A DNA stretch of 64,000 nt from an uncultured Pseudomonadota bacterium (GTDB taxonomy: Bacteria; Myxococcota_A; UBA796; SXON01), in contig CAIXRH010000242.1 in NCBI GenBank assembly GCA_903921785.1, forward strand, positions 1-64,000, read 5' to 3'. The notes under the pieces were generated by a model. That model made no database searches. It worked only from the letters and a program-made list of their open reading frames with translations, and was not told the origin of the DNA. The position numbers and the translations under genes are program-made. Of this stretch, positions 1-64,000 are shown one piece after another; the stretch's first letter is position 1, and every line of letters starts with the position of its first letter.

Positions 1-1197
1 CTCATCGTCTTCTCCGGCCACGGCGCCCACCTCCGCCCGCCCACCCAGGCGCCCGACGCCACGGACTTCCTCGGCGATCGCCTCGCCTGGGTCCTCCAGG
101 ACACCACGCTGGTCGGCGCCGAGCTCCACGACGCGCTGGTGATCAACCAGCTCGACGCGCTCCTCGCCAACACCCTGGCCAACGGCGAGGGCCTCCGCCG
201 CTACGTCACCGTCGTCACCGACTGCTGCTACCACAACGTGGCGGCCACCGCGGTGAGCGCCGACCCGCTCGGCCAGGAGCTCGCCGCGCAGGCCGAGATC
301 GGCATGCGCGTGATGCTCGGCGCGCAGATCGGGAGCCCCGCCTACACCGCCAACCTGGGCGGCCAGTGGCGCAGCGCCTACTCCTTCTCCCTGCTCACGC
401 TGCTGTCCCAGTGGCGCACCCAGGACGTGGACGGCGTGCGCGTCGTGCTCGCCGGCTACGGCGACCTCACCTTCCGCGCCCGCGAGCAGCTCGCGGTCCT
501 CGGCTTCGCCGACCAGGTGCCCGCCCTCGCGGGCTCGTCCCGCGCGCTGAGCCTGCCGTTCAACAGCCCGTCACTGTTCAACGGCCACGCGGTGCCGGCG
601 CCCGACGCGGCGCGCGAGCGCAAGGAGCTCAGCGGGGGCATCGGGGAGCTGGGGATCTACCAGATTTCCGTCGGCAACGTCGTGGTCGCCGTATGCCTGT
701 GGTACCACGCGAAGGTCGTTGATGGGACGACGCTTTCGCCCGTCACCGCCTCCGACCAACCCAACGTGAGCATCGACAAGAAGAGCAACGTGTGGTGGAC
801 GCTCTCCAACGCCGCGTCGCCGCCGCCCGGTCGGATCACCGTGCAGTACGGGTCCGCCGGCGTCACCGCCCAGAGCACGTTCACCTGGTCGATCTCGAAC
901 ATCCCCTTCCCGTCCCAGCTGACCCAGCAGACCGCCGCCGACGCGGACGCACCGGCCTGGCAAACGCCTGCGGCAAACGCGACCGGTGACGCCTGGCGCG
1001 GCCCGTTCGGCCCCGAGGGCAACGTCTGGATCGCGTTGGAGTGGGCCACCTACACGAAGCAGGGCAACACCCTGTACTACCTGAAGGCGGTGAAGTTCGC
1101 GACCGCGGCCACCGGCGCTCCGCCCCAGCTGGTGATCACGGACTCTCCGGCTTCGACCTGGCGGACGACGGCCACTCCCACCTGGCCGCAGCCCTGA
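1..1197 (+). CDS. Caspase-like (peptidase C14 type) protein, 5' end missing
   Basis: The frame is open from base 1, so the gene starts left of the window; 398 residues are visible. Near the left edge there is a Ser-Gly-His-Gly motif (His at bases 19-21), and further on Thr-Asp-Cys-Cys-Tyr-His (second Cys at 226-228). These match the His/Cys dyad of metacaspase-type p20 domains, where the Cys follows Asp-x. The remaining 300 residues are rich in Thr, Ala and Trp, resemble no domain I can name, and may be a substrate or surface domain. The 3' end overlaps the convergent kinase gene by 62 bp. The caspase-fold assignment rests on two short motifs and their spacing. Confidence 0.6.
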   Translation, partial: LIVFSGHGAHLRPPTQAPDATDFLGDRLAWVLQDTTLVGAELHDALVINQLDALLANTLANGEGLRRYVTVVTDCCYHNVAATAVSADPLGQELAAQAEIGMRVMLGAQIGSPAYTANLGGQWRSAYSFSLLTLLSQWRTQDVDGVRVVLAGYGDLTFRAREQLAVLGFADQVPALAGSSRALSLPFNSPSLFNGHAVPAPDAARERKELSGGIGELGIYQISVGNVVVAVCLWYHAKVVDGTTLSPVTASDQPNVSIDKKSNVWWTLSNAASPPPGRITVQYGSAGVTAQSTFTWSISNIPFPSQLTQQTAADADAPAWQTPAANATGDAWRGPFGPEGNVWIALEWATYTKQGNTLYYLKAVKFATAATGAPPQLVITDSPASTWRTTATPTWPQP

Positions 1198-3562
1198 TCA
1201 CCCGCAGGCCCACCGCCTCCGCCGCCCGCTCCTGAGGCAATCCGAAGCGGGTGGCGCTGCGTTGGGTCGGGGGCGGCGACCCATAAAAGCCGCCGCGCAC
1301 GGCGCGGTGGGTGCCCTCGTCGGGGGCGTCCACCACGCGAGCGTTGAGGATCGGCCCCGAGCGCGACCACCAGTTCCGGCACCAGCTCCGGGCGTTCCCC
1401 GCCAGATCGCGCACGCCGTAGGGGCTTTCGTCGCTGGCGATGCTCCCGACGGGGAGGAACCACGGCGGGGAGGGGCTGGAGCCGATCACCCGCGACCACC
1501 GTGCTTCAATCTGGCTCCCCCACGGGGTGAGCCGCCCGTCCACGCCGCGGGCCGCCTTCTCCAGCTCCAGCTCGTTGGGGAGCTGACCGCCCAACCAACG
1601 CGCGGCCTCGGCCGCCGCTGCGTGGGTGATCCCGGTGACCGGGAGGTGGGGGGCGTGTGGAGCAGCCGGAAAAATCCGACCATGCTCTACGACAAACGCC
1701 GGCTTGCCGTCGAGCGGGCCGGGCAGCATCGCGGCCAACGCCGCCTCGCCGCCTTCCGCCAGGTGCGCCTCCAGGAACCGCGCGTACTGCGCCAGCGTCA
1801 CGGGGAAGCGGCCGACGATGAAGCCGTCCACCCAGACGGACTGCCGCGGGAGGCTGTCCGCCGCGTAGGGATCGCCGCCCACGAGGCACCATCCCGCGGG
1901 CACGTAGACCTCGTCCGCCGCGAGCTCCTCGGGCCCGGGCACCCAGATCGGCGTGGGCTCTGCTTCGCCCGGGGCGACGCCGTCCCAATGCGCGGCGCGG
2001 TCGATGCGCACCGGGTACCGCACGGTCCCGCCGGGCCCCTCCAGGGTCACGAGCCACGAGCCCTTGGGGATCGTCACGGTGCGGAGCGGCGTCTCGCCGA
2101 GGTCTCGCTCGAAGCGGGGCACGAGGCGGCGCCCCTCTTCCACGTAGCGGAACAGCCGCGCGTGGACCGGCGCGGTCGTGTGGAGGGTCAGCGCGCCGTC
2201 GCCCTGGAGGAAGGCGGCGTGTCGGCCCCGGTCGTGGGCGCGGAGGAGGACCTCGTTGCGCGCGATGGCCAGGGCGTCGCGGTCGGCCTCGGCGCGGGCG
2301 AGGGCGTCGCGGTAATGGTCGGCGAGGAGCGCGTGCGCCTCGGGGAGCTCCGGGGCGCGGCTGAGGGCGGCGCGGAGGTCCTGGTGCAACGCCACTTCGC
2401 GCAGGGTCACCTCGGAGGCGACCGCCGCGGCTCGGTCCTGGAGCGCCCACGCGGGGAGCAGCGCGTCCACGGGATCGGCTGGAGCGACGGCCGCGAGCCG
2501 AGAATCGGCCTCCTTCCTGAGCGCTTCGACCTCCGCCCGGAGCTGCCCCAGGACCGGGAGCTGCGCCGACGCCTTCGCGACCAGCGCCAACGCTTCGGCG
2601 CGACGCTGGGCGCCGTCGAGCCAGTCGCGGAGCGCGGCGGCGAGGACGCCGGCGTCCTTCGGACGATCCGCGGCGGGGAAGCTCAGCGAACGGCGGCAGA
2701 GCTCGACGAGCGCCGCGGGGAGCCCGGGCGGGGGCGGGTCGAGGACCGGGGGGAGATCGCCGCTGCGGAGGCCCGCCCACGCCGCCCGGGCGCCGCCGGC
2801 CATGCGGCTGCGCCCGGTGAGCACCTGGTGGAGCACCCCGCCGAGGGCGTAGACATCCGCGGCCGGACCGACCTCCACTTCTCCGCGCGCCTGCTCCGGC
2901 GCCATGAACGCCGGCGTGCCGACGATCTCGCCGGGAGCCGTGCCAGACCCGACGGGACCCACGAGCGCCCCCGCGCCCTCTGCCCCCGCGGACGCCCCCG
3001 CGCCGATGAGCCGCGCGATCCCCCAGTCCATCACCCGGACCTCGCCGAACGCCCCGATCATCAGGTTGTCCGGCTTCAAATCGCGGTGGACGATGCCCGA
3101 ACCGTGCGCGTACGCCACCGCCTCGCACGCCCGCTCCAGGAGCTGCACCAGGCCGTGGAGCATCGTGTCGTCCGGCGGTCCCGCCGCGTGGGCGCGGGCG
3201 ATGACCGCGGTGAAGGTGTCGCCGCGGACCTCGCTCATCGTGAACCAGGGCCGCCCCGCGGGGTCCGTCCCCTCGTCGTACACCGCCACCACCCCGGGGT
3301 GCTGCAACCGCGCGGTCACCGCGATCTCCGCGGCGAACCGCGCTTCGGCCATCGTGTCGCCAACCAGCTCGTGGCGGAGCAGCTTCATCGCCACCACCAC
3401 GCCGAAGCGTGTGTCCCAGACCCGCCGCACCTCGCTCATGCCCCCGCGCGCGAGGAGGCCCTCGTCGCGGTAGCGTTCGGCGGCGGGCGCGGGTGGACCG
3501 GACACCGCAGGCGGCGTCGGGGCCGTGCCCTCCGCCCGGGTCAGGACGGCGGTGTCTGGCAT
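1136..3562 (-). CDS. Ser/Thr protein kinase fused to a SUMF1/FGE-type domain
   Basis: The 808-residue product begins with a Hanks-type kinase domain (about residues 30-300): a Gly-rich loop LARGGMSEV, Lys in VVAMK, the catalytic loop HRDLKPDN, DWG in place of DFG, and a MAPEQ activation-segment end. A helical, Arg/Ala-rich middle follows. The last 230 residues look like a formylglycine-generating-enzyme (SUMF1) fold, with VPAGWCLVGG, RFPVTLAQYARF, ELELEKAARG, GVRDLAGNARSW and a late RGGF. Such kinase-SUMF1 fusions are common in myxobacteria; the C-terminal part is usually thought to bind a ligand. The start at 3562 is preferred; an ATG at 3586 is also in frame. The gene diverges from an FHA gene only 22 bp away, which suggests a kinase/phosphothreonine-reader pair. 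Confidence 0.85.
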   Translation of the reverse strand: MPDTAVLTRAEGTAPTPPAVSGPPAPAAERYRDEGLLARGGMSEVRRVWDTRFGVVVAMKLLRHELVGDTMAEARFAAEIAVTARLQHPGVVAVYDEGTDPAGRPWFTMSEVRGDTFTAVIARAHAAGPPDDTMLHGLVQLLERACEAVAYAHGSGIVHRDLKPDNLMIGAFGEVRVMDWGIARLIGAGASAGAEGAGALVGPVGSGTAPGEIVGTPAFMAPEQARGEVEVGPAADVYALGGVLHQVLTGRSRMAGGARAAWAGLRSGDLPPVLDPPPPGLPAALVELCRRSLSFPAADRPKDAGVLAAALRDWLDGAQRRAEALALVAKASAQLPVLGQLRAEVEALRKEADSRLAAVAPADPVDALLPAWALQDRAAAVASEVTLREVALHQDLRAALSRAPELPEAHALLADHYRDALARAEADRDALAIARNEVLLRAHDRGRHAAFLQGDGALTLHTTAPVHARLFRYVEEGRRLVPRFERDLGETPLRTVTIPKGSWLVTLEGPGGTVRYPVRIDRAAHWDGVAPGEAEPTPIWVPGPEELAADEVYVPAGWCLVGGDPYAADSLPRQSVWVDGFIVGRFPVTLAQYARFLEAHLAEGGEAALAAMLPGPLDGKPAFVVEHGRIFPAAPHAPHLPVTGITHAAAAEAARWLGGQLPNELELEKAARGVDGRLTPWGSQIEARWSRVIGSSPSPPWFLPVGSIASDESPYGVRDLAGNARSWCRNWWSRSGPILNARVVDAPDEGTHRAVRGGFYGSPPPTQRSATRFGLPQERAAEAVGLRVIRAAARWEWPSSARSKPESP

Positions 3563-3584
3563 GGGAGCGCCTGCGAAGGATACC

Positions 3585-4514
3585 ATGCGGCCCGTGGGAA
3601 TCCTGCTCCATCGTCCGTCCTCCGTCGCCCTCTCCCTCGGCGCGCGCACGATCGTGGGCCGCGGCCCCGACTGCGGGGTGCGCATCGCCGACAAGCAGGT
3701 CTCCACCGCCCACGCGCTCGTCCGCTACGTCGGCAGCGCGGGCTGGGAGGTGCGGGACCTCGGCAGTCGCAACGGCACGTGGCTCGGCGATCGGCGGCTC
3801 CTCGCGGGCGAACAGCTCAACGTCCCTGCCGGTGGCGTGCTGCGGTTCGGCTCCCCGACGCAAGAGTGGGTGTTGGCCGACGCGGGCGCCCCCGGCCCCG
3901 CCGCCCTGCGCGTCGACGACGAAGCGGTGCGCGTGCCCAGCGGCGGGCTGCTCCTGCTTCCCGACGCGGAGGAGCCCGAGGTGGCGATCTCCCACGAAGC
4001 CGAAGGTTGGCTGCTGGAGGCCGACACCGGCGCGCGCCCCGCGGTGGACGGCGAGACCGTCGTCGCCGGGGGCGCCAACTGGAAGGTACTGCTCCCCCCG
4101 CCCGGGGACGACGCCTTCGCCTCCGCGACCCTGCGCCCCGGCGAGCGCATCGCCGAGCCCATCCACCTGCGCATCGCGGTGAGCCAGGACGAAGAGCACG
4201 TGGACGTCTTCCTCTCCACCGGCGGCCCCGAGACCCAGCTCCGCTCTCGCGTTCACCACCTTCTCCTTCTGCTTCTGGCTCGCGAACGCCTCGCCGACGC
4301 CGAGCGCGGGCTCCCGCTCCCCGAGCAGGGGTGGATGTACAACGACGTGGCCTGCTCCCACCTCGGCATCGGCTCCCCCGCGTTGAACCTGCACATCCTC
4401 CGCCTGCGTCAGCAGCTCGCCGAGGCGGGCGTCGACGGCGCCGAGCAGATCATCGAGCGGCGGCGGCTCAGCGGCCAGCTCCGGCTCTCGGCCGCGACCG
4501 TGCGGATCGACTGA
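3585..4514 (+). CDS. FHA-domain protein with a C-terminal winged-helix-like region
   Basis: The 309-residue protein has an N-terminal forkhead-associated domain (about residues 5-85) with the phosphothreonine-binding signature: GR in IVGRGPDC, Ser-Thr-Ala-His, and RNGT. The last 120 residues carry a hydrophobic Leu-rich helix, then WMYNDVACSHLGI and HILRLRQQLAEAG. This resembles the winged-helix DNA-binding or scaffold domain attached to many myxobacterial FHA proteins. The start is the ATG at 3585, preceded by AAGGA at 4-nt spacing. The gene is divergent from the kinase-SUMF1 gene, so it is a likely reader of that kinase's phosphorylation. Binding specificity and any DNA target are inferred only. 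Confidence 0.8.
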   Translation: MRPVGILLHRPSSVALSLGARTIVGRGPDCGVRIADKQVSTAHALVRYVGSAGWEVRDLGSRNGTWLGDRRLLAGEQLNVPAGGVLRFGSPTQEWVLADAGAPGPAALRVDDEAVRVPSGGLLLLPDAEEPEVAISHEAEGWLLEADTGARPAVDGETVVAGGANWKVLLPPPGDDAFASATLRPGERIAEPIHLRIAVSQDEEHVDVFLSTGGPETQLRSRVHHLLLLLLARERLADAERGLPLPEQGWMYNDVACSHLGIGSPALNLHILRLRQQLAEAGVDGAEQIIERRRLSGQLRLSAATVRID

Positions 4515-4540
4515 GAGACGCTGGCGAAGGGCTGGAGCCG

Positions 4541-4690
4541 CTCCACCGCCTTGCCGCCCGGAGGCGTCGGCGGTCGAGGGGCCGCCGAGGCGAGAAGGGC
4601 GGGGCGGGCGGCGGCCCTGCGGCGGCGCCGCGATTGGCAGCCAACCTCCGCCGCGACCCCGCGGACCGTGATCCGCCAATCGCCCAGATC
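4541..4690 (+). repeat. Dispersed intergenic repeat, copy A (modules 1 and 2)
   Basis: This fills the gap between the convergent FHA and thioredoxin-like genes. Module 1 (about 4541-4620) contains a 7-bp stem, TCGGCGG/CCGCCGA. Module 2 has a perfect 9-bp inverted repeat, GCGATTGGC at 4630-4638 and GCCAATCGC at 4675-4683, enclosing a 36-nt loop. The loop holds a second hairpin (CCGCG/CGCGG, 4651-4664) and the conserved GGACCGTGATCC. Module 2 recurs near 31.4, 39.3 and 50.9 kb; module 1 recurs near 31.3, 41.2 and 59.7 kb. Long reading frames across it do not look coding. Confidence 0.8.
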
Positions 4691-4709
4691 GTCGTTCAAC
4701 CCCGGGACC

Positions 4710-5165
4710 TCAACGGAGGCTCGCCATCGCCCCCGGGTGACCGGCCTCCAGGGTGGCGAACGACGGGCTCGTGACCCGCAGATCGGGGCCGATCTGGGCG
4801 AAGGGCACCCCGGGGGCGACGTGAAGCCGCCGGCGGACGTCCCCCGTCGGGTCCACCAAGAGCGGCACGTCGAACGAATGGGCGCGCAACGCCGGGACCA
4901 GCTCGCTCTTCGCGCCCGCGGCCTGCTCCGCGACCACGATGACGGCGTAGCCCGCCGCGTCCAGGGCGCGCGCTTCATCGAGCGCGGCCGTGTCCGCAGG
5001 CGACCAGAAGACCACCACCTCGCGAGCGTCGGCGTGGAGCACCACCGGCCGACCGTCCGCGGCGCGGCCGAGGGGCTCCGCGTGGGAGGCGGCGAACGCC
5101 GGGACGGCCGCGGTGAGGGCGGCGAAGGAGGAGGCGGCGATGGCGAGGCGGCGGGCGAAGGTCAT
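4710..5165 (-). CDS. Exported thioredoxin-like protein lacking the CXXC motif
   Basis: The product has 151 residues. It begins with a signal-peptide-like segment: a basic start, a hydrophobic Ala-rich core, and a possible cleavage after AFA near residue 25. The body has a thioredoxin-fold flavour: VVVFWSPAD at the first strand-helix turn, a middle strand YAVIVVAEQ, and a late strand before the VP of GVPFAQIG, which resembles the cis-Pro loop. The active-site position reads SPAD, without cysteines, so it is probably not a disulfide oxidoreductase. The ATG at 5165 is chosen because GGAG lies 8-11 bases before it and the signal peptide then starts at residue 1. The assignment to the TlpA/AhpC superfamily is tentative. 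Confidence 0.55.
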   Translation of the reverse strand: MTFARRLAIAASSFAALTAAVPAFAASHAEPLGRAADGRPVVLHADAREVVVFWSPADTAALDEARALDAAGYAVIVVAEQAAGAKSELVPALRAHSFDVPLLVDPTGDVRRRLHVAPGVPFAQIGPDLRVTSPSFATLEAGHPGAMASLR

Positions 5166-5245
5166 TGGGGGCTCCGTTGGACCCCCTCCATGTCGCCCGT
5201 TCGGGGGAACGGGGCGATTTCTGCGCATTTCAGGGGATTGCAGCC

Positions 5246-6697
5246 CTACAGCAGCCCCGAGAGGTCCAGCCGCGCTTCCAGCAGGTCCGCGAGCGCCTCG
5301 TAGTTGCGCTCCCGGAACGCCGCGGCGTCCTCCACGGGCGCGTCCCCGAGCGGGTCGAGCCCCTTACGCCGCCGGAGCGTGTCCACCAGCGCCTTCCGCA
5401 GCTCGCCGCGGTCAAAGAAGCCGTGGGCGTACGTGCCCGCCACCAGGCCGGCGACCGCGCCGTCGGGCCCGTCGCCGAGCTCCACCAGCGGCGCTGAAGC
5501 GGCGGTGACCCCCTGGTGGATCTCGTAGCCGTCCACCGGGAGGCCAGCGGGGAGGAGCCAGGCGCCGGTGGTGCGCCCCGACACGGCGATCGTCCGCTTC
5601 TCCTGGTCGAAAACGGTGTCCACCGGGAGGAGATCGAGCCCGGGCTCGGTCGCTGCGGTGCCGCCCACGCCGCCGTCGTCGCGGAGGGTACGGCCGAGCA
5701 TCTGGTAGCCGCCGCAGAGGCCGAGCACGGGGATGGAGCGGGCGGCTGCGGCGCGGATCGAGCGGTCGAGCCCGCGGCTACGCAGCCAACGAAGGTCGGA
5801 GAGGGTGTCCTTGCTCCCGGGGAGAAGGAGCAGGTCTGGATTGCCCATCTCGTCTGGCGACGCCACCCACCGCAGCCCCACCCCGGGGGTGTGGGCGAGC
5901 GGCTCAAGGTCAGTGAAATTACTGACGGTCGGCAACCGGAGCACCGCGAGGTCCACGCATCCGCCGCCGAGCGCCAGGTCCGAAGGATCATCCTCCCGAT
6001 CGATGACGATGTCCCGACGCATCGGGATCACCCCGCGGACCGGGATTCCGGTGCGGACCCCGAACTCGGCGGGCGCGGGGTCGAGCAGGCGTTCGTCGCC
6101 GCGGAAGCGATTGATGATCCAGCCTTTGATGAGCGCCTGCTCCTCCGGCGCACAGAGCCCGAGCGTCCCGAGGAAGCTGGCGAAGACCCCACCCTTGTCG
6201 ATGTCCCCGGCGAGGAGCACCCGCGCATCGGCGTGAAGGGCCATGCGCATGTTCACCAGGTCGCGGGAGCGAAGGTTGAACTCAGCGGGCGAGCCGGCGC
6301 CTTCGAGGACGACGACGTCCACGGTGGCGGCGAGCCGGTCGTAGGACTCGGCCACGAGCTTCCACAAGGCGGAGGTGTCCCGCCAGTAATCGCGCGCTTC
6401 GAGGTGCCCGACCGCCTGCCCGCGCACCACGAGCTGCGCCCGGGTGTGTGCCACCGGCTTGATGAGGATCGGGTTCATGTCCGCCGTGGCGACGACCCGC
6501 GCGGCCTCGGCCTGCACGGCCTGCGCTCGCCCGATCTCCCCTCCCCCCACCAATGCCGCCGCGTTGTTGGCCATGTTCTGCGCCTTGAACGGCGCCACCC
6601 GGAGCCCGCGCCGCACCAGGAGCCGGCAGAGCCCCGTGCACAACCACGACTTGCCGACCCCGGAGCCGGTCCCCTGCACCATCAGCGCGATGGCCAT
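5246..6697 (-). CDS. cobQ: Cobyric acid synthase (adenosylcobyric acid synthase)
   Basis: CobQ performs four glutamine-dependent amidations of adenosylcobyrinic acid a,c-diamide in cobalamin synthesis. The 483-residue length is normal for the family. The N-terminal dethiobiotin-synthetase-like ATPase has a P-loop GTGSGVGKS (residues 9-17), KAQNMANNAA, and EGAGSPAEFNLR followed by LAGDIDKGGVFASF. The C-terminal glutamine amidotransferase domain has the nucleophile elbow LGLCGGYQMLG (Cys near residue 326) and GYEIHQG with the family histidine. The start is the ATG at 6697; an upstream extension is only the shadow of ppa. It lies 4 nt after the ppa stop, so the two are probably co-transcribed. 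No other cobalamin gene is in the window. Confidence 0.95.
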   Translation of the reverse strand: MAIALMVQGTGSGVGKSWLCTGLCRLLVRRGLRVAPFKAQNMANNAAALVGGGEIGRAQAVQAEAARVVATADMNPILIKPVAHTRAQLVVRGQAVGHLEARDYWRDTSALWKLVAESYDRLAATVDVVVLEGAGSPAEFNLRSRDLVNMRMALHADARVLLAGDIDKGGVFASFLGTLGLCAPEEQALIKGWIINRFRGDERLLDPAPAEFGVRTGIPVRGVIPMRRDIVIDREDDPSDLALGGGCVDLAVLRLPTVSNFTDLEPLAHTPGVGLRWVASPDEMGNPDLLLLPGSKDTLSDLRWLRSRGLDRSIRAAAARSIPVLGLCGGYQMLGRTLRDDGGVGGTAATEPGLDLLPVDTVFDQEKRTIAVSGRTTGAWLLPAGLPVDGYEIHQGVTAASAPLVELGDGPDGAVAGLVAGTYAHGFFDRGELRKALVDTLRRRKGLDPLGDAPVEDAAAFRERNYEALADLLEARLDLSGLL

Positions 6698-6701
6698 CGG
6701 T

Positions 6702-7310
6702 TCAGCACGCCCCGAGCGTGGCGATCTCCGCCTGGTAGTCCGCGAGCGAGGTGCGCACGACCTCCAGCGCCTGGGCCCGCCCGTAGGTGGACTCGATGCG
6801 CACCGGGTTCCGCCCGGGCTCAAGCTTGTACGTCTCGAAGTAGTGGCGGAGCCGGGCGACGAGCGCCGCGGGCAGCGCGTCGAGCTCGCGGACCTCGCCC
6901 CAGACGGCGTCGCCGTCGAGCACCGCCACGATCTTGTCATCGGCCTCCCCCTTGTCGACCATGAGCAGGCCGCCGACCACCCGGGCGCGCAGCAGGATGT
7001 CGGCGCGGTCGATGGCGCGCTCGGAGAGGATGCAGATGTCGAGCGGATCGCCGTCCCCCCGCTCGGTGCCGGCGAGGGCGGCGATGCCCCGGCCGCAGTA
7101 GGTCTGCGGGATGAACCCGTAGAGCATCGGCGGGAGCGCGTTCATCCGCTGCGGACGGTCCACCTTGAGGAACCCGCTCACCTTGTCCACCTCGTACTTC
7201 ACCGTGGAGTACGGCGTGATCTCCACGTAGGCGGTGACGACGTCGGGCGCGTCGGGGCCGGGATCGATCCCGTGCCAGGGGTGGGGGCGGAAAGCTTGGA
7301 AGCGGGCCAT
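6702..7310 (-). CDS. ppa: Inorganic pyrophosphatase, family I
   Basis: The enzyme hydrolyses pyrophosphate to phosphate and drives biosynthetic reactions in the cytoplasm. The 202-residue product has the family I hallmarks: a substrate-binding Lys in [18 protein letters not shown], the metal-binding [11 protein letters not shown], and a second acidic segment, [14 protein letters not shown]. It is slightly longer than bacterial enzymes of about 175 residues and has a C-terminal helical tail. The ATG at 7310 is preferred to an upstream in-frame ATG because the family sequence begins just after it. It is followed at 4 nt by cobQ. Pyrophosphatase next to cobQ makes no specific pathway sense; shared transcription is the simplest reading. 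Confidence 0.92.
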
Positions 7311-7450
7311 GGGGCCGGCTAACCGGTCCCGGGTCTGCCCTCGCGATGGGAGCGTCCGGCGCCTCGCCCGCGGATCGCGCTCATGCATGAATCGGTCGTT
7401 GCCGATCGGGGGGATGTGGCGCCCTCCCCCCCGCGCCGTCCAGGAAGCCC

Positions 7451-8122
7451 ATGTTGTTCCTCGCCTCGGTCGCGTTCGCCGCTCCCCTGAACCTCTACGG
7501 TGGCCTCAGCGACGCGGGCAGCGTCGCGCTCGCCCCCACCGCGTTCGCCGACGCCGCGGGCGTCGCGCCGTCCCTGGTGACCGGCGTCGGGCTCGGCGGT
7601 CACGCCGACCTCACGATCGGCGTGGGCGGCAGCGCCGATTGGGCCGGAACTCCCACCGGTGGCGGACTCGACGCGGTCGCTCGCTACGGCCTCGGGGACG
7701 AGCTGGTCCTCGCCGCCCATGGCGGCGTCGATCTCACCACGGGCAGCGTGGTCATCGGCCCCGAGCTCCACTGGTCGCGCAGCTTCGGCATCGTGGACGT
7801 CACCGCGAACGTAGGCTGGCGCGCCGACGCCTCCACGGGCGAGTCGACCGCCGCGCTCGGCGTCGCTCCCGAGGTCTGGCTCGGCGACCGGGTCTCCTTC
7901 TTCGTCGAGGTCGACCCGAGCCTCGCGCTCACCGATTCCGACGTGACCGCGTCGCTCCTCGTCGTGCCGGGGCTCTCGGCCAACCTCTCTGAAGACGGCG
8001 CCCACGCCCTGTGCGCGGGGGTCCAGCTGCCGACGGACTCCCTGGGCGACGTGTCCGTCGGGGTCTGGTACTCCGTCGCCTTCGACGCCCGGGCAAAGCC
8101 AACGGGCCGGCAGCCCGACTAG
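7451..8122 (+). CDS. Predicted outer-membrane or periplasmic beta-rich protein
   Basis: The product has 223 residues and is not recognised as a named family. The first 11 residues ([11 protein letters not shown]) look like a short signal peptide ending in AFA-A. The rest alternates short beta strands rich in Gly, Val, Thr and Ala with Asp/Gly turns ([37 protein letters not shown]), as expected of a small outer-membrane barrel. A last strand [11 protein letters not shown] lies near the C-terminus, though the protein ends with a polar tail rather than an aromatic residue. AGGA precedes the ATG. It lies divergently from ppa and upstream of the chemotaxis operon. No function can be given. Confidence 0.6.
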
Positions 8123-8136
8123 AACGAACGTGCTCG

Positions 8137-8145
8137 GCGGATAAT
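8137..8145 (+). promoter_or_regulatory. Possible -10 element upstream of the chemotaxis operon
   Basis: An AT-rich island in otherwise GC-rich DNA reads GCGGATAAT. It can be read as a sigma70-type GATAAT or as a flagellar-sigma-like GCGGATAA, one mismatch from GCCGATAA. Neither reading has a good -35 partner at the right distance. Downstream, at 8198-8210, is a short hairpin GACC-GTAAA-GGTC. The element is about 105 bp before the first receptor gene. Confidence 0.25.
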
Positions 8146-8250
8146 TTTCGATCCTAACCACATCCGCCGATCGACCGATGGTGAAATCCCGCGCAGCGAC
8201 CGTAAAGGTCTGCCGACGGCTGCCGATGCCCACCGCAGCGGGAGCGACGG

Positions 8251-9918
8251 ATGCGCGGCACGAGGAGCGTTCGGGGAATCATCGGGTTGGTGCTGAGCAC
8301 CTATGTGGTCGGCGAGGCCCTCGTCCTCGGGGCGACTTGGGAGACCCTGCAGGAGACGGGCGTCGGCGGTCCCGCGTATGCGTCGGTGGGCGAAGGCAAG
8401 GACCTCGTCGCCGACCTCCTCCCGCCGCCGGAGTACCTCGTGGAGGCCCAGTTGATGGCCCACGAGGCGCTGTCCGCGGATCCGGCCACCCGGCAAGCCG
8501 CCGTCTCCCGGGTCGATCAGCTCGAACGGGCATTCCGGGCGCGGCAGTCGCATTGGGCCCAGGCCTTGCCGGAAGGCACGCTGCGCACCGACATGACGCA
8601 GCGCGTCGCCGCCCCCGCAGAGCGGTGGTTCGACGCGTGGCACCAGCGCCTGGTGCCCGCCCTCGACGCCGGCGATGGCGCGCGCGCGACCGCCGTGCTG
8701 CATGATGACCTCACTCCGGCCTACGAAGCGCAGCGGGATGCGGTCGATCAGGCCGTGCGCGACACCACGGCAGACCTCGGGGAGCGAGAGGACCGGGCGC
8801 TCGCCTCGGCCAGCCGTGGTTCGGCGATGGTCCTCGGGCTCTCCCTGTTCAACCTCGCGGTGGTGGCGGCCGGTGGGGTGTACGTGGCGCGTCGCCTGAA
8901 CAGCCAGCTCACGGCCACCGGCGAGGTCTTCGCTCGCGTCGCGCAGCGCGATCTCTCCGTGTCCGCCGCGTTGGACGGCGAGGTGGAGTTCCAACATCTC
9001 GGCGGAGTCGTCAACCAGATGCTGGCGCGGATCCGGGATGCGCTGGGCGCCTACCAGGGCCACGCCGCCCGCGTGGAGTCCGCGGCCACCGAGCTCCATA
9101 CCATCGGCGAGAGCATCGGCGCCGCGACCCGGGACAACGCCGAGCAGGCCGACAACGTCTTCGGGCTGACCGACGGCGTGAGCCGACACCTCCAGACGGT
9201 GGCGGTCGCGGCCGAGGAGCTCAACGCCACCGTCCGCGACATCAGCCGCAACACCACCGAAGCGGCGACGGTCGCCCGCCGCGCGCTCTCCGAAGCCCAG
9301 GCGGCCAACGGAACGATGGGCCAGCTGGCGCGGTCGAGCGGCGAGATCGGCGATGTCGTCAAGGTCATCCACTCCATCGCCGAACAGACGAACCTGCTCG
9401 CGCTCAACGCCACCATCGAGGCGGCGCGGGCGGGCGAGGCGGGGAAAGGCTTCGCGGTCGTCGCCAACGAGGTGAAGGAGCTCGCCCGCCAGACGACGCA
9501 CGCCACCGAGGAGATCACCCGCCGGATCGACGCCATCCAGTCCGACAGCCGCAGCGCGATCACCGCCATCGGCGAGATCGGCACGGTCATCGAGCGGGTG
9601 CATCAGATCCAGGACTCGATCGCCACGGCGGTGGAGCAACAAGCCTCCACCACCGCCGAGATTTCCCGGAGCGTGAACGAGGCCGCCAGCTCCAGCGAGG
9701 CGATCGCGCTCGCCGCCTCGGCCAGCCAGGCCGGCGCCCGCGCGGTGACCGACAGCGCGAGGGGCGTGCGCATGTCCGCGGATGACCTGGCGGCCCTCGC
9801 CCAGGCGCTCCGCGACGCCACCTCGGCCTGGAACACCCGGCCCCCCCAAGCCCAACGCCCGCCCGCTCCGGTCAGCCCCACCCACCCCGCGACGACCCCC
9901 TCCTTCGTGATGGGCTGA
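8251..9918 (+). CDS. Methyl-accepting chemotaxis protein (first receptor of the operon)
   Basis: This is a 555-residue transmembrane receptor. One hydrophobic helix lies at about residues 9-29. An extracytoplasmic helical domain of about 155 residues follows, then a second helix near 190-212 ([19 protein letters not shown]), a linker in the HAMP position, and a coiled-coil signalling domain. The signalling tip is the highly conserved [20 protein letters not shown] near residue 380, followed by [15 protein letters not shown]. The tail after residue 520 is Pro-rich and carries no pentapeptide that would tether CheR or CheB. Its stop codon is fused to the cheR ribosome-binding site (TGAGG). The ligand is unknown. 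Confidence 0.93.
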
Positions 9919-9925
9919 GGTCACC

Positions 9926-10747
9926 ATGCTCTCCCCGATGACCCAAGACGAGTTCCAGTTCCTCCAGAAGCTGATGCGCGATCGCTCCGCGAACGTGCTC
10001 GAGGCCGGCAAGGAGAGCACCACCGTGATGCGCCTGAGCCCGGTGCTCAAGGCGGAGGGGCTCACCACGATCGGCGACCTGGTGAAGAAGCTCCGCGCCA
10101 CCGGTGTCGGCCGCCTCCACACGCAGGTGGTGGAGTCGCTCACCGTTCACGAGAGCTCGTTCTTTCGCGATCCGCCGGTGTGGAGCGCGCTCCGGGAGCA
10201 TGTGCTCCCCCCGCTGGTGCGCGCGTCCGCCGGACGTCCGTTCCGCGCGTGGTGCGGCGCGACGAGCCTCGGCCAGGAGCCATGGTCCTTGGCCATCACC
10301 CTCAAGCGGTGGTTCTACACGGGCACGGAGCAGTTCCACATCACCGCCACCGACATCAGCGAGAAGGCCCTCGCGTACGCGATGGCCGGTCGCTACACCG
10401 CCCTCGAAGCGTCGCGAGGACTGTCGCCCGAGCTGAGCCAGCGGTTCCTCAAGCCGGATGCGGGCGGGATGTCCGTTTCGGCCGACATCCGCCCGATGGT
10501 GCAGTTCCGAAGGTTGAACCTGTGCCAGGACTGGCCCGACCTCGGCCAGTTCGATCTGATCCTGATGCGGAACGTGCTCTACTACTTCGATCCCGTCGAT
10601 CGGCGCTCCGTGCTCGATCGAGCGGCCCGGCTCCTCTACCCAGGCGGCGTCCTCCTGCTTGGCGCAGGAGAGATCGCCACCCACACGCCGCGGGACCTCA
10701 CGCCGCATCGCTTCGGGACCGTGCCGGCGCTTCGGCGGGGCTGCTGA
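9926..10747 (+). CDS. cheR: Chemotaxis protein methyltransferase CheR
   Basis: CheR methylates receptor glutamates with S-adenosylmethionine. The 273-residue product has the N-terminal helical domain and then SSFFRDPPVW (about residues 77-88), which is diagnostic. The SAM site reads WCGATSLGQEPWSLA, where most relatives have a CSTGEEPYS-type sequence. ITATDISEKALAYA and FDLILMRNVLYYF complete the Rossmann fold. It starts 7 nt after the receptor stop and overlaps cheB by one base (TGATG), so translation is coupled. The unusual SAM loop keeps the Gly and Glu-Pro positions, so activity is likely. Confidence 0.93.
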   Translation: MLSPMTQDEFQFLQKLMRDRSANVLEAGKESTTVMRLSPVLKAEGLTTIGDLVKKLRATGVGRLHTQVVESLTVHESSFFRDPPVWSALREHVLPPLVRASAGRPFRAWCGATSLGQEPWSLAITLKRWFYTGTEQFHITATDISEKALAYAMAGRYTALEASRGLSPELSQRFLKPDAGGMSVSADIRPMVQFRRLNLCQDWPDLGQFDLILMRNVLYYFDPVDRRSVLDRAARLLYPGGVLLLGAGEIATHTPRDLTPHRFGTVPALRRGC

Positions 10748-11856
10748 TGGGTACCATGGCGCGCCCCCCGCTCCGCGTGGTGCTCATTGACGACTCCTCC
10801 ACCGCGCTGACGGTGATCCAGCACGGCCTCGAGGCCGACGCCACCATCCAGGTCGTGGGTACGGCGCGGGATGGCGCCAGCGGCCTCACCCTGCTCGCGA
10901 CCGCGAGGCCCGACGCCCTGGTCGTCGATCTCCATCTGCCCGGGCTCGACGGGCTGCAGATCATCCGCGAAGCCCGGCGCCGCTGGCCGGCGATGCACAC
11001 GCTCTTGTTCACCGGCACCACCCAGCCGGTCGTCCAGGTGGAAGCCGAGGCCTACGCCGCCGGCGCCGACGGGTTCGTGAGCAAGCCCCCGCCGCTGCCG
11101 TCCATGGCGCACGCGGTGCGGTACGTCCGCGACCACCTCGGAACCCGCCTCCTCGCGCTCCGAGCGCCGGACTCCGTCGCTGCGACACCCCGTCCCGCGC
11201 ACCTCGGCACCGCGTTTCGGGTGGAGAGCGCGTCCGGGCCCTCCCGGTTCGCAGCCGTGGTCATCGGCGCCTCGACGGGCGGCCCGGACGCGGTGGAGTG
11301 CGTCCTTCGGGAGCTCCCTGCCTCGTTCCCGGTGCCGGTGCTGATCGTCCAACACATCGGCGACACCGTCGGTCGAGGTCTGGTCGAACGTTTCGCCGCG
11401 AGCAGCCGGCTCCGCGTCACCCAGGCTCACGACGGAGAGCACCTCCAGGCGGGCACCGCCTACGTCGCCGCGCCCTCCCGTCACCTCGAGGTCCGCCGCT
11501 CTCCCGACGGGCCGCAGCTCGCCCTCACCCAGACCGCGGCCGAGCACTTCGTACGACCCGCGGTGGACGTGCTCTTCCGGAGCGCAGCCGTCGTCTGGGA
11601 CCGACGCCTGCTCGCGGTCGTCCTCACGGGGATGGGCGAGGACGGGCTGAGCGGGGCCCGGGTCATCAAGGCCCTCGGCGGCGTGGTCATCGCGCAGGAC
11701 CGCGCCACCTCCACGGTGTGGGGGATGCCCGGCGCGGTGGCCAACGCTGGCATCGCCGACGCAGTGCTTCCCATCAAGGAGATCGGACCGATGATCCTCA
11801 CTCGCACCTGCGGTTTGCCGACGGTTCGCATCGCCGCGGTGGGAGGTGCCGCGTGA
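10747..11856 (+). CDS. cheB: Chemotaxis response regulator protein-glutamate methylesterase CheB
   Basis: CheB removes receptor methyl groups and is activated by CheA phosphorylation. The 369-residue protein has a receiver domain with acidic Asp15-Asp16 and phospho-acceptor Asp61 (VVDLHLPGLDG), then TGTT and a Lys in VSKPPP. The C-terminal esterase has the Ser-His-Asp triad: Ser in VIGASTGGPD (near 175), His in IVQHIG (near 202), and Asp in TGMGEDGLSG (near 299). The start overlaps the cheR stop as TGATG, and its own stop overlaps the cheA start as GTGA. A second ATG lies 9 bases downstream. Confidence 0.95.
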   Translation: MGTMARPPLRVVLIDDSSTALTVIQHGLEADATIQVVGTARDGASGLTLLATARPDALVVDLHLPGLDGLQIIREARRRWPAMHTLLFTGTTQPVVQVEAEAYAAGADGFVSKPPPLPSMAHAVRYVRDHLGTRLLALRAPDSVAATPRPAHLGTAFRVESASGPSRFAAVVIGASTGGPDAVECVLRELPASFPVPVLIVQHIGDTVGRGLVERFAASSRLRVTQAHDGEHLQAGTAYVAAPSRHLEVRRSPDGPQLALTQTAAEHFVRPAVDVLFRSAAVVWDRRLLAVVLTGMGEDGLSGARVIKALGGVVIAQDRATSTVWGMPGAVANAGIADAVLPIKEIGPMILTRTCGLPTVRIAAVGGAA

Positions 11857-14054
11857 TCGACGACGTCACCAAGGAGTTCATCATCGAGGCGCTCGAGGGC
11901 GTCGAGCAGCTCGATCAGGCCTTCGTCGCGCTCGAGCAGAACCCCGCCGACACCGAGATTCTCACCCGGATCTTTCGGGGCGTACATACCGTGAAGGGCA
12001 CGAGCGGCTGCCTGGGTTTCCCGCATCTTGAGCACGTCGCGCACGCGGGCGAGAACCTGCTCAGTCGGATGCGGGACGGGTCGATCGCCGTGAACGAGCT
12101 GCGAATCTCGCTGCTGCTGAAGCTCGTGGACGCGATGCGGTCGATGCTCGCCGCGATCGAGGCGACCGGCTCCGATCAGGATCACCAGGACTACGCCTCG
12201 CTCACCGGTGCGCTGGCCGCGGCCGCCGAGATCGAGGCCGCCCCGCGGCCCTCGGGCGTGGCCCACGGCGCGGCCGACCCCTGGGAGCCCGCGGGCGCCG
12301 AGCTCTTCGACCCGCCCTCCCTCGCGGCGCCCGAGGCCCCCCTCGCCCCGACCCCGCCCAACGCGGATCCGCGCCAGCACGACTCGCGACTCGCCGACTC
12401 CACCGTCCGCGTGGACGTGGCGCTGCTCGATCGGGTGATGAACCTCGTGGGCGAGCTGGTCCTGGCCCGAAACCGGCTCATGCAATGCTCCGGCCTCACC
12501 GCCGACCCGACGCTCGTCGCCACGGGTCAGCGCATCAACCTCATCACCTCCGAGCTCCAGGAGGGGGTGATGAAGACCCGGATGCAGCCGATCGGCTCGA
12601 GCTGGGGCAAGCTGCCCCGGTTGGTCCGCGAGACCGCCCTGTCCTGTGGAAAGTGCGTACGCCTGGAGACGGAAGGGCACTCGACGGAGCTCGACCGGAC
12701 CCTGCTTGACGCGATCCGGGACCCCCTCACCCACATCCTCCGGAACTCCATCGATCACGGGATTGAGACCCCGGCCGAGCGCGAGCGCCTGGGGAAGCCG
12801 GTGGAGGGCCGGCTGCAGATCCTGGCGTACCACGAAGGCGGGCAGGTCACGGTCGACGTGATCGACGACGGCGCGGGAATCGACGCCGCCCGGCTCCGCC
12901 AGAAGGCAGTGGAGCGCGGAATCCTCACCGCTGCGGAGGCGGCTCGGATGAGCGACCGGGAGGCCGTGGAGCTCATCTTCCGCCCGGCCTTCAGCACCGC
13001 CGCCCGGGTCACCCACGTCTCTGGCCGCGGCGTCGGCATGGACGTGGTTCGAACGAGCATCGACGCGGTGGGCGGCACGGTGGAGGTGATCACCCGCGTG
13101 GGTCTCGGCACGACCATGCGGCTGAAGCTCCCCCTCACGCTCGCCATCATCCCGGCGTTGATGGTACGCACCCGGGAGAACGTCTACGCGATCCCCCAGG
13201 CAAGCTTGATCGAGCTCCTCCGCCTCGACGAGGAGCGCCAGAAGGCGATCTCGGACATCGGTGGCGTCCCGGTCTACCGACTTCGCGGGCAACTCCTCCC
13301 GATCGTGCACCTCTCGCGGGAGCTTGGGGACGCGGACCGCGGCGAGCGCGGCGTGCTCCACGTCGTGGTGCTGCAGGCGGAGGGGCAACGCTTCGGGCTC
13401 GTCGTCGACTCCGTGGCAGACACGGCGGAGATCGTGGTGAAGCCGCTCTCGAAGATGCTCAAGGGGCTCGCCGTGTATGCCGGCGCGACCGTGATGGGGG
13501 ATGGCTCGGTCGCCCTGATCATCGACGTTCCGGGCCTGGCCCAGCGGGCGGGCGTGCTCCGGACCGGGGTGCAAGCGGCCGCCGCGGCGGAGGCGGCCGC
13601 GGCGAGGAGCAACGGTTCAGGCATCCCCCGCGAGCAGCTGCTCGTGGTCACCGACGGGCTCGGTCGCCCCTACGCGGTACCGCTTGCGAGCGTGTCACGT
13701 CTCGAAGAATTCCCTGCGACGATGTTGGAGTCGGCCGCAGGCTCCCCGGCGGTCAACTACCGCGACGAGATCATGCCCGTCGTCTCGTTGGGCACGCTCG
13801 TCGGCAGCGGCAGCGACGAGCTGGGCGGGTCCTCCATCCGGGTGATCGTGTACCGTTCGCCCGGCGGTTCCGTCGCGATCGCGGTCAACCGGATCGAGGA
13901 CATCCTTCACGTCGAACTCAAGCTCGCGTCCCGCACCGCGCGGCCCGGCGTCCGGGGAGCGGCCGTCGTCTCCGGACGGGTGACCGACGTGCTCGACCTC
14001 GGCGCCCTCCTGCAAACCCGCGTCCCTGAGCTGCTCGCCGAGTGGGCGGCCTGA
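11853..14054 (+). CDS. cheA: Chemotaxis histidine kinase CheA with tandem CheW domains
   Basis: CheA autophosphorylates on its HPt histidine and passes phosphate to receiver domains. The 733-residue protein starts with an HPt domain (His45 in FRGVHTVKGTSG). A Pro/Ala-rich linker follows, then the dimerisation helices (RVMNLVGELVLARNRL), and the ATPase with its N box near residue 294 (HILRNSIDHG), DDGAGID near 337, and SGRGVGMDVV. The regulatory end seems to hold two CheW-like domains: one at about 430-560, and another from about 595, beginning EQLLVVTDGLGR. No separate P2 domain is obvious. The GTG start sits on the cheB stop (GTGA) behind GGGAGG. Confidence 0.94.
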   Translation: MIDDVTKEFIIEALEGVEQLDQAFVALEQNPADTEILTRIFRGVHTVKGTSGCLGFPHLEHVAHAGENLLSRMRDGSIAVNELRISLLLKLVDAMRSMLAAIEATGSDQDHQDYASLTGALAAAAEIEAAPRPSGVAHGAADPWEPAGAELFDPPSLAAPEAPLAPTPPNADPRQHDSRLADSTVRVDVALLDRVMNLVGELVLARNRLMQCSGLTADPTLVATGQRINLITSELQEGVMKTRMQPIGSSWGKLPRLVRETALSCGKCVRLETEGHSTELDRTLLDAIRDPLTHILRNSIDHGIETPAERERLGKPVEGRLQILAYHEGGQVTVDVIDDGAGIDAARLRQKAVERGILTAAEAARMSDREAVELIFRPAFSTAARVTHVSGRGVGMDVVRTSIDAVGGTVEVITRVGLGTTMRLKLPLTLAIIPALMVRTRENVYAIPQASLIELLRLDEERQKAISDIGGVPVYRLRGQLLPIVHLSRELGDADRGERGVLHVVVLQAEGQRFGLVVDSVADTAEIVVKPLSKMLKGLAVYAGATVMGDGSVALIIDVPGLAQRAGVLRTGVQAAAAAEAAAARSNGSGIPREQLLVVTDGLGRPYAVPLASVSRLEEFPATMLESAAGSPAVNYRDEIMPVVSLGTLVGSGSDELGGSSIRVIVYRSPGGSVAIAVNRIEDILHVELKLASRTARPGVRGAAVVSGRVTDVLDLGALLQTRVPELLAEWAA

Positions 14055-14061
14055 GGTCCCG

Positions 14062-14499
14062 ATGTCGACCCAACTCCAGTACGCCACGTTCTACCTGGAT
14101 GGAATGCACTTCGGCGTCGGCGTCGCCGACGTTCAGGAGGTGCTGAAGCTGCAGCAATACACCCGGGTTCCGCTCGCGCGGCGGGAGGTCTTCGGGCTGA
14201 TGAACCTCCGTGGTCAGATCTCGCCGGCCTTGGACATGCGCAGCCGGTTGAGCCTCCCGCCTTCGCGGGCAACGGGCTCGCTCCCGACCGTGGTCGTCCA
14301 GTCCTCCGACGGACCCGTCGGCCTGCTCGTCGATGAGATCGCCGACGTGCACCAACTCGACGTCGCGACATCCGAGCCCCCGCCACCCACGGTCCCCCCG
14401 AACATCCTCCCCTTCCTGTCGAGCGTGTTCAAGCTCGAGCAAGGACTCCTTCTCGTCGTCGACCTCGCGGCCGTGCTTCGGCTCGACGCCACCAACTGA
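14062..14499 (+). CDS. cheW: Chemotaxis coupling protein CheW
   Basis: The 145-residue adaptor bridges receptors and CheA. It has the CheW fold throughout: [43 protein letters not shown] with the conserved NLRG, and [14 protein letters not shown]. It is close to a minimal CheW in length. It starts 7 nt after the cheA stop, and the cheA stop codon forms the start of its TGAGG ribosome-binding site. It is followed after 14 nt by the second receptor gene. Confidence 0.95.
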
Positions 14500-14513
14500 C
14501 CCCTGAGGCCCCC

Positions 14514-16148
14514 ATGGACCACGCCTTCTCGACTTCCTTCGCCTTCGACGGACCGCAGCCTGCCAAGGCCGCCGCGCCGAGACGCTCGCTCAGCGTCAAG
14601 TCCCGCCTCTGGCTCTTGGGCGGTGTCGGCGTCTTCTTCGTCGCCGCCGCCTCCGCCACCGCGTTCTACGCCGTGGAGATCGGGGTGGACGCGGTGGAAG
14701 CCGTCAACACCGTCGGCCGCCTTCGCGGCGCGCAAGGGGATGCGGACATGATGCACGACGCGCTCCGCGCCGATGTATACCGTTCGCAGCTCGCGACGTC
14801 GCCCTCGGAAAATGCCGAGGTTGCCTCGGATGTCAAGGATCACGGCGAACGCTTCATGGAGGAGATGGACGTGGTGGCGTCCAATTCGGACGACCCGACG
14901 GTGCAGGCGGCGGTCACCGAACTGCGGCCGAAGATCGAGACGTACCGCGACGCCGCCCGCGACTACGTGGGGCTCGCCTCCACCGACAAGGTGGCCGCCG
15001 AGGGGCTTCTTCCTTCCTTCAATCGTCAGTTCTCCGATCTCGAATCGGGGATGGGCGCGCTGGGGGAGACCATCGGCCGGGTGGGCGACGCCCGCGAGGC
15101 GGAGGCGGGTCAGACCCTCGCCCACGCTCGCTGGCTCACGCTGTTCGCCGGGATCAGCTCCCTCGCCACGCTGGCCCTGATGGCGAGCGTCATCGTGCGC
15201 TCCATCCTGCGTCCGCTCAGCCAGACCATGTCGAGCCTCGACGCGCTCTCCCGCCGCGACTGCCGCCACCGCGTGGTCGTGGAGGGAGACGACGAGCTCG
15301 GCCGGATGTCCGCCCTGCTCAACAGCTCGCTCGCCGAGCTGGGCAGCTCGATCGGCGGGATCGCCGCGAGCACGGGGGCCCTGAACGCCTCGGCCCAGAG
15401 CCTCGCCCGGATCAGCGGAGACCTGTCCTCGTCCGCCAAGGACAGCGTCGGCCGAGCGTCCGCCGCGGCCACCGCGGCGTCCGAGGTCAACGAGCACGTC
15501 CACAGCGTCGCGGCGGCCGTGGAGGAGATGAGCGCGACCTCCAGCGTGGTCGGCGCGAACGCCCGCGAGGCCTCCGGCATCGCGGAGGCGGCAGTCGACG
15601 CGGCGCGGGCAACCGACGGCACCGTCACCAAGCTCGGCGAGTCCACGGCCGAGATCGGCAAGGTGGTCAAGGTGATCACCACCATCGCCGAGCAGACGAA
15701 CCTCCTCGCGCTCAACGCGACGATCGAGGCCGCCCGCGCCGGCGAGGCCGGCAAGGGCTTCGCCGTCGTGGCCAACGAGGTGAAGGAGCTCGCGAAGGAG
15801 ACCTCGCGGGCGACCGAGGAGATCGGCTCCATCGTCACCAACATCCAGTCCGACACCGCGATCGCCGTCCGGGCGATCCGCGAGATCGTCAAGACGATCG
15901 AGAACATCCACCGCACGCAGGCCAACATCACCCAGGCGATCACCGAGCAGGGCGCGGCCAGCCAGGAGATCGTGCGCCGCGTCACCGACGCCGCGACCGG
16001 CACCTCGCGCATCGCGAGCCTGGTGTCCGAGGTGTCGGAGGGTGCCCAGGCCACGAACGTCGCCAGCGACGAGGCGCGGCGAGCCGCGACGGACCTCGCG
16101 GCGCTGTCCACCCAGCTCAAGGGCGTGGTGGCGCAGTTCCAGCTGTGA
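14514..16148 (+). CDS. Methyl-accepting chemotaxis protein (second receptor of the operon)
   Basis: The product has 544 residues. A cytoplasmic lead of about 30 residues comes before the first transmembrane helix (about 33-53, [20 protein letters not shown]). The extracytoplasmic part is all helical and of the size of a four-helix-bundle ligand domain. The second helix is near 207-228 ([19 protein letters not shown]), followed by a HAMP with PLSQ. The signalling hairpin tip carries [20 protein letters not shown] near residue 395, nearly identical to the first receptor. The C-terminus has no CheR tether. It closes the operon; no cheY, cheD or cheC follows, so the output receiver lies elsewhere. 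Confidence 0.93.
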
Positions 16149-16202
16149 GCCGGCCGCACCGCAGTCGTGCCCACCGAACGCACGCCTCGTCACTCGGCAC
16201 GG

Positions 16203-16230
16203 TTGACACCGGGTGACAATCGGGCAACAT
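16203..16230 (+). promoter_or_regulatory. Possible sigma70-type promoter of the repeat lipoprotein gene
   Basis: A perfect -35 hexamer TTGACA lies at 16203-16208. The best -10 partner, CAACAT at 16225-16230, is 16 bp away and matches only in part. The start codon is 33 bp further on. The TTGACA and the position after a completed operon support it; the weak -10 keeps confidence low. Confidence 0.3.
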
Positions 16231-16263
16231 GCGACGTGACCCCCTCACGCCCCGGTGCCCTCG

Positions 16264-19200
16264 ATGTCGAAGCTTGCGCTGCCTGCCCTCCTCCTGCTCG
16301 TCGCGACGGGCTGTCCCCAGGGCGACAACACGGTGAAGGTGGCCGACGACCCGCCGGAGGTCACGATCATCACCCCGTTGGAGGGCGGCAACTTCGATCC
16401 CCTGGTACCCGTCAAGTTCTGCCTCGCGGTGAACGACAATTCGGTGGACTCGGCGCTTGAGATCATCGCCCAGTCCGACATGGACGGCGTCTTCTGGAAG
16501 TTCGATGGCGTGCCCGTGGAGTGCGACGGCGGGAACATCGGTTTTGAGGCGATGCTCAGCGACAACGACCACAGCATCGTCGTGAGCGTCACCGACCCCA
16601 AGGACCAGGTCGGCAGCGCCAACGTCACCATCATGCGTACCGACAATTCCGCCCCCGCGTGCGACGTCATCAGCCCCTCCGACGGCGCGGCGTTCGAGGC
16701 AAACACCGTGGTCTCCTTCTCGGCGCACGCGGCCGACGCCGACCAGGACGCGCAGACCCTCTCCGTCACGCTCGTGAGCGACGTGGACGGCGAGCTCTGG
16801 ACCGGCAACCCCGACACCTCGGGGTCGATCAGCACGTCCCTCACCTCGCTCAGCGCCGGCTACCACACCCTGGCGCTCACCGTGACCGACGAGCGCGGCC
16901 TCACCGATACCTGCGGTGCAACCATCTACATGAACGAGTGCACCGACAAAGACGGCGACTCCTTCACCACCTGCAACAACGACTGCGACGACAACGACGA
17001 CACCGTCTACCCGGACGCCGAGGAGCTCGTCGACGGCAAGGACAACGACTGCGACGGCTTCACCGACGAAGGCAGCTCCTACGTGGACGACGACGGCGAC
17101 GGCTACGCCGAGACCGACGGCGACTGTGACGACACCGACGCCACCATCAGCCCCGTCGCCACCGAGATCTGGTACGACGGCGTGGATCGAGACTGCGACG
17201 GCCAGTCCGACTACGACCAGGACCTCGATGGGTTCGACGACGTCGGCTACGGCGGCACCGACTGCGACGACCTCGATCCCAGCATGCATCCCGGCGCGGC
17301 GGACGCGTGGTACGACGGCGTGGACAGCGACTGCGCCAGCGACGACGACTACGACGCCGATCTCGATGGGTATGACAGCGCCGACTACGGCGGCGAAGAC
17401 TGCGACGACGCGGTCTCGACCATCAACCCGGCCGCGGCCGAGTCCTGGTACGACGGCGTGGACGGCGACTGCGACACGCTCTCCGACTACGACCAGGATT
17501 ACGACGGCTACGACGCCAGCGCCTACGGCGGCGCCGACTGCAACGACACCAACGCCAGCATCAACCCGCTCGGCACCGAGACCGCCTACAACGGCATCGA
17601 CGAAGACTGCACCGGTGCCGACTGGACCGACGTCGACGGCGACGGCTACGACGCCGCGGTCGTCGGCGGGACCGACTGCAACGACACCGACGGCGCCATC
17701 CACCCCACCGCCACGGAAATCTGGTACGACGGCGTCGACCAGGACTGCGCCGGGGACGACGACTGGGACCAGGACAAAGACGGCTACGTCATCGACAGCC
17801 ACGGTGGGTCCGACTGCGACGACACCGATTCCGGGATCCACGTCGGCGCCACCGACGCCTGGTACGACGGGGTCGACACCAACTGCAACGGGCTGAGCGA
17901 CTTCGACGCCGACCTCGACGGGCACGACTTCGACCTCTACGGCGGCGACGACTGCGACGACGCCGAGGACACGACCTACCCCGGCGCGGCGGACGCGGCG
18001 TACGACGGCATCGACAGCGACTGCCTCGGCAACGACGACTTCGACGCCGACGCCGACGGCTACACCTACGACGTCTACGGCGGCGACGACTGCAACGACC
18101 TCGACGCCAGCATCAACCCCGGCGCGACGGACAGCTGGTACGACGGTATCGACAGCAACTGCGACGGCGCCGGCGACTACGACCGCGACAGCGACGGCTA
18201 CACCGCGGCCAGCTACGGCGGCAGCGACTGCCTCGACGTCGACCCCACCGTCCACCCCGGCGCGACCGACAGCTGGTACGACGGTGTGGACACCGATTGC
18301 GACGGCGCCGACGACTACGACCAGGACGGCGACGGTTTTGACGCCGAAGCCTATGGCGGCACCGACTGCGACGACACCGCCATCGGCATCAACCCCTCGG
18401 CGTTCGACATCGCCTACGACGGCGTGGACAGCGACTGCGACGGCGCCTCCGACTACGACCAGGACGGCGACGGCTACGACAGCGACAGCTACGGCGGCGA
18501 CGACTGCGATGACTACGACTCGACCGTCAACCCCGGGGTCGCGGAGATCTGGTACGACGGCGACGATCAGAACTGCGACGGCGGTGACGACTACGACCAG
18601 GACGGCGACGGCGACGACAGCAACGACTACGGCGGCACCGACTGCGACGACACCGACGCGAGCGTCTACCCCGGCGGCGGCGAGACCTGGTACGACGGCG
18701 TGGACGGCGACTGCGACGGCTACTCCGACTTCGACCAGGACCTCGACGGTTTTGACAGCGACGCCTACGGCGGCGACGACTGTGACGACACCGACGCGAC
18801 CCTGCATCCGTATCGCTGGGAGAACACCACCGACGGCATCGACAACGACTGCGACGGCATGGTCGACACCGCCGACACCACCGCGCTGGTCACCTCGCTG
18901 TACGGCGACGACAGCTCGCAGCTGGTGAGCTTCCGTCGCGGCTTCACCTTCAACATGTGCGGCACCCGCTACACCGAGGCCTACTTCCAGACCAACGGCC
19001 GGATCACCTTCGGCACGAGCGACACGAGCTACACCGAGAGCTACCCGAGCTTCCAGACCGTCAAGCAGATCGCCGGCATCTGGGACGACCAATACGCGGC
19101 CTCGGCCGGGTACCTCACCTGGGCGCAGCAGGGTTCCGACGGGGTCACGTTCTACTGGAACGGGATCTCGGACTACAGCGTCCGCTCCCTCACCAACACC

Positions 19201-19533
19201 TACGCGATCACCCTCCTGTCAGGCGGCCTGGTGTACGCGGAGTGGGTCACGGTCGGCACCTCGGACGGCATCTCCGGGTTCAGCTGTGGCGGAGTCTCCG
19301 CGAACTCGATGATCGACATCACCGCCGAGATGGCGAGCCTGCCGTACGGCGCCTACGGCATCGGGGATGGCGTGGAGGACCTCGAGTACGAGCAGTTCAC
19401 CGCGGGGTACGACCTCGCCGGCACCCACGCGTTCTGGTGCGTCCCCGACGGCAGCTCCGACGCGGACGGCGACGGTTGGACCGTCGACTGCGGCGATCCC
19501 GACGACACCGACGCCTCGCTCTACCCCTACTGA
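16264..19533 (+). CDS. MopE-like calcium-repeat surface lipoprotein
   Basis: The product has 1089 residues. It has a lipoprotein signal peptide with a lipobox VATGC (Cys17), so it should be acylated and sit in the outer membrane. Two Ig/cadherin-like stretches follow (to about residue 220), the second ending near LTDTCGAT. Then come Asp-rich repeats of the MopE or thrombospondin-3 type: DCDDxD, WYDGVDxDCDG, YDxDxDGYD, YGGxDC. Each has two Cys and many Asp in EF-like positions, which predicts calcium binding and intra-repeat disulfides. A globular domain of about 220 residues with a NIDO-like pattern follows (FNMCGTRYTEAYFQTNGRIT), and a final half repeat ends the protein. A GTG 9 bp upstream is less likely as start. 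Confidence 0.82.
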   Translation: MSKLALPALLLLVATGCPQGDNTVKVADDPPEVTIITPLEGGNFDPLVPVKFCLAVNDNSVDSALEIIAQSDMDGVFWKFDGVPVECDGGNIGFEAMLSDNDHSIVVSVTDPKDQVGSANVTIMRTDNSAPACDVISPSDGAAFEANTVVSFSAHAADADQDAQTLSVTLVSDVDGELWTGNPDTSGSISTSLTSLSAGYHTLALTVTDERGLTDTCGATIYMNECTDKDGDSFTTCNNDCDDNDDTVYPDAEELVDGKDNDCDGFTDEGSSYVDDDGDGYAETDGDCDDTDATISPVATEIWYDGVDRDCDGQSDYDQDLDGFDDVGYGGTDCDDLDPSMHPGAADAWYDGVDSDCASDDDYDADLDGYDSADYGGEDCDDAVSTINPAAAESWYDGVDGDCDTLSDYDQDYDGYDASAYGGADCNDTNASINPLGTETAYNGIDEDCTGADWTDVDGDGYDAAVVGGTDCNDTDGAIHPTATEIWYDGVDQDCAGDDDWDQDKDGYVIDSHGGSDCDDTDSGIHVGATDAWYDGVDTNCNGLSDFDADLDGHDFDLYGGDDCDDAEDTTYPGAADAAYDGIDSDCLGNDDFDADADGYTYDVYGGDDCNDLDASINPGATDSWYDGIDSNCDGAGDYDRDSDGYTAASYGGSDCLDVDPTVHPGATDSWYDGVDTDCDGADDYDQDGDGFDAEAYGGTDCDDTAIGINPSAFDIAYDGVDSDCDGASDYDQDGDGYDSDSYGGDDCDDYDSTVNPGVAEIWYDGDDQNCDGGDDYDQDGDGDDSNDYGGTDCDDTDASVYPGGGETWYDGVDGDCDGYSDFDQDLDGFDSDAYGGDDCDDTDATLHPYRWENTTDGIDNDCDGMVDTADTTALVTSLYGDDSSQLVSFRRGFTFNMCGTRYTEAYFQTNGRITFGTSDTSYTESYPSFQTVKQIAGIWDDQYAASAGYLTWAQQGSDGVTFYWNGISDYSVRSLTNTYAITLLSGGLVYAEWVTVGTSDGISGFSCGGVSANSMIDITAEMASLPYGAYGIGDGVEDLEYEQFTAGYDLAGTHAFWCVPDGSSDADGDGWTVDCGDPDDTDASLYPY
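17248..18903 (+). repeat. Twelve 138-bp coding tandem repeats
   Basis: The first codon of the YGGxDC motif falls at 17248, 17386, 17524, 17662, 17800, 17938 and so on every 138 bases up to 18766. I checked several intermediate positions and found no insertion or deletion. Units differ at many bases and residues, so the register is held by selection and not by very recent duplication. Two shorter, related units lie just before (from about 16,950). The right boundary is where a 13th unit would begin. Confidence 0.85.
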
Positions 19534-19554
19534 GCACGCTCCGCGGATTCCCGG

Positions 19555-20067
19555 ATGACCGAGTCGACCTCTGAGTTCGTACGTTCCCGAGTGGAGGCGC
19601 TCGGGCTCATGCCCCACCCGGAAGGCGGGTGGTACCGGGAGGTCTACCGGTCTGGCTCCACCCTGCCGCTCCCCCGTGGCGAGCGGAGCCTGCTCACCGT
19701 CATCCACTACGTCCTGCCGCCGGGCGGCTTCTCCGCCTGGCACAGGGTCCGCGCCGATGAAGGGTGGACCTGGGTCGGGGGCGATCCCATCGAGCTCCAC
19801 CAGCTCCGCGAGTCCGGCGAGCACCGCGTGGCGACGCTGAGCGGCGCGCTACCCGAAGGCCCGACGGCCGTCGTCCCGGCAGGCGATTGGCAGGCTGCTT
19901 CCACGACCGGCACGCTGGGCGCCCACGCCATCTGCACCGTGGCCCCGGGGTTCGACTTCCGGGACTTCCGGATGGCGACCCGCCGGGAGCTGCTGGCTCG
20001 TTTCCCCCACCATGGCGCCCTGGTGGAGCGGTTCACCGCGACGCAGCGCCTCCCCGAGATGGGGTAA
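19555..20067 (+). CDS. Cupin-superfamily protein (DUF985/Cupin_5 type)
   Basis: The 170-residue protein is typical of the small DUF985 cupin family. The opening HPEGGWYREVYRSG is diagnostic, followed by TVIHYVLPPGGFSAWHR, GWTWVGGDPIELH, VPAGDWQAA and VAPGFDFRDF. His residues in SAWHR and the Glu/His of PIELH are in metal-site positions of a jelly-roll. Family members have no firm function; some are annotated as sugar epimerase-like. The ATG at 19555 follows the lipoprotein gene by 21 bp. It converges on the SafE-like gene with only 24 bp between stops. Confidence 0.85.
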   Translation: MTESTSEFVRSRVEALGLMPHPEGGWYREVYRSGSTLPLPRGERSLLTVIHYVLPPGGFSAWHRVRADEGWTWVGGDPIELHQLRESGEHRVATLSGALPEGPTAVVPAGDWQAASTTGTLGAHAICTVAPGFDFRDFRMATRRELLARFPHHGALVERFTATQRLPEMG

Positions 20068-20070
20068 TTC

Positions 20071-20084
20071 CACACAGCTGTGTG
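20071..20084. repeat. 14-bp perfect palindrome between convergent genes
   Basis: CACACAGCTGTGTG is its own reverse complement and fills most of the 24-bp gap between two convergent stop codons. As RNA it could form only a 5-bp stem with an AGCT loop and has no T-run, so it is at best a weak bidirectional terminator. A protein site is equally possible. Confidence 0.4.
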
Positions 20085-20091
20085 TGAACTT

Positions 20092-20721
20092 CTACCCACC
20101 CCCTCCGACGGGGGGATGTCCGCAGGTGTCTCCATCCCCCAGGAGAGGGATCGCACCCGCCCGGTGGGCGATCGCCGCCAGGCCCGCCACCAGCACGGTG
20201 AGCGCTACGACCCGCCGGGCCTGCCCGGCCAAGCGGCGAAGCACCTCACCCGCGAAGGCGAGCGCGGGCAGGGTGCCGATGAAGAACGCGCCCAAGACCA
20301 AGGCGCCCCCCCAAGGGTCTCGCGCCGCGGCCGCGATGCCCAGGGCACCCCAGAAAAGCCCGCATGGAAGCAGGGCCGAGAGCGCCCCCATGGCCACTCC
20401 CGCCAACGGGCGCGGCAGTCGCCGCGACGCTCGGGCCAGCGGCGCCAGCGCGCGCGCGAGGCCCACCCCTTCTCCGTGGAGGAAACCGCCGAAGCGCAGG
20501 CACGACCAGGTGAGAAAGATCGCCGCGACGATGCTGGCCCACGGCCCCGAGGGCAGCGCCCGCCCGCTCGCGCCGGCCACCATCCCTGCCACGACGTACG
20601 CGGAGAGGCGCCCCACGTGCCAGGTCGGCCCAGAGGAGGCCGCGAATGGCCCACACATCCCGATGCAGTGCAGCCCCCCCGTGAGCCCCGCGACCGCCGC
20701 CGCGAGCAGGAGACCGGTCAC
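20092..20721 (-). CDS. Sulfite exporter TauE/SafE-like membrane protein (cytochrome oxidase-associated type)
   Basis: The 209-residue polytopic protein has about six hydrophobic helices. It opens with LLLAAAVAGLTGGLHCIGMCGPFA, the CxGMCGP signature of the SafE/DsbD-type family that accompanies cbb3 oxidase genes in many bacteria, where it is thought to act in copper or thiol handling. A second Cys motif, LLPCGLFWGAL, comes near residue 100, matching the internal repeat of DsbD-like proteins. The GTG start at 20721 overlaps the upstream gene's stop as GTGA, so translation is coupled. The location beside the regulators and cco genes supports a role in oxidase maturation. Confidence 0.8.
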   Translation of the reverse strand: MTGLLLAAAVAGLTGGLHCIGMCGPFAASSGPTWHVGRLSAYVVAGMVAGASGRALPSGPWASIVAAIFLTWSCLRFGGFLHGEGVGLARALAPLARASRRLPRPLAGVAMGALSALLPCGLFWGALGIAAAARDPWGGALVLGAFFIGTLPALAFAGEVLRRLAGQARRVVALTVLVAGLAAIAHRAGAIPLLGDGDTCGHPPVGGGG

Positions 20722-20993
20722 CGCTCGAATTCCAACGTGAGCACACGGAGCGGGCCCGGCGTCTGTCGGACCTGAACATCGACGTGCTCCATCCCCGACC
20801 GCCGGAGCCGGTCCTTGAGTCGAGGAAGCCCCTCTTCGGGCACCGCCCCCGCGACCGTGAGCGCGACGAGCCTCCCTGACCGGGCCGCGACGAGGCTCAC
20901 GATCGTCCGGACCAGCTCGTCGATTTGGTTCGCGATCGGAAGCGGCACAGTCCCCTCGGGCCAGAGTGAAGCAAGCCCCGTGCCGCGCCCCAT
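20718..20993 (-). CDS. Small hypothetical protein coupled to the SafE-like gene
   Basis: The product has 91 residues and matches no family I recognise. It reads as a compact alpha/beta domain: a helix IANQIDELVRTIVSLVAARS, a strand LVALTVAG, a second helix EEGLPRLKDRLRRSG, and two strands, VDVQVRQ and RVLTLEFER. It has no Cys pair and no membrane segment. Its stop overlaps the start of the SafE-like gene (GTGA), so the two are made together. A TTG start at 21014 is possible; ATG at 20993 with GGGG upstream is preferred. It diverges from the sigma54 activator gene. Confidence 0.55.
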   Translation of the reverse strand: MGRGTGLASLWPEGTVPLPIANQIDELVRTIVSLVAARSGRLVALTVAGAVPEEGLPRLKDRLRRSGMEHVDVQVRQTPGPLRVLTLEFER

Positions 20994-21040
20994 CCCGCGC
21001 CCCTGGGACGACAAACTGTGTCAAAAGGCACAAATCCGCA

Positions 21041-21056
21041 TGGCACGCGGCGTGCA
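21041..21056 (+). promoter_or_regulatory. Sigma54-type promoter of the response-regulator gene
   Basis: TGGCACG at 21041-21047, then 4 bases, then GTGCA at 21052-21056: the GG (21042-21043) and GC (21054-21055) dinucleotides have the exact -24/-12 spacing of sigma54 promoters, with one mismatch in the TTGCA part. The start codon is 26 bp further on. A near-palindrome, TGTGTC-AAAA-GGCACA (21017-21032), lies just upstream and could be an activator site. Because the gene encodes a sigma54 activator, autoregulation is plausible. Confidence 0.65.
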
Positions 21057-21081
21057 ATAGCCCTCAGCCCGTGGAGGGGTG

Positions 21082-22443
21082 ATGGCCGAGACGATCCTGG
21101 TCTGTGATGACGAAGAGCTGATCCGCTGGTCGCTCGGCGAGCAGCTCCGCGGCGAGGGGTACCCCGTCGTGGAGGCCGTCGACGGGCGAGACTGCCTGGA
21201 GAAGCTCCGCACCCTCGCGCCAGCGCTGATCTTCCTCGACCTGAAGATGCCCGAGGTCGACGGCATGACCGTCCTGCGCACCATCCGCGAGCAGGACGCC
21301 GACCTCCCGGTCATCGTCATCACCGCCCACGGCGGCGTCGAGAGCGCCATCGAGGCCACCCGCCTCGGCGCGAGCGCTTACCTCCAGAAGCCGTTCGACC
21401 TGCGCGAAGCCTCGATGGCCGCCCAGAAGGCGCTCGAGGACCAGCGGCTCAAGCGAGAGGTCACCTACCTGCGCAGCCGCCAGCCCACCGGGTACGGCGA
21501 GATCGTCGGCGACAGCGTGGCGATGCGCAAGCTGTTCGACACCCTCCGGCGCCTCGAGACGATCGACGCGCCCACCGTACTTTTGCAGGGGGAGAGCGGC
21601 TCCGGCAAGGACCTCGTGGCGCGGGCCATCCATCGCCGCGGCCCCCGTCGCGCCCGCCCGTTCATGGAGATCGACTGCACCGCGCTGCCCGAGCCGCTCA
21701 TCGAGAGTGAGCTGTTTGGCCATGAGCGGGGCGCGTTCACCGACGCGAAGGCCACCAAGCGCGGTCTGTTCGAAGCCGCCGCGGGGGGCATGCTGTTCCT
21801 CGACGAAATCGGCGAGTTGCCCCTCGGCATGCAGTCCCGGCTCCTGCGCGCCTTGGAGAACCGGAAGTTCCGACGGGTCGGCGGGGTGGCCGACATCCCG
21901 CTCGACGCGGCGATCATCGCCGCCACCAACCGCGACCTCCGCGGCGAGGTGAAGGCCGGGCGCTTCCGCGAAGACCTGTTCTTCCGCCTCCACGTCGTGC
22001 CGATCGAGGTGCCCCCCCTGCGCGAGCGCGTTGAGGACATCCCGGCCTTGGTGCAGTTCTTCCTCGACAAGTTCAACCGCTCCTTCAACCGCGAGGTGCG
22101 CGGAGTGAGCGCCCGCGCCATGGAGCGGCTGCAGCAGTGGCGCTGGCCGGGGAACGTCCGCGAGCTGCGCAACGTGCTCGAGCGGACGATCATCCTCCTC
22201 CCGCACGACCTCATCGACCTCCCCGACCTCCCTGCCGAGCTACGCGGCGAGCCCGCGCGGAGCGGTACCGTCGGGTGTCCCTTCGTGCTCCCCGACGAGG
22301 GTGTGGACCTCGAGCAGGTCGACCGCGGGCTCACCGAACAGGCGTTGACGCGGACCTCGGGCAACCAGTCCGCCGCCGCGCGCCTCCTCGGGATCAGTCG
22401 CTACGCCCTGCGGTATCGAATGGAGAAGTTCGGGCTGAAGTAG
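21082..22443 (+). CDS. NtrC-family sigma54-dependent response regulator
   Basis: The product has 453 residues in three domains. The receiver has acidic Asp10-Asp11 and phospho-acceptor Asp in FLDLKMPEVDG, then TAHG and a Lys in QKPFD. The AAA+ domain (about 145-380) has Walker A GESGSGKD, sigma54-contact loop GAFTDA (GAFTGA in most relatives), Walker B GMLFLDEIGE and WPGNVRELRN. The Fis-type HTH is at the end ([20 protein letters not shown]). The ATG at 21082 behind GGAGG is chosen. The 3' end overlaps the convergent histidine kinase gene by 50 bp; that kinase is its likely partner. The ccoN promoter is the probable target. Confidence 0.93.
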   Translation: MAETILVCDDEELIRWSLGEQLRGEGYPVVEAVDGRDCLEKLRTLAPALIFLDLKMPEVDGMTVLRTIREQDADLPVIVITAHGGVESAIEATRLGASAYLQKPFDLREASMAAQKALEDQRLKREVTYLRSRQPTGYGEIVGDSVAMRKLFDTLRRLETIDAPTVLLQGESGSGKDLVARAIHRRGPRRARPFMEIDCTALPEPLIESELFGHERGAFTDAKATKRGLFEAAAGGMLFLDEIGELPLGMQSRLLRALENRKFRRVGGVADIPLDAAIIAATNRDLRGEVKAGRFREDLFFRLHVVPIEVPPLRERVEDIPALVQFFLDKFNRSFNREVRGVSARAMERLQQWRWPGNVRELRNVLERTIILLPHDLIDLPDLPAELRGEPARSGTVGCPFVLPDEGVDLEQVDRGLTEQALTRTSGNQSAAARLLGISRYALRYRMEKFGLK

Positions 22444-23902
22444 GCATCGGCAGTTCGATCCGGAACGCGGCGCCCTTGAGCGGGCCTTCGCCGAGGCGGA
22501 GGTCGCCGTTCATGGCGCCGATCAGCTTCCGACAGATCGCCAGGCCGAGGCCGGTGCCGCGCACCCGGGTGGTGAAGAAAGGCTGGAAGATCTTCTCCGC
22601 GTTTTCCTGCGGGATGCCCGGGCCGTCGTCGTTGACCATCACCTCGCCCGGCGAGACGATCACCTGCACCCGGCCCGCCTCCCCCAGCGCCTGCGCGGCG
22701 TTGAGGACGAGGTTGAGCAGCACCTGCTGGAGCATGTTCGGATCCGCCAGGGCGAGGCCTGCCCCGGAGACGCCGATCGCCACTGCCGGGTGTTGTCGCG
22801 ACACCCCTTCAACCACGGATCGGGCGATCTCCGAGAGGTCCACCGCGATGCTCTTGGGTGCCACCGGCCGAGCGAAGTCGAGGAGATCGGTGACGAGGTC
22901 GTCGAGCCGGTGCACCTGCGCCTCCACCTTCTCCATGATCGGCTTGCGGCGATCGTCCGCGGGCATGGAGCGGGAGATCACCTGGATGGCCCCCGAGATG
23001 CCCGCGAGCGGGTTGCGAAGCTCGTGGGCCACCGCCGCCGAGAGCGCGCCGAGGTGCGCGAGGCCCTCCGCCCGGAGCAGCCGCGCTTCGTTGGCGATGG
23101 TCTCCGTGAGCTCCTCGACGTGCACCAGCGCGCGGGCCTGGGTGTGGTCGAGCGGGAGGATCGAGACGCGGAAGTTGCGTTCCTGGCCGCCGATCCGCGT
23201 GTCGACCCGCGGGATCGCGATCTCGTGACCCGTGAGCAGGGCCCGCTCCATGGCGGGGACCAGCTCTCCCTCCCGAACGAGCGCCTCCGGAAGCGCTTCG
23301 TACCAGAGCGCCCCCAGCATCTCCACGTCGCCGAACAGGCGGCCGCTGGGGCGCGTGGCCGCGGCGACCCGAGACTCTTCGTCGACGATGAGCACGGTCA
23401 CGGGCATGTGCGAGACGATCAGCTCCTGGAGCGTACGCAGCTCGCGGGCCTCACGGCGTTCCACGTAGGTACCCGTCATGATGGCGAGGTCGATGTCGCA
23501 GACACGACCGACCGAGCGGCACACGTCGCCCGAGTCGGGCATGTCGTGGGCGATCTCGCACAGCTGGTCCCGCACCACGTTCATGGCGGTGAACATGTAC
23601 CGGGCTTCCAGCCCGACCTCGACGTGCACCTTCCCGATCCGCTCACGGCGGTGCACGTAGGCCTCGTCGTAGGGGCCCTGGAGCAGCTCCGCGACCCACT
23701 GCTGAAGGGTACGCCGGAGGCGCTCGATCTGGGCCTGATCCCGGAACACGCGCGCCGCGCCGGGGAACGCCAGCGCCCGCGCGTAGAACCGAGACGCCAG
23801 CTCCGGCGTCCGCGGCTCCACCCGCACCCAGAGCCGCCGGAGGCGCGCTTCGTCCTCCTCCGTGAACCCCACCCAGGCCCGCATCTCTTCAAGAGGTCGC
23901 AT
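22394..23902 (-). CDS. Globin-coupled (protoglobin-type) sensor histidine kinase
   Basis: The product has 502 residues. Residues 10-160 match the globin-coupled-sensor domain: [21 protein letters not shown] contains the RRxRIGxxHxxxGL signature, with His93 as the likely proximal heme ligand. A PAS-like domain follows (about 185-290, [20 protein letters not shown]). Then comes a HisKA domain with the phospho-acceptor in HELRNPLAG (near 305), an N box [10 protein letters not shown]1 DDGPGI and G2 GTGLGLAI. There are no membrane helices, so it is a cytoplasmic gas sensor, most likely for oxygen. It is convergent with the sigma54 activator and divergent from ccoN. A start at 23884 is also possible. 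Confidence 0.88.
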
Positions 23903-24021
23903 CGTTCGGTCCCCATTGCGCGTTCAGGGGGTCCTCGGCAAGGGTGAACTTCCGCACACCCCTGCGCGGACGGCCACAGCATCCGGCACACGACCGATAG
24001 AAAAAGCCAAGAACCACCTCG

Positions 24022-24037
24022 CGGCACGAATCTTGCT
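24022..24037 (+). promoter_or_regulatory. Sigma54-type promoter of the cbb3 oxidase operon
   Basis: CGGCACG at 24022-24028, AATC, then TTGCT at 24033-24037 matches the sigma54 consensus in both halves. The GG is at 24023-24024 and the GC at 24035-24036, with correct spacing; only the first T of TGGCAC differs. The ccoN start codon is 32 bp downstream. Upstream DNA has CACACC and GGCACAC half-sites similar to the GGCACA near the regulator's own promoter. This ties the oxidase to the neighbouring sigma54 activator. Confidence 0.72.
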
Positions 24038-24068
24038 TCCAGGCCCGGCGCGCAGGAGCGACTCGCCG

Positions 24069-25490
24069 ATGACCGAAACGAAACCAAACTACGACGACGC
24101 AATCGTCAAGAAGTTCATCTTCGCCACCGTGCTCTGGGGCGCGGTCGGCATGCTCGTGGGCGTGATCATCGCCCTCCAGCTCGCCTGGTGGCCCGCCAAC
24201 CTCGGCCTGCAGTGGACGTCCTTCGGGCGGCTGCGGCCCCTTCACACGAACGCGGTGATCTTCGCGTTCACGGGTAACGCCCTCTTCGCCGGCATCTACT
24301 ACTCGATGCAGCGGCTGATGAAGACCCGTCTCTTCAACGACACGCTCTCCAACCTCCACTTCTGGGGTTGGCAGCTCATCATCGTCTCCGCCGCCGTCTC
24401 CCTGCCGCTCGGGCTCACCGAAGGCAAGGAGTACGCCGAGCTCATCTGGCCGATCGACATCGCGATCGCGCTGGTGTGGGTGGTCTTCGCCATCAACTTC
24501 TTCGGGACGGTGGCCATCCGCAAGGTGGCCCACCTCTACGTCTCGATCTGGTTCTACATGAGCATGGTGATCACCATCACCATCCTGCACGTCACCAACA
24601 GCCTGACGATGCCGGCTTCGCTCACGAAGTCGTACTCCATCTACCCGGGCATCACCGACGCGCTGGTTCAGTGGTGGTACGGCCACAACGCGGTGGGCTT
24701 CCTGCTCACCACGCCGATCCTCGGCCTGATGTACTACTTCCTCCCCCGCGCCTCGGGAAAGCCGGTATACAGCTACCGCCTCTCGATCATCCACTTCTGG
24801 GCGCTGGTGTTCCTCTACATCTGGGCCGGCCCGCATCACCTCCTCTACAGCGCGCTTCCCGACTGGGCGCAGACCCTCGGCATGGTCTTCTCGGTCATGC
24901 TCATCGCGCCGAGCTGGGGCGGCATGCTCAACGGCCTGCTCACCCTCCGTGGGGCCTGGGACCGCGTCCGCACCGATGCGATGCTCAAGTTCTTCGTGGT
25001 CGGCATCACCTTCTACGGGATGTCCACCTTTGAAGGCCCGATGATGTCCATCCGCGCCGTGAACTCCCTGTCGCACTACACCGACTGGACGATCGGCCAC
25101 GTGCACAGCGGCGCGCTCGGCTGGGTCGGCATGGTCACCTTCGGGATGCTCTACTACATGACGCCGCGCGTTTGGAGCCGCAAGCTCCACAGCGATGGCC
25201 TCGCCACCGCCCACTTCTGGCTCGCGACCGTGGGCATCGTGCTCTACGTCGTGTCCATGTGGGTCTCGGGCGTGACCCAGGGCCTCATGTGGCGGTCCAT
25301 CACCGCGGATGGGCTCCTGGAGTACCCGAACTTCGTCGACACCGTGACCCGCCTGGTTCCGTTCTACTGGATCCGCCTCTTCGGCGGCCTGTGCTACCTC
25401 ACCGGCGTCATCCTCATGGCTTACAACTTCATCAAGACCGCGTCCGGCCCGCAGGTGGACGCCGCCAGCCTGGAGACCGCCCATGTCTGA
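24069..25490 (+). CDS. ccoN: cbb3-type cytochrome c oxidase subunit I
   Basis: This is the catalytic heme-copper subunit of the high-affinity terminal oxidase in the cytoplasmic membrane. The 473-residue protein has about twelve helices and the expected metal ligands: His in [13 protein letters not shown] (low-spin heme), WYGHNAVGF and GPHHLLYS (CuB), and HVHSGALGW (both hemes). The ATG at 24069 is chosen because AGGAG lies 10 bases before it and the family N-terminus begins there. The 3' end overlaps ccoO by 8 bp. A sigma54 promoter lies just upstream. ccoN and ccoO remain separate genes here. Confidence 0.97.
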
Positions 25491-26175
25491 GTCCTCGCAC
25501 CGGCGGGTCCTCGAACCCAACGCGACGCTGTTCGCGATCCTCACCACGGTCGGCGTGTCCATCGGCGGTCTCGTCGAGATCGTCCCGCTGTTCAGCGCCG
25601 GCAGCGGCCCTGAGCCGATGGCCGACGTCCACCCCGTCACCCCGCTCGAGCTCGCGGGCCGCGACATCTACATCCGGGAAGGCTGCTACAACTGCCACTC
25701 CCAGATGATCCGTCCGATGCGGGCGGAGACGATGCGCTACGGCGCGTGGACGCGCGCCGGGGAGTACCAGTGGGACCACCCCTTCCAGCTCGGCAGCCGC
25801 CGCATCGGCCCCGACCTGCAGCGCGAAGGTGGCAAGCGCCCGAACACCTGGCACTATGACCACATGAAAGACCCGCGGAGCATCACCGCCGGGTCGATCA
25901 TGCCGACGTACGGCTGGCTCTTCGAGCAGAAGGTGGCGAACGACGACATCATCGCCTCCATCAACGCGATGATCACCCTCGGGGTCCCCTACGACGCCGA
26001 CCCGGCGTCCTGGGTCCCGGCGAACGTCGAAGCCCAGCAGAAGGCGATCGTCGCCGACCTCGCCACCACCAAGCGTGAAGCGGCGCCCGACGACGAGATC
26101 GTCGCGATGATCGCGTACCTCCAGCGGCTCGGCAAGGACGGCTCCGCCGCCATCGCCGCCAAGAGCACGCCGTGA
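25483..26175 (+). CDS. ccoO: cbb3-type cytochrome c oxidase subunit II (monoheme c)
   Basis: The 230-residue membrane-anchored cytochrome c passes electrons to CcoN. There is an N-terminal helix (about 15-38, [22 protein letters not shown]), then the heme site CYNCH at residues 68-72 in the strongly conserved [48 protein letters not shown] and a Met in [10 protein letters not shown] (likely heme ligand) follow. It overlaps ccoN by 8 bp and ccoQ by GTGA. Length and motifs are normal. Confidence 0.97.
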
Positions 26176-26351
26176 GCGAGGTGATCACCACCGCGGCCGC
26201 CGAGTCCACGCAGCTCGGCTGGCTGATGGGAGCCATGACCCTCGGATTCATCGCGGTGTTCGTGGGCTGGGGAGCCTGGGCTTGGCTCCCGAGCCGCCGT
26301 GGTGCGATGGAAGCCGCTGCCAACCTGCCACTCGAAGGGGACGACGCATGA
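26172..26351 (+). CDS. ccoQ: CcoQ-like small membrane subunit
   Basis: The frame encodes 59 residues with one hydrophobic helix (LGWLMGAMTLGFIAVFVGWG, about residues 16-35) followed by an Arg-Arg and a polar tail. It fits between ccoO and ccoP with GTGA and ATGA overlaps, exactly where CcoQ lies in other operons. The family is poorly conserved; size, topology and position carry the call. It may stabilise the interaction of CcoP with the core. Confidence 0.8.
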   Translation: MSEVITTAAAESTQLGWLMGAMTLGFIAVFVGWGAWAWLPSRRGAMEAAANLPLEGDDA

Positions 26352-26866
26352 GCAACAAACCCGGCCAGATCCTCGGCCACGGCGCTGAGAACGACGGCAT
26401 CGAGGAGTACGACAACCCGCTGCCCACGTGGTGGCTCGGCCTGTTCTACTTCACGATCGCCTGGGGCGTCTTCTACGGAGTGAACTACCACTTCGTGGCG
26501 AAGACCAGCCAGGCGATCCAGTACGACGCGGAGGTCGCGGCCGCGGCCGCGGCGGCGCCGAAGCAGGCAGAGCTCCCGACCGTGGCGACCCCCGAGCTGG
26601 CGGCGGCAGGGAAGGGCATCTTCGAAGCCAACTGCGTCGCCTGTCACGGCCCCGAGGCCAAGGGGGTGGACGCCGCGGGCAACAAGACCGCCGGCCCCGA
26701 CCTCACCGACGGGCAGTGGATTCACGGCGGCACCTACGCCGACATCCAGAAGACCATCACGGTCGGCGTGCCCGACAAGGGCATGATCACCTGGGGCCCG
26801 ATCCTCGGCGCCGAGAAGATCTCCCAGGTGGCCGCGTTCGTGCACAACTCCGGCGGCGGTCAGTAA
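26348..26866 (+). CDS. ccoP: cbb3-type cytochrome c oxidase subunit III, single-heme form
   Basis: The 172-residue protein opens with the CcoP N-terminal domain: EYDNPLPTWWLGLFYFTIA and a single membrane helix ending GVNYHF. One cytochrome c domain follows, with heme motif CVACHG (Cys96-His100) and a likely Met ligand in DKGMITWGP. Standard CcoP has about 290-310 residues and two hemes; here the second cytochrome domain is absent and no frameshift remnant follows. The start overlaps ccoQ as ATGA. A strong hairpin follows the stop. Confidence 0.93.
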   Translation: MSNKPGQILGHGAENDGIEEYDNPLPTWWLGLFYFTIAWGVFYGVNYHFVAKTSQAIQYDAEVAAAAAAAPKQAELPTVATPELAAAGKGIFEANCVACHGPEAKGVDAAGNKTAGPDLTDGQWIHGGTYADIQKTITVGVPDKGMITWGPILGAEKISQVAAFVHNSGGGQ

Positions 26867-26873
26867 GAAAATT

Positions 26874-26904
26874 GCGGGGGGGCGAATCCTTTTCGCCTCC
26901 CCGC
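26874..26904 (+). terminator. Strong hairpin between ccoP and ccoG
   Basis: A 12-bp stem (26874-26885 with 26893-26904, one G-T wobble) closes a 7-nt loop. It follows the ccoP stop by 7 bases. There is no T-run after it on the + strand, so it may be a leaky terminator or an mRNA-end stabiliser that sets the ratio of oxidase to assembly proteins. Confidence 0.6.
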
Positions 26905-26935
26905 GCCTCTTGGTAGTCAGAAAGCGAGGTACCCC

Positions 26936-28228
26936 ATGAGCCTCATCGATACGGCCCGCACCTGGGTCTACACGGCCTCCGTCAAGGGACGCTTCCAGCG
27001 GTACCACCGTTGGTCCGGCGCGCTCCTCCAGGCGTTCTTCTTCGTCACACCCTGGGTCTCCGTCGGGGGCCACCCGGCGGTGCAGATCGACATCCCTGGC
27101 CGGCGGCTCTACGCCTTGGGCTCGGTGTTCACCCCCACCGACACGCTGCTCCTGGCCATCATGGGCCTCTTCTCCGCCTTCGCGCTCTTCCTCTTCACGG
27201 CCGTCTACGGTCGGCTCTGGTGCGGCTACGCCTGCCCCCAGACCGTGTTCCTCGAAGAGTGGGTGCGCCCCATCGAGAAGTTCTTCGAGGGCGAACGCGG
27301 CGTCCGCATGGCGCGCGACAAAGGCCCCCTCACCGTCGACAAGGCGTGGCGTAAGGCCGGCAAGTGGGGCTCCTACCTGGTGCTCTCGGCCATCGTCGCC
27401 CTCACCTTCGTGTCCTGGTTCAGCGGCGCGCGGGACCTCTGGTCCGGGTCCGGCACGTTCCTCGGCTACTCCATGACGGCGGCCTTCACCGCCCTCATGT
27501 TCTGGAACTTCGCCTGGTTCCGCGAGCAGTTCTGCAACTTCCTCTGCCCGTACGCCCGCTTCCAGGGCGTGCTCTCCGACGAGAAGAGCCTCGTCGTCAC
27601 CTACGACGAGACCCGGGGCGAGCCCCGGAAGGGCAGCGGCGCCTGCATCGACTGCGGCAAGTGTGTGGCCGTCTGCCCCCAGGGCATCGACATCCGCACG
27701 GGCTTCCAGCTTGAGTGCATCGCATGCGCCCGCTGCGTGGACGCCTGCCAGATCGTGATGGACAAGCGCGGCGAGCCGAACCTCATCGGCTACGGAACGC
27801 TCAGCGGCAAGCGCGACGTCTTCCGTCCCCGCACGCTGGTCTACGCGTCGCTCCTCACCGGCCTCGCCATCGCGTTCATCACGGTCTTGGTCACCCGGCA
27901 CTCGGTGGACGGCTTCGTGGTCCGGGCCCCCGGCACGACCTACACCACCGACGAGAACGGCTGGATTCGCAACACCTACCTGTTGCGGCTCACCAACCAC
28001 GACAACCACACCGAACACTGGGATGTGACCGTCTCCGGTCTCCCCGAAACCACTGAGGTCCTGGCGCCGGCGATCACGCTGGAAGGCGCCCAGACCGTGA
28101 CTGTGCCCGTCGTCGTGCGCGTGCCACCGGGTCACCTTTCCGCCCAGAGCGTCCCGCTCTCGGTGGTGGTGCACTCGCACGACGACGAGCTTTCCCTCTC
28201 CGCCACGTTCATGAGCGAAGGAGGCTGA
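26936..28228 (+). CDS. ccoG: cbb3 oxidase accessory protein CcoG (FixG-type polyferredoxin)
   Basis: The 430-residue membrane iron-sulfur protein is needed for copper delivery or reduction during cbb3 assembly. Helices lie near residues 30-50, 70-95, 145-165, 180-200 and 305-325. Motifs include YGRLWCGYACPQTVF, FCNFLCPYARFQG, and two ferredoxin clusters, CIDCGKCVAVCPQGID (near 237) and CIACARCVDAC (near 261). A periplasmic Ig-like C-terminal domain (about 345-430) ends it. The ATG at 26936 follows GAGGTACC. The next gene starts 1 nt after its stop. Confidence 0.95.
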   Translation: MSLIDTARTWVYTASVKGRFQRYHRWSGALLQAFFFVTPWVSVGGHPAVQIDIPGRRLYALGSVFTPTDTLLLAIMGLFSAFALFLFTAVYGRLWCGYACPQTVFLEEWVRPIEKFFEGERGVRMARDKGPLTVDKAWRKAGKWGSYLVLSAIVALTFVSWFSGARDLWSGSGTFLGYSMTAAFTALMFWNFAWFREQFCNFLCPYARFQGVLSDEKSLVVTYDETRGEPRKGSGACIDCGKCVAVCPQGIDIRTGFQLECIACARCVDACQIVMDKRGEPNLIGYGTLSGKRDVFRPRTLVYASLLTGLAIAFITVLVTRHSVDGFVVRAPGTTYTTDENGWIRNTYLLRLTNHDNHTEHWDVTVSGLPETTEVLAPAITLEGAQTVTVPVVVRVPPGHLSAQSVPLSVVVHSHDDELSLSATFMSEGG

Positions 28229-28229
28229 G

Positions 28230-28355
28230 ATGCGCTGGATCGTCGGAGTCGTCGTCGGGCTGGGGATCGTCGTCGCGGTCAACGCCTACGTGGCCTACCT
28301 GGCGGTGAGCGGGGCCGACGCGATCGACCCCACGTACAACTCGGAAGCCCGGTGA
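28230..28355 (+). CDS. ccoH: Very short CcoH/FixH-like membrane protein
   Basis: The frame encodes 41 residues: one transmembrane helix (WIVGVVVGLGIVVAVNAYVA) followed by [19 protein letters not shown]. The sequence after the helix resembles the conserved segment just after the helix of FixH/CcoH, but the roughly 100-residue periplasmic domain of normal FixH is missing. It sits between ccoG and ccoI, the usual ccoH slot, starts 1 nt after the ccoG stop and overlaps ccoI as GTGA. Either a minimal FixH or an unrelated small subunit. Confidence 0.7.
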   Translation: MRWIVGVVVGLGIVVAVNAYVAYLAVSGADAIDPTYNSEAR

Positions 28356-30625
28356 GCGCCACGCCGGTCCCGGCCCCGTGTCCGCACTGCGGCACGCCGA
28401 CCGAGGCCGGCGGCTTCTGCTGCACCGGATGTGAAGTGGCCTCGGCCCTGCTCAAGGACGCGGGGCTCGACCGGTACTACGCGGAGCGGACCACCCCCGC
28501 GCCCCGCCCGGGCGCCCTGGCCCCGCCGGCCATCGAAGCGGCCGACGTCGGCGCGGATGGGGTGGCCGAGCTCCGCTTCCACGTCGACGGGCTCAGCTGC
28601 GCCTCCTGCGTGTGGGTGGCGGAGACGCTGCTCACCCGCGTCCCGGGCGTGGAGTCCGTCTTCGTCAGCTACGGCACCGCGAACGCCACCGTGAAGTTCC
28701 GCGCCGCGGACACGGATCCGCTCCGCATCGTCGCTCCCTTGCAGACCGTCGGCTGGGCCGTTCGCCCGGTGGGCGCCCCGCCGGTGGAGGACCGCTCGTG
28801 GATGGTGCGCACAGGCGTCGCCGCGTTCGTGGCGATGAACCTGATGCTGATGGGCGCCTCGGTCTACGCCGGCTGGTTCGACGGGATGGAGGAGAGCTGG
28901 GGCACCTTCTTCGCCTGGTGGGGCCTCGTGCTCGCCACCCCCATCGCCACCTGGGCCGCCCTCCCCTTCTACCGCACCGCCTGGGCCGGCCTTCGTGCGG
29001 GTCGCCTGCACGTGGACGTGCCGGTGAGCCTCGGGGTGCTCGCGATGTATGCCCACGGCTTGTGGGCCGCGATCGCCCACCGCGACGGCTACCTCGACTC
29101 GATGGCGATGCTGGTCGCGTTGCTGCTCGGCGCGCGTGTGCTGGAGCAGGGCGGACGTCGCCGCGCCGCCGAAGCCGCTCGCTCACTCGGCGCGCTCGCG
29201 CCCCGCTCGGCGCGTCGCCTCCGTGGCGATCAGGCCGACGAAGTCCCCGTGGCCGAGCTCCTGGCCGGGGACCGCATCGTCGCCGCCCACGGCGAAGAGC
29301 TCGCGGCGGACGGGGTGGTGGAAGAAGGCGAGGCCGAAGTGCAGATGGCGCTGCTCACCGGCGAGTCCGCGCCGCGATCCGTCCGAAAGGGCGACGACGT
29401 GGTCGCGGGCGGGATGGTGACCTCCGGGAACCTCGTCGTCCGCGTCACCCGCACCGGCGACGACACGCTGCTCGGCCGCATGGCGCGGCGCCTCGGCGAG
29501 GCGCTCGACCGCCCGATCGCCCCGACGCTGGCCGACAAGGTCGCGCCGACGTTCACGGCGCTGACCCTGATCATCGCCGCCGCCACGGCCATCGGCTGGG
29601 GCGCGCTCCACGGCGCCGACCCCGCGATGAAGGCCACGATCGCCGTGCTGGTGGTGGCGTGCCCGTGCGCCCTCGCCCTCGCGGCTCCGCTGTCCACCGC
29701 GGCCGCGCTCGGCGCGAGCGCGCGCGGCGGGCTGCTCGTCCGATCGGGGGACGTGCTCCGGACCTTCGCCAAGGTCGACACCGTCGTCTTCGACAAGACC
29801 GGCACCCTCACCGAGGGGATTCCGGCGGTGGTGAAGGCCGACGACGCCGTGCTGCGCATCGCCGCCGGCCTGGAGCGGCAGTCCCGCCACCCGATCGCCC
29901 GAGCCATCCTCGAAGAAGCCGCGAAGCGCGGCATCCCCCTCCCCTCCCCTCGGGCCGTGCTTGAGCGTCCGGGCGTGGGCGTGGTCGGCGAGATCGACGG
30001 CATCCGGGTCAGCGTCGGGCGAGGCCAGGGCGGGAGCGTGGAGGTCCGCGGGCCCGATGGGCTCCTGGGCGAGATCGTGCTCGCGGATCGGGTGCGTCCC
30101 GAGGCGCGGGCCACCGTCGCCGCGCTGCGCGCCGCCGGCGTCGCGGTGCACCTGCTCTCCGGAGATGACCCGAGCGTCGTCGCCCGCGTCGCGGCCGACG
30201 TGGGCATCCCCGACGCCTGGGGCGCCGTCGATCCCGAAGGCAAGGCGGACCGCATCGCCGCCCTCCGCGCCGCCGGCCATGTCGTGCTCTTCGTGGGCGA
30301 CGGCGTGAACGACGGCCCGGCGATGGCCGCCGCGGACGTGGGGGTGGCGATGGGCGCGGGCGCGGCCGCCACGGTCCAGGTGGCCGACGCGGTGCAGGTC
30401 AGCGATGGCCTGGGCGCGGTCATCCACGGGCTCACCCTCGCGCGGGACTCCGAGCGGGTGGTTCGGGCGTCGAGCCTCCGCTCCCTCGTCTACAACGCCT
30501 GCGCGGTTACCGCCGCGGCGTTCGGCTTCGTCAATCCGCTGGTCGCCGCCCTGCTGATGCCGCTTTCCAGCAGCATGGTGATCGGCAGCGCGCTACGGCT
30601 CGGCGCGCGGAGGGCCACGACATGA
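28352..30625 (+). CDS. ccoI: Copper-translocating P1B-type ATPase CcoI (FixI)
   Basis: CcoI exports copper for the CuB site of the cbb3 oxidase. The 757-residue protein begins with a FixI-type Cys cluster (CPHCG at 10-14, GFCCTGCE near 22-28), then a heavy-metal domain with GLSCASCVW. Eight helices and the P-type core follow: LLTGESAP, the transport motif VVACPCALA near residue 437, phosphorylation site DKTGTLTEG near 480, RHPIARA and [10 protein letters not shown]. The GTG start overlaps ccoH; the stop overlaps ccoS as ATGA. The double Cys N-terminus separates it from housekeeping CopA. Confidence 0.96.
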
Positions 30626-30759
30626 CCGCCATCCTCTTCTTGCTGCCCCTCGCCGTCGCCCTCGGCGCCACGTTCGCGTGGCTGTTCATCCGGGCCGCGA
30701 AGCAGGGTCAGTTCGACGACCTCGATGACCCTCCCGAGCGGATGCTCCGCGACGACTGA
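30622..30759 (+). CDS. ccoS: cbb3 oxidase maturation protein CcoS
   Basis: The 45-residue frame has one helix ([20 protein letters not shown]) followed by [22 protein letters not shown]. The tail GQFDDLDxPxxRML is the family signature of CcoS, which is needed for cofactor insertion into CcoN. It overlaps ccoI as ATGA and is the last gene of the operon. The MITE-like element begins directly after it. Confidence 0.95.
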
Positions 30760-30771
30760 TCCGCCGTGCCG

Positions 30772-31078
30772 GATGAGGATCGTTCGCACGTCGCGGCGTC
30801 GCGGAGCGAGCCCGTGCGGCCAGCCCGGAGTGGGCCAGCCCGGAGCGGGCCAGCCCGAAGTGGGCCAGCCCGGAGTGGGCCAGCCCGGAGTGGGCCAGCC
30901 GTGTGACGTCGCCAGCGGCGGGCGGAGCGATGCGACCGCCCGTCGATGGTGACGGCAGGACCCCGCGCCGACGCTCACTGTTTCCGCGTCCACAACGGCG
31001 CGACTCGCGATGACGGAAATCCCGCCTCCCCGCGCGCCGCGTCCTCGCCGGGCGAGCGGCAATCAGGATCAAACCGTA
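30772..31078. mobile_element. MITE-like intergenic element, copy 1
   Basis: This copy is in the orientation opposite to the one near 62.5 kb. Shared landmarks in order: TGAGGATCGTTCGC, GTGTGACGTCGCCAGCGGCG, CGGGCGG with CCGCCCG as a 7-bp stem, CGCCGACGCTCACTGTTTCC, CCCGCCTCCCCG, GCCGGGCGAGCGG, and the end CAGGATCAAACCGTA (31064-31078). The left terminal repeat seen in the other copy has decayed here. No gene fits. It lies between the convergent ccoS and lapA-like genes. Confidence 0.65.
30818..30900 (+). repeat. Six 15-bp tandem repeats inside the MITE-like element
   Basis: GGCCAGCC recurs at 30818, 30833, 30848, 30863, 30878 and 30893, joined by CGGAGTG-type spacers with single-base variants. 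The other copy of the element, near 62.8 kb, has only one comparable unit, so the array expanded here. The units are too short and uniform to be CRISPR. Confidence 0.85.
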
Positions 31079-31082
31079 CGAG

Positions 31083-31275
31083 GTGACCGTGCGGCTGACG
31101 TCACTGTCGAACCGGCCGAGCGCAGCGAGGGCCGGGCGCTCGTGGCGGCAGGACCCAGCGCCAACGCTTACATTCTCCGGGTCAACCGTGGCGTAACTCA
31201 CGACGCAGGAAATTCCGCCCCCCCCCAACGGCGCGGCCTCGCCGGGCGAGCGGAAATCAGCGTCACACCGGTGGC
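31083..31275. repeat. Second, partial copy of the MITE-like element in tandem
   Basis: Directly after copy 1 the same order of landmarks begins again in diverged form: a GACGTC-containing segment, GGCAGGACCCAGCGCCAACGC, TTACATTCTCCGGGTC, AATTCCGCC, GGCCTCGCCGGGCGAGCGG and AAATCAGCGTCACACCG. The left third is missing. It is more diverged than copy 1 and looks like an older insertion or duplication. Confidence 0.55.
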
Positions 31276-31295
31276 GGCAGACCCGGTGTAGAGAG

Positions 31296-31452
31296 GCTGG
31301 TGGCGCCCCACCGGCTTGCCGCCCGGACGCGTCGGCGGTCGAGGAGCCCCCGTCGGCGAGAATGGCGCTTCGGGCGGGAGCGCCCCGGCGGCGCCGCGAT
31401 CCGCGCCGGACCGCGCCTGCGTCAGGGATCGTGATCCGCGGATCGCCCAAAT
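31296..31452 (+). repeat. Dispersed intergenic repeat, copy C (modules 1 and 2)
   Basis: Module 1 (about 31296-31390) shows the conserved core GTCGGCGGTCGAGG and CGGCGAGAATGGCG. Module 2 has GCGATCCGC at 31396-31404 and GCGGATCGC at 31438-31446, a perfect 9-bp stem with a 33-nt loop. The inner four bases differ from copy A on both sides (CCGC/GCGG for TGGC/GCCA), so pairing is kept. It lies between convergent genes. Confidence 0.8.
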
Positions 31453-31498
31453 GGTCCTTGGCTTCTGGATGAGGACGCCCCTCCGGTCGGAGCGCCGC

Positions 31499-31810
31499 TC
31501 AGCCCCAGCCGCCCTTGTCGTCCTCGGCCTTCTCCGCCGGACGGGCGCCGCGAAGCGCGAGCTCCTGCTCCAGCTGGCGCACGCGCCGGCCGAGCTCGTA
31601 GCGCTTCCTGACCCCGCCGATCGCGGTGACCAGGGCGCCGGCGGCAAAGCAGATCCCCATCACGATCGGGACAGAGGCCGGCGCCTCCAGCGTCCAGGCG
31701 GCGAAGCCCACATCGAACGAGAGCTGGGTGGTGCGGGCGCTGTTCTGGACCCCGAACGCGGCGATCGCGAGCAGCGTGAGGAGGACGGTGGACAGCTTGA
31801 CCCAACGCAT
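31499..31810 (-). CDS. LapA-family (DUF1049) inner-membrane protein
   Basis: The 103-residue protein has two transmembrane helices (about residues 5-21 and 46-66), with QNSARTTQLSFDVGFAAW between them and the ending GGVRKRYELGRRVRQLEQEL as a coiled-coil tail. This two-helix plus coiled-coil layout, and the motif 'QN...V.F.F', are typical of the LapA domain family, whose E. coli member works in lipopolysaccharide assembly. It lies 81 bp after rpsA, but the rpsA terminator is in between, so it needs its own promoter or read-through. Confidence 0.75.
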   Translation of the reverse strand: MRWVKLSTVLLTLLAIAAFGVQNSARTTQLSFDVGFAAWTLEAPASVPIVMGICFAAGALVTAIGGVRKRYELGRRVRQLEQELALRGARPAEKAEDDKGGWG

Positions 31811-31834
31811 TCGGTAGCGTAGCCCGTCCAGGCC

Positions 31835-31878
31835 AAAAACGCCGAAGCCGGCGAGCCCTCACGGACCCGCCGGCTTCA
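31835..31878 (-). terminator. Rho-independent terminator of rpsA
   Basis: On the minus strand a perfect 10-bp stem (GAAGCCGGCG, + coordinates 31869-31878, pairing with 31845-31854) closes a 14-nt loop. It is followed by GGCG and then five T (31836-31840 on the + strand read as A). It starts 13 bp after the rpsA stop codon. Stem, loop and T-run are all where an intrinsic terminator needs them. Confidence 0.85.
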
Positions 31879-31891
31879 GGGGACGCCGAGC

Positions 31892-33613
<1,722 letters not shown>

Positions 33614-33686
33614 GAAGGGGATGTCTCGGCGTCGGATGTTCCGGCGCGTGGATGAAGGTCGATGAGGAGGCTGGGGGTGCGACCTG

Positions 33687-33705
33687 CTCCATCCCAACGA
33701 TGGAG
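33687..33705 (-). promoter_or_regulatory. Hairpin in the rpsA leader
   Basis: CTCCATC (33687-33693) and GATGGAG (33699-33705) are perfect 7-bp inverted repeats around CCAAC, about 75 nt before the rpsA start. With the missing Shine-Dalgarno sequence, this could serve autogenous control by S1 or be an operator. No function is shown. Confidence 0.45.
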
Positions 33706-33778
33706 TGCCGCGGCGGAGAGCGTGTCCTCAACACGTCGGCGCCGAACCTGCAGCGAGCGGAACCCGCTGAGGCCCGCG

Positions 33779-33806
33779 CGACTATCCCGGGACCACGGGG
33801 TGTCAA
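33779..33806 (-). promoter_or_regulatory. Possible sigma70-type promoter of rpsA
   Basis: On the minus strand a perfect TTGACA (33801-33806) is followed after 16 bp by TAGTCG (33779-33784), a weak -10. It lies just after the stop of the Clp-type gene and would give a leader of about 160 nt containing the hairpin. Confidence 0.4.
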
Positions 33807-33821
33807 GGTCGGTCGCGGAAA

Positions 33822-36548
33822 TCAGCCCGCGTCGACTCGAGCCTCCCAGGCCTTGCGGAGCGGCTCCAGCGCGCCCCGCTTCAGCTCCTTCGCCAGGGTG
33901 ACGAAGGCGCCGGTGCGAACGTCGCGAACCGCCACCCCGTCGAAGTGGTAGGCGCGGGCCGCGGCCACCTCGGCGGGCCGGGCGCTGCGGAGGGCGCCGC
34001 CGAGCAGCACCAGCGTGTCGCGGTCCACCCCGCGGAAAGCACGGTTGCTGCCCCGCTCCGCGAGCGTCACCACCACCCGGGCGCGCACCTCCTCAACGAA
34101 GGTGCCCGCGCCGCGTCGGGCGTCCGTCGCCGTGCCAGAGACCACACCCGCCCGCCGAGGCAGGACCTCCACGAGCAGGCGGTCGGCGTCGCCGTCCTTG
34201 CGGCGCCGCCGATGCAGCCCCGCCTCCATCGCGAGCAGGTGCACGAGCCCCGGCCCTTCGACCTCGAAGATCGCGCCCACCACCCGCTCCCCGACCGTCT
34301 CCTCCGCGACGAGCGTGGGCTGCAGCCCGAGCCGCTTGAGCCACGCCGCCTCCACCGCGACCAGCTCCTCCAGCCACTCCGCGTCCACGTGGCCGTTGGC
34401 CTCTGCGGGCCCCACCACCACGAAGGCGCCGTCCTCCCCGGTGTCGACGTCGAGGAGGCGCCAGCGGCGACGAGCTTCCGCCGCTTCGACGAGGGTCTTT
34501 CGGAGGCGGTCTTCGTCGGCGTCGGCGGGGAGCGCGTCGAGGTGGCGGAGGGCGCCGAGGAGGCGGGCGTCGGCGGCGATCCGCGCGTCCAGGGTGCGGT
34601 AGCGGAGCAGCACCGCGTTGGCGCGGTTGGCGTCGGCCCAGAAGTCGGGGGCGGCGCTCGCATCGAGGAGGGCCTGTGCTTCGTGGCGGCGTTCTTCGTG
34701 AGCGGCAACGAGCGGCACCCACGCGGCCTTGGCGGCCGCCACGTCGGCGTCCACCACCACCGCCGCGGCTTCGGCGGGCGGGTGCACCACCGCCTCCTCC
34801 GCGCGGCGAACGTCGACACGGCCCCCGCGGATGCCCAAGACCAGCGCCTCGCCGTCGCGCACGGAGTGACCCACGATGAACGCGGCGAGCGGCCCGACGA
34901 GGTTGCGCTCCATCTCCCGACGGAGGAACCGCGCGCCGAAGTGCGGGTGGTAGCCGTGGGCGACGAGCCAGTCGAGCACGTCGGCGTCCACCTTCACGGG
35001 GATGTCGCGGCCAGCGAGGCCCTCGCGCTCGAGGAGCCACGTGAGCTCGCGCTGGGCGATCGCCCGGATCGTGGGGCGGGAGAGCGGGTGGAAGTGGACG
35101 ACCCGATCGAAGCGGTTGAGGAACTCGAACCGGAAGACCTGGAGGACCCGCCGGTCGAGCTCCGCGTCGAGTGAGCGGGTGTCCCGCGACTCGGAGAAGC
35201 CCACGCCCGACTCACGGTACACCTCCGCACCGGCGTTGCTCGTGGCGATCACGATGAGGCTGCGTACGGACACCGTCTCGTTGTTGCCGTTGGTGTACCT
35301 GCCCTCGTCCACCAGCTCGAGCAGGCCGTCGTGCACGGTCCGGTCGGCCTTCTCCAGCTCGTCGAGCAGGAGCACCCCGAACGGCGCATTGCCGAGGCGC
35401 TTCGCCAGCTCCCCGCGCCTCCCGTCGACGTTCGGCGCAGCCGGCGAGCCGAAGAGCTTCGGATGGCCACCCGGCCCGCCGAAGTCGGAGAGGTTCACCC
35501 GGATCATCCGGCCCTTGTCGCCGAAAAAGTACTCGGCGAGCAGCTGCGCGGTGTGGGTCTTGCCCACGCCGCTCGGGCCGACGAAGAGGAAGACCCCGAA
35601 GGGGCGCCGCGGATCTGCGAGGTTCGCCTTGATGAGCGCGACCACTCGCACCACCGCGTCCGCCGCCTCCTCCTGACCCAGCAGCCGGTCGGTGACGAAG
35701 CGGCGGGTGGCGGCGATGTCGAGGTCCACTGCGGGATCGACCAGCGGCGCCGGGACGCGGGTGACGTCGCAGAAGCGGTGGACGACGTCGCGGAGCCCGA
35801 CGGCGTCGGCGCCAGCGGCGAGGTCGCGGGACTCGCGGAGGAGGTCGAGCGCCTTGCGAGGGAAGTGGCGGTTGCCGATGAAGCGACCGGTGAGATCGAT
35901 GGCGGCGCGCTGCGCGGCCGGGGTGATCGTGCGACCGCTGCGTGAGCGCTGATCCTCCGCCCACAACGCGACGATCTGGCGCGTCTTGGCCGTGGACGGC
36001 TCCTCCACGTTCACCGTGACCAGCCACTCGGCCAGGTCCGGCGTGAAGTCGAGCATCTGCTGGACCTCGCGCCGCGCGCCCTCGGCCAGGAACGGGCGGA
36101 CACCCGCCGTTCCGAGGCGGAGCACCACCGACTCCCAGTCGAGCGAGAACGCGAGGTGGAGGTCCCGGATGAAGGGGACGATGGGCGTGGGGGAACGGAG
36201 GATATGGTCGACGATCGCCTGGAATTGCTCGGCGCCGTCGCTCGACTCCTTGAACCGGCTGGAGATCGCACGGAGCGAGAGCTGCACGAAGCGCGCGCCG
36301 CGAAAGCAGGCCGGTCCCCTCCCCTCGGCAGCGGCCACGACGATCGCGTGGATCGCCGCCGACTTGCCCACGCCCGCCGGCCCGACGAGCACCGGCGTGC
36401 GCCGGCCTTCGGCCACCAGCACGTCGGTGACCTGGGCGATCACATCCTCCAAGCCGAAGACCGGCAACAGGCGACCCCCTCGGGCGGCCTCCGTGAGGTC
36501 GAGCTCGATCCAATCTTCGAAGACGAACGGCTTGTCGGCCTTGCCCAT
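33822..36548 (-). CDS. Clp-type double AAA+ ATPase fused to a degenerate RF2-like release-factor module
   Basis: The product has 908 residues. The first AAA+ domain has Walker A GPAGVGKS at residues 56-63. The second has Walker A GPSGVGKTHTAQ near 325, Walker B VLLLDELEKA, sensor ATSNAGAE and a ClpB D2-small region to about 590. Residues 610-908 follow release factor 2: DFWADANRA near 635, the central domain ending EAGLHRRRRK (775-784), GAGTFVEEVR at 813-822 where RF2 has GAGGQHVN, and AVRDVRTG near 872 like the RF2 tail IKDLRTG. The SPF (stop-codon) position reads DGD, and GGQ (peptide release) is lost. It is probably an ATP-driven unfoldase that docks on the ribosome. rpsA follows. The ATG at 36548 is chosen; earlier codons look non-coding. 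Confidence 0.82.
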   Translation of the reverse strand: MGKADKPFVFEDWIELDLTEAARGGRLLPVFGLEDVIAQVTDVLVAEGRRTPVLVGPAGVGKSAAIHAIVVAAAEGRGPACFRGARFVQLSLRAISSRFKESSDGAEQFQAIVDHILRSPTPIVPFIRDLHLAFSLDWESVVLRLGTAGVRPFLAEGARREVQQMLDFTPDLAEWLVTVNVEEPSTAKTRQIVALWAEDQRSRSGRTITPAAQRAAIDLTGRFIGNRHFPRKALDLLRESRDLAAGADAVGLRDVVHRFCDVTRVPAPLVDPAVDLDIAATRRFVTDRLLGQEEAADAVVRVVALIKANLADPRRPFGVFLFVGPSGVGKTHTAQLLAEYFFGDKGRMIRVNLSDFGGPGGHPKLFGSPAAPNVDGRRGELAKRLGNAPFGVLLLDELEKADRTVHDGLLELVDEGRYTNGNNETVSVRSLIVIATSNAGAEVYRESGVGFSESRDTRSLDAELDRRVLQVFRFEFLNRFDRVVHFHPLSRPTIRAIAQRELTWLLEREGLAGRDIPVKVDADVLDWLVAHGYHPHFGARFLRREMERNLVGPLAAFIVGHSVRDGEALVLGIRGGRVDVRRAEEAVVHPPAEAAAVVVDADVAAAKAAWVPLVAAHEERRHEAQALLDASAAPDFWADANRANAVLLRYRTLDARIAADARLLGALRHLDALPADADEDRLRKTLVEAAEARRRWRLLDVDTGEDGAFVVVGPAEANGHVDAEWLEELVAVEAAWLKRLGLQPTLVAEETVGERVVGAIFEVEGPGLVHLLAMEAGLHRRRRKDGDADRLLVEVLPRRAGVVSGTATDARRGAGTFVEEVRARVVVTLAERGSNRAFRGVDRDTLVLLGGALRSARPAEVAAARAYHFDGVAVRDVRTGAFVTLAKELKRGALEPLRKAWEARVDAG

Positions 36549-36570
36549 CGGCACCTCGCGACGGCCCAGC

Positions 36571-37593
36571 CTACCCCGGCAGCGGCGCGGCGGCGGGTTC
36601 GCCGGACAGCCCGGCGGCGAGCGCCGGGGTGAATTCGGCGGCGCCCTCCGCGTTGAGGTGGTCGAAGTCGTTGAACTTCGCCTGGTCATCGTCGTAGCGG
36701 AGGGAATAGTCGAGGAAGACCGTGCCCGGGTGTGCCGCCGCGAGCTGGACGAACGCCTCGATGGCGGCCGTCTGGTACTCGGGCTCGATGGTCGCGCGCA
36801 GCATGGGCCGCATCGGGAGCATGAGCAGCACGGTGCGCTTCGCGTGCGCGGCCTCGACGACCTCGCCGAGGCGGGCGACGCAGCCTTCGTGGACGGCCGG
36901 CACCCACGTCGAGAGCTTGCCGCCGAGGAGGAACTCGCGGCGGTTGCGGGCGTTGTCCGGGGTGAGGTCCGGCGCGGGCTCGCCAGGCCACCGGGTGATC
37001 CGCCCGCGGGTGCCGTGGCGGAGGTCGCCGATCGTCGTGACGAGGTGCGCGGGGTCCTTCAGGTGCTCGACGAGGTCGTGGCGACGCCCGCTCCCGGCGA
37101 GCCAGCGGTGCGGAAGGACCGTCATCGCCAGGGCGGAGGGACGGTTCTCGACGCCGAGATCGCCCGCAGCGTCGAACCACCACGGCTGCATCGCCACGTG
37201 GGGGATCGGCGGTCGGCGGCAGCTCGTCTGGTCGAAGAGCAGAGGACCGACCTCGATCATCAGCACATCGAGGCCAGGGTGGGCGTCGGAGAGGGTGAGC
37301 AGCTCGGGGTAGCTCGGGGGGAGCGCGTTGTCGGTGAGGGTGTGACGGGCGAGCCGCTGCCAGGCGAAGCCGGTCTCCGCGGCGAGCACCGCCATGTCCA
37401 CGTCGGCGCCAGCGCGCGAACTCCCAAGGAACAACCCTCGTACCGGCCCGTCGCCGAGCGGGAGATCGCCGTCCCAGAACGCCTCGCCCCACGCGCAGTA
37501 CGGCTCGTGGACCGAGAGGGTCCACCACACGGCGGTCGGCGCGACGAACAAGGTCGCGGCGACGCCGGCGAGGAATCGGACGAGCCCGCGCAT
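36571..37593 (-). CDS. Membrane-anchored SGNH-hydrolase-like protein
   Basis: The 340-residue protein has one N-terminal helix (about residues 5-25, FLAGVAATLFVAPTAVWWTL) and an extracytoplasmic domain. It has two SGNH landmarks: RGLFLGSSRAGADVDM, with a Ser in block I position, and DFDHLNAEGAAEF near the end, matching the DxxH block V. IEVGPLLFDQT and VLLMLPMRPML fit the strands between. DltD- and AlgX-like acyl-transfer proteins share this outline. The substrate is unknown. It starts 24 bp from, and divergent to, the DUF2079 gene, and ends 23 bp before the Clp/RF2 gene. Confidence 0.65.
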   Translation of the reverse strand: MRGLVRFLAGVAATLFVAPTAVWWTLSVHEPYCAWGEAFWDGDLPLGDGPVRGLFLGSSRAGADVDMAVLAAETGFAWQRLARHTLTDNALPPSYPELLTLSDAHPGLDVLMIEVGPLLFDQTSCRRPPIPHVAMQPWWFDAAGDLGVENRPSALAMTVLPHRWLAGSGRRHDLVEHLKDPAHLVTTIGDLRHGTRGRITRWPGEPAPDLTPDNARNRREFLLGGKLSTWVPAVHEGCVARLGEVVEAAHAKRTVLLMLPMRPMLRATIEPEYQTAAIEAFVQLAAAHPGTVFLDYSLRYDDDQAKFNDFDHLNAEGAAEFTPALAAGLSGEPAAAPLPG

Positions 37594-37617
37594 GGGGAAG
37601 CATCCTATTCCGGTTCC

Positions 37618-39108
37618 ATGATACCGGCGGGGATGCTCGCCCGCGTCGCGCCGTGGCTCCTCCCGCTCGTCACGGCGTGGGGGATGTTCTGCACGCTCCG
37701 GGCGGCGGCGTTCGCCCGCATCCGCAGCCTGCACGTGGTGGAGAGCTACGGCTTCGCCGTGTACGAGCAGCTCATCCACAACAAGGCCTTCGCCGGGCAC
37801 TTCTTCCAGACGGTCCACCGCGGCTACATTGACCATTGGATGTGGTCCGGGCACCGGTCCGTCTTCCTCTACGTCGCGGCCTGGATCTACGGGTTCGCCC
37901 CAGTCCCACTCACCCTCTCGACGATCCAGGTGGCGCTCGTCTCCCTCGGCTGCCTGCCCGCCTTCGGGCTGGGCCGCGCGGCGATCGGCGGGGTGCTCGG
38001 CGGCGGCGCGGGGCTGCTGCTCTACGCGGCGTTCCCGCCGCTCTGGGCCATCGCGCTCAACGACTACCAGGAGATCGTGCTCGGCGTCCCGTTCGCGCTG
38101 GCGGCCGGGTGGGCGCTTCGCGAACGGTCGCGCACCGGGTTCTTCGTGGCGGCCCTGCTCTGCGCGTGCACCCGCGAAGAGTGGGCGATGACCCTGCCGC
38201 TCCTCGGGCTGGCCGCGCCGGGCGGTTGGCGCCCGCGGGCGTGGGGCGTGCTCACCGGGCTCGGCGCCGCGGGCGTCTTCGCGGCGGTAGCCTGGTACCT
38301 CGGCCGCGACGCCGTCGGCTACGAGACCCCGATGAACACCCAGGCGGCCGCCGTCTTCGGCCACCTGCCGCCCATCCAACGCACCTGGGCCGACTGGGAC
38401 CGCTTCTACGTGTACTTCCTGAAGCCCATCAACGGCGTCGCGGCGCTCGCGCCGCTCACGCTCCTGCCGGGCCTCGGGGCGTTCTTCGTCCACCTCACCA
38501 CGCCCAACGGCTCGGGCATCGACGCCGATTGGCGAGGTCACATCCACCACATGGCGCCGGTCGCCACGTTCCTCATCGCCGGCGCGATCGACGGGCTCGG
38601 CGTGCTCGCGGCGCTGGTCTTTCCGATGCGGAGCCTGCCCCGGTGGCGCGCGGCGTTGGAGCTGCACAACCGGGCGCCGCTCGCGGTGAAGGCGCTCCTG
38701 GTGATCGGCCTCGCCGGCGCCTTCTGGATCCACGACCCGAGCTGGCTCCGGATGCTCCGGCTCACGCCGACGCTCTCGCCGGCGCTCCACGAGCCCGCCG
38801 ACGCCGCGCCGGAGTGGGCCGTCGTCGCCACGCTCCCCCGGGAAGCGGTGGTGGCGACCGACCAGGACGGCGCGCTGCTCGTCTCCGGGTTCACCCGGAG
38901 CTTCACCTACGGTGAGAGCCTCCCCGAGAAGTCCCGCCTCGGGCTCGCGGAGCTCGACTACCTCCTGGTGAACAAGCGCGACAGCACCGTGTTCACCGAG
39001 GCCACGGCGATGGGCGGGACCGTGGTGACGGAGACCCAGCGCTACCGGCTGGTGAAGCTGCCGAAGGCGGCGCGGCTGGACTCCGCCGAGGCGGTCCCCG
39101 CCGGTTGA
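37618..39108 (+). CDS. DUF2079-type polytopic membrane protein
   Basis: The product has 496 residues with about nine to ten hydrophobic helices in the first 380 residues and a soluble C-terminal part. Motifs recall the DUF2079 family, which is related to GT-C glycosyltransferases: DHWMWSGHRSVFLYVAAW, ALNDYQEIVLGVPFALAAGWAL with an acidic pair, and ACTREEWAM. The C-terminal 100 residues (AVVATLPREAVVATDQDG and TYGESLP) match the periplasmic end of that family. The ATG at 37618 is used; 37633 is possible. It is divergent from the SGNH-like gene, which suggests surface-polymer work, though no substrate can be named. Confidence 0.75.
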   Translation: MIPAGMLARVAPWLLPLVTAWGMFCTLRAAAFARIRSLHVVESYGFAVYEQLIHNKAFAGHFFQTVHRGYIDHWMWSGHRSVFLYVAAWIYGFAPVPLTLSTIQVALVSLGCLPAFGLGRAAIGGVLGGGAGLLLYAAFPPLWAIALNDYQEIVLGVPFALAAGWALRERSRTGFFVAALLCACTREEWAMTLPLLGLAAPGGWRPRAWGVLTGLGAAGVFAAVAWYLGRDAVGYETPMNTQAAAVFGHLPPIQRTWADWDRFYVYFLKPINGVAALAPLTLLPGLGAFFVHLTTPNGSGIDADWRGHIHHMAPVATFLIAGAIDGLGVLAALVFPMRSLPRWRAALELHNRAPLAVKALLVIGLAGAFWIHDPSWLRMLRLTPTLSPALHEPADAAPEWAVVATLPREAVVATDQDGALLVSGFTRSFTYGESLPEKSRLGLAELDYLLVNKRDSTVFTEATAMGGTVVTETQRYRLVKLPKAARLDSAEAVPAG

Positions 39109-39295
39109 GCGCCGGCAGAGTGAGGCGGGAGGTCGAAGACGTCCGCCGCGGAGAGCGTGGAGGCAGGCGGGAGGAACGCCGGGCCACCAGCATGGAACGG
39201 CGGAGAGGCCTGACGGAGCGGGTAGGTGCCCCGGCGGCCGACTCGGGAATGCGACCGCGATCGGGTCTGCCCCCTCTCTCCGCTAAACGCCCCGG

Positions 39296-39362
39296 CGGCG
39301 CCGCGATTGGCAACCAACCAACGCCCCGGCAAGGCGGACCGTGATCCGCCAATCGCCCAGAT
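39296..39362 (+). repeat. Dispersed intergenic repeat, copy B (module 2)
   Basis: GCGATTGGC at 39303-39311 pairs with GCCAATCGC at 39348-39356 across a 36-nt loop. The loop has its own short stem (CGCC/GGCG at 39322-39325 and 39333-39336) and GGACCGTGATCC. Flanks are the usual GGCGGCGCC and CCAGAT. Its stem is the same as copy A's, but the loop sequence differs. It lies between the convergent DUF2079 and RNase G genes, 15 bp from the latter's stop. Confidence 0.8.
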
Positions 39363-39376
39363 GAAAAGCCGACCCC

Positions 39377-40918
39377 CTACTTGGAGTAGACCTCGTACTT
39401 CTCCACATGGAGGTGGAGCTGCGCGCGGATGACCACCCGCTTGCCCAGCCGCGCCTCGATCGACTCGAGCACCGGGTACTCCTCGCCGTAGAGCAGGTCC
39501 GCCACGCTCGGGTGCACGTTGACGTACAACGTCTCCTTCGCGACGGCGCGCGCCGCTTCACGCTGGAGCTCCCGGAAGATGTCGTAGCAGACGGTCTGCC
39601 GCGAACGCACCGAGCCGCGCCCCTCGCACACCGGGCAGGGCTCGCTGAGGAACCGCACCACGTCCTCCTGGACGCGCTTGCGGGTCATCTGCACCAGGCC
39701 GAGCTCGCTGATCTTCAGCACGTTGGTGCGCGCCCGATCGTTCTTGAGCTCCTCCTCGAGGCCGCGGTACACCTTGTCGCGGTTCTGTTCGCGGTCCATG
39801 TCGATGAAGTCGATGATGATGATGCCGCCGATGTTGCGGAGCCGGAGTTGGTACACCACCTCCTTCACCGCCTCGAGGTTCACGCGGAGCGTCGTGTCCT
39901 CCAGCGAGGAGCTCTGACCTACGTATTTACCCGAGTTCACGTCGATCGAGACGAGCGCCTCGGTCTGGTCGATCACCAGGTAGCCGCCGGACTTGAGCCA
40001 GACTCGACGCCCGAGCGAGCGGTTGATCTCGGTCTCGACCCCGAAGGTGTCGAAGATCGGCTCCGCGCCGCGGTAGAGGTGCACCTTCTCCTTCAGGGCG
40101 GGGGAGAATTCGTCCATGAAGGCGCAGACTTCTTCGTGAAGCTTCGCGGTGTCGACCACCATGCGCTCCACGTCGTCGTGGAAGGCATCGCGGACCATAC
40201 GGAGCACGAGGCCGTGATCGATGTGCAGGGGGGCGGGGGCCTTGCGGGTCTTCGACGCGGCCTGCACCTTCTCCCAGATGCCCACCAGGTAGTTCATGTC
40301 CTGCTTGAGCGTCTGGTTGGTCTGGGTGGCGCAGACGGTGCGGACGATGAAGCCCGCGCCCTTCGGCCGGTTCTTGTCCACGAACTCGCGGAGGCGACGC
40401 CGTTCGCGATCCTTGGCGATGCGCCGGGAGATGCCTACGTGGTCCACCGTGGGCATGAACACCAGATAACGCCCCGGCAAGGTTACGTGCGTCGTGACGC
40501 GCGCACCCTTGGTGCCGATGGGGTCCTTCGCCACCTGGACCACGATCTCCTGGCCTTCGGTGAGCAGATCCTGGATCGCCGGCTGGCCGGGACGCGGGGA
40601 CTCGCGCGGGGGCGCCTCCTCGAGCACGGTGGCGTCCTCATCGACCGCCGTGGCGTCCTCGTCGTCGTCGGCGTGCTTGTGGTCGAACATCTGGGGCCAG
40701 ATGTCGCCGACGTAGAGGAACGCGGCCCGATCGAGGCCGATGTCCACGAACGCGGCCTGCATGCCCGGAAGCACGCGGACGACACGACCGAGGTAGACGT
40801 TGCCGACGTAGCCGCGGTCTACCCCGCGGTCGACATGCAGCTCGACGAGATGACCGCCCTCCATGAGGGCGACTCGGGACTCACGCCCCGTGGTGTTGAC
40901 CAGGATCTCGGTAGGCAA
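39377..40918 (-). CDS. rng: Ribonuclease G/E family endoribonuclease
   Basis: The enzyme cleaves single-stranded AU-rich RNA and matures rRNA. The 513-residue protein starts with the family sequence EILVNTTGRESRVAL, then an S1 domain (YVGNVYLGRVVRVLPGMQAAFVD) interrupted by an acidic insert near residues 83-110. The catalytic core has ALVSIDVNSG and IIIIDFIDMD, supplying the two metal-binding Asp residues. CPVCEGRG near residue 425 is the zinc-link in dimerisation. Its length matches RNase G rather than RNase E. The start is TTG at 40918, with GAGGTG 6-11 bases upstream. Confidence 0.95.
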   Translation of the reverse strand: MPTEILVNTTGRESRVALMEGGHLVELHVDRGVDRGYVGNVYLGRVVRVLPGMQAAFVDIGLDRAAFLYVGDIWPQMFDHKHADDDEDATAVDEDATVLEEAPPRESPRPGQPAIQDLLTEGQEIVVQVAKDPIGTKGARVTTHVTLPGRYLVFMPTVDHVGISRRIAKDRERRRLREFVDKNRPKGAGFIVRTVCATQTNQTLKQDMNYLVGIWEKVQAASKTRKAPAPLHIDHGLVLRMVRDAFHDDVERMVVDTAKLHEEVCAFMDEFSPALKEKVHLYRGAEPIFDTFGVETEINRSLGRRVWLKSGGYLVIDQTEALVSIDVNSGKYVGQSSSLEDTTLRVNLEAVKEVVYQLRLRNIGGIIIIDFIDMDREQNRDKVYRGLEEELKNDRARTNVLKISELGLVQMTRKRVQEDVVRFLSEPCPVCEGRGSVRSRQTVCYDIFRELQREAARAVAKETLYVNVHPSVADLLYGEEYPVLESIEARLGKRVVIRAQLHLHVEKYEVYSK

Positions 40919-41386
40919 AGGGCACCTCGAACGGGTGCCCGCCAGGCTGACGGAGCCGCCCCTTGACGCGCCGGATGCGCGAGCTGCGGGGGTCGGGGGA
41001 TGGTCGGAAAGGGGGCCATCTGGCTCCGCTCCCCCTGGGGCCGGCGCGAGGCGCGGCCGCGAGACAGGGGCTTGGCGGGAACCCGCGTGAACGGGTTGGG
41101 TGGAAAGAAGGGGCGGAGAGCTCCGCCTGTGGGGCTCCTAGCCTGTCCACCAGCGGGTCGCCAATTCGTCGTGCGACGAGGCGGAGGGAAAGGGGGTGGA
41201 GGTCGAGGAACGGCGTTCCGGACGGGACGGTCGGCGGTCGAGGAGCGGCCGGGGCGAGAATGGCGAGGGTTCGGCGGCGCATTGAGACGTCCGACTCTTC
41301 CTTTCTTTACCGGGCGTCGTTGGCCGCCGGGCAGCCCTCATCCGGCGCGGCACGCCACCTTCTCCCGGAGGGAGCAGGGGAGGGTT
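40919..41386. other. Intergenic stretch with no gene
   Basis: About 470 bp lie between the rng start and the end of the downstream kinase gene. Reading frames here are low-complexity Arg/Pro/Gly frames on both strands and resemble no protein. It holds one module-1 repeat (listed separately). The part next to rng should contain the rng promoter, but no convincing hexamers are visible. Confidence 0.6.
41207..41286 (+). repeat. Dispersed intergenic repeat, copy E (module 1 only)
   Basis: It shares with copies A, C and F the core GGTCGGCGGTCGAGG, a GC-rich spacer, GGCGAGAATGGCG, and then CGGCGGCGC. The sequence breaks off at CATTGAG where module 2 would start (GCGAT in full copies). It lies between two genes in the same orientation. 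Confidence 0.65.
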
Positions 41387-42526
41387 TCACGACCTTCCGA
41401 TAACGTACAACACGTATGTGACGATCGCCACGAAGAGCGCCACGACCACAGGGACGACCCACCCGCGCCGGGAAGGCGCCGCCGAGGCGACCGCTGGCGC
41501 CGGCGTGGGTCGCTCCGCGGACTCCCCCTTCTCCGGCTCCGTGTCGTGGGCGAAGGTCTCCGCGGCGGGGCGGGCGCCGCTCGTGGAGATGGGCTCGGGG
41601 ATCGGTGTCTTTCGTGCGGGAGACGCGCGCGGCGCCGCCACCCCGGGCAGCGACGTCCGCCCGGCGCCCCCGGTGAGGCTCACCCAGCGGGTGCGCCCCG
41701 CGATCACCTCGCGCAGCGTCGCCACATCCGGCACGCGCATGGTGGGATCCACGTGGAGACAAGCCTCCACCGCCACCTGCCACCGCGCCGCCACGTCCGG
41801 GACGACGCTGTCCAGCGGCCGGAACCGCGCCCGGGTGACGTGCTGGAGCACCTCCTCCACCGTCTCCCCGGAGAACGGCGGCACCCCGCCGACCATCTCG
41901 TAGATCATCGCGCCGAGTGACCACAGGTCGGCGCGCGCATCGACACTCCCGGCGTCCCGTGCCTGTTCGGGCGCCATGTAGGCCGCACTGCCGAGGATGA
42001 ACCCGGCGCGGGTGAGCTTGGCGTCGGGCGGCTCGAACTCGGGGCGGGCGAGGCCGAAGTCGGCGACCCGGGGCGTCCAACCCCTGGCAGAGCGCTGCAA
42101 GAGCACGTTCGCCGGCTTCAGATCCCGGTGGATGAAGCCGGCGCGGTGGGCGACCTCCACGCCGTCGAGCAGGCCTGCGACCAGGGCATCGAGCTCCGCC
42201 GGGGCGAGCGGGCCCTCCGCGAGGTGGTGCTCCAGCGTGAGCCCCCCTTCAACGAGCTCCAGCACGAGGCCGGGCACCCCCTCGACCTCCACTTCGTCGA
42301 GGACGCCGAGCACGTTGGGATGCCGCAAGGCCCTCTGTATCTGGCCCTCGCGGGTGACCCGGGCGAGCAGCTCGGGGTCCCGGCTCCGGGAGACCTTCAA
42401 CGCCGCAGCCGCGTCCGTCTCCAAGTGGCGCACCGCCCAGATCGTGGCCATGCCCCCCTCGGCGAGCAGCGCCTCCACCCGCCAGGGGCCGAAGCTGCGC
42501 GCCACGAGCCAGGGAACGTTCGTCAC
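41387..42526 (-). CDS. Membrane-anchored Ser/Thr protein kinase
   Basis: The 379-residue protein has a complete kinase domain (about residues 13-275): Gly loop LLAEGGMATIW, Lys in AALKVS, HRDLKPANV, DFGLARP and YMAPEQA, followed by ADLWSLGAMIYEM. A Pro/Ala/Ser linker of about 75 residues follows, and one C-terminal helix (WVVPVVVALFVAIVTYVLYV) ends the protein with only three residues after it. The sensor side is therefore nearly absent. The start is GTG at 42526, 18 nt after the cyclase/ATPase gene, so the two are probably one operon and one pathway. Confidence 0.92.
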   Translation of the reverse strand: MTNVPWLVARSFGPWRVEALLAEGGMATIWAVRHLETDAAAALKVSRSRDPELLARVTREGQIQRALRHPNVLGVLDEVEVEGVPGLVLELVEGGLTLEHHLAEGPLAPAELDALVAGLLDGVEVAHRAGFIHRDLKPANVLLQRSARGWTPRVADFGLARPEFEPPDAKLTRAGFILGSAAYMAPEQARDAGSVDARADLWSLGAMIYEMVGGVPPFSGETVEEVLQHVTRARFRPLDSVVPDVAARWQVAVEACLHVDPTMRVPDVATLREVIAGRTRWVSLTGGAGRTSLPGVAAPRASPARKTPIPEPISTSGARPAAETFAHDTEPEKGESAERPTPAPAVASAAPSRRGWVVPVVVALFVAIVTYVLYVIGRS

Positions 42527-42544
42527 GAGAGGGCGTAACCGCCG

Positions 42545-45500
42545 CTAGGCCGAAGCGCGGTCGACCCAGCCGCCGACCAACGCGGTGAACTCCGCGTGGC
42601 GGAGGTTGGCCAGATCGCCGTGGATCGCCTGCACCACCCCGAGGTCTCCGTCGTGGAGCGCCTGCCAGGCCGTGGCGAGCAGCCCTCCACAGCGCCACCG
42701 ATCGAGCTTGCAGAGCTCCAACGCCCGCGCCGTCGCCACCGCGCGCGCCTCCGGGGCCGCGATCAGCGCGTCGAGGAGCGCGGCGCGCGAACGAGCCCTG
42801 CCGGTCACCTCGCCCGCGGCGTCCAGGTGCCGGCGGGCATGCTCCACTTCGCCGCGCCGCCACCGCACCTCCGCGAGGTCCACCTCCAGCCGCGCCGTGC
42901 GCGACTCCAGACCTGCATCCCGGAGGATCGCCCTGGCCGCAACCAGGTGTCCAAGCGCCCGCCCCGACTGCGCCGTCCGGGACTCCACGCGACCAAGCCG
43001 CCGGAGTGTTCCGGCCACGCCTTCGGGGCGTCCCTGCACCTCGCGAAGGGCGAGCGCCGTCCGGTGCGAGCTCGCCGCCTTGTCCAGCTCACCGACGATG
43101 GCCAAGGCCCCGCCGAGGAGATCGAGCGCGTCGGCGCGGCCCACCGGCTCGCCGACCTGCTGCGCCGCCCGCAACGCTTCCTGCAAAACGGTGAGCGCTT
43201 CGGGGAACCGGTCCGCGCGAAGGAGATCGGCGCCGTAGAAGCGGAGGGCGCGCGCCCGGTCTTCAAGGGTGCCCGCCGCGGCCAGCGCCTGCGCATGCGC
43301 CTCTCCGGCCGACGGGTCACCGAGCAGCGAGAGCGCGCGCGCCCGAACGGCCGCCGCCATCGCACCCGGCGCCGTGAGCACGGCCGAGAGCGCCTCCCGG
43401 GCGAACCCCGCCGCGACCAACGCCGCCGCCACCTCCACGGTGAGCCCCGGATCGCCGATGTTCCGGAACGCTTCGAGCGCGAGATCCGCGCGACCCAGCG
43501 CGAGCATCGCGTCGCCCAATGCGCGCTGGACCTCGGGGAGCGCGTCCGGATGATGCTGACGGGCGATGCGCGCCGCCTGCTCCGAGTGAGAGAGGGCCAG
43601 GCGAGGGCGCCCGTGCGCCAGCGCGCGCCGGGACGCTTCGACCAGCGGCCCGAGCGCGTCCGCCGGCGCATCGCTCCGGGAGAGGTGCCACGCGAGCACC
43701 TCGGGCGCGACCGGCGCCCCCGACTGCGCCCGCGCCTGGAGCACGCGCCCGACGCGGGTGTGGAGTTGCCGGCGACGCGGCGACGTCATCCGCATGTAGG
43801 CGATCTCCCGGGTCGCTTCCCGGTCGAAGGCGACGCGGGCGCCCACGTCATCGACCACCAGGAGCCGCTGGTCGAAGAGCGTCTTCAGCCCCTCCTCGGC
43901 GCGGGGCACATCCGCGCTCAGCCGTCGGAGCAGGCCCTGGTCCATCGTTCGGCCCAGGATCGCGGCCCGTTCGAGCACCTCCCGGGCCGCGTCGTCGAGC
44001 GTGTCGATTCGGGCGGCGTACCAGGCCTCCATCGACTCGGGGAGGTCCTCCTGGCCGCGCCGGGCCGCCTCGGCCAGCGCCACGAGCTCCCGGGGGCTCC
44101 CGGCGCCGCGCTGGATGATGCGCTCGACGAGCCCTTCGTCTCCCGAGCGGTCGGCGAGCACGGTGGTGACGAGGTCGCGCGCGGCCTCGTGGGTCAGGGA
44201 GCCGAGCTCCAACGCCACGAGCCCGGGCGGAAGGGCGGTCCGGGGGCGGGCGGTGACGAGCACCCGCAGCCCGGTGCGCGGCGCGTCGTGGATGAGGCGC
44301 TGCAGGAACCCTCGGGCGTCGTCATCGGCCCACTGGATGTCCTCGACGACGAGGAGCGTGGGGCCGGCCTCCACGAGGCCGTAGAGGAGCTGACGGAGCG
44401 CGCCGAGCACGGCGCCAAGCTGGGGCGCGCCGGAGGCGACGAACGCGTCCAGGATGGCGGTGGCCCGGTCGTCCATCCCCGGGAGCCCCCGGAGGGCGGC
44501 CTGGAGCGCCATCCGGGTGGGCGCTTCGCCGCCGAGTCGACGGATCGCGCCGACGAACGGGGAGAGCGGCCGGACCGCGCCGTGATCACGGCACGTCGCC
44601 CGGAGCACCCGCCACGAGGAGTTTCGTGCCGCCCACTCCTGCCACAGGTACCGCTTCCCCTGCCCCGCCGCTCCCACGATCGCGGCGGGCTGGTTGGCGT
44701 CGAGCAGCGCGTCGAGCTGGGCGATCTCGCGGCGGCGCGGGTAGGTCGGATCGGCGGTTTCGCGGCGGATGGCGCGCAGGCCGAGGACCCGTCGGACCGC
44801 GATCGGGCGCGACTTTCCGCGCACCGTCACCGCCCGCGCCGGCCCGGCCTGGGCTTCGCGCACCGACTCGACCAACGCCGCCGTCGCCACCAACTCGTTC
44901 GCATGTGCCTCGTTGAGCAGGCGGTACGCCACGTTCACCGAGTCGCCGATCACATCCCAGGCCAGCCGGGTGCCGTCGCCGAGCACGAGGGTGAGGACGG
45001 GCCCCTCAGCCAAGGCCAACTTCACCCCCACCCCCTCGGTGTCCACGAGGCGGTCGCGGCAGGCCACGGCGAAGCTCAGCGCGCGAAGTCGGTCGTCTTC
45101 GCCGGCCGTGGGCACGCCGGAGAGGGCGAGCGCGACGAGCTGATCGCCCTCGGCCCGGACCTTCAGGAGCACGAGGTTGTGGGCCTCGGCCTCCTCGGCG
45201 ATCGTGCGGTAGGCCACGGCGGAGGCGTTGAGGGGCACGGAGGCGAAGACCGCGACCACCCGTCGGTGCACCGGCGGCGGCGGAGTCAGCCCCCGGAGCG
45301 CGGGTGGGATGAACTTCACCAGCTCGGACTCCGGCGCGCTGGTGAGCGGACCCTCAGACTGCCCCGGCTCGTCGTAGTCCAGGGCGATCGCGGCGGAGTC
45401 GGACTCCAGCTGCTCCAGCGCGGCGAGCGCGGGGCCGTGGAGCAGCTCGTGGCGTTGTTCACCGCCGCCGAGCTGAAGGCCGCGGACCTGCCCACTGGCG

Positions 45501-45877
45501 ATGTGGGCATGCAGCGACGGACGGACCGCGAGGATGTCGTCCATCGCGCGGTGCGCGCGGACGGTGTGCTGGGGGCCGCGGAAAAGCGCGAGGACGGCGT
45601 CGCCTTCGAGGCTGGCGAGGCTGCCGCCGTGGCGGTCCACCGCGTAGAAGATCGGCCGGAACGCCTCCTCGACGGCCTGCGCGAGGTCCTCGGCGGCGGC
45701 GCGCTCCTGCCGGCCGGCGGGATCGACCGCGAGGCGGTCGGGGCGGCTGGTGAAGTCGGGGATGTCGAGGCGAAGGAGGGTCCCCCCGAAGCGTTCCTCG
45801 GCGCCCACGGGCGGGAGCGCGGTACGGCGATCCACGAGGTGCCGTGGCAGCCACGGAGCGATGAGCAGGCCGCTCAT
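42545..45877 (-). CDS. Cyclase-homology / ATPase / TPR signalling protein
   Basis: The product has 1110 residues. Two nucleotide-cyclase-homology domains come first. One (about 25-140) has LLRLDIPDFTS and GGSLASLEGDAVLALF; the other (about 205-350) has VVAVFASVPL and IGDSVNVAYRLLNEA. In both, several metal or base-binding positions are changed, so cyclase activity is doubtful. A STAND-type ATPase follows with Walker A GAAGQGKR near residue 396 and LLVVEDIQWADDDA as Walker B. The last 400 residues are Ala/Leu/Arg-rich helical repeats of TPR type. GGAGGAGG precedes the ATG. Such proteins in Myxococcota usually pair with kinases, as here. Confidence 0.82.
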   Translation of the reverse strand: MSGLLIAPWLPRHLVDRRTALPPVGAEERFGGTLLRLDIPDFTSRPDRLAVDPAGRQERAAAEDLAQAVEEAFRPIFYAVDRHGGSLASLEGDAVLALFRGPQHTVRAHRAMDDILAVRPSLHAHIASGQVRGLQLGGGEQRHELLHGPALAALEQLESDSAAIALDYDEPGQSEGPLTSAPESELVKFIPPALRGLTPPPPVHRRVVAVFASVPLNASAVAYRTIAEEAEAHNLVLLKVRAEGDQLVALALSGVPTAGEDDRLRALSFAVACRDRLVDTEGVGVKLALAEGPVLTLVLGDGTRLAWDVIGDSVNVAYRLLNEAHANELVATAALVESVREAQAGPARAVTVRGKSRPIAVRRVLGLRAIRRETADPTYPRRREIAQLDALLDANQPAAIVGAAGQGKRYLWQEWAARNSSWRVLRATCRDHGAVRPLSPFVGAIRRLGGEAPTRMALQAALRGLPGMDDRATAILDAFVASGAPQLGAVLGALRQLLYGLVEAGPTLLVVEDIQWADDDARGFLQRLIHDAPRTGLRVLVTARPRTALPPGLVALELGSLTHEAARDLVTTVLADRSGDEGLVERIIQRGAGSPRELVALAEAARRGQEDLPESMEAWYAARIDTLDDAAREVLERAAILGRTMDQGLLRRLSADVPRAEEGLKTLFDQRLLVVDDVGARVAFDREATREIAYMRMTSPRRRQLHTRVGRVLQARAQSGAPVAPEVLAWHLSRSDAPADALGPLVEASRRALAHGRPRLALSHSEQAARIARQHHPDALPEVQRALGDAMLALGRADLALEAFRNIGDPGLTVEVAAALVAAGFAREALSAVLTAPGAMAAAVRARALSLLGDPSAGEAHAQALAAAGTLEDRARALRFYGADLLRADRFPEALTVLQEALRAAQQVGEPVGRADALDLLGGALAIVGELDKAASSHRTALALREVQGRPEGVAGTLRRLGRVESRTAQSGRALGHLVAARAILRDAGLESRTARLEVDLAEVRWRRGEVEHARRHLDAAGEVTGRARSRAALLDALIAAPEARAVATARALELCKLDRWRCGGLLATAWQALHDGDLGVVQAIHGDLANLRHAEFTALVGGWVDRASA

Positions 45878-46084
45878 CCGCCTCCTCCCGCGGCCGCTCC
45901 AGGACCGACCACACACCGCGCTGCCGCTGACTTCAAGGGTGGTCCCCCGGCTTCCAAGCGGTTAGAGCGCCGGGCTCACGCCGGCCGCGGCGCGCCGGGA
46001 CCTCGGAACCGGGTGAACGAGTCGGCGTGGACACGTTGCCAGGGTGTCATCCCGGCCCCGTGAGCGCAACCCCGCGGAGAAACC

Positions 46085-47833
46085 TTGACGCTGCACGAAC
46101 TGCTCCTCGCTCAGAACGTGGCCGAGTTCAACGCTCGCCGCGGCCAGCGCGTCACGCTCGACCTGTTCGCCGCCGACCTCGCGAACCTCGTGCTTCCCGG
46201 GGTCGACCTCTCCGGCGCCAACCTCGAGAAGGCCGACTTCTCGTCCGCCGACCTCTCGGGCGCCAACCTCAGCAAGGCCACGCTCGTGGGGGCCGACTTC
46301 ACCGGCGCGAAGCTCCCGCGAGCCATCGCGATCAAGGCGCGCTTGCGCGAGGCCTACCTCGGTGGAGCCGACCTGTGTGAGGCGGAGCTCTCGGGCGCCG
46401 ATCTGAGCGAGGCCGATCTGAGCGCCGCGAATGTGGGGCGCGCGCGCCTCGGTGGCGCGCGGCTGCGCGAGGTGAGCGCTCGCCACGCTTCGTTCGACGC
46501 CGCCGAGATGTCCGAGGCCAAGCTCGCCGGGGCCGACCTTCGGGACGCCGAGTTCGTCGGCACCACGCTCCGCGAGGCCGATCTGAGCCGCGCCACGCTC
46601 GACGGCGCCACCTTCGAGGACGCCGACCTCTCCGGCGCCCGCCTCACCGGCGCTTCGCTCAAGGGCGCCCGCCTCTTCGGCACCCGCTTCGCCGGCGCCG
46701 ACCTGAGCGCGGCCGACCTCACCGGCGCCCAGGTGGACGACCACACCGACTTCTCCGGCGCCGACCTCACCGACGCCGTGATGGACGCCGAGCTCACCGA
46801 GCGGCTCCGCGGCGGCCCCGCCCGGATCGTCCCGGCGAACACCGCGGTGGAGCTCCACATCGACGAGCCCTGGGTGGCCCAGTCCGGCAACCACGTGGCC
46901 GTCCTCTGGTTCAACGCCGAGGATGAAGCCGACGAAGTGCTGCGGGTGGCCGTGCGCGAGATCGGCGGCGATCCCGCGGGCGCCGCGGCGGAGATCCCCG
47001 TTCCCTCCGCGCAGGTGGTCGCCAAGCTCGTCCTCCCCGCGCCCGACGGGTTCCGTGCCGTGCTGCTGGTCGACAAGCCGGGTGGAATGGACGTGACGGT
47101 GTTCGAGATCGGCCTCGACGGCGTGCCCGGCCCGGGTCGGTCGTTCCGCCTCGGCTACACCCTCACCGCGCTGCCGGTGGTCGTCCCCGATGGCGACGGC
47201 TTCCTCCTCCACGGCCTCGGCCGCGGCATGCTCAGCGTGCACCGCTGGTCCCCCGAGGGGCTCACCGAGCGGATGCGGGCGCCCGCGAGCACCTTCCGGG
47301 GGTTCCCCGATCGGTTCTCTCCGGTCATCTTCACCAAGGGCGGCACGGTCACCGCGGTGGAGGCCGACGGCATCGGCCGCCTCCTCACGGCACCGCCAGG
47401 CTTCCCTGGTCGGCTCCAGGCCGCCTGCGCCCTGCGGGAGGAGCTCATCGCCCTCGCCTGGGTCACCAAGGAAGAGAAGGGCCTGCGCGTGCAGCGCCTC
47501 GGCGCGGACACCGAGCCCCACCGCCTCGACGCGACGCACCCCATCGGCTCGGTCGACCTCAAGGCGGTCGAGGGCGGGTGGTGGCTGGCGTGGATGCGCG
47601 AGCCGGTCGCGGACCGCGACATCCCCGTGCCCATGGCCCTGTTCGTGCCCGAGAGCGGGAGCATCGGCAAGCCGATCACGCTGCTTGGCGCAAAGGACGC
47701 GGACGATCTGGAAGACCTGCGCTTCGTGCTCGGCGATGGCCCGCCGCGCCTCGCCGCCGTCACCCTCGAAGAGACCCTGGTGGTCATCGAGATCGGCAAG
47801 ACCGAGGGGCGCGTCGTCGCGCGGGTGAGCTGA
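46085..47833 (+). CDS. Pentapeptide-repeat protein with a C-terminal propeller-like half
   Basis: The product has 582 residues. Residues about 30-235 are pentapeptide repeats A(D/N)LSx: DLSGANLEKADFSSADLSG and later LSGADLSEADLSAANV, which fold as a right-handed quadrilateral beta helix. Residues about 250-582 form repeated beta strands (VAVLWFNAEDEADE, FRAVLLVDKPGG, FLLHGLGRGMLSVHRW), which may be a beta-propeller-like sensor. There is no signal peptide. The start is TTG at 46085, with GGAG 5-8 bases before it. The stop overlaps the next gene (TGATG). It is divergent from the cyclase/ATPase gene. Role unknown. Confidence 0.75.
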   Translation: MTLHELLLAQNVAEFNARRGQRVTLDLFAADLANLVLPGVDLSGANLEKADFSSADLSGANLSKATLVGADFTGAKLPRAIAIKARLREAYLGGADLCEAELSGADLSEADLSAANVGRARLGGARLREVSARHASFDAAEMSEAKLAGADLRDAEFVGTTLREADLSRATLDGATFEDADLSGARLTGASLKGARLFGTRFAGADLSAADLTGAQVDDHTDFSGADLTDAVMDAELTERLRGGPARIVPANTAVELHIDEPWVAQSGNHVAVLWFNAEDEADEVLRVAVREIGGDPAGAAAEIPVPSAQVVAKLVLPAPDGFRAVLLVDKPGGMDVTVFEIGLDGVPGPGRSFRLGYTLTALPVVVPDGDGFLLHGLGRGMLSVHRWSPEGLTERMRAPASTFRGFPDRFSPVIFTKGGTVTAVEADGIGRLLTAPPGFPGRLQAACALREELIALAWVTKEEKGLRVQRLGADTEPHRLDATHPIGSVDLKAVEGGWWLAWMREPVADRDIPVPMALFVPESGSIGKPITLLGAKDADDLEDLRFVLGDGPPRLAAVTLEETLVVIEIGKTEGRVVARVS

Positions 47834-48477
47834 TGGCGGCGCCGCGCGTCGCGGTGTGTTTCCACGGCTTCCTCCGCACCGGCGCCGCGATGTGGTGGGT
47901 CGCCCGCCGCCTCCGCGCCGCGGGCTGGGCCGATGTCGCGCTGCCCACCTTCGGCTACCACCTGCGCCCCATCGAGGCGAACGCCGAGGCCGCGGCGCGC
48001 TCCGTCCGCGACTTGCTCGCCCGGAACCCCGGCGCCGACCTCGATCTTGTCACCCACAGCTACGGCGGGGTGCTCGCCCGCGTCACCTGGGCGAGCCAGG
48101 AGCTGCCGCCGCTGCGCCGCGGGGTGCTGATCTCCCCGCCGAACCAGGGCGCCACCGCCGCCGAGCTGCTCCGGAAAGTGGTGCCGCTTCACCGCACCGG
48201 CTGGGATCCGTTCGGCCAGCTCCGGCCCGGCGTACCCGCCCATTGGCCGCTCCCGCCCGGCGAGATCGGCATCCTCACCGGCGGCACCGGCACGCCTCGC
48301 GGCATGAACCCCCTGCTCGGCGACGACAATGACGGCACCGTCCGGGTGGACGAAGCGCGCCACGACGGCGCCACCGACTTCCTCGTGGTGCCGGTCCAGC
48401 ACTCGCTCACGATCGTCGCCCCGAGCGTGCTCGACCAGGTGGTGGGGTTCCTGCAGAACGGGCGGTTCAGCGCCTGA
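47833..48477 (+). CDS. Alpha/beta-hydrolase (lipase/esterase-like)
   Basis: The 214-residue cytoplasmic protein starts VAVCFHGFLRTG, an oxyanion-hole HG motif, and has the nucleophile elbow LVTHSYGGVLAR (Ser near residue 77). An acid in DDNDGTVRVDEA and a His in VPVQHSLTI complete a catalytic triad. This is close to small PGAP1- or LipA-like lipases. The substrate is unknown. It is translationally coupled to the pentapeptide-repeat gene by TGATG. The 3' end overlaps the convergent DUF1905 gene by 11 bp. Confidence 0.8.
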   Translation: MAAPRVAVCFHGFLRTGAAMWWVARRLRAAGWADVALPTFGYHLRPIEANAEAAARSVRDLLARNPGADLDLVTHSYGGVLARVTWASQELPPLRRGVLISPPNQGATAAELLRKVVPLHRTGWDPFGQLRPGVPAHWPLPPGEIGILTGGTGTPRGMNPLLGDDNDGTVRVDEARHDGATDFLVVPVQHSLTIVAPSVLDQVVGFLQNGRFSA

Positions 48478-48736
48478 TCGACACGTCGATCGTGATCGAG
48501 AGGCTCACGGCGTCGCCCTCGTGCTTTGCGCCGCGCACCCGCTTCGGCACCGCCAGCAGCACCCGCCCGGAGGCTTCGCGCCAAACGCTCGTCGCCCAGG
48601 TGTGGCCGTCCACCGTCGCGCGGACGGGGGTGCGCCCGAAGGGGCCGAGCACCGGGAGCGCGAGCTCGGCGGGTACGTCCACGAAGAACCAGCCGTTGGG
48701 GCCGGGGTAGCGCCAGAGGGGGGCGGAGTAGGGCAT
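48467..48736 (-). CDS. DUF1905-type small protein
   Basis: The product has 89 residues. WFFVDVPAELA, GRTPVRATVDGHTWATSV and LLAVPKRVRGA...GDAVSLSITID follow the DUF1905 pattern, a small beta-barrel fold found alone or with YdeI-like domains. No enzyme function is known. The ATG at 48736 is used; TTG at 48763 and GTG at 48745 are in frame upstream. It overlaps the end of the hydrolase gene by 11 bp and diverges from the Uma2 gene. Confidence 0.72.
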   Translation of the reverse strand: MPYSAPLWRYPGPNGWFFVDVPAELALPVLGPFGRTPVRATVDGHTWATSVWREASGRVLLAVPKRVRGAKHEGDAVSLSITIDVSIRR

Positions 48737-48792
48737 CCAGGGCACCGGTACCCCGACCGCCAATCCCGAGCCAGACGGGGTACGCTCCCCGC

Positions 48793-49377
48793 ATGACTGC
48801 CGTGCGCCAACCCCGGCTGACCGTTGTCGAGTACCTCGCTTACGACCTCGCCCACGAAGGTCGCCATGAGTTCTACAACGGGGAGGTCGTGGCGATGGCC
48901 GGCGGCTCGGAGGCGCACGCGCTGGTCACGATCAATCTCGCCGCCGCGCTGCGGGGTGCGCTCGCCTCGTCCGGCTGCCGGGTCTACAGCGGCGACCTTC
49001 GCGTCCGTACGGAAGAGCATGGAGCGTTCGTGTACCCGGACCTCACCGTGGTCTGCGGACCCTCGGTGCTCCTGCCCACGACGCCTCCCACCCTCACGAA
49101 CCCGCGGTTGGTGGCGGAGGTGCTCTCCCCGTCCACCGCCGCACATGACCGCGGGGCGAAGGCGGCAAACTACCGACGCATCGTGTCACTGTCGGCCTAC
49201 GTCCTCGTGGACATCGCGGAACGGCGGGTCGAGGCCCTCCACCGAGCCGAGGACGGCGTCTGGCGGCTCGCCGAGGCGCAGGGAGACGCGGAGCTCGACC
49301 TGACGCCGCTGGGGATCCGCCTGAAGCTGGCGGACATCTGGGCCGGGCTCGAGGACGTCGTCGAAGACGGGGGGTGA
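48793..49377 (+). CDS. Uma2-family (DUF820) PD-(D/E)XK-type protein
   Basis: The 194-residue protein is of the Uma2 family. HEFYNGEVVAMAGGSEAHALV is the characteristic beginning. FVYPDLTVVCG and LVAEVLSPSTAAHDRGAKAANY give the Asp, Glu and Lys arrangement of the restriction-endonuclease fold. These genes are often scattered and numerous in genomes; the function is unproven. The ATG at 48793 is the family start. The stop overlaps the next gene (GTGA). Confidence 0.9.
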   Translation: MTAVRQPRLTVVEYLAYDLAHEGRHEFYNGEVVAMAGGSEAHALVTINLAAALRGALASSGCRVYSGDLRVRTEEHGAFVYPDLTVVCGPSVLLPTTPPTLTNPRLVAEVLSPSTAAHDRGAKAANYRRIVSLSAYVLVDIAERRVEALHRAEDGVWRLAEAQGDAELDLTPLGIRLKLADIWAGLEDVVEDGG

Positions 49378-50042
49378 GCGGAGGCATGCATCTGGATGCC
49401 CGCTGGAAGCTCGGCGTCGCTGCCGCCCTCCTCCTCGGATGGGCCCTGGCGTTCGAGGCGATCGCCGACGGCGGCGTCCTCCAGCCGAGGTCGCTGGATT
49501 CGTTCTGCCGCGTCGTCGTCGTGCTGCCCGCCGCGCTCGCGGTGGGCCTAGGGAATCCCCTCGGCCCCGGCCGCCGCCTCGCAAAGGTCAGTCTGCTCGC
49601 GGTGCTGCCCCTGCCTTGGCTGCACGGCCCGGCGGCGTGGGCTTCCGTCGTGCTCGCCGTGGTGTTCCTCGTCGTTGCCTGGGCGCGGACGCCTCGCCCG
49701 AAACCCGCCAGCTTCATCGTGGACGAGGTCGGCGTCCGCCGGCGGGACGGCGGGGCGCCCGCGGCGACGCTGCGTTGGGAGGAGCTTCGCGCCGTGCGCC
49801 TCCTCACCACCTCGGCCGGGCCCGCCGAGGACGTGTTCTGGGTCCTCCAGGGTGAGGTCACACTGGTGGTCCCACAGGGCCAGTCCGGGGCGCTGCTGGA
49901 TCACCTCGCGCGCCTCCCTCGCTTCGACTCCATGGCCGTGATCGCCGCGATGGGCTCCACGGACGACGCCGAGTTCCTGATCTGGGAGGGAGATCCCGGC
50001 GAAGCCCAGGTATGTCGCACCCCACTCGCGCCCCCGCGCTGA
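49374..50042 (+). CDS. Hypothetical membrane protein with a PH-like soluble domain
   Basis: The product has 222 residues. Three hydrophobic stretches (about 12-27, 44-60 and 70-103) are followed by a cytoplasmic domain of about 110 residues. That domain reads FIVDEVGVRRRDGG, LRWEELRAVRLLTT, VFWVLQGEVTLVVPQG and LLDHLARLPRFD. This strand order with an ending helix resembles bacterial PH-like (DUF304-type) domains. The GTG start overlaps the Uma2 stop; an ATG at 49386 is an alternative. The stop is 4 bp from that of the convergent gene. Function unknown. Confidence 0.6.
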   Translation: MSGGMHLDARWKLGVAAALLLGWALAFEAIADGGVLQPRSLDSFCRVVVVLPAALAVGLGNPLGPGRRLAKVSLLAVLPLPWLHGPAAWASVVLAVVFLVVAWARTPRPKPASFIVDEVGVRRRDGGAPAATLRWEELRAVRLLTTSAGPAEDVFWVLQGEVTLVVPQGQSGALLDHLARLPRFDSMAVIAAMGSTDDAEFLIWEGDPGEAQVCRTPLAPPR

Positions 50043-50046
50043 CGCG

Positions 50047-50820
50047 TCACTTCCCCTTGGCCGCCGGCGCCGGCGCCGGCACCGGCAGATCGATCACCTT
50101 CCCGACGTCCACACCCAGCCGCCAATGGTCCCCGTCGAGGTACGCGACGCCGGCGCCGCCGACCGCTACGTCCGTCGCCGCGCCGAGCTGCGCGAGCGGC
50201 ACCCCATCCCAGCGGTACCAGGTGGACGCGCCCGCCGCGGACGCCACGAAGGTCTCGGCGCTGGCCGCGAGCACCCGATCCCCAGGCACCACCGCCAGGA
50301 AGTCGCCCGCCATCCGCCGCACGACCACTCCGCCGCTCTCGGGACACGCCACGCGGTCTACGGCGAGGAGGTGGCAGCCCCAGACCTGCGCGACCTGCGG
50401 CGGCAGCATCATCACGCCTCCGGGCGGCTGGAAGCCCCGCCCGGAGACCACCGCGCTGCCGGCGAGGATGTCGACCAGATCGTCGCCGCGCACGCCCGGA
50501 ATATCGGTGACCGCGCCGGTGGCGAGGTCCACCAGCCCCGCCTGCTGCATCCCCAACGCGTAGACCTTCCCCTCCCCCGCGTCGCGGAGGCCAAAGCGCC
50601 AGCTCACCGCGGGTTGCAGCGTGACCTGGAGCTTCCCGTGCTCCCAGACCTGCAGCGTGTCCTCACCCCCGACCACCAGCCGGTCCCCGACCCACACCAT
50701 CTGCTTCACCCCGGCCACCGCCGGGAAATGTTCGCGGAGCGTGCCATCCGCCCCCGCGACGAAGACCTCTTCGTGCCACACATAGGCGACGGCGTCAGCG
50801 CTCACGGCGGCGGCGATCAT
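50047..50820 (-). CDS. Beta-propeller-like hypothetical protein
   Basis: The product has 257 residues with repeating four-strand blades: VAYVWHEEVFVAGADG, MVWVGDRLVVGGEDTLQVWEHG, KVYALGMQQAGLVDLATG and DRVLAASAETFVAS. It has no signal peptide in the chosen form and no catalytic motif. The frame continues upstream of 50820 but runs through the module-2 repeat, so the ATG at 50820 is preferred; a GTG at 50856 is possible. The C-terminus is Pro/Ala-rich. Role unknown. Confidence 0.6.
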   Translation of the reverse strand: MIAAAVSADAVAYVWHEEVFVAGADGTLREHFPAVAGVKQMVWVGDRLVVGGEDTLQVWEHGKLQVTLQPAVSWRFGLRDAGEGKVYALGMQQAGLVDLATGAVTDIPGVRGDDLVDILAGSAVVSGRGFQPPGGVMMLPPQVAQVWGCHLLAVDRVACPESGGVVVRRMAGDFLAVVPGDRVLAASAETFVASAAGASTWYRWDGVPLAQLGAATDVAVGGAGVAYLDGDHWRLGVDVGKVIDLPVPAPAPAAKGK

Positions 50821-50915
50821 CCGGGCGTCGTAACCTGAAGGGTCCGCGGTGACGCCCGCGCGGCCGTCGCCCCGCCGCTTCGGCCAGCGCCACCCGTCAC
50901 GGCAAAACCGTCTTC

Positions 50916-50980
50916 CTGGCGCCGCGATGAGCAGCTCCGAGCGCCCGTGTCCGGACCGTGATCCGCTCATCGCCCAGATC
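50916..50980 (+). repeat. Dispersed intergenic repeat, copy D (module 2)
   Basis: GCGATGAGC at 50924-50932 pairs perfectly with GCTCATCGC at 50965-50973 over a 32-nt loop, with GGACCGTGATCC before the right arm. The inner bases (GAGC/GCTC) differ from the other copies on both sides, again keeping the stem. Unlike copies A, B and C, it lies between divergent genes, about 80 bp upstream of the FeS/NrfD gene. Confidence 0.8.
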
Positions 50981-51058
50981 GGGCTGGGGATGGCTGTCCG
51001 CTGGCGTCCCGGTGGACCGGCACGCGGCGTGCTAAGGCGGCGCTCCGCCTAGGTCCCC

Positions 51059-52735
51059 ATGAACTACGGCTTTGTGATCGACACCCGCTCGTGCATCGGC
51101 TGCCACGCCTGTTCGACGGCGTGCAAGTCCGAGAACGACGTGCCGCTCGGGGTGAACCGCACCTGGGTGAAGTACACCGAGCAGGGGCAGTTCCCCGACG
51201 TTCGGCGCTCCTTCCAGGTGACGCGCTGCAACCACTGCGCGAACCCGCCGTGCGTGCGCATCTGCCCGGTCTCGGCGATGTACCAGCGGAAGGACGGGAT
51301 CGTCGAGTTCAACGGGGATAGTTGTATCGGCTGCAAGGGCTGCTTGCAGGCTTGCCCTTACGACGCGATCTACATCGACCCCGACTCGGGCACCGCGGCC
51401 AAGTGCCACTTCTGCGGCCACCGGGTGGAGCAGGGCCTGGAGCCCGCGTGCGTGGTCGTCTGTCCCACCCACTCGATCATCGCCGGCGACATCGACGATC
51501 CGAAGAGCGAGATCGCCCGGGTGCTCGCCAAGAACAACACCACGGTCCGCAAGCCGGAGCAGGGCACGGCGCCCAAGCTCTTCTACGTAGACGGCAACGC
51601 GCTCTCGCTCCACCCCACCGCGCTGCCGCGCGAGCCGCTCGGCACCATGATGGTCGACGTGCTCGACGCCCACGGCCACAACCCCTCCCCGGGGTACGCA
51701 GAGGCCGCGAAGTACGAGGTGAAGCTCCGCTTTGGCGAGGAGGAATACGCCCCGGCGAACGTGGGTTCACCCACGCGCGAACCCGCCGAGCAGGGCGTGC
51801 CTTCCGGCGGGCCGATCACGGTCGCGGCGGGCCGGTTTGCGGGGCAGATGACCGCGCAGGTGGCCCACACCGCGTGGCACAAGATTCCCTGGCACTGGCA
51901 GGTCCCGGCGTACCTCGTCACCAAGTCCCTGGGGACCGGGGTCTTCCTGGCGCTGGCCGCGCTCACCCTGTTCGACCTCGGGAATCCCCCCAAGGCGCGC
52001 GTCGCGCTCGGCGTGCTGGGCATCGTCGCCACGCTCGTCACCACCGGCCTCCTGGTCGGGGACCTGGAGCGGCCGGAGCGTTTCCTCCGCATCCTCACCC
52101 GGCCCCAGTGGAAGAGCTGGCTGGTCCGAGGCGCCTTCCTGCTCATCGGGTTCTCGATCGTGGCCACGGCGATCCTCGGGGTCGATGCGGGGCGCCTCCT
52201 CGGCTTCGCCGCGCCCGCCGCGCTCGACACCGCCCTCGCCGTCCTCGTCACCCCGCTCGCCATCGGCGCCGCCACCTATACCGCGTGGCTGTTCGCCCAG
52301 TGTGAAGGCCGGGATCTCTGGCAGAGCCCCGTCCTCGCCCCCCAGTTGTTCGTCCATGCCATCCTCGGCGGCGCGGCCGGGCTGCTGATCGTCGCGCCCT
52401 TCTTCCCGAGCACCAGCCTCCTCGGCCTCGGCGCCTGGACGCTCGTGGCCGCCCTGGCCGTGAACGCCGGCTTGCTCCTCTTCGGGGAGTTCGGCGTGGC
52501 GCACCCCACCGAGCTCGCGGCCCGCGCGGCGAAGGCGATCACCCACGGGAAATACCGGCGGCAGTTCTGGGGCGGGGCGGTCCTGATCGGCCACCTCGTG
52601 CCGCTCCTGCTCCTCATGGTTCCCGCGCCGTTCGCCGCCTGGCTCGGCGCCCTCGCTGGCGTCCTCGCCCTGGTGGGCATGTTCGCCCACGAGCACGCGT
52701 TCGTGATGGCCCCCCAAGAACTCCCCAACTCCTGA
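51059..52735 (+). CDS. Fused iron-sulfur / NrfD-type membrane subunit of a molybdoenzyme complex
   Basis: The product has 558 residues. The first 190 form a DmsB/PsrB-type ferredoxin with four cluster motifs: CIGCHACSTACK, CNHCANPPCVRICP, CIGCKGCLQACP and CHFCGHRVEQG...CVVVCP. A linker follows, and then from about residue 280 a NrfD/PsrC-like quinone-interacting membrane part of about eight helices (GTGVFLALAALTL, FLRILTRPQWKSWLVRGAFL). Normally these are separate B and C subunits; here they are one chain. No signal peptide is seen. The molybdopterin gene follows 8 nt later. Confidence 0.9.
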   Translation: MNYGFVIDTRSCIGCHACSTACKSENDVPLGVNRTWVKYTEQGQFPDVRRSFQVTRCNHCANPPCVRICPVSAMYQRKDGIVEFNGDSCIGCKGCLQACPYDAIYIDPDSGTAAKCHFCGHRVEQGLEPACVVVCPTHSIIAGDIDDPKSEIARVLAKNNTTVRKPEQGTAPKLFYVDGNALSLHPTALPREPLGTMMVDVLDAHGHNPSPGYAEAAKYEVKLRFGEEEYAPANVGSPTREPAEQGVPSGGPITVAAGRFAGQMTAQVAHTAWHKIPWHWQVPAYLVTKSLGTGVFLALAALTLFDLGNPPKARVALGVLGIVATLVTTGLLVGDLERPERFLRILTRPQWKSWLVRGAFLLIGFSIVATAILGVDAGRLLGFAAPAALDTALAVLVTPLAIGAATYTAWLFAQCEGRDLWQSPVLAPQLFVHAILGGAAGLLIVAPFFPSTSLLGLGAWTLVAALAVNAGLLLFGEFGVAHPTELAARAAKAITHGKYRRQFWGGAVLIGHLVPLLLLMVPAPFAAWLGALAGVLALVGMFAHEHAFVMAPQELPNS

Positions 52736-52743
52736 GGCGCGCC

Positions 52744-55700
52744 ATGCCGAACTCTCCCCTCGAGCGTTTCCTCGCGTCCATGCTCGGCCTCAAGCGGGCG
52801 CCCGCGCCGGTCCCCGCCGCAGCCGAGACCAACGTCGCCGGCGTGTCGATGCCCGCCTACGGCCTCTCCGAGCGGCCGCCGGTGAAACTGACCGAGGTCC
52901 GGCAGGAAGATGGCCGGCTCTCCCAGTACCCCCCCCCGCAGACCTGGGAGGACTGGGTGGAGTACGACGGCAAGGCCTGGCCCGACCGCGTGCCCCGCCG
53001 CTACACCCTCGTGCCGACGATCTGCTTCAACTGCGAGAGCGCCTGCGGCCTCCTCGCGTACGTGGACAAGACCACCTTCGAGGTGCGGAAGTTCGAGGGC
53101 AACCCGGCGCACCCCGGGAGCCGCGGCCGCAACTGCGCCAAGGGCCCCGCCACCCACAACCAGACCTACGACCCCGAGCGCATCCTCTACCCGCTCAAAC
53201 GGGTCGGCAAACGCGGCGAAGGCAAGTGGGAGCGGGTGAGCTGGGAGGCGGCGCTCGCGGACATCGCCGGGCGCATGCGCGAGAGCCGTTCTCGGCGAAA
53301 GACCGGGATCATGTACCACGTGGGCCGCCCTGGCGAAGACCACTACACCAACCGCATCATCCAGGCCTGGGGGGTGGACGGCCACAACTCCCACACCAAC
53401 ATCTGCTCGGCCGCGTCGCGCGCCGGGTACGCGCTCTGGTCCGGGGCCGACCGCCCGAGCCCGGATCACGCGAACGCCCGGTGTGTCCTGCTCATCTCCT
53501 CGCACCTGGAGACCGGCCACTACTTCAACCCGCACGCCCAGCGGATCATCGAGGCGAAGATGAACGGGGCGAAGATCGTCACGCTCGATCCTCGCCTCTC
53601 GAACACCGCGTCCAAGAGCGACGTGTGGCTGCCCACCTGGCCGGGCAGCGAGATGATCGTGCTGCTCGCCATCGCCAACCACCTCCTGAGCACCGGGCAG
53701 TGGGACCGCGAGTTCGTCCGCCGCTGGGTGAATTGGCGGACGTTCCTGGCCGAAGGCGCGGAGACGGTCCGCAGCAGCCCGCTCCCCGAGGCGCAGAAGG
53801 CCCGGGTGCTGGCGGCGCTCCCCGCCCCCGGCGCGGAGCTCACGTTCGAGGCGTTCGAGGCCGCGCTCAAGGCGCTCTACGCCGGCTTCACCTTCGAGGT
53901 GGCGGCGGAGGCCAGCCAGGTGGACGCGGCGCGGATCGAAGAAGCCGCCCGCTGCGTGGCCCAGGCCGGCAGCCGGCTCTCGGCGCACGTCTGGCGCGCG
54001 GCCAGCATGGGCAACCGCGGCGGCTGGCAGGTCGCGCGGTGCCTGTTCTTCCTCAACGTGCTCACGGGCAGCGTCGGCACCGTGGGCGGCACGAGCCTGA
54101 ACAACTGGAACAAGTTCGTCCCCAAGGCCTTCAAGACGCCCCCGGCGTTCTCGGCCTGGAACGAGCTGCACCTCCCCCATGAGTTCCCGCTCGCGATGTA
54201 CGAGATGTCGTTCCTCCTCCCGCACTTCCTCGACGAGGGCCGCGGCGAAGTCGACGTGTACTTCACCCGCGTCTACAACCCGATGTGGATCAACCCCGAC
54301 GGGTTCATGTGGCTCGAGGCGCTCCGCGACGAGTCCAAGGTGAAGTGCCACGTGGCGCTGACCCCCACCTGGAACGAGTCGGCGTGGTTCGCGGACTACG
54401 TGCTCCCCATGGGTCATGCGGGGGAACGTCACGACGTGATGAGTCAAGAAACGCACTCGGGCATGTGGATCGGCTTCCGCCAGCCGGTGCGCCGGGTGGC
54501 GATGGAGCGCGCCGGCAAGGCTGTGCGCCGCACCTACGAAGCCAACCCCGGAGAGGTGTGGGAGGAGGCCGAGTTCTGGGTGGACCTCACCTGGGCGATG
54601 GACCCCGACGGCAGCCTCGGCGTCCGCCAGTGGGTGGAGAGCGTCCGGCACCCCGGCGAGCCCGTCTCGCAGGACGAATACTGGGCCTGGCTCTTCGAGA
54701 ACAGCGTGCCCGGGCTCCCGGAGGCGGCGAAGAAGGAGGGTCTCTCGCCGCTCGGGTACATGCGCAAGTACGGGGCGTTCGAGGTGAAGGCCAGCAACTA
54801 CCTCCCGTACGAGGCGAAGGCCGCCGGGGAGGTCGCGAAGACCGACGCCGAGGGCGTGGCGTTCGACGCCGCGGGCAACCGCCTGGGCGTGGTGGTGGAC
54901 GGCGTGCTGCGGGCGGGCTTCGGAACTCCGAGCGGCAAGCTCGAGTTCTTCAGCCCCACCCTGCGCGACTGGGGCTGGCCGGAGCTCGATCGGGTGCTCC
55001 CGTGGACGCTCGGCAGCCACGTGGCGCCCGAGGAGATCGACCGGTCGAAGGGGGAGATGATCCTCCTCCCCAACTTCCGCCTGCCCCACCTCATCCACAC
55101 CCGCAGCGCCAACTCCAAGTGGCTCTACGAGATCGGCCACAACAACCCGGTGTGGATCCACCCGGAGGACGCCGCCCGCATCGGCGTGCGCACCGGCGAG
55201 CTCCTGCGGGTGGAGACGGAGATCGGCTGGTTCATCGACCGCGCCTGGGTCACCGAGGGCATCAAGCCGGGCATCGTGGCGATGAGCCACCACCTCGGCC
55301 GCTGGCGCCTCCAGGACGACATCGGGGGAAACAAGGGCACCACCGCGCTGGCGAGCCTCGCGGAGGACGGCAACGGCGGCCACACGCTGCGGATGCTCGA
55401 GGGCGCGAAGGCCTGGGACGGCCCCGATCCCGACACCGCCCGCATCTGGTGGAAAGACGTAGGCGTACACCAGAACCTCACCCACGCGGTGCAGCCCGAT
55501 CCGGTCAGCGGCGCGCAGTGTTGGCTCCAGAAGGCGCTCTCGGTGCGCAAGGCGCTGCCGACGGAGCGCCACGGCGACGTCTACGTGGACACCCGGAAGA
55601 GCCGCGACCTCTACCACCGGTGGATGGCGCTCTCCCGCTCCGCCGTGGACCACAGCCCCAACGGCGAGCGCCGGCCGTTCTGGCTGAACCGCCCGCTCAA

Positions 55701-55764
55701 GCCCCTCCGCGCGGCCTACGCCTTGCCAGAAGAGCCTTTTGGACGAGGCGGGATCAAGGGGTAG
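52744..55764 (+). CDS. Molybdopterin oxidoreductase catalytic subunit
   Basis: The product has 1006 residues. An N-terminal 4Fe-4S site has CFNCESACG (Cys near 94, 97 and 101) with a fourth Cys in GRNCAKGP. The Mo-bisMGD domains have LEYP-like ERILYPLKRVG, WEAALADIAGRM, SHTNICSAASRAGY (the Cys near 220 is a candidate Mo ligand), VTLDPRLSNTA, and a C-terminal MGD-binding domain (HTRSANSKWLYEIGHNNPVWIHPEDA). No twin-arginine signal is present, so it should act on the cytoplasmic side. It forms an operon with the FeS/NrfD gene. The substrate cannot be deduced; the PsrA/TtrA/formate dehydrogenase-like superfamily is certain. Confidence 0.9.
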   Translation: MPNSPLERFLASMLGLKRAPAPVPAAAETNVAGVSMPAYGLSERPPVKLTEVRQEDGRLSQYPPPQTWEDWVEYDGKAWPDRVPRRYTLVPTICFNCESACGLLAYVDKTTFEVRKFEGNPAHPGSRGRNCAKGPATHNQTYDPERILYPLKRVGKRGEGKWERVSWEAALADIAGRMRESRSRRKTGIMYHVGRPGEDHYTNRIIQAWGVDGHNSHTNICSAASRAGYALWSGADRPSPDHANARCVLLISSHLETGHYFNPHAQRIIEAKMNGAKIVTLDPRLSNTASKSDVWLPTWPGSEMIVLLAIANHLLSTGQWDREFVRRWVNWRTFLAEGAETVRSSPLPEAQKARVLAALPAPGAELTFEAFEAALKALYAGFTFEVAAEASQVDAARIEEAARCVAQAGSRLSAHVWRAASMGNRGGWQVARCLFFLNVLTGSVGTVGGTSLNNWNKFVPKAFKTPPAFSAWNELHLPHEFPLAMYEMSFLLPHFLDEGRGEVDVYFTRVYNPMWINPDGFMWLEALRDESKVKCHVALTPTWNESAWFADYVLPMGHAGERHDVMSQETHSGMWIGFRQPVRRVAMERAGKAVRRTYEANPGEVWEEAEFWVDLTWAMDPDGSLGVRQWVESVRHPGEPVSQDEYWAWLFENSVPGLPEAAKKEGLSPLGYMRKYGAFEVKASNYLPYEAKAAGEVAKTDAEGVAFDAAGNRLGVVVDGVLRAGFGTPSGKLEFFSPTLRDWGWPELDRVLPWTLGSHVAPEEIDRSKGEMILLPNFRLPHLIHTRSANSKWLYEIGHNNPVWIHPEDAARIGVRTGELLRVETEIGWFIDRAWVTEGIKPGIVAMSHHLGRWRLQDDIGGNKGTTALASLAEDGNGGHTLRMLEGAKAWDGPDPDTARIWWKDVGVHQNLTHAVQPDPVSGAQCWLQKALSVRKALPTERHGDVYVDTRKSRDLYHRWMALSRSAVDHSPNGERRPFWLNRPLKPLRAAYALPEEPFGRGGIKG

Positions 55765-55794
55765 GCGGGCAAGCCTCCGCGGGCGCTCGCCGCC

Positions 55795-55810
55795 GGGTGC
55801 TCCCGCACCC
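55795..55810 (+). terminator. Hairpin after the molybdoenzyme operon
   Basis: GGGTGC (55795-55800), TCCC, GCACCC (55805-55810): a perfect 6-bp stem with a 4-nt loop, about 30 bp after the stop. It has no T-run, so it may only assist termination. Confidence 0.35.
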
Positions 55811-55861
55811 CCGAGATCGTGGCTGGCGGGGCCAGGGGCGCCGCTGCGATACCTTCCGCAG

Positions 55862-56119
55862 ATGGACACCTCCACCTTCCTAGCGGCGCTCACGACGCAA
55901 CTCCGGGCGGCCGCCGCCTCGGGAGCGACCCAGCTGACCGTCGTGGCCGGCGAGCTCCACCGGAAGGTGGGCGGCTACCCGAAGGCGGGCCACCGGATGC
56001 CGACGTGCTGCGACGTGATGCGCGCGGCGATGCGCCCCGGTGACGAGGTCGTGCGGGAGCCGCCGAAGGGGAAGGGCGCCACGCTGACGATCCGCTACCG
56101 GCTGCCCCGTTCGGGCTGA
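55862..56119 (+). CDS. Small hypothetical protein with an HRKVGGYP motif
   Basis: The product has 85 residues. A helix (AALTTQLRAAAASG) is followed by LTVVAGELHRKVGGYPKAGHRMPTCCDVM and GDEVVREPPKGKGATLTIRYRLPR. I recall similar short sequences both alone and next to HNH-type proteins, with the ELHR..GGYP and HRMP.CC.VM blocks conserved, but cannot give a function. A winged-helix-like fold is possible. The ATG at 55862 is the only good start. Confidence 0.55.
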   Translation: MDTSTFLAALTTQLRAAAASGATQLTVVAGELHRKVGGYPKAGHRMPTCCDVMRAAMRPGDEVVREPPKGKGATLTIRYRLPRSG

Positions 56120-56206
56120 CCGCTGGCGACGCGCCGCCGACGGTCCGAACTGGCTCGCCGACGGTCCTGTCCCGCCGAGAGGGGGGACCACAAGCTACGT
56201 TCCCGA

Positions 56207-56701
56207 ATGCGCGACACGCTCGCCACCCTGGCGTTCTCCCCCCTGCTCCTCGCGGCGATGCTCGGCGGCGCCCAAGTGGGCGATCTCCCTGCCGGACTGG
56301 TCACGGCCGCGGCGTTGTCGTGGGGCTGGTGGACGCGCGAACGGTTCCCCGGGCAGGGGTGGTCCACGCTCGTCGTGGCCGTGGCCATGGTCGCGCTGGG
56401 CGCCGGCACCCGGTTCGGAGCGCAGGCCGACCCTTCGGTGGTGACGATCGCCACCGACGCGTCCCGGCTCGGCGAGCGGGTGCTGACCGCGGTCCGGCTG
56501 GGCGCGCTCCCGGCGAGCACCGCCGCGGTCGCGGCGCTCGTCTGCAGCATCTCCGGCTCCACCCTCGCGATCGCCGCGGTCGCCCGGCTCGCCCGCGCCC
56601 GCGGCCGCAGCGCCTGGTGGGGCATCCTCGGGGTCACGAACATCCTCGGCTACGGGGTGCTGCTCTGGCTGCCGGTGCCGCCGCCGGAGTTCCGGGTCTG
56701 A
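56207..56701 (+). CDS. Hypothetical membrane protein
   Basis: The product has 164 residues and four likely transmembrane helices (about 5-22, 28-42, 52-67 and 100-125, with another near 138-155: WGILGVTNILGYGVLLWL). The last motif, ARARGRSAWWGILGVTNILGYGVLLWLP, resembles conserved ends of small uncharacterised membrane proteins. There are no catalytic residues. It stands alone, with 87 bp and 30 bp gaps around it. Function unknown. Confidence 0.6.
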   Translation: MRDTLATLAFSPLLLAAMLGGAQVGDLPAGLVTAAALSWGWWTRERFPGQGWSTLVVAVAMVALGAGTRFGAQADPSVVTIATDASRLGERVLTAVRLGALPASTAAVAALVCSISGSTLAIAAVARLARARGRSAWWGILGVTNILGYGVLLWLPVPPPEFRV

Positions 56702-56731
56702 GGGGGCGGCGGCGGTGTTAGACTCCCCGCC

Positions 56732-58426
56732 ATGAAGCTACACCCTCTCCCGTTCCTCGTCGTGTTCGCGCTCGGCTGCCGTCCCGACAGCCCCGATCCG
56801 GCCGCGGTCACGTGCGGCGCGGGCACCCACCTGGACGGCGCCGCCTGCGTCCCCGACGACGACGGCGACACGGGCGACGCCGCCGACACCGGCGACACGG
56901 ACACCGACAGCGCGACCGACACCGCGGACAGCGGCGCCGACACGGGTGGCGACACCGGTACGGACACCGCGGTCGACACCGACACCGGGACCGACACCGG
57001 CACGGACACCGGCACGGACACCGCCGACAGCGGCGACACGGGTGGTTCCACGACGCTCGGCGGCGGCTGGACCGGCGAGTACGAGCTCGGCTCCGACGCC
57101 GTGCAGCTCGCGCCCGAGCGTGCCCAGGACTACCTTGGCTGGTCGCTCGCCGCCGACGGCGACTTCGACGGCGACGGGCTCCCCGATCTGGTGGTCTCCG
57201 CTCTCGGCGCCGACCCCGGCGGGAACCAGACCGGGTCGACCTACATCTGGACCGCCGGCCTGGCCGCGGATGCCGACGTCGGCGACGCTTCGTTCCAGCT
57301 CGACGGCGACGCCTCCGGCGACTGGAGCGGCTACCAGGCGCTCTTCGTCCCCGACGTCGACGGCGACGGGCGCGACGAGATCGCGGTGTCGACCGTCGTC
57401 GCAGCGTGCAGCTCCGGCTCGGGCGTCGCCGGTCGGGTGGCCGTGGTCGCGGGCGGGGCGAGCGGGCGCGTCGACTTCAGCGACGCCGACGGGCTCTGGA
57501 CCAGCTCCGCCCCCGCCGACCGCTTCGGCTGCGGAGTGGCCAGCCCCGGCGACCTCGACGGCGACGGCGTTGCCGAGCTCCTCGTCGGCGCCGGCGGCAA
57601 CGACGACGCGGCCGCCGAGGGCGGTGCGGCCTTCGTGTTCCGCGACCCGCTCGACACCGGCACCGAGTCCGACGCCGGGCTGCGCCTCTACGGCGACGTC
57701 GCCTCGCTCGGCCTCGGGAGCTTCGCCGGCGGCGTGGGCGACACCGACGGCGACGGGCTCCCCGAGGTGGGCATCGGCTTCACCGGCGCGCTCAAGGGCG
57801 GCGCCACCCGCGGCGGCGTCTACATCGTCGGCGCGGCGGCGGACGGCAAGGCCTACGTGGACGACGTGGCGAGCGCCGTGATCACCCCCGAGTCGGGCGA
57901 TCCCGCCGCCATCCTCGGCGGCGAGTACGCCAACCCCATCGCCCCCGCCGGGGACGTCAACGGCGACGGCTACGGCGACGCCCTCGTCGGCGCCCCGGAC
58001 GCGAAGGACTACTCCGGCTACGCCTACGTCGTCACCGGGCCGCTCAGCGGCGCCGAGGACCTGTTCTTCGCCCAGGCGCGCATCGGCGGGGCCTCCCACG
58101 CCCAGATGGTCGGGTACACCGTGGCCACCGCCCACGACGTGGACGGCGACGGCAAGGACGACATCCTCGTCGGCGCGCCGGGGTACGCGGAGCACGGGAG
58201 CATGTCGGGCGCGGTGGGCGTCTTCGTGGACCCGTCCGGCGAGCTCGACTTCACCGACGCCACCGCCCTGGCCTACGGGGACTCCACCAACTGGTACGCC
58301 GGCTACTCCGCCACGGTCGCCGACCTGACCTGGGACGGCACCGACGATCTTGTGGTCGGCGCGGTCTACGCCCCGGACCACGGGCAGGACGCGGGGTTGG
58401 TCACGGTGCTCCCGGGCGGGATCTGA
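56732..58426 (+). CDS. FG-GAP (integrin-like) repeat lipoprotein with Asp/Thr/Gly linker
   Basis: The product has 564 residues. Its signal peptide ends in lipobox FALGC (Cys16). A short Cys-containing segment (CGAGTHLDGAACVPDD) precedes a linker of about 75 residues made almost only of Asp, Thr, Gly, Ala and Ser (DTGDTDTDS, TDTGTDTG). The rest is a seven-bladed propeller of FG-GAP repeats with calcium loops: DGDFDGDGLPDLVV, DVDGDGRDEIAV, DLDGDGVAELLVGA, DTDGDGLPEVGIG, DVNGDGYGDALVGAP, DVDGDGKDDILVGAP and DLTWDGTDDLVVGA. It is a likely cell-surface adhesion or recognition protein. Confidence 0.88.
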   Translation: MKLHPLPFLVVFALGCRPDSPDPAAVTCGAGTHLDGAACVPDDDGDTGDAADTGDTDTDSATDTADSGADTGGDTGTDTAVDTDTGTDTGTDTGTDTADSGDTGGSTTLGGGWTGEYELGSDAVQLAPERAQDYLGWSLAADGDFDGDGLPDLVVSALGADPGGNQTGSTYIWTAGLAADADVGDASFQLDGDASGDWSGYQALFVPDVDGDGRDEIAVSTVVAACSSGSGVAGRVAVVAGGASGRVDFSDADGLWTSSAPADRFGCGVASPGDLDGDGVAELLVGAGGNDDAAAEGGAAFVFRDPLDTGTESDAGLRLYGDVASLGLGSFAGGVGDTDGDGLPEVGIGFTGALKGGATRGGVYIVGAAADGKAYVDDVASAVITPESGDPAAILGGEYANPIAPAGDVNGDGYGDALVGAPDAKDYSGYAYVVTGPLSGAEDLFFAQARIGGASHAQMVGYTVATAHDVDGDGKDDILVGAPGYAEHGSMSGAVGVFVDPSGELDFTDATALAYGDSTNWYAGYSATVADLTWDGTDDLVVGAVYAPDHGQDAGLVTVLPGGI

Positions 58427-58437
58427 TCGGGCGGCGC

Positions 58438-59157
58438 GTGCGTGAACGGGCGACGCCCGGGGTGGCCCGGCTCGGGCTCGCCGCCGCCGTCGTCCTCCTG
58501 ACCAGCGCCGCCGTCGTCGGCACCTGGCAGCTCACGGTCGCCGACACGAAGGAAGCCTCCGCCTGGCAGGACGCCGACGCGGATCACGACGGGCTCCCCC
58601 TCCTCGACGACCTGGACCCCGACGGGGACGAGTTCGGCGTGGGGCTCGGCGCGCCCGACGGCGACGCCGACGGCGTCCCGGACCCCGAGGACGTGCTCCT
58701 CGCGGCCCGCGACCTCCTCGGCACGTTCACCGATCCGCTCCACGGACAGTACGGGGACCTGCTCGGCCGCGCCGGCTTCGTCGTGTGCGTGGACGTACCG
58801 GTCACCGCCTGGCTGCGCGCCGGCGTCCCCTACCCCGCGCTGCTCCGGGTGAGCGCGGCGGCCCACCCCGACGGGTTCGCCCTCGACGCCGACAACCGCG
58901 CCGCCGACCCGAACTTCGTCCGGCGCACCCGGAACTTCCTGGCGCTCTTCCGCCACCATCCCGAGCTCACCCTCGACACCCGGCCGCGCCCGGGCGACTG
59001 GGCGTTCTACGGGGAAACGCACGTGGCGTTGGTCGCCGCAGTGGACGGCGCCGGGTACACGGTGATCGAGGCCTACGGGCCCACCGTGGCGCGCCGCAGC
59101 GGGGCCGACGTGGAGCGTCGAACCGGCGCCACGGCCGAGTTCGGGCGCACGCGATAA
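58438..59157 (+). CDS. DUF1287-type exported protein
   Basis: The product has 239 residues. One N-terminal helix (LGLAAAVVLLTSAAVVGTWQL) is followed by a calcium-loop stretch, DADHDGLPLLDDLDPDGDEFG. The DUF1287 domain follows: GRAGFVVCVDVPVTAWLRAG, DPNFVRRTRNFLALF, PGDWAFYGETHVALVAAVDG. The Cys in VVCVD and His in ETHVAL would fit an NlpC/P60-like papain fold, which is the fold proposed for this family. The GTG start at 58438 lies 11 bp after the propeller gene. The calcium segment between anchor and domain is unusual. Confidence 0.7.
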   Translation: MRERATPGVARLGLAAAVVLLTSAAVVGTWQLTVADTKEASAWQDADADHDGLPLLDDLDPDGDEFGVGLGAPDGDADGVPDPEDVLLAARDLLGTFTDPLHGQYGDLLGRAGFVVCVDVPVTAWLRAGVPYPALLRVSAAAHPDGFALDADNRAADPNFVRRTRNFLALFRHHPELTLDTRPRPGDWAFYGETHVALVAAVDGAGYTVIEAYGPTVARRSGADVERRTGATAEFGRTR

Positions 59158-59167
59158 ACCACGGAGC

Positions 59168-59629
59168 ATGTGGTTCTTGCTGGCGTGTACCCACCCGACG
59201 GAGGTGCCGGCGGTGGCCGAGCGGAGCGGGGCGGGCGGCTTCCCCGGCTTCCTCGTCGGCGCCTGGGAGGTGGTCGACGTCGGCGTGCGCACCCGGGAGG
59301 TCTGGGAGCGCGCCGCCGACGGCGCGCTGGAGGGGCGGTCGGTGAGCCGCGCCGGCCCCGAGACCCCCTTCGCCGAGTCCCTGCGGCTCGAGCCTCGGGG
59401 AAACACCTGGGTCTACGTGGCCGAGCCCCGGGGCGAACGGCCCACCGAGTTCACCCTCCAGTCGTCCACCGCCACGTCGGCGGTCTTCGTGAACCCGGGC
59501 CACGACTTCCCTCGGCGAATTACGTATGCGTGAGAGGGCGCAGTCCTCACCGCCTGCATCGACGACGGCGCCGGCGGAGACCAATCCTGCTGGCGATACA
59601 CCTCGATCCCGGCCGACTCGATCCCCTGA
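59168..59629 (+). pseudogene. DUF6265-like lipoprotein gene interrupted by an in-frame TGA
   Basis: From ATG 59168 the frame codes for a short lipoprotein signal (FLLAC), GFLVGAWEVVD, REVWERAADGALEGRSV, and SAVFVNPGHDFPRRITYA, a good match to the DUF6265 pattern. It then meets TGA at 59531-59533. Directly after it, in the same frame, comes EGAVLTACIDDGAG...CWRYTSIPADSIP, ending at 59627-59629, which continues the family pattern after RITY-R-x-EG. One base (C to T in CGA) would explain the stop. Either a recent nonsense mutation, a base-call error or a shortened but working protein of 121 residues. Confidence 0.65.
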
Positions 59630-59667
59630 CCGACGGACTCCGCTCCGAACGCCGATCGTGTCGAGGG

Positions 59668-59772
59668 GCTGGCGGGACTCCACCGACCTTCCCCCCGGAC
59701 GCCTCGGTGGTCGAGGGGCCGCCGGCGGCGAGAATGGCGGGGCGGGCGGGGACGCCGCCCGGGCGCCGGTTA
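59668..59772 (+). repeat. Dispersed intergenic repeat, copy F (module 1 only)
   Basis: GGCTGG, ACTCCACCG, CCCCGGACGCCTCGGTGGTCGAGGGG, CCGCCGGCGGCGAGAATGGCGGGGCG: this follows copies A and C closely through module 1. It stops at GGCGCCG without GCGAT, so module 2 is absent. It lies between two + strand genes and fills most of the gap from 59630 to 59782. Confidence 0.72.
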
Positions 59773-59782
59773 CCTGACGACG

Positions 59783-60448
59783 GTGCACGCCCTGGTCCGC
59801 CGCCCGATCCTCGCGCTTGGCGGTCTCCTGCTCGGGTACGGGCTGGCGGCGGCCGGCGCTCGCGGTCGCGACGCCACTCGCCCGGCCGCGCCCGCGACGC
59901 CACCGGTTTCGCCGAGGCTCGCCATCCCGTGCGTCGACCTCGCGTCGGCCTCGCCCGCCTGCCCCGCGCTCGACGCGCCGATCGCGGCCTGTACCTCCCG
60001 TCTCGCGGCCGCCACCGCCTCCCGACCCACCACCCGCCGCCCGTTCCCGGAGGACGTCCCCGAGGCCGAGACGCCCGGCCCCTGGACCGACGCCCTCGCG
60101 GAGGACCTCGACGCCTGCCACATCCCCGCCACCCTGGAGGTCGCGGACTGCGCCGAGTACCCCTGCGCCGCCGCCCTCCGCCCCGACCACGCGGACGACG
60201 CGGCGGTGACCGCCGCCTGGAACGCCTGCCCCGCGCTGGCCGAGCGACAGCTCAGCGTGACGAAGGCCGAGGTTCACTGCCCGGACGGGAGCACCGAGCG
60301 TTCGCTCGTCGCGTGGAGCGACGACGACGCGGTGGTCGCACGGATGAAGGCCAACGGCGTCGACGGGAACGACGGGGTCGCGGTGGCGCTGGGACGCCGC
60401 GTGGAGTCTACGCTCCAGCTCTGGGACTGCAATGTCGCGGGCGATTGA
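59783..60448 (+). CDS. Hypothetical exported protein with a CxEYPC motif (paralog 1)
   Basis: The product has 221 residues. An N-terminal helix (RPILALGGLLLGYGLAAAG) may be a signal anchor. A Pro/Ala linker with several Cys follows, then a domain with DACHIPATLEVADCAEYPCAAAL, ACPALAERQL and VHCPDGSTERSLVAWSDDD. It is clearly homologous to the next gene, with the CxEYPC and CPDGS/T-E motifs in the same places. Paired cysteines suggest disulfides outside the cytoplasm. The GTG at 59783 is the start. It overlaps the next gene by 17 bp. Function unknown. Confidence 0.62.
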   Translation: MHALVRRPILALGGLLLGYGLAAAGARGRDATRPAAPATPPVSPRLAIPCVDLASASPACPALDAPIAACTSRLAAATASRPTTRRPFPEDVPEAETPGPWTDALAEDLDACHIPATLEVADCAEYPCAAALRPDHADDAAVTAAWNACPALAERQLSVTKAEVHCPDGSTERSLVAWSDDDAVVARMKANGVDGNDGVAVALGRRVESTLQLWDCNVAGD

Positions 60449-61112
60449 CGCCGGTCTTCTGGCGCTGGCGGCCGCCCTCGGAGGTTGGCTGCACGGGCAG
60501 ATCGTGTCCTCCACCCCGGCCGCGCCGCCGCCCCCCGCCGAGACGCCCCACCGGTCCGCCCCGCCCCGCGTCGTCTGCCGCGCGCCCGCCGCCGACGAAG
60601 CCGCGACCGACGAAGCGTGCGCCGCGGCCCAGCTCCGCCTCGACGCGTGCGAGGCACGCCTCCGCGCTTCGACCCGCGCCCGCCCCACCACCGCGCCGCC
60701 CGAGGCCGCGGGCGTGGACGACCCCGCCGCCTGGAGCGCCGCCCTCCCCAAGATGCTCGCCGACTGCGGGATCACGGTCACGCCGGGCGCCCCGGACTGC
60801 ACCGAGTACCCATGCGTCTCCGGCGTCCGGGCCAGCCAAGCCGACGCAACGCGGCTCGCGGCGCTCGGCAACGGTGAGTGTGGAACCGCGGGGCTCGCCA
60901 AGGGCGAAGCGCCGGTCACCACGCCACTGCGCGTCACCTGCCCCGACGGCACCGAGGAGACCGTGTGGATGGTGAGCACCCTCGATCCCGACACGCTCAA
61001 GCAGCTCTACCCGTCGGCCAGCTTCCCGCTCCCGCTGGAATGGGTGCTCCTCGCCTCGCGCCGCACCGAGGCGCTCGCGGAAGCATGGACCTGCGGCGGG
61101 GACGGCTCCTGA
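60432..61112 (+). CDS. Hypothetical exported protein with a CxEYPC motif (paralog 2)
   Basis: The product has 226 residues. It has the same layout as the preceding paralog: a hydrophobic N-terminus (LLALAAALGGWLHGQIV), a Pro/Ala linker, LRLDACEARLRAS, then LADCGITVTPGAPDCTEYPCVSGVR, and VTCPDGTEETVWMVSTLD. Overall identity to paralog 1 is low outside these blocks, so the duplication is old. The ATG at 60432 lies inside the end of the first gene (17-bp overlap), which means translation is coupled. No family name is known to me. Confidence 0.65.
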   Translation: MSRAIDAGLLALAAALGGWLHGQIVSSTPAAPPPPAETPHRSAPPRVVCRAPAADEAATDEACAAAQLRLDACEARLRASTRARPTTAPPEAAGVDDPAAWSAALPKMLADCGITVTPGAPDCTEYPCVSGVRASQADATRLAALGNGECGTAGLAKGEAPVTTPLRVTCPDGTEETVWMVSTLDPDTLKQLYPSASFPLPLEWVLLASRRTEALAEAWTCGGDGS

Positions 61113-61178
61113 TCGCGCGGCGGCGGCGACGTCCGCCCGCCTCGCCAGGCTCACCGCCGGCCGCATTAGACTGCGCGG

Positions 61179-62543
61179 ATGCTCGAACGGGTCGCCCGCC
61201 GCTTCACCGCGCTCGCCGAGCGCTACATGCCCGATGCGTTCGTCTTTGCCCTGGCGGCCACCCTCGTCGCGGTGATCGCGGCGTTCGTGGTGGACCCCGC
61301 CGTGCGCGCGGACCCCACGGTGGTCGTGCTCGCCTGGGGAAACGGCTTCTGGGAGCTCACGAAGTTCACGCTCCAGATGAGCATGATCATCGTCGGCGGG
61401 TACGTGCTCGCGTCGAGCCCGCCGGTGGCGCGGCTGGTGGAGTGGCTGGCCGCGAAGCCGCGCACGGGCCCGGGGGCCATCGCCACCGTGGCGCTCGCCG
61501 CGATGCTGTCGAGCCTGTTCAATTGGGGGTTCAGCCTCATCTTCTCCGCCCTCTTCGCCAAGGCGGTGGCGCGCAGGCTCCCCGGCGTCGACTACCGGGC
61601 GCTCGGCGCCGCGAGCTTCCTCGGCCTCGGGACGGTCTGGGCGCAGGGGTTGTCCGGCTCCGCGGCGCTCCAGATGGCCAGCGCCGCGAGCATGCCGAAG
61701 GCGCTCGCCGACACCATTGGGCCGATCCCCCTCTCCGAGACCATCTTCCGCTGGCAGAGCCTCGTGTGCGTCGCCGTGGAGATCGGCGTGGTCGCGATCG
61801 TCGTGTACCTCGCCGCTCCCCGCGCCGGTCAGGACGCGGCGGCGCTGGGCATCGACCTCGGCGACGGCGGTGCGGCCGCCGAACCCTCCCCCGTCACCCC
61901 CGGCGAAGCCTGGGAGCGCAGCCCGTGGCTGCTCCAGCCCGTCGTCCTCCTCGGCGTCACCTTCCTCGTCCTCTCCATCCGCGCCCGCGCCACCAGCTTC
62001 GTCGACGGCCTCAACGCCCTGGACGTGAACACGGTCAACCTCACGCTCCTGCTCCTCGGCGCAGCCCTTCACGGCACCCCGGCGCGGTTGATGCGCGCGG
62101 TGAAAGAGGCGACGCCAGCCGTGTGGGGCGTCCTGCTCCAATTCCCGTTCTACGCGGGGATCTCGGGGGTGATGACGGGCACCACGCTCAGCCACACCCT
62201 GGCGAACCTCTTCGTGAACGTCAGCAACCCCACCATCTACCCGGCGCTGGTGACAACGTACTCCGCAGTGCTGGGCGTCTTCGTCCCTTCGGGCGGGAGC
62301 AAGTGGGTGATCGAGGCGCCGTACGTGCTCGGCGCGGCGAAGACCCTGGGCGTGCCGGCGGGCTGGATGGTGGTCACCTACGACCTCGGCGAGGCGCTCG
62401 CCAACCTCGTCCAGCCGTTCTGGATGTTGCCGATCCTCGCGCTGCTCGGCCTGCGCGCCCGCGACGTCATCGGGCACACCGCGCTGGTGGCGGTGGTGCT
62501 GTTCCCGCTGGTGCTCACGCTGGTGACGGTGCTGCGGCCCTGA
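61179..62543 (+). CDS. Short-chain fatty acid transporter (AtoE family)
   Basis: The 454-residue protein of about twelve helices takes up short-chain fatty acids such as butyrate or acetoacetate across the inner membrane. Family features: RYMPDAFVFALAATLV at the start, SSLFNWGFSLIFSALFAK, QGLSGSAALQMAS, PFYAGISGVMTGTTLSHTLA and FVPSGGSKWVIEAPYV, the last being highly conserved. Length fits E. coli AtoE. It stands alone, 66 bp after the paralog pair. Its stop codon directly abuts the MITE-like element. Confidence 0.88.
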   Translation: MLERVARRFTALAERYMPDAFVFALAATLVAVIAAFVVDPAVRADPTVVVLAWGNGFWELTKFTLQMSMIIVGGYVLASSPPVARLVEWLAAKPRTGPGAIATVALAAMLSSLFNWGFSLIFSALFAKAVARRLPGVDYRALGAASFLGLGTVWAQGLSGSAALQMASAASMPKALADTIGPIPLSETIFRWQSLVCVAVEIGVVAIVVYLAAPRAGQDAAALGIDLGDGGAAAEPSPVTPGEAWERSPWLLQPVVLLGVTFLVLSIRARATSFVDGLNALDVNTVNLTLLLLGAALHGTPARLMRAVKEATPAVWGVLLQFPFYAGISGVMTGTTLSHTLANLFVNVSNPTIYPALVTTYSAVLGVFVPSGGSKWVIEAPYVLGAAKTLGVPAGWMVVTYDLGEALANLVQPFWMLPILALLGLRARDVIGHTALVAVVLFPLVLTLVTVLRP

Positions 62544-62904
62544 TACGGTTTGACCCTGATTTCCGCTCGCCCGGCGAGGACGCGGCGCCCGGGGAGGCGG
62601 GATTCCCGTCGTCTCAAGTCTCACCGTTGTAGCCGCGGAAACAGGGAGTGTCGGCGCTGGGTCCCGCTACGCGGCCGGACGCCGTCATCGACGGGCCGTC
62701 GCTCCGCTCCGCCCGCCGCTGGCGACGTCACACGGCCGGCCTGCTTTCGGGCCCGTCACCTCACCCTGAACCGTCGGCGAACAAGGACAAGGTTTTCACG
62801 CGTCGGCGGGAAGCCCGCCGGGGCTGGCCCACTTCGGGCCTGCTGCACGGACTCACTTGGCGTCGGCGCGACGAGCGAACGATCCTCAACAGGCTCAGAC
62901 CGTA
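62544..62904. mobile_element. MITE-like intergenic element, copy 2, with terminal inverted repeats
   Basis: TACGGTTTGACCCTG (62544-62558) and CAGGCTCAGACCGTA (62890-62904) are inverted repeats matching at 13 of 15 positions. The 361-bp body aligns in reverse orientation with 30772-31078 over most of its length, with an extra segment around 62745-62820. It begins directly at the AtoE-type stop and ends 6 bp before the stop of the convergent DUF2461 gene. No transposase frame lies inside, so any movement would need enzymes in trans. No clear target-site duplication is visible. Confidence 0.7.
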
Positions 62905-62910
62905 TGCGTC

Positions 62911-63591
62911 CTACCAGGGCAGCCCGATCGCCGCGCACAAGAAGCGCATCAGCGGCGCCCCCGCCCGAGAAGCCTCGGCGTACCGCTCCACGAAGTCCGC
63001 GCCGGTGACGTCGGCCTCCGTGAAGTCCCGCATCACGATGAAGTCCTTCCGCTTGAGGTCCTCCACGTGGGGGTGGGCCGGATCGTAGCCGAGCGGGACC
63101 TTCTTCAGCGACTCGCCGCCCAGGGTGAGGCCCGCCTTCGCGGCCGCCCACTCGTCGGGGCGCTCAGCGATGCGGCGACGGATGGCGGCGAGCGCGTCCC
63201 CTTCGGGGTGCCAGGTGCCGAAGCCGCCGAAACACCCGTCCATCTCGCCGTCGCCGGCCGGGCCGACGTGGCAGTAGAAGCCCGGCGCATGCACCGCCTC
63301 GCTGGCCGAGCCGCGCACGAGCTGGTGGCGGAACTGCACGCCGAGGTAGGTCTTGTAGGGCGACTTGTCCTTCGAGAACCGGGTGTCCCGGAAGATGCGG
63401 AACGCGGAGGTCTTCTCATCGGCGAGGTACTGCGTGGAGATCTCGGCGAGGTGCGGCCGGAACGCCCGCACGAACTCGGCCATCGCGGCCTTGCCGTGCT
63501 GCTCGTACCGCGCGCGGTTCGCCTCGAACCACGGACGTTCGTTGTGGGCGCGCAGCTCGCGGAGGAAGGCGAAGGTCTCGGCGGTGAACAT
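62911..63591 (-). CDS. DUF2461 (TIGR02453) family protein
   Basis: The product has 226 residues. FLRELRAHNERPWFEANRARYEQ is the diagnostic beginning. FRIFRDTRFSKDKSPYKTYLGVQF, PGFYCHVGP and KKVPLGYDPAHPHVEDLKRKDFIV follow at family spacing. These are widespread small cytoplasmic proteins without a known function. The start is the ATG at 63591. The 3' end abuts the MITE-like element. Confidence 0.93.
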   Translation of the reverse strand: MFTAETFAFLRELRAHNERPWFEANRARYEQHGKAAMAEFVRAFRPHLAEISTQYLADEKTSAFRIFRDTRFSKDKSPYKTYLGVQFRHQLVRGSASEAVHAPGFYCHVGPAGDGEMDGCFGGFGTWHPEGDALAAIRRRIAERPDEWAAAKAGLTLGGESLKKVPLGYDPAHPHVEDLKRKDFIVMRDFTEADVTGADFVERYAEASRAGAPLMRFLCAAIGLPW

Positions 63592-63655
63592 GGGCGCCCG
63601 GTAACCAGGGGCGACCCGGAGGGCCGCTCCGCCCCCCCTGTCGCCCCACCGGCGA

Positions 63656-64000
63656 TCAGGGCGAATACGCGCTCAACGTCACGTTGAACTTGCCGTTGGC
63701 GAGCGTCTTGCTGTTGGTGAGCGTGATGTCGTACGCCACCCCGGAGAACGTGCCGATGACCTGCTCGCCGATCGCGGTGCCCGCCGCGGACAGGGTGTAG
63801 GTGCAGGAGGTCGGAGATACGTAGTTCGCGTAGTAGAGCTCCGTGCTCGACGGCGCGTAGTTGATCCCCGAGTACGTCTTCGCGCAGGTGTGCTCGGTGC
63901 CGACGGTCAGGTCGTAGAGCGTGACCGCGTAGTAGGGGAACCCGTCCACGTCGATGAGCGAGAAGGACAGGGCGTTGCCGGTGCGGGAGACGTAGCCGGC
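63656..64000 (-). CDS. C-terminal part of a secreted beta-rich protein, 5' end missing
   Basis: The frame is open to the right edge, so only the last 114 residues are seen. They are Thr/Ser/Tyr/Ala-rich with alternating strands: GNALSFSLIDVDGFPYYAVTLYDL, CAKTYSGINYAPS, ELYYANYVSPTSCTYTLS, GEQVIGTFSGVAYDITLTNS and GKFNVTLSAYSP. Two Cys could form a disulfide. The composition is that of myxobacterial lipoproteins and surface proteins. No family is recognised. Confidence 0.6.
   Translation of the reverse strand, partial: AGYVSRTGNALSFSLIDVDGFPYYAVTLYDLTVGTEHTCAKTYSGINYAPSSTELYYANYVSPTSCTYTLSAAGTAIGEQVIGTFSGVAYDITLTNSKTLANGKFNVTLSAYSP

What the first reader, a model, noticed from the sequence alone, without database searches (positions are those of the whole stretch)
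33822..36548. Clp-type AAA+ unfoldase fused to a release-factor-2-like module that has lost SPF and GGQ
The last 300 residues follow RF2 in order: the DFW...RA helix region near residue 635, the central domain ending GLHRRRRK, a segment with GAGTFVEEVR where RF2 has GAGGQHVN, and a tail VRDVRTG...FVTLAKELKRGAL like RF2's KDLRTG...VLDGDL. The stop-codon tripeptide SPF is replaced by DGD, and GGQ by GTF. RF2 fold and motifs are established knowledge; the alignment is by eye. A protein that keeps the ribosome-binding shape, cannot release peptides, and carries two AAA+ motors suggests an energy-driven stalled-ribosome or nascent-chain clearance factor. It lies directly before rpsA.
Basis: partly seen in the sequence, partly recalled or inferred. 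Interest (0 to 1): 0.85.

Follow-up and report, generated by a model that had tools for sequence, protein, structure and literature searches.

The report
Clp ATPase carrying a dead RF2
A protein-remodelling ATP motor of freshwater Myxococcota bacteria ends in a complete but disarmed copy of the factor that normally ends protein synthesis; the fusion is real, forms a conserved and apparently undescribed family, and its job (ribosome-directed or not) is an open, testable question.

Summary
The gene (minus strand, 33822-36548, 908 aa) encodes a ClpC/ClpB-like double-AAA+ ATPase joined by a flexible linker to a full-length release-factor-2-derived module. A profile of 19 relatives' modules finds RF2 in the whole PDB at E=1.6e-18. 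A template-free model (pLDDT 87, no RF2 in its alignment) has RF1/RF2 chains as all 50 listed Foldseek matches. The stop-codon loop (SPF), switch loop and catalytic GGQ are gone in all 19 S1 proteins, yet the module evolves under purifying selection. Ring D1 has lost its Walker B acids, so at most one ATPase ring (D2) works, and D2's GYVG substrate-gripping loop is lost too. The rpsA neighbourhood is an old aroA-cmk-rpsA housekeeping operon, from which the gene is missing in several relatives. The RF2 parts known to contact the ribosome are those that were lost. New: this is one branch of a Myxococcota clan. A second subfamily exists (37 of 379 genomes carry either), and tandem two- or three-gene Clp-like operons carry further-decayed RF2 tails. 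No description was found in the papers held. Whether the module binds ribosomes is undecided.

The parts
33822..36548 (-). Clp-RF2 fusion gene, 908 aa (MGKADKPFVF...), S1 subfamily
35739..36521 (-). AAA+ ring D1 (residues ~10-270); P-loop kept, Walker B acids lost
   Evidence: AF2 full-length model; motif alignment
36360..36383 (-). D1 Walker A GPAGVGKS (56-63)
36156..36173 (-). D1 Walker B position FIRDLH (126-131), degenerate (IDE in ClpA/ClpB)
34803..35717 (-). AAA+ ring D2 with small domain (residues ~278-582), ATPase motifs intact
35556..35579 (-). D2 Walker A GPSGVGKT (324-331)
35412..35456 (-). D2 pore-loop-1 region LFGSPAAPNVDGRRG (365-379); the GYVG of ClpA/ClpB is missing
35346..35369 (-). 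D2 Walker B LLDELEKA (394-401)
35196..35204 (-). VGF tripeptide (449-451), at the place of the ClpP-docking loop of ClpA/ClpC; [VLI]GF in nearly all S1 and most S2
   Evidence: function inferred
34758..34796 (-). flexible linker, residues 585-597 (pLDDT < 50)
33825..34754 (-). RF2-derived module (residues 599-908): helical PCRF-like domain plus beta domains
34182..34211 (-). loop where RF2 carries SPF: RRRRKDGDAD (780-789), shortened, SPF absent
34089..34118 (-). loop where RF2 carries GGQ: around RRGAGTFVEE (811-820), GGQ absent
33912..33956 (-). RF2-conserved R-x-Y ... D-x-R-T segment (865-879), kept in all S1 members
31892..33613 (-). rpsA (30S ribosomal protein S1), next gene, 208 bp downstream
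36571..37563 (-). upstream gene, SGNH-type by eye (no Pfam match for its orthologue); stops 22 bp before the fusion gene; start not fixed

Best explanation
This is a ClpC/ClpB-like Hsp100 ATPase whose C-terminus acquired a whole RF2, which was then disarmed and kept. I think it works as a hexameric remodeller: D1 is a structural ring that cannot hydrolyse ATP normally, D2 is the only working motor, and six RF2-derived modules hang on flexible linkers as recognition arms. The arms no longer read stop codons (SPF and switch loop lost) and no longer release peptides (GGQ lost); they bind a partner that D2 then pulls on or rearranges, possibly passing it to ClpP through the VGF loop. Shown: architecture, RF2 descent, motif losses, intact D2 motifs, purifying selection. 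Inferred: hexamer, recognition role, remodelling, ClpP docking. The partner is unknown; a translation component is plausible from the module's origin but not shown.
For: RF2 descent: profile vs PDB 1.6e-18 and 1.2e-21; AF2 and Foldseek; controls. Clp identity: Foldseek of the full model gives ClpC1, ClpC and ClpB at E about 1e-38 over ~590 residues. D2 Walker A/B, sensor 1, arginine finger and sensor 2 intact in all S1. D1 Walker B lost in all S1 and S2. Loss of SPF, GGQ and switch loop family-wide, with ExGxHR, RxY and DxRT kept. Module dN/dS 0.12-0.42 over seven S1 pairs. Linker 585-597 disordered. A single ClpP is in the genome. S1 and S2 each keep their own module over long divergence.
Against: No partner, no biochemistry. 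The D2 pore loop is lost and the D1 loop is altered (YxG to FKx in most S1), so threading may be impaired and remodelling may not be its action. The [LIV]GF loop also occurs in other AAA+ of this clan, so ClpP docking is weak. A module-less S1 relative exists (L075, 596 aa), so the ATPase may work without it. dN/dS from NG86 is rough and the module evolves faster than D2.
Confidence: 0.5

Rival explanations
1. One reading: an energy-driven stalled-ribosome or nascent-chain clearance factor. The dead RF2 docks in the ribosomal A site or on the L7/L12 stalk and the ATPase pulls out the nascent chain or splits the complex, a bacterial parallel to Vms1 with Cdc48.
For: Origin of the module from RF2; the N-terminal helical domain is kept; dead release-factor paralogues used for rescue are known elsewhere (Dom34, PMC6514570); placement with rpsA in one family.
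Against: All tips by which RF2 is known to touch the ribosome are lost; in the operon-type relatives mainly the PCRF-like part still aligns; no translation-gene neighbours in distant members; the aroA-cmk-rpsA site lacks the gene in several relatives; tmRNA, SmpB, an ArfB-like protein, RF1 and RF2 are all present.
Confidence: 0.25
2. The RF2 module was converted to a ribosome-independent protein-binding or ring-assembly domain; its origin no longer says anything about function.
For: Loss of every known functional tip while fold-core residues stay; progressive decay of the tail in the tandem Clp-like operons, where one gene of three often has no tail; no conserved translation neighbourhood outside one family; O-type genes form pairs and trios, suggesting hetero-oligomers.
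Against: Several RF2 residues are invariant across all 19 S1 proteins (ExGxH, RxY, DxRT), more than bare fold upkeep may need; not tested directly.
Confidence: 0.35
3. The module still releases peptides or still recognises stop codons by unusual residues.
For: In S2 a GG pair survives in several members and one protein (L066) reads GGQ.
Against: No GGQ at that position in any of 19 S1 proteins; GGQ kept in one S2 protein only, and its 71%-identical relative L065 has FEQPI; the SPF loop is shortened in all S1 members.
Confidence: 0.03
4. Chance resemblance, or an ordinary ClpA/ClpB with a misread tail.
For: The single-sequence PCRF score is below Pfam's cut-off.
Against: Family profiles, structure and controls; sister proteins pass Pfam's cut-off.
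Confidence: 0.01

Closest known systems
Peptide chain release factor 2 (prfB; PCRF PF03462 plus RF-1 PF00472)
   Same: Full domain order, fold, FW..., ExGxHR, RxY, DxRT residues; the S2 profile finds genuine RF2 in the same genomes
   Different: SPF, switch loop, GGQ and the long domain-3 helix lost; fused behind a Clp ATPase; PF00472 no longer matches it
ClpC/ClpC1, ClpB and ClpA (Hsp100 double-ring AAA+)
   Same: D1-D2 fold (Foldseek E about 1e-38), intact D2 ATPase motifs, [VLI]GF loop as in ClpA/ClpC
   Different: D1 Walker B acids lost, GYVG D2 pore loop lost, no Clp N-domain, far below NCBIfam cut-offs (270 bits against 1232 for ClpB), RF2-derived tail
Dom34/Pelota and baeRF-1 (catalytically dead archaeo-eukaryotic-type release factors; PMC6514570)
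   Same: Idea of a release-factor paralogue that lost its catalytic glutamine
   Different: Unrelated fold (aeRF-1), no AAA+ in the same chain; that survey does not contain the word Clp
Vms1/VLRF-1 with Cdc48 (eukaryotic ribosome quality control; PMC6514570)
   Same: Release-factor-type domain working with an AAA+ motor
   Different: Separate chains, unrelated release-factor fold; a functional analogy only, not homology

Membership tests
RF2 / bacterial class-1 release factor | RF2-type fold and sequence over full length | tested here: met
RF2 / bacterial class-1 release factor | GGQ motif in domain 3 | tested here: not met
   absent in 19 of 19 S1
RF2 / bacterial class-1 release factor | SPF (RF2) or PxT (RF1) stop-codon motif | tested here: not met
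   loop shortened, SPF absent from the position in all 35 fusion proteins
RF2 / bacterial class-1 release factor | binds the 70S A site | not testable with these tools
   known contact tips lost; binding itself not testable
Clp/Hsp100 (ClpA/B/C) | two AAA+ modules of Clp type | tested here: met
Clp/Hsp100 (ClpA/B/C) | two hydrolysing rings (Walker B DE in D1 and D2) | tested here: not met
   D1 IRDLH; D2 LLLDELEKA intact
Clp/Hsp100 (ClpA/B/C) | aromatic-hydrophobic-glycine pore loops | tested here: not met
   D2 GYVG lost; D1 loop altered, Phe kept in most S1
ClpP-partner ATPase | [LIV]G[FL] docking loop in D2 | tested here: met
   VGF here; docking itself untested
ClpB, ClpA equivalogs (NCBIfam) | score above curated cut-off | tested here: not met
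   270 against 1232 bits, 244 against 993 bits
Known anti-phage defence ATPases (PADLOC) | match over a defence-specific part of the protein | tested here: not met
   only the generic D2 AAA core matches

The most novel reading that the evidence does not exclude
A bacterial counterpart of release-factor-plus-AAA+ quality control in one chain: a clan of Clp-type ATPases in Myxococcota, single-gene or as two- or three-gene hetero-oligomers, that use disarmed RF2 modules to find ribosomes or termination complexes and remodel them with ATP.
Probability: 0.25. Interest if true: 0.92.

Novelty: new variant of a known kind. Interest (0 to 1): 0.74.

Why it matters
Bacterial class-1 release factors are normally stand-alone. 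A whole RF2, disarmed at every known functional tip, kept under selection behind a Clp motor and diversified in one phylum, shows that translation-termination machinery was turned into a component of an AAA+ system. If the module still finds ribosomes, it would be a new kind of bacterial ribosome quality control; if not, it is a clear case of a translation factor becoming a recognition or assembly domain. The two readings are separated by one simple binding experiment.

Tried and rejected
Chance or misalignment: rejected by profiles, structure and shuffled controls. rpsA adjacency as functional link: weakened, the site is aroA-cmk-rpsA and relatives lack the gene there. Stop codons 'inside' relatives: the open frames of those genes end at the end of the alignment, so natural stops, no recoding. 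Replacement of the usual rescue pathways: rejected, tmRNA, SmpB, an ArfB-like protein, RF1 and RF2 are present. Mobile origin: no tblastn match of the module in plasmids or phages. Defence system: PADLOC matches only the AAA core. Conserved neighbours in distant members: none. Papers: searches and reading searches gave no description; the library holds open-licence papers only.

Full report
1. The observation. The open frame at 33822-36548 lies on the minus strand and encodes 908 residues from MGKADKPFVF. It is one of a set of close homologues: the C-terminal 392 residues find 8 members of the same genus and one of the same family at 48-87% identity of the aligned pieces, and further members across the phylum down to 30%. 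Named relatives are lake-water 'Deltaproteobacteria' MAGs and unclassified bacterial MAGs.

2. RF2 descent. Alone, the sequence gives a sub-threshold Pfam PCRF match (E=5e-4). Built into a 19-sequence profile (A1), the module finds RF2 in the whole PDB at E=1.6e-18 from the helical N-terminal domain to the last strand; the 38 matches with E<=1e-3 are all RF2 or RF1. An AF2 model from those 19 sequences (no templates, no RF2 in the alignment) has mean pLDDT 86.9 and pTM 0.72. All 50 matches listed by Foldseek in the PDB are RF1/RF2 chains, best 1.4e-13; the moderate TM-scores (0.33-0.57) are expected for a multi-domain protein whose domains move. Profile-profile controls: S1 vs RF2 1e-21, column-shuffled RF2 0.2-0.7, unrelated D2 domain 0.04.

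3. What was lost and kept. Aligned with 11 genuine RF2s (ten from this phylum, one outgroup), none of 19 S1 modules has SPF or GGQ at its place. Of the residues conserved in genuine RF2, the SPF loop and switch loop are near 0% retained in S1 and the Q of GGQ is 0%, while E-x-G-x-H-R, R-x-Y and D-x-R-T are 95-100%. The long helix after GGQ is shortened to about 13 residues in the model. Purifying selection: dN/dS of the module is 0.12-0.42 in seven S1 pairs, against 0.03-0.20 for D2 (NG86, rough). So the module is catalytically and decoding-dead by the known criteria, but kept.

4. The ATPase. The full-length model matches ClpC1, ClpC and ClpB best (E about 1e-38). D2 has intact Walker A, Walker B (DELEKA), sensor 1, arginine finger and sensor 2 in all S1 and nearly all S2 members; L078 is degenerate. 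D1 keeps its P-loop but Walker B IDE is IRD or similar in S1 and FSD/ITD-like in S2. The D2 pore loop GYVG is missing in S1, S2 and the operon type, while present in this genome's own ClpA-like and ClpB proteins. The D1 pore loop is kept in S2 (GTRYLGE) and altered in S1, where re-reading the alignment by eye puts a Phe at the Tyr position in most members. The [VLI]GF tripeptide at the ClpP-docking position is in nearly all S1 and most S2 and absent from ClpB; the genome has one ClpP. Hence 'two motors' is wrong: one working ring at most, and threading is uncertain.

5. A larger clan. A second subfamily (S2) has the same architecture with a better-preserved module: PCRF above Pfam's cut-off, profile vs PDB RF2 1.2e-21. 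The A2 profile also finds genuine RF2 in most genomes of the phylum (348 of 379 have some match), which is independent evidence of descent. S1 occurs in 21 and S2 in 18 of the 379 sampled genomes, 37 in all, two with both (my count). In trees S2 ATPases form one clade; S1 forms one clade that also holds L075, an S1-type ATPase without module. In the module tree the fusion modules together are one side of a branch from RF2, with the caveat of long branches. A third type, about 1100 aa with an extra N-terminal domain, occurs as one to three adjacent Clp-like genes; six of the loci examined have three (L160, L161, L163, L164, L166, L168), as has L080. Its tails are decayed RF2: profile vs RF2 E=7e-14 for one class, 3e-7 and 8e-9 for the others, controls 0.5-0.7. 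At least 52 of 379 genomes have a match at E<=1e-170 to the operon-type profile, which includes a few S2 proteins.

6. Context. In family f1 the gene lies before rpsA in seven relatives that hold both genes and in one more with a frame-disrupted copy (G166). The upstream genes are aroA-cmk in one genus and cmk-MBOAT-SGNH-type in another, i.e. the widespread aroA-cmk-rpsA order (established knowledge for many bacteria) with insertions. In G220 and G210 the SGNH-type gene stands directly before rpsA with no fusion gene; in G137, G088 and G262 cmk does. No neighbour is shared by distant members. The genome has RF1, RF2, an ArfB-like protein, SmpB and tmRNA. The module has no match in plasmids or phages.

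7. Mechanism. Shown: architecture, descent, motif states, selection, distribution in one phylum. Inferred: hexamerisation, role of the module as recognition arm, remodelling by D2, ClpP docking. I put about 0.25 on a ribosome-directed role and about 0.35 on a ribosome-independent recruited domain; the broader statement 'recognition arm of a single-motor Clp remodeller' gets 0.5, and the three overlap.

8. Known or new. The bacterial and archaeo-eukaryotic release-factor survey PMC6514570 mentions AAA+ only for Cdc48/Vms1 and never mentions Clp. Other searches found nothing. Pfam's models already detect both halves in some members, so the architecture is visible to databases, but I found no description. 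I class it as a new variant of a known kind (Hsp100 ATPase with an RF2-derived domain), with the ribosome-directed reading as the more novel case.

Noticed in passing
L160, L161, L163, L164, L166, L168 (three genes); L080 (three), L083, L165, L167 (two): Adjacent sets of two or three different Clp-like AAA+ genes (about 1120-1220, 1130-1210 and 750-1020 aa) in many Myxococcota; the longer ones carry decayed RF2-like tails, the shortest often none. Looks like an undescribed hetero-oligomeric AAA+ system.
   Followed up: partly
L075:6306-8096 (G289:C90): S1-type ATPase of 596 aa that stops right after D2: the fusion partner is absent, no module downstream in the stretch read.
   Followed up: partly
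L074/L090 (G166:C5): Fusion gene broken into several frames; pseudogene or assembly error, rpsA still adjacent.
   Followed up: no
L066:644-3403: S2 fusion protein that still reads GGQ (QFGGQL) at the RF2 position although its 71%-identical relative L065 does not.
   Followed up: partly
L069:7653-10961 (G035:C4): Fusion with an RF2-like tail from which the GGQ domain seems to be cut out almost entirely; N-terminal membrane-like segment.
   Followed up: partly
L080, L083, L076, L069, S2 loci: The D2 GYVG pore loop is lost across the whole clan although the D2 ATPase motifs are intact.
   Followed up: partly
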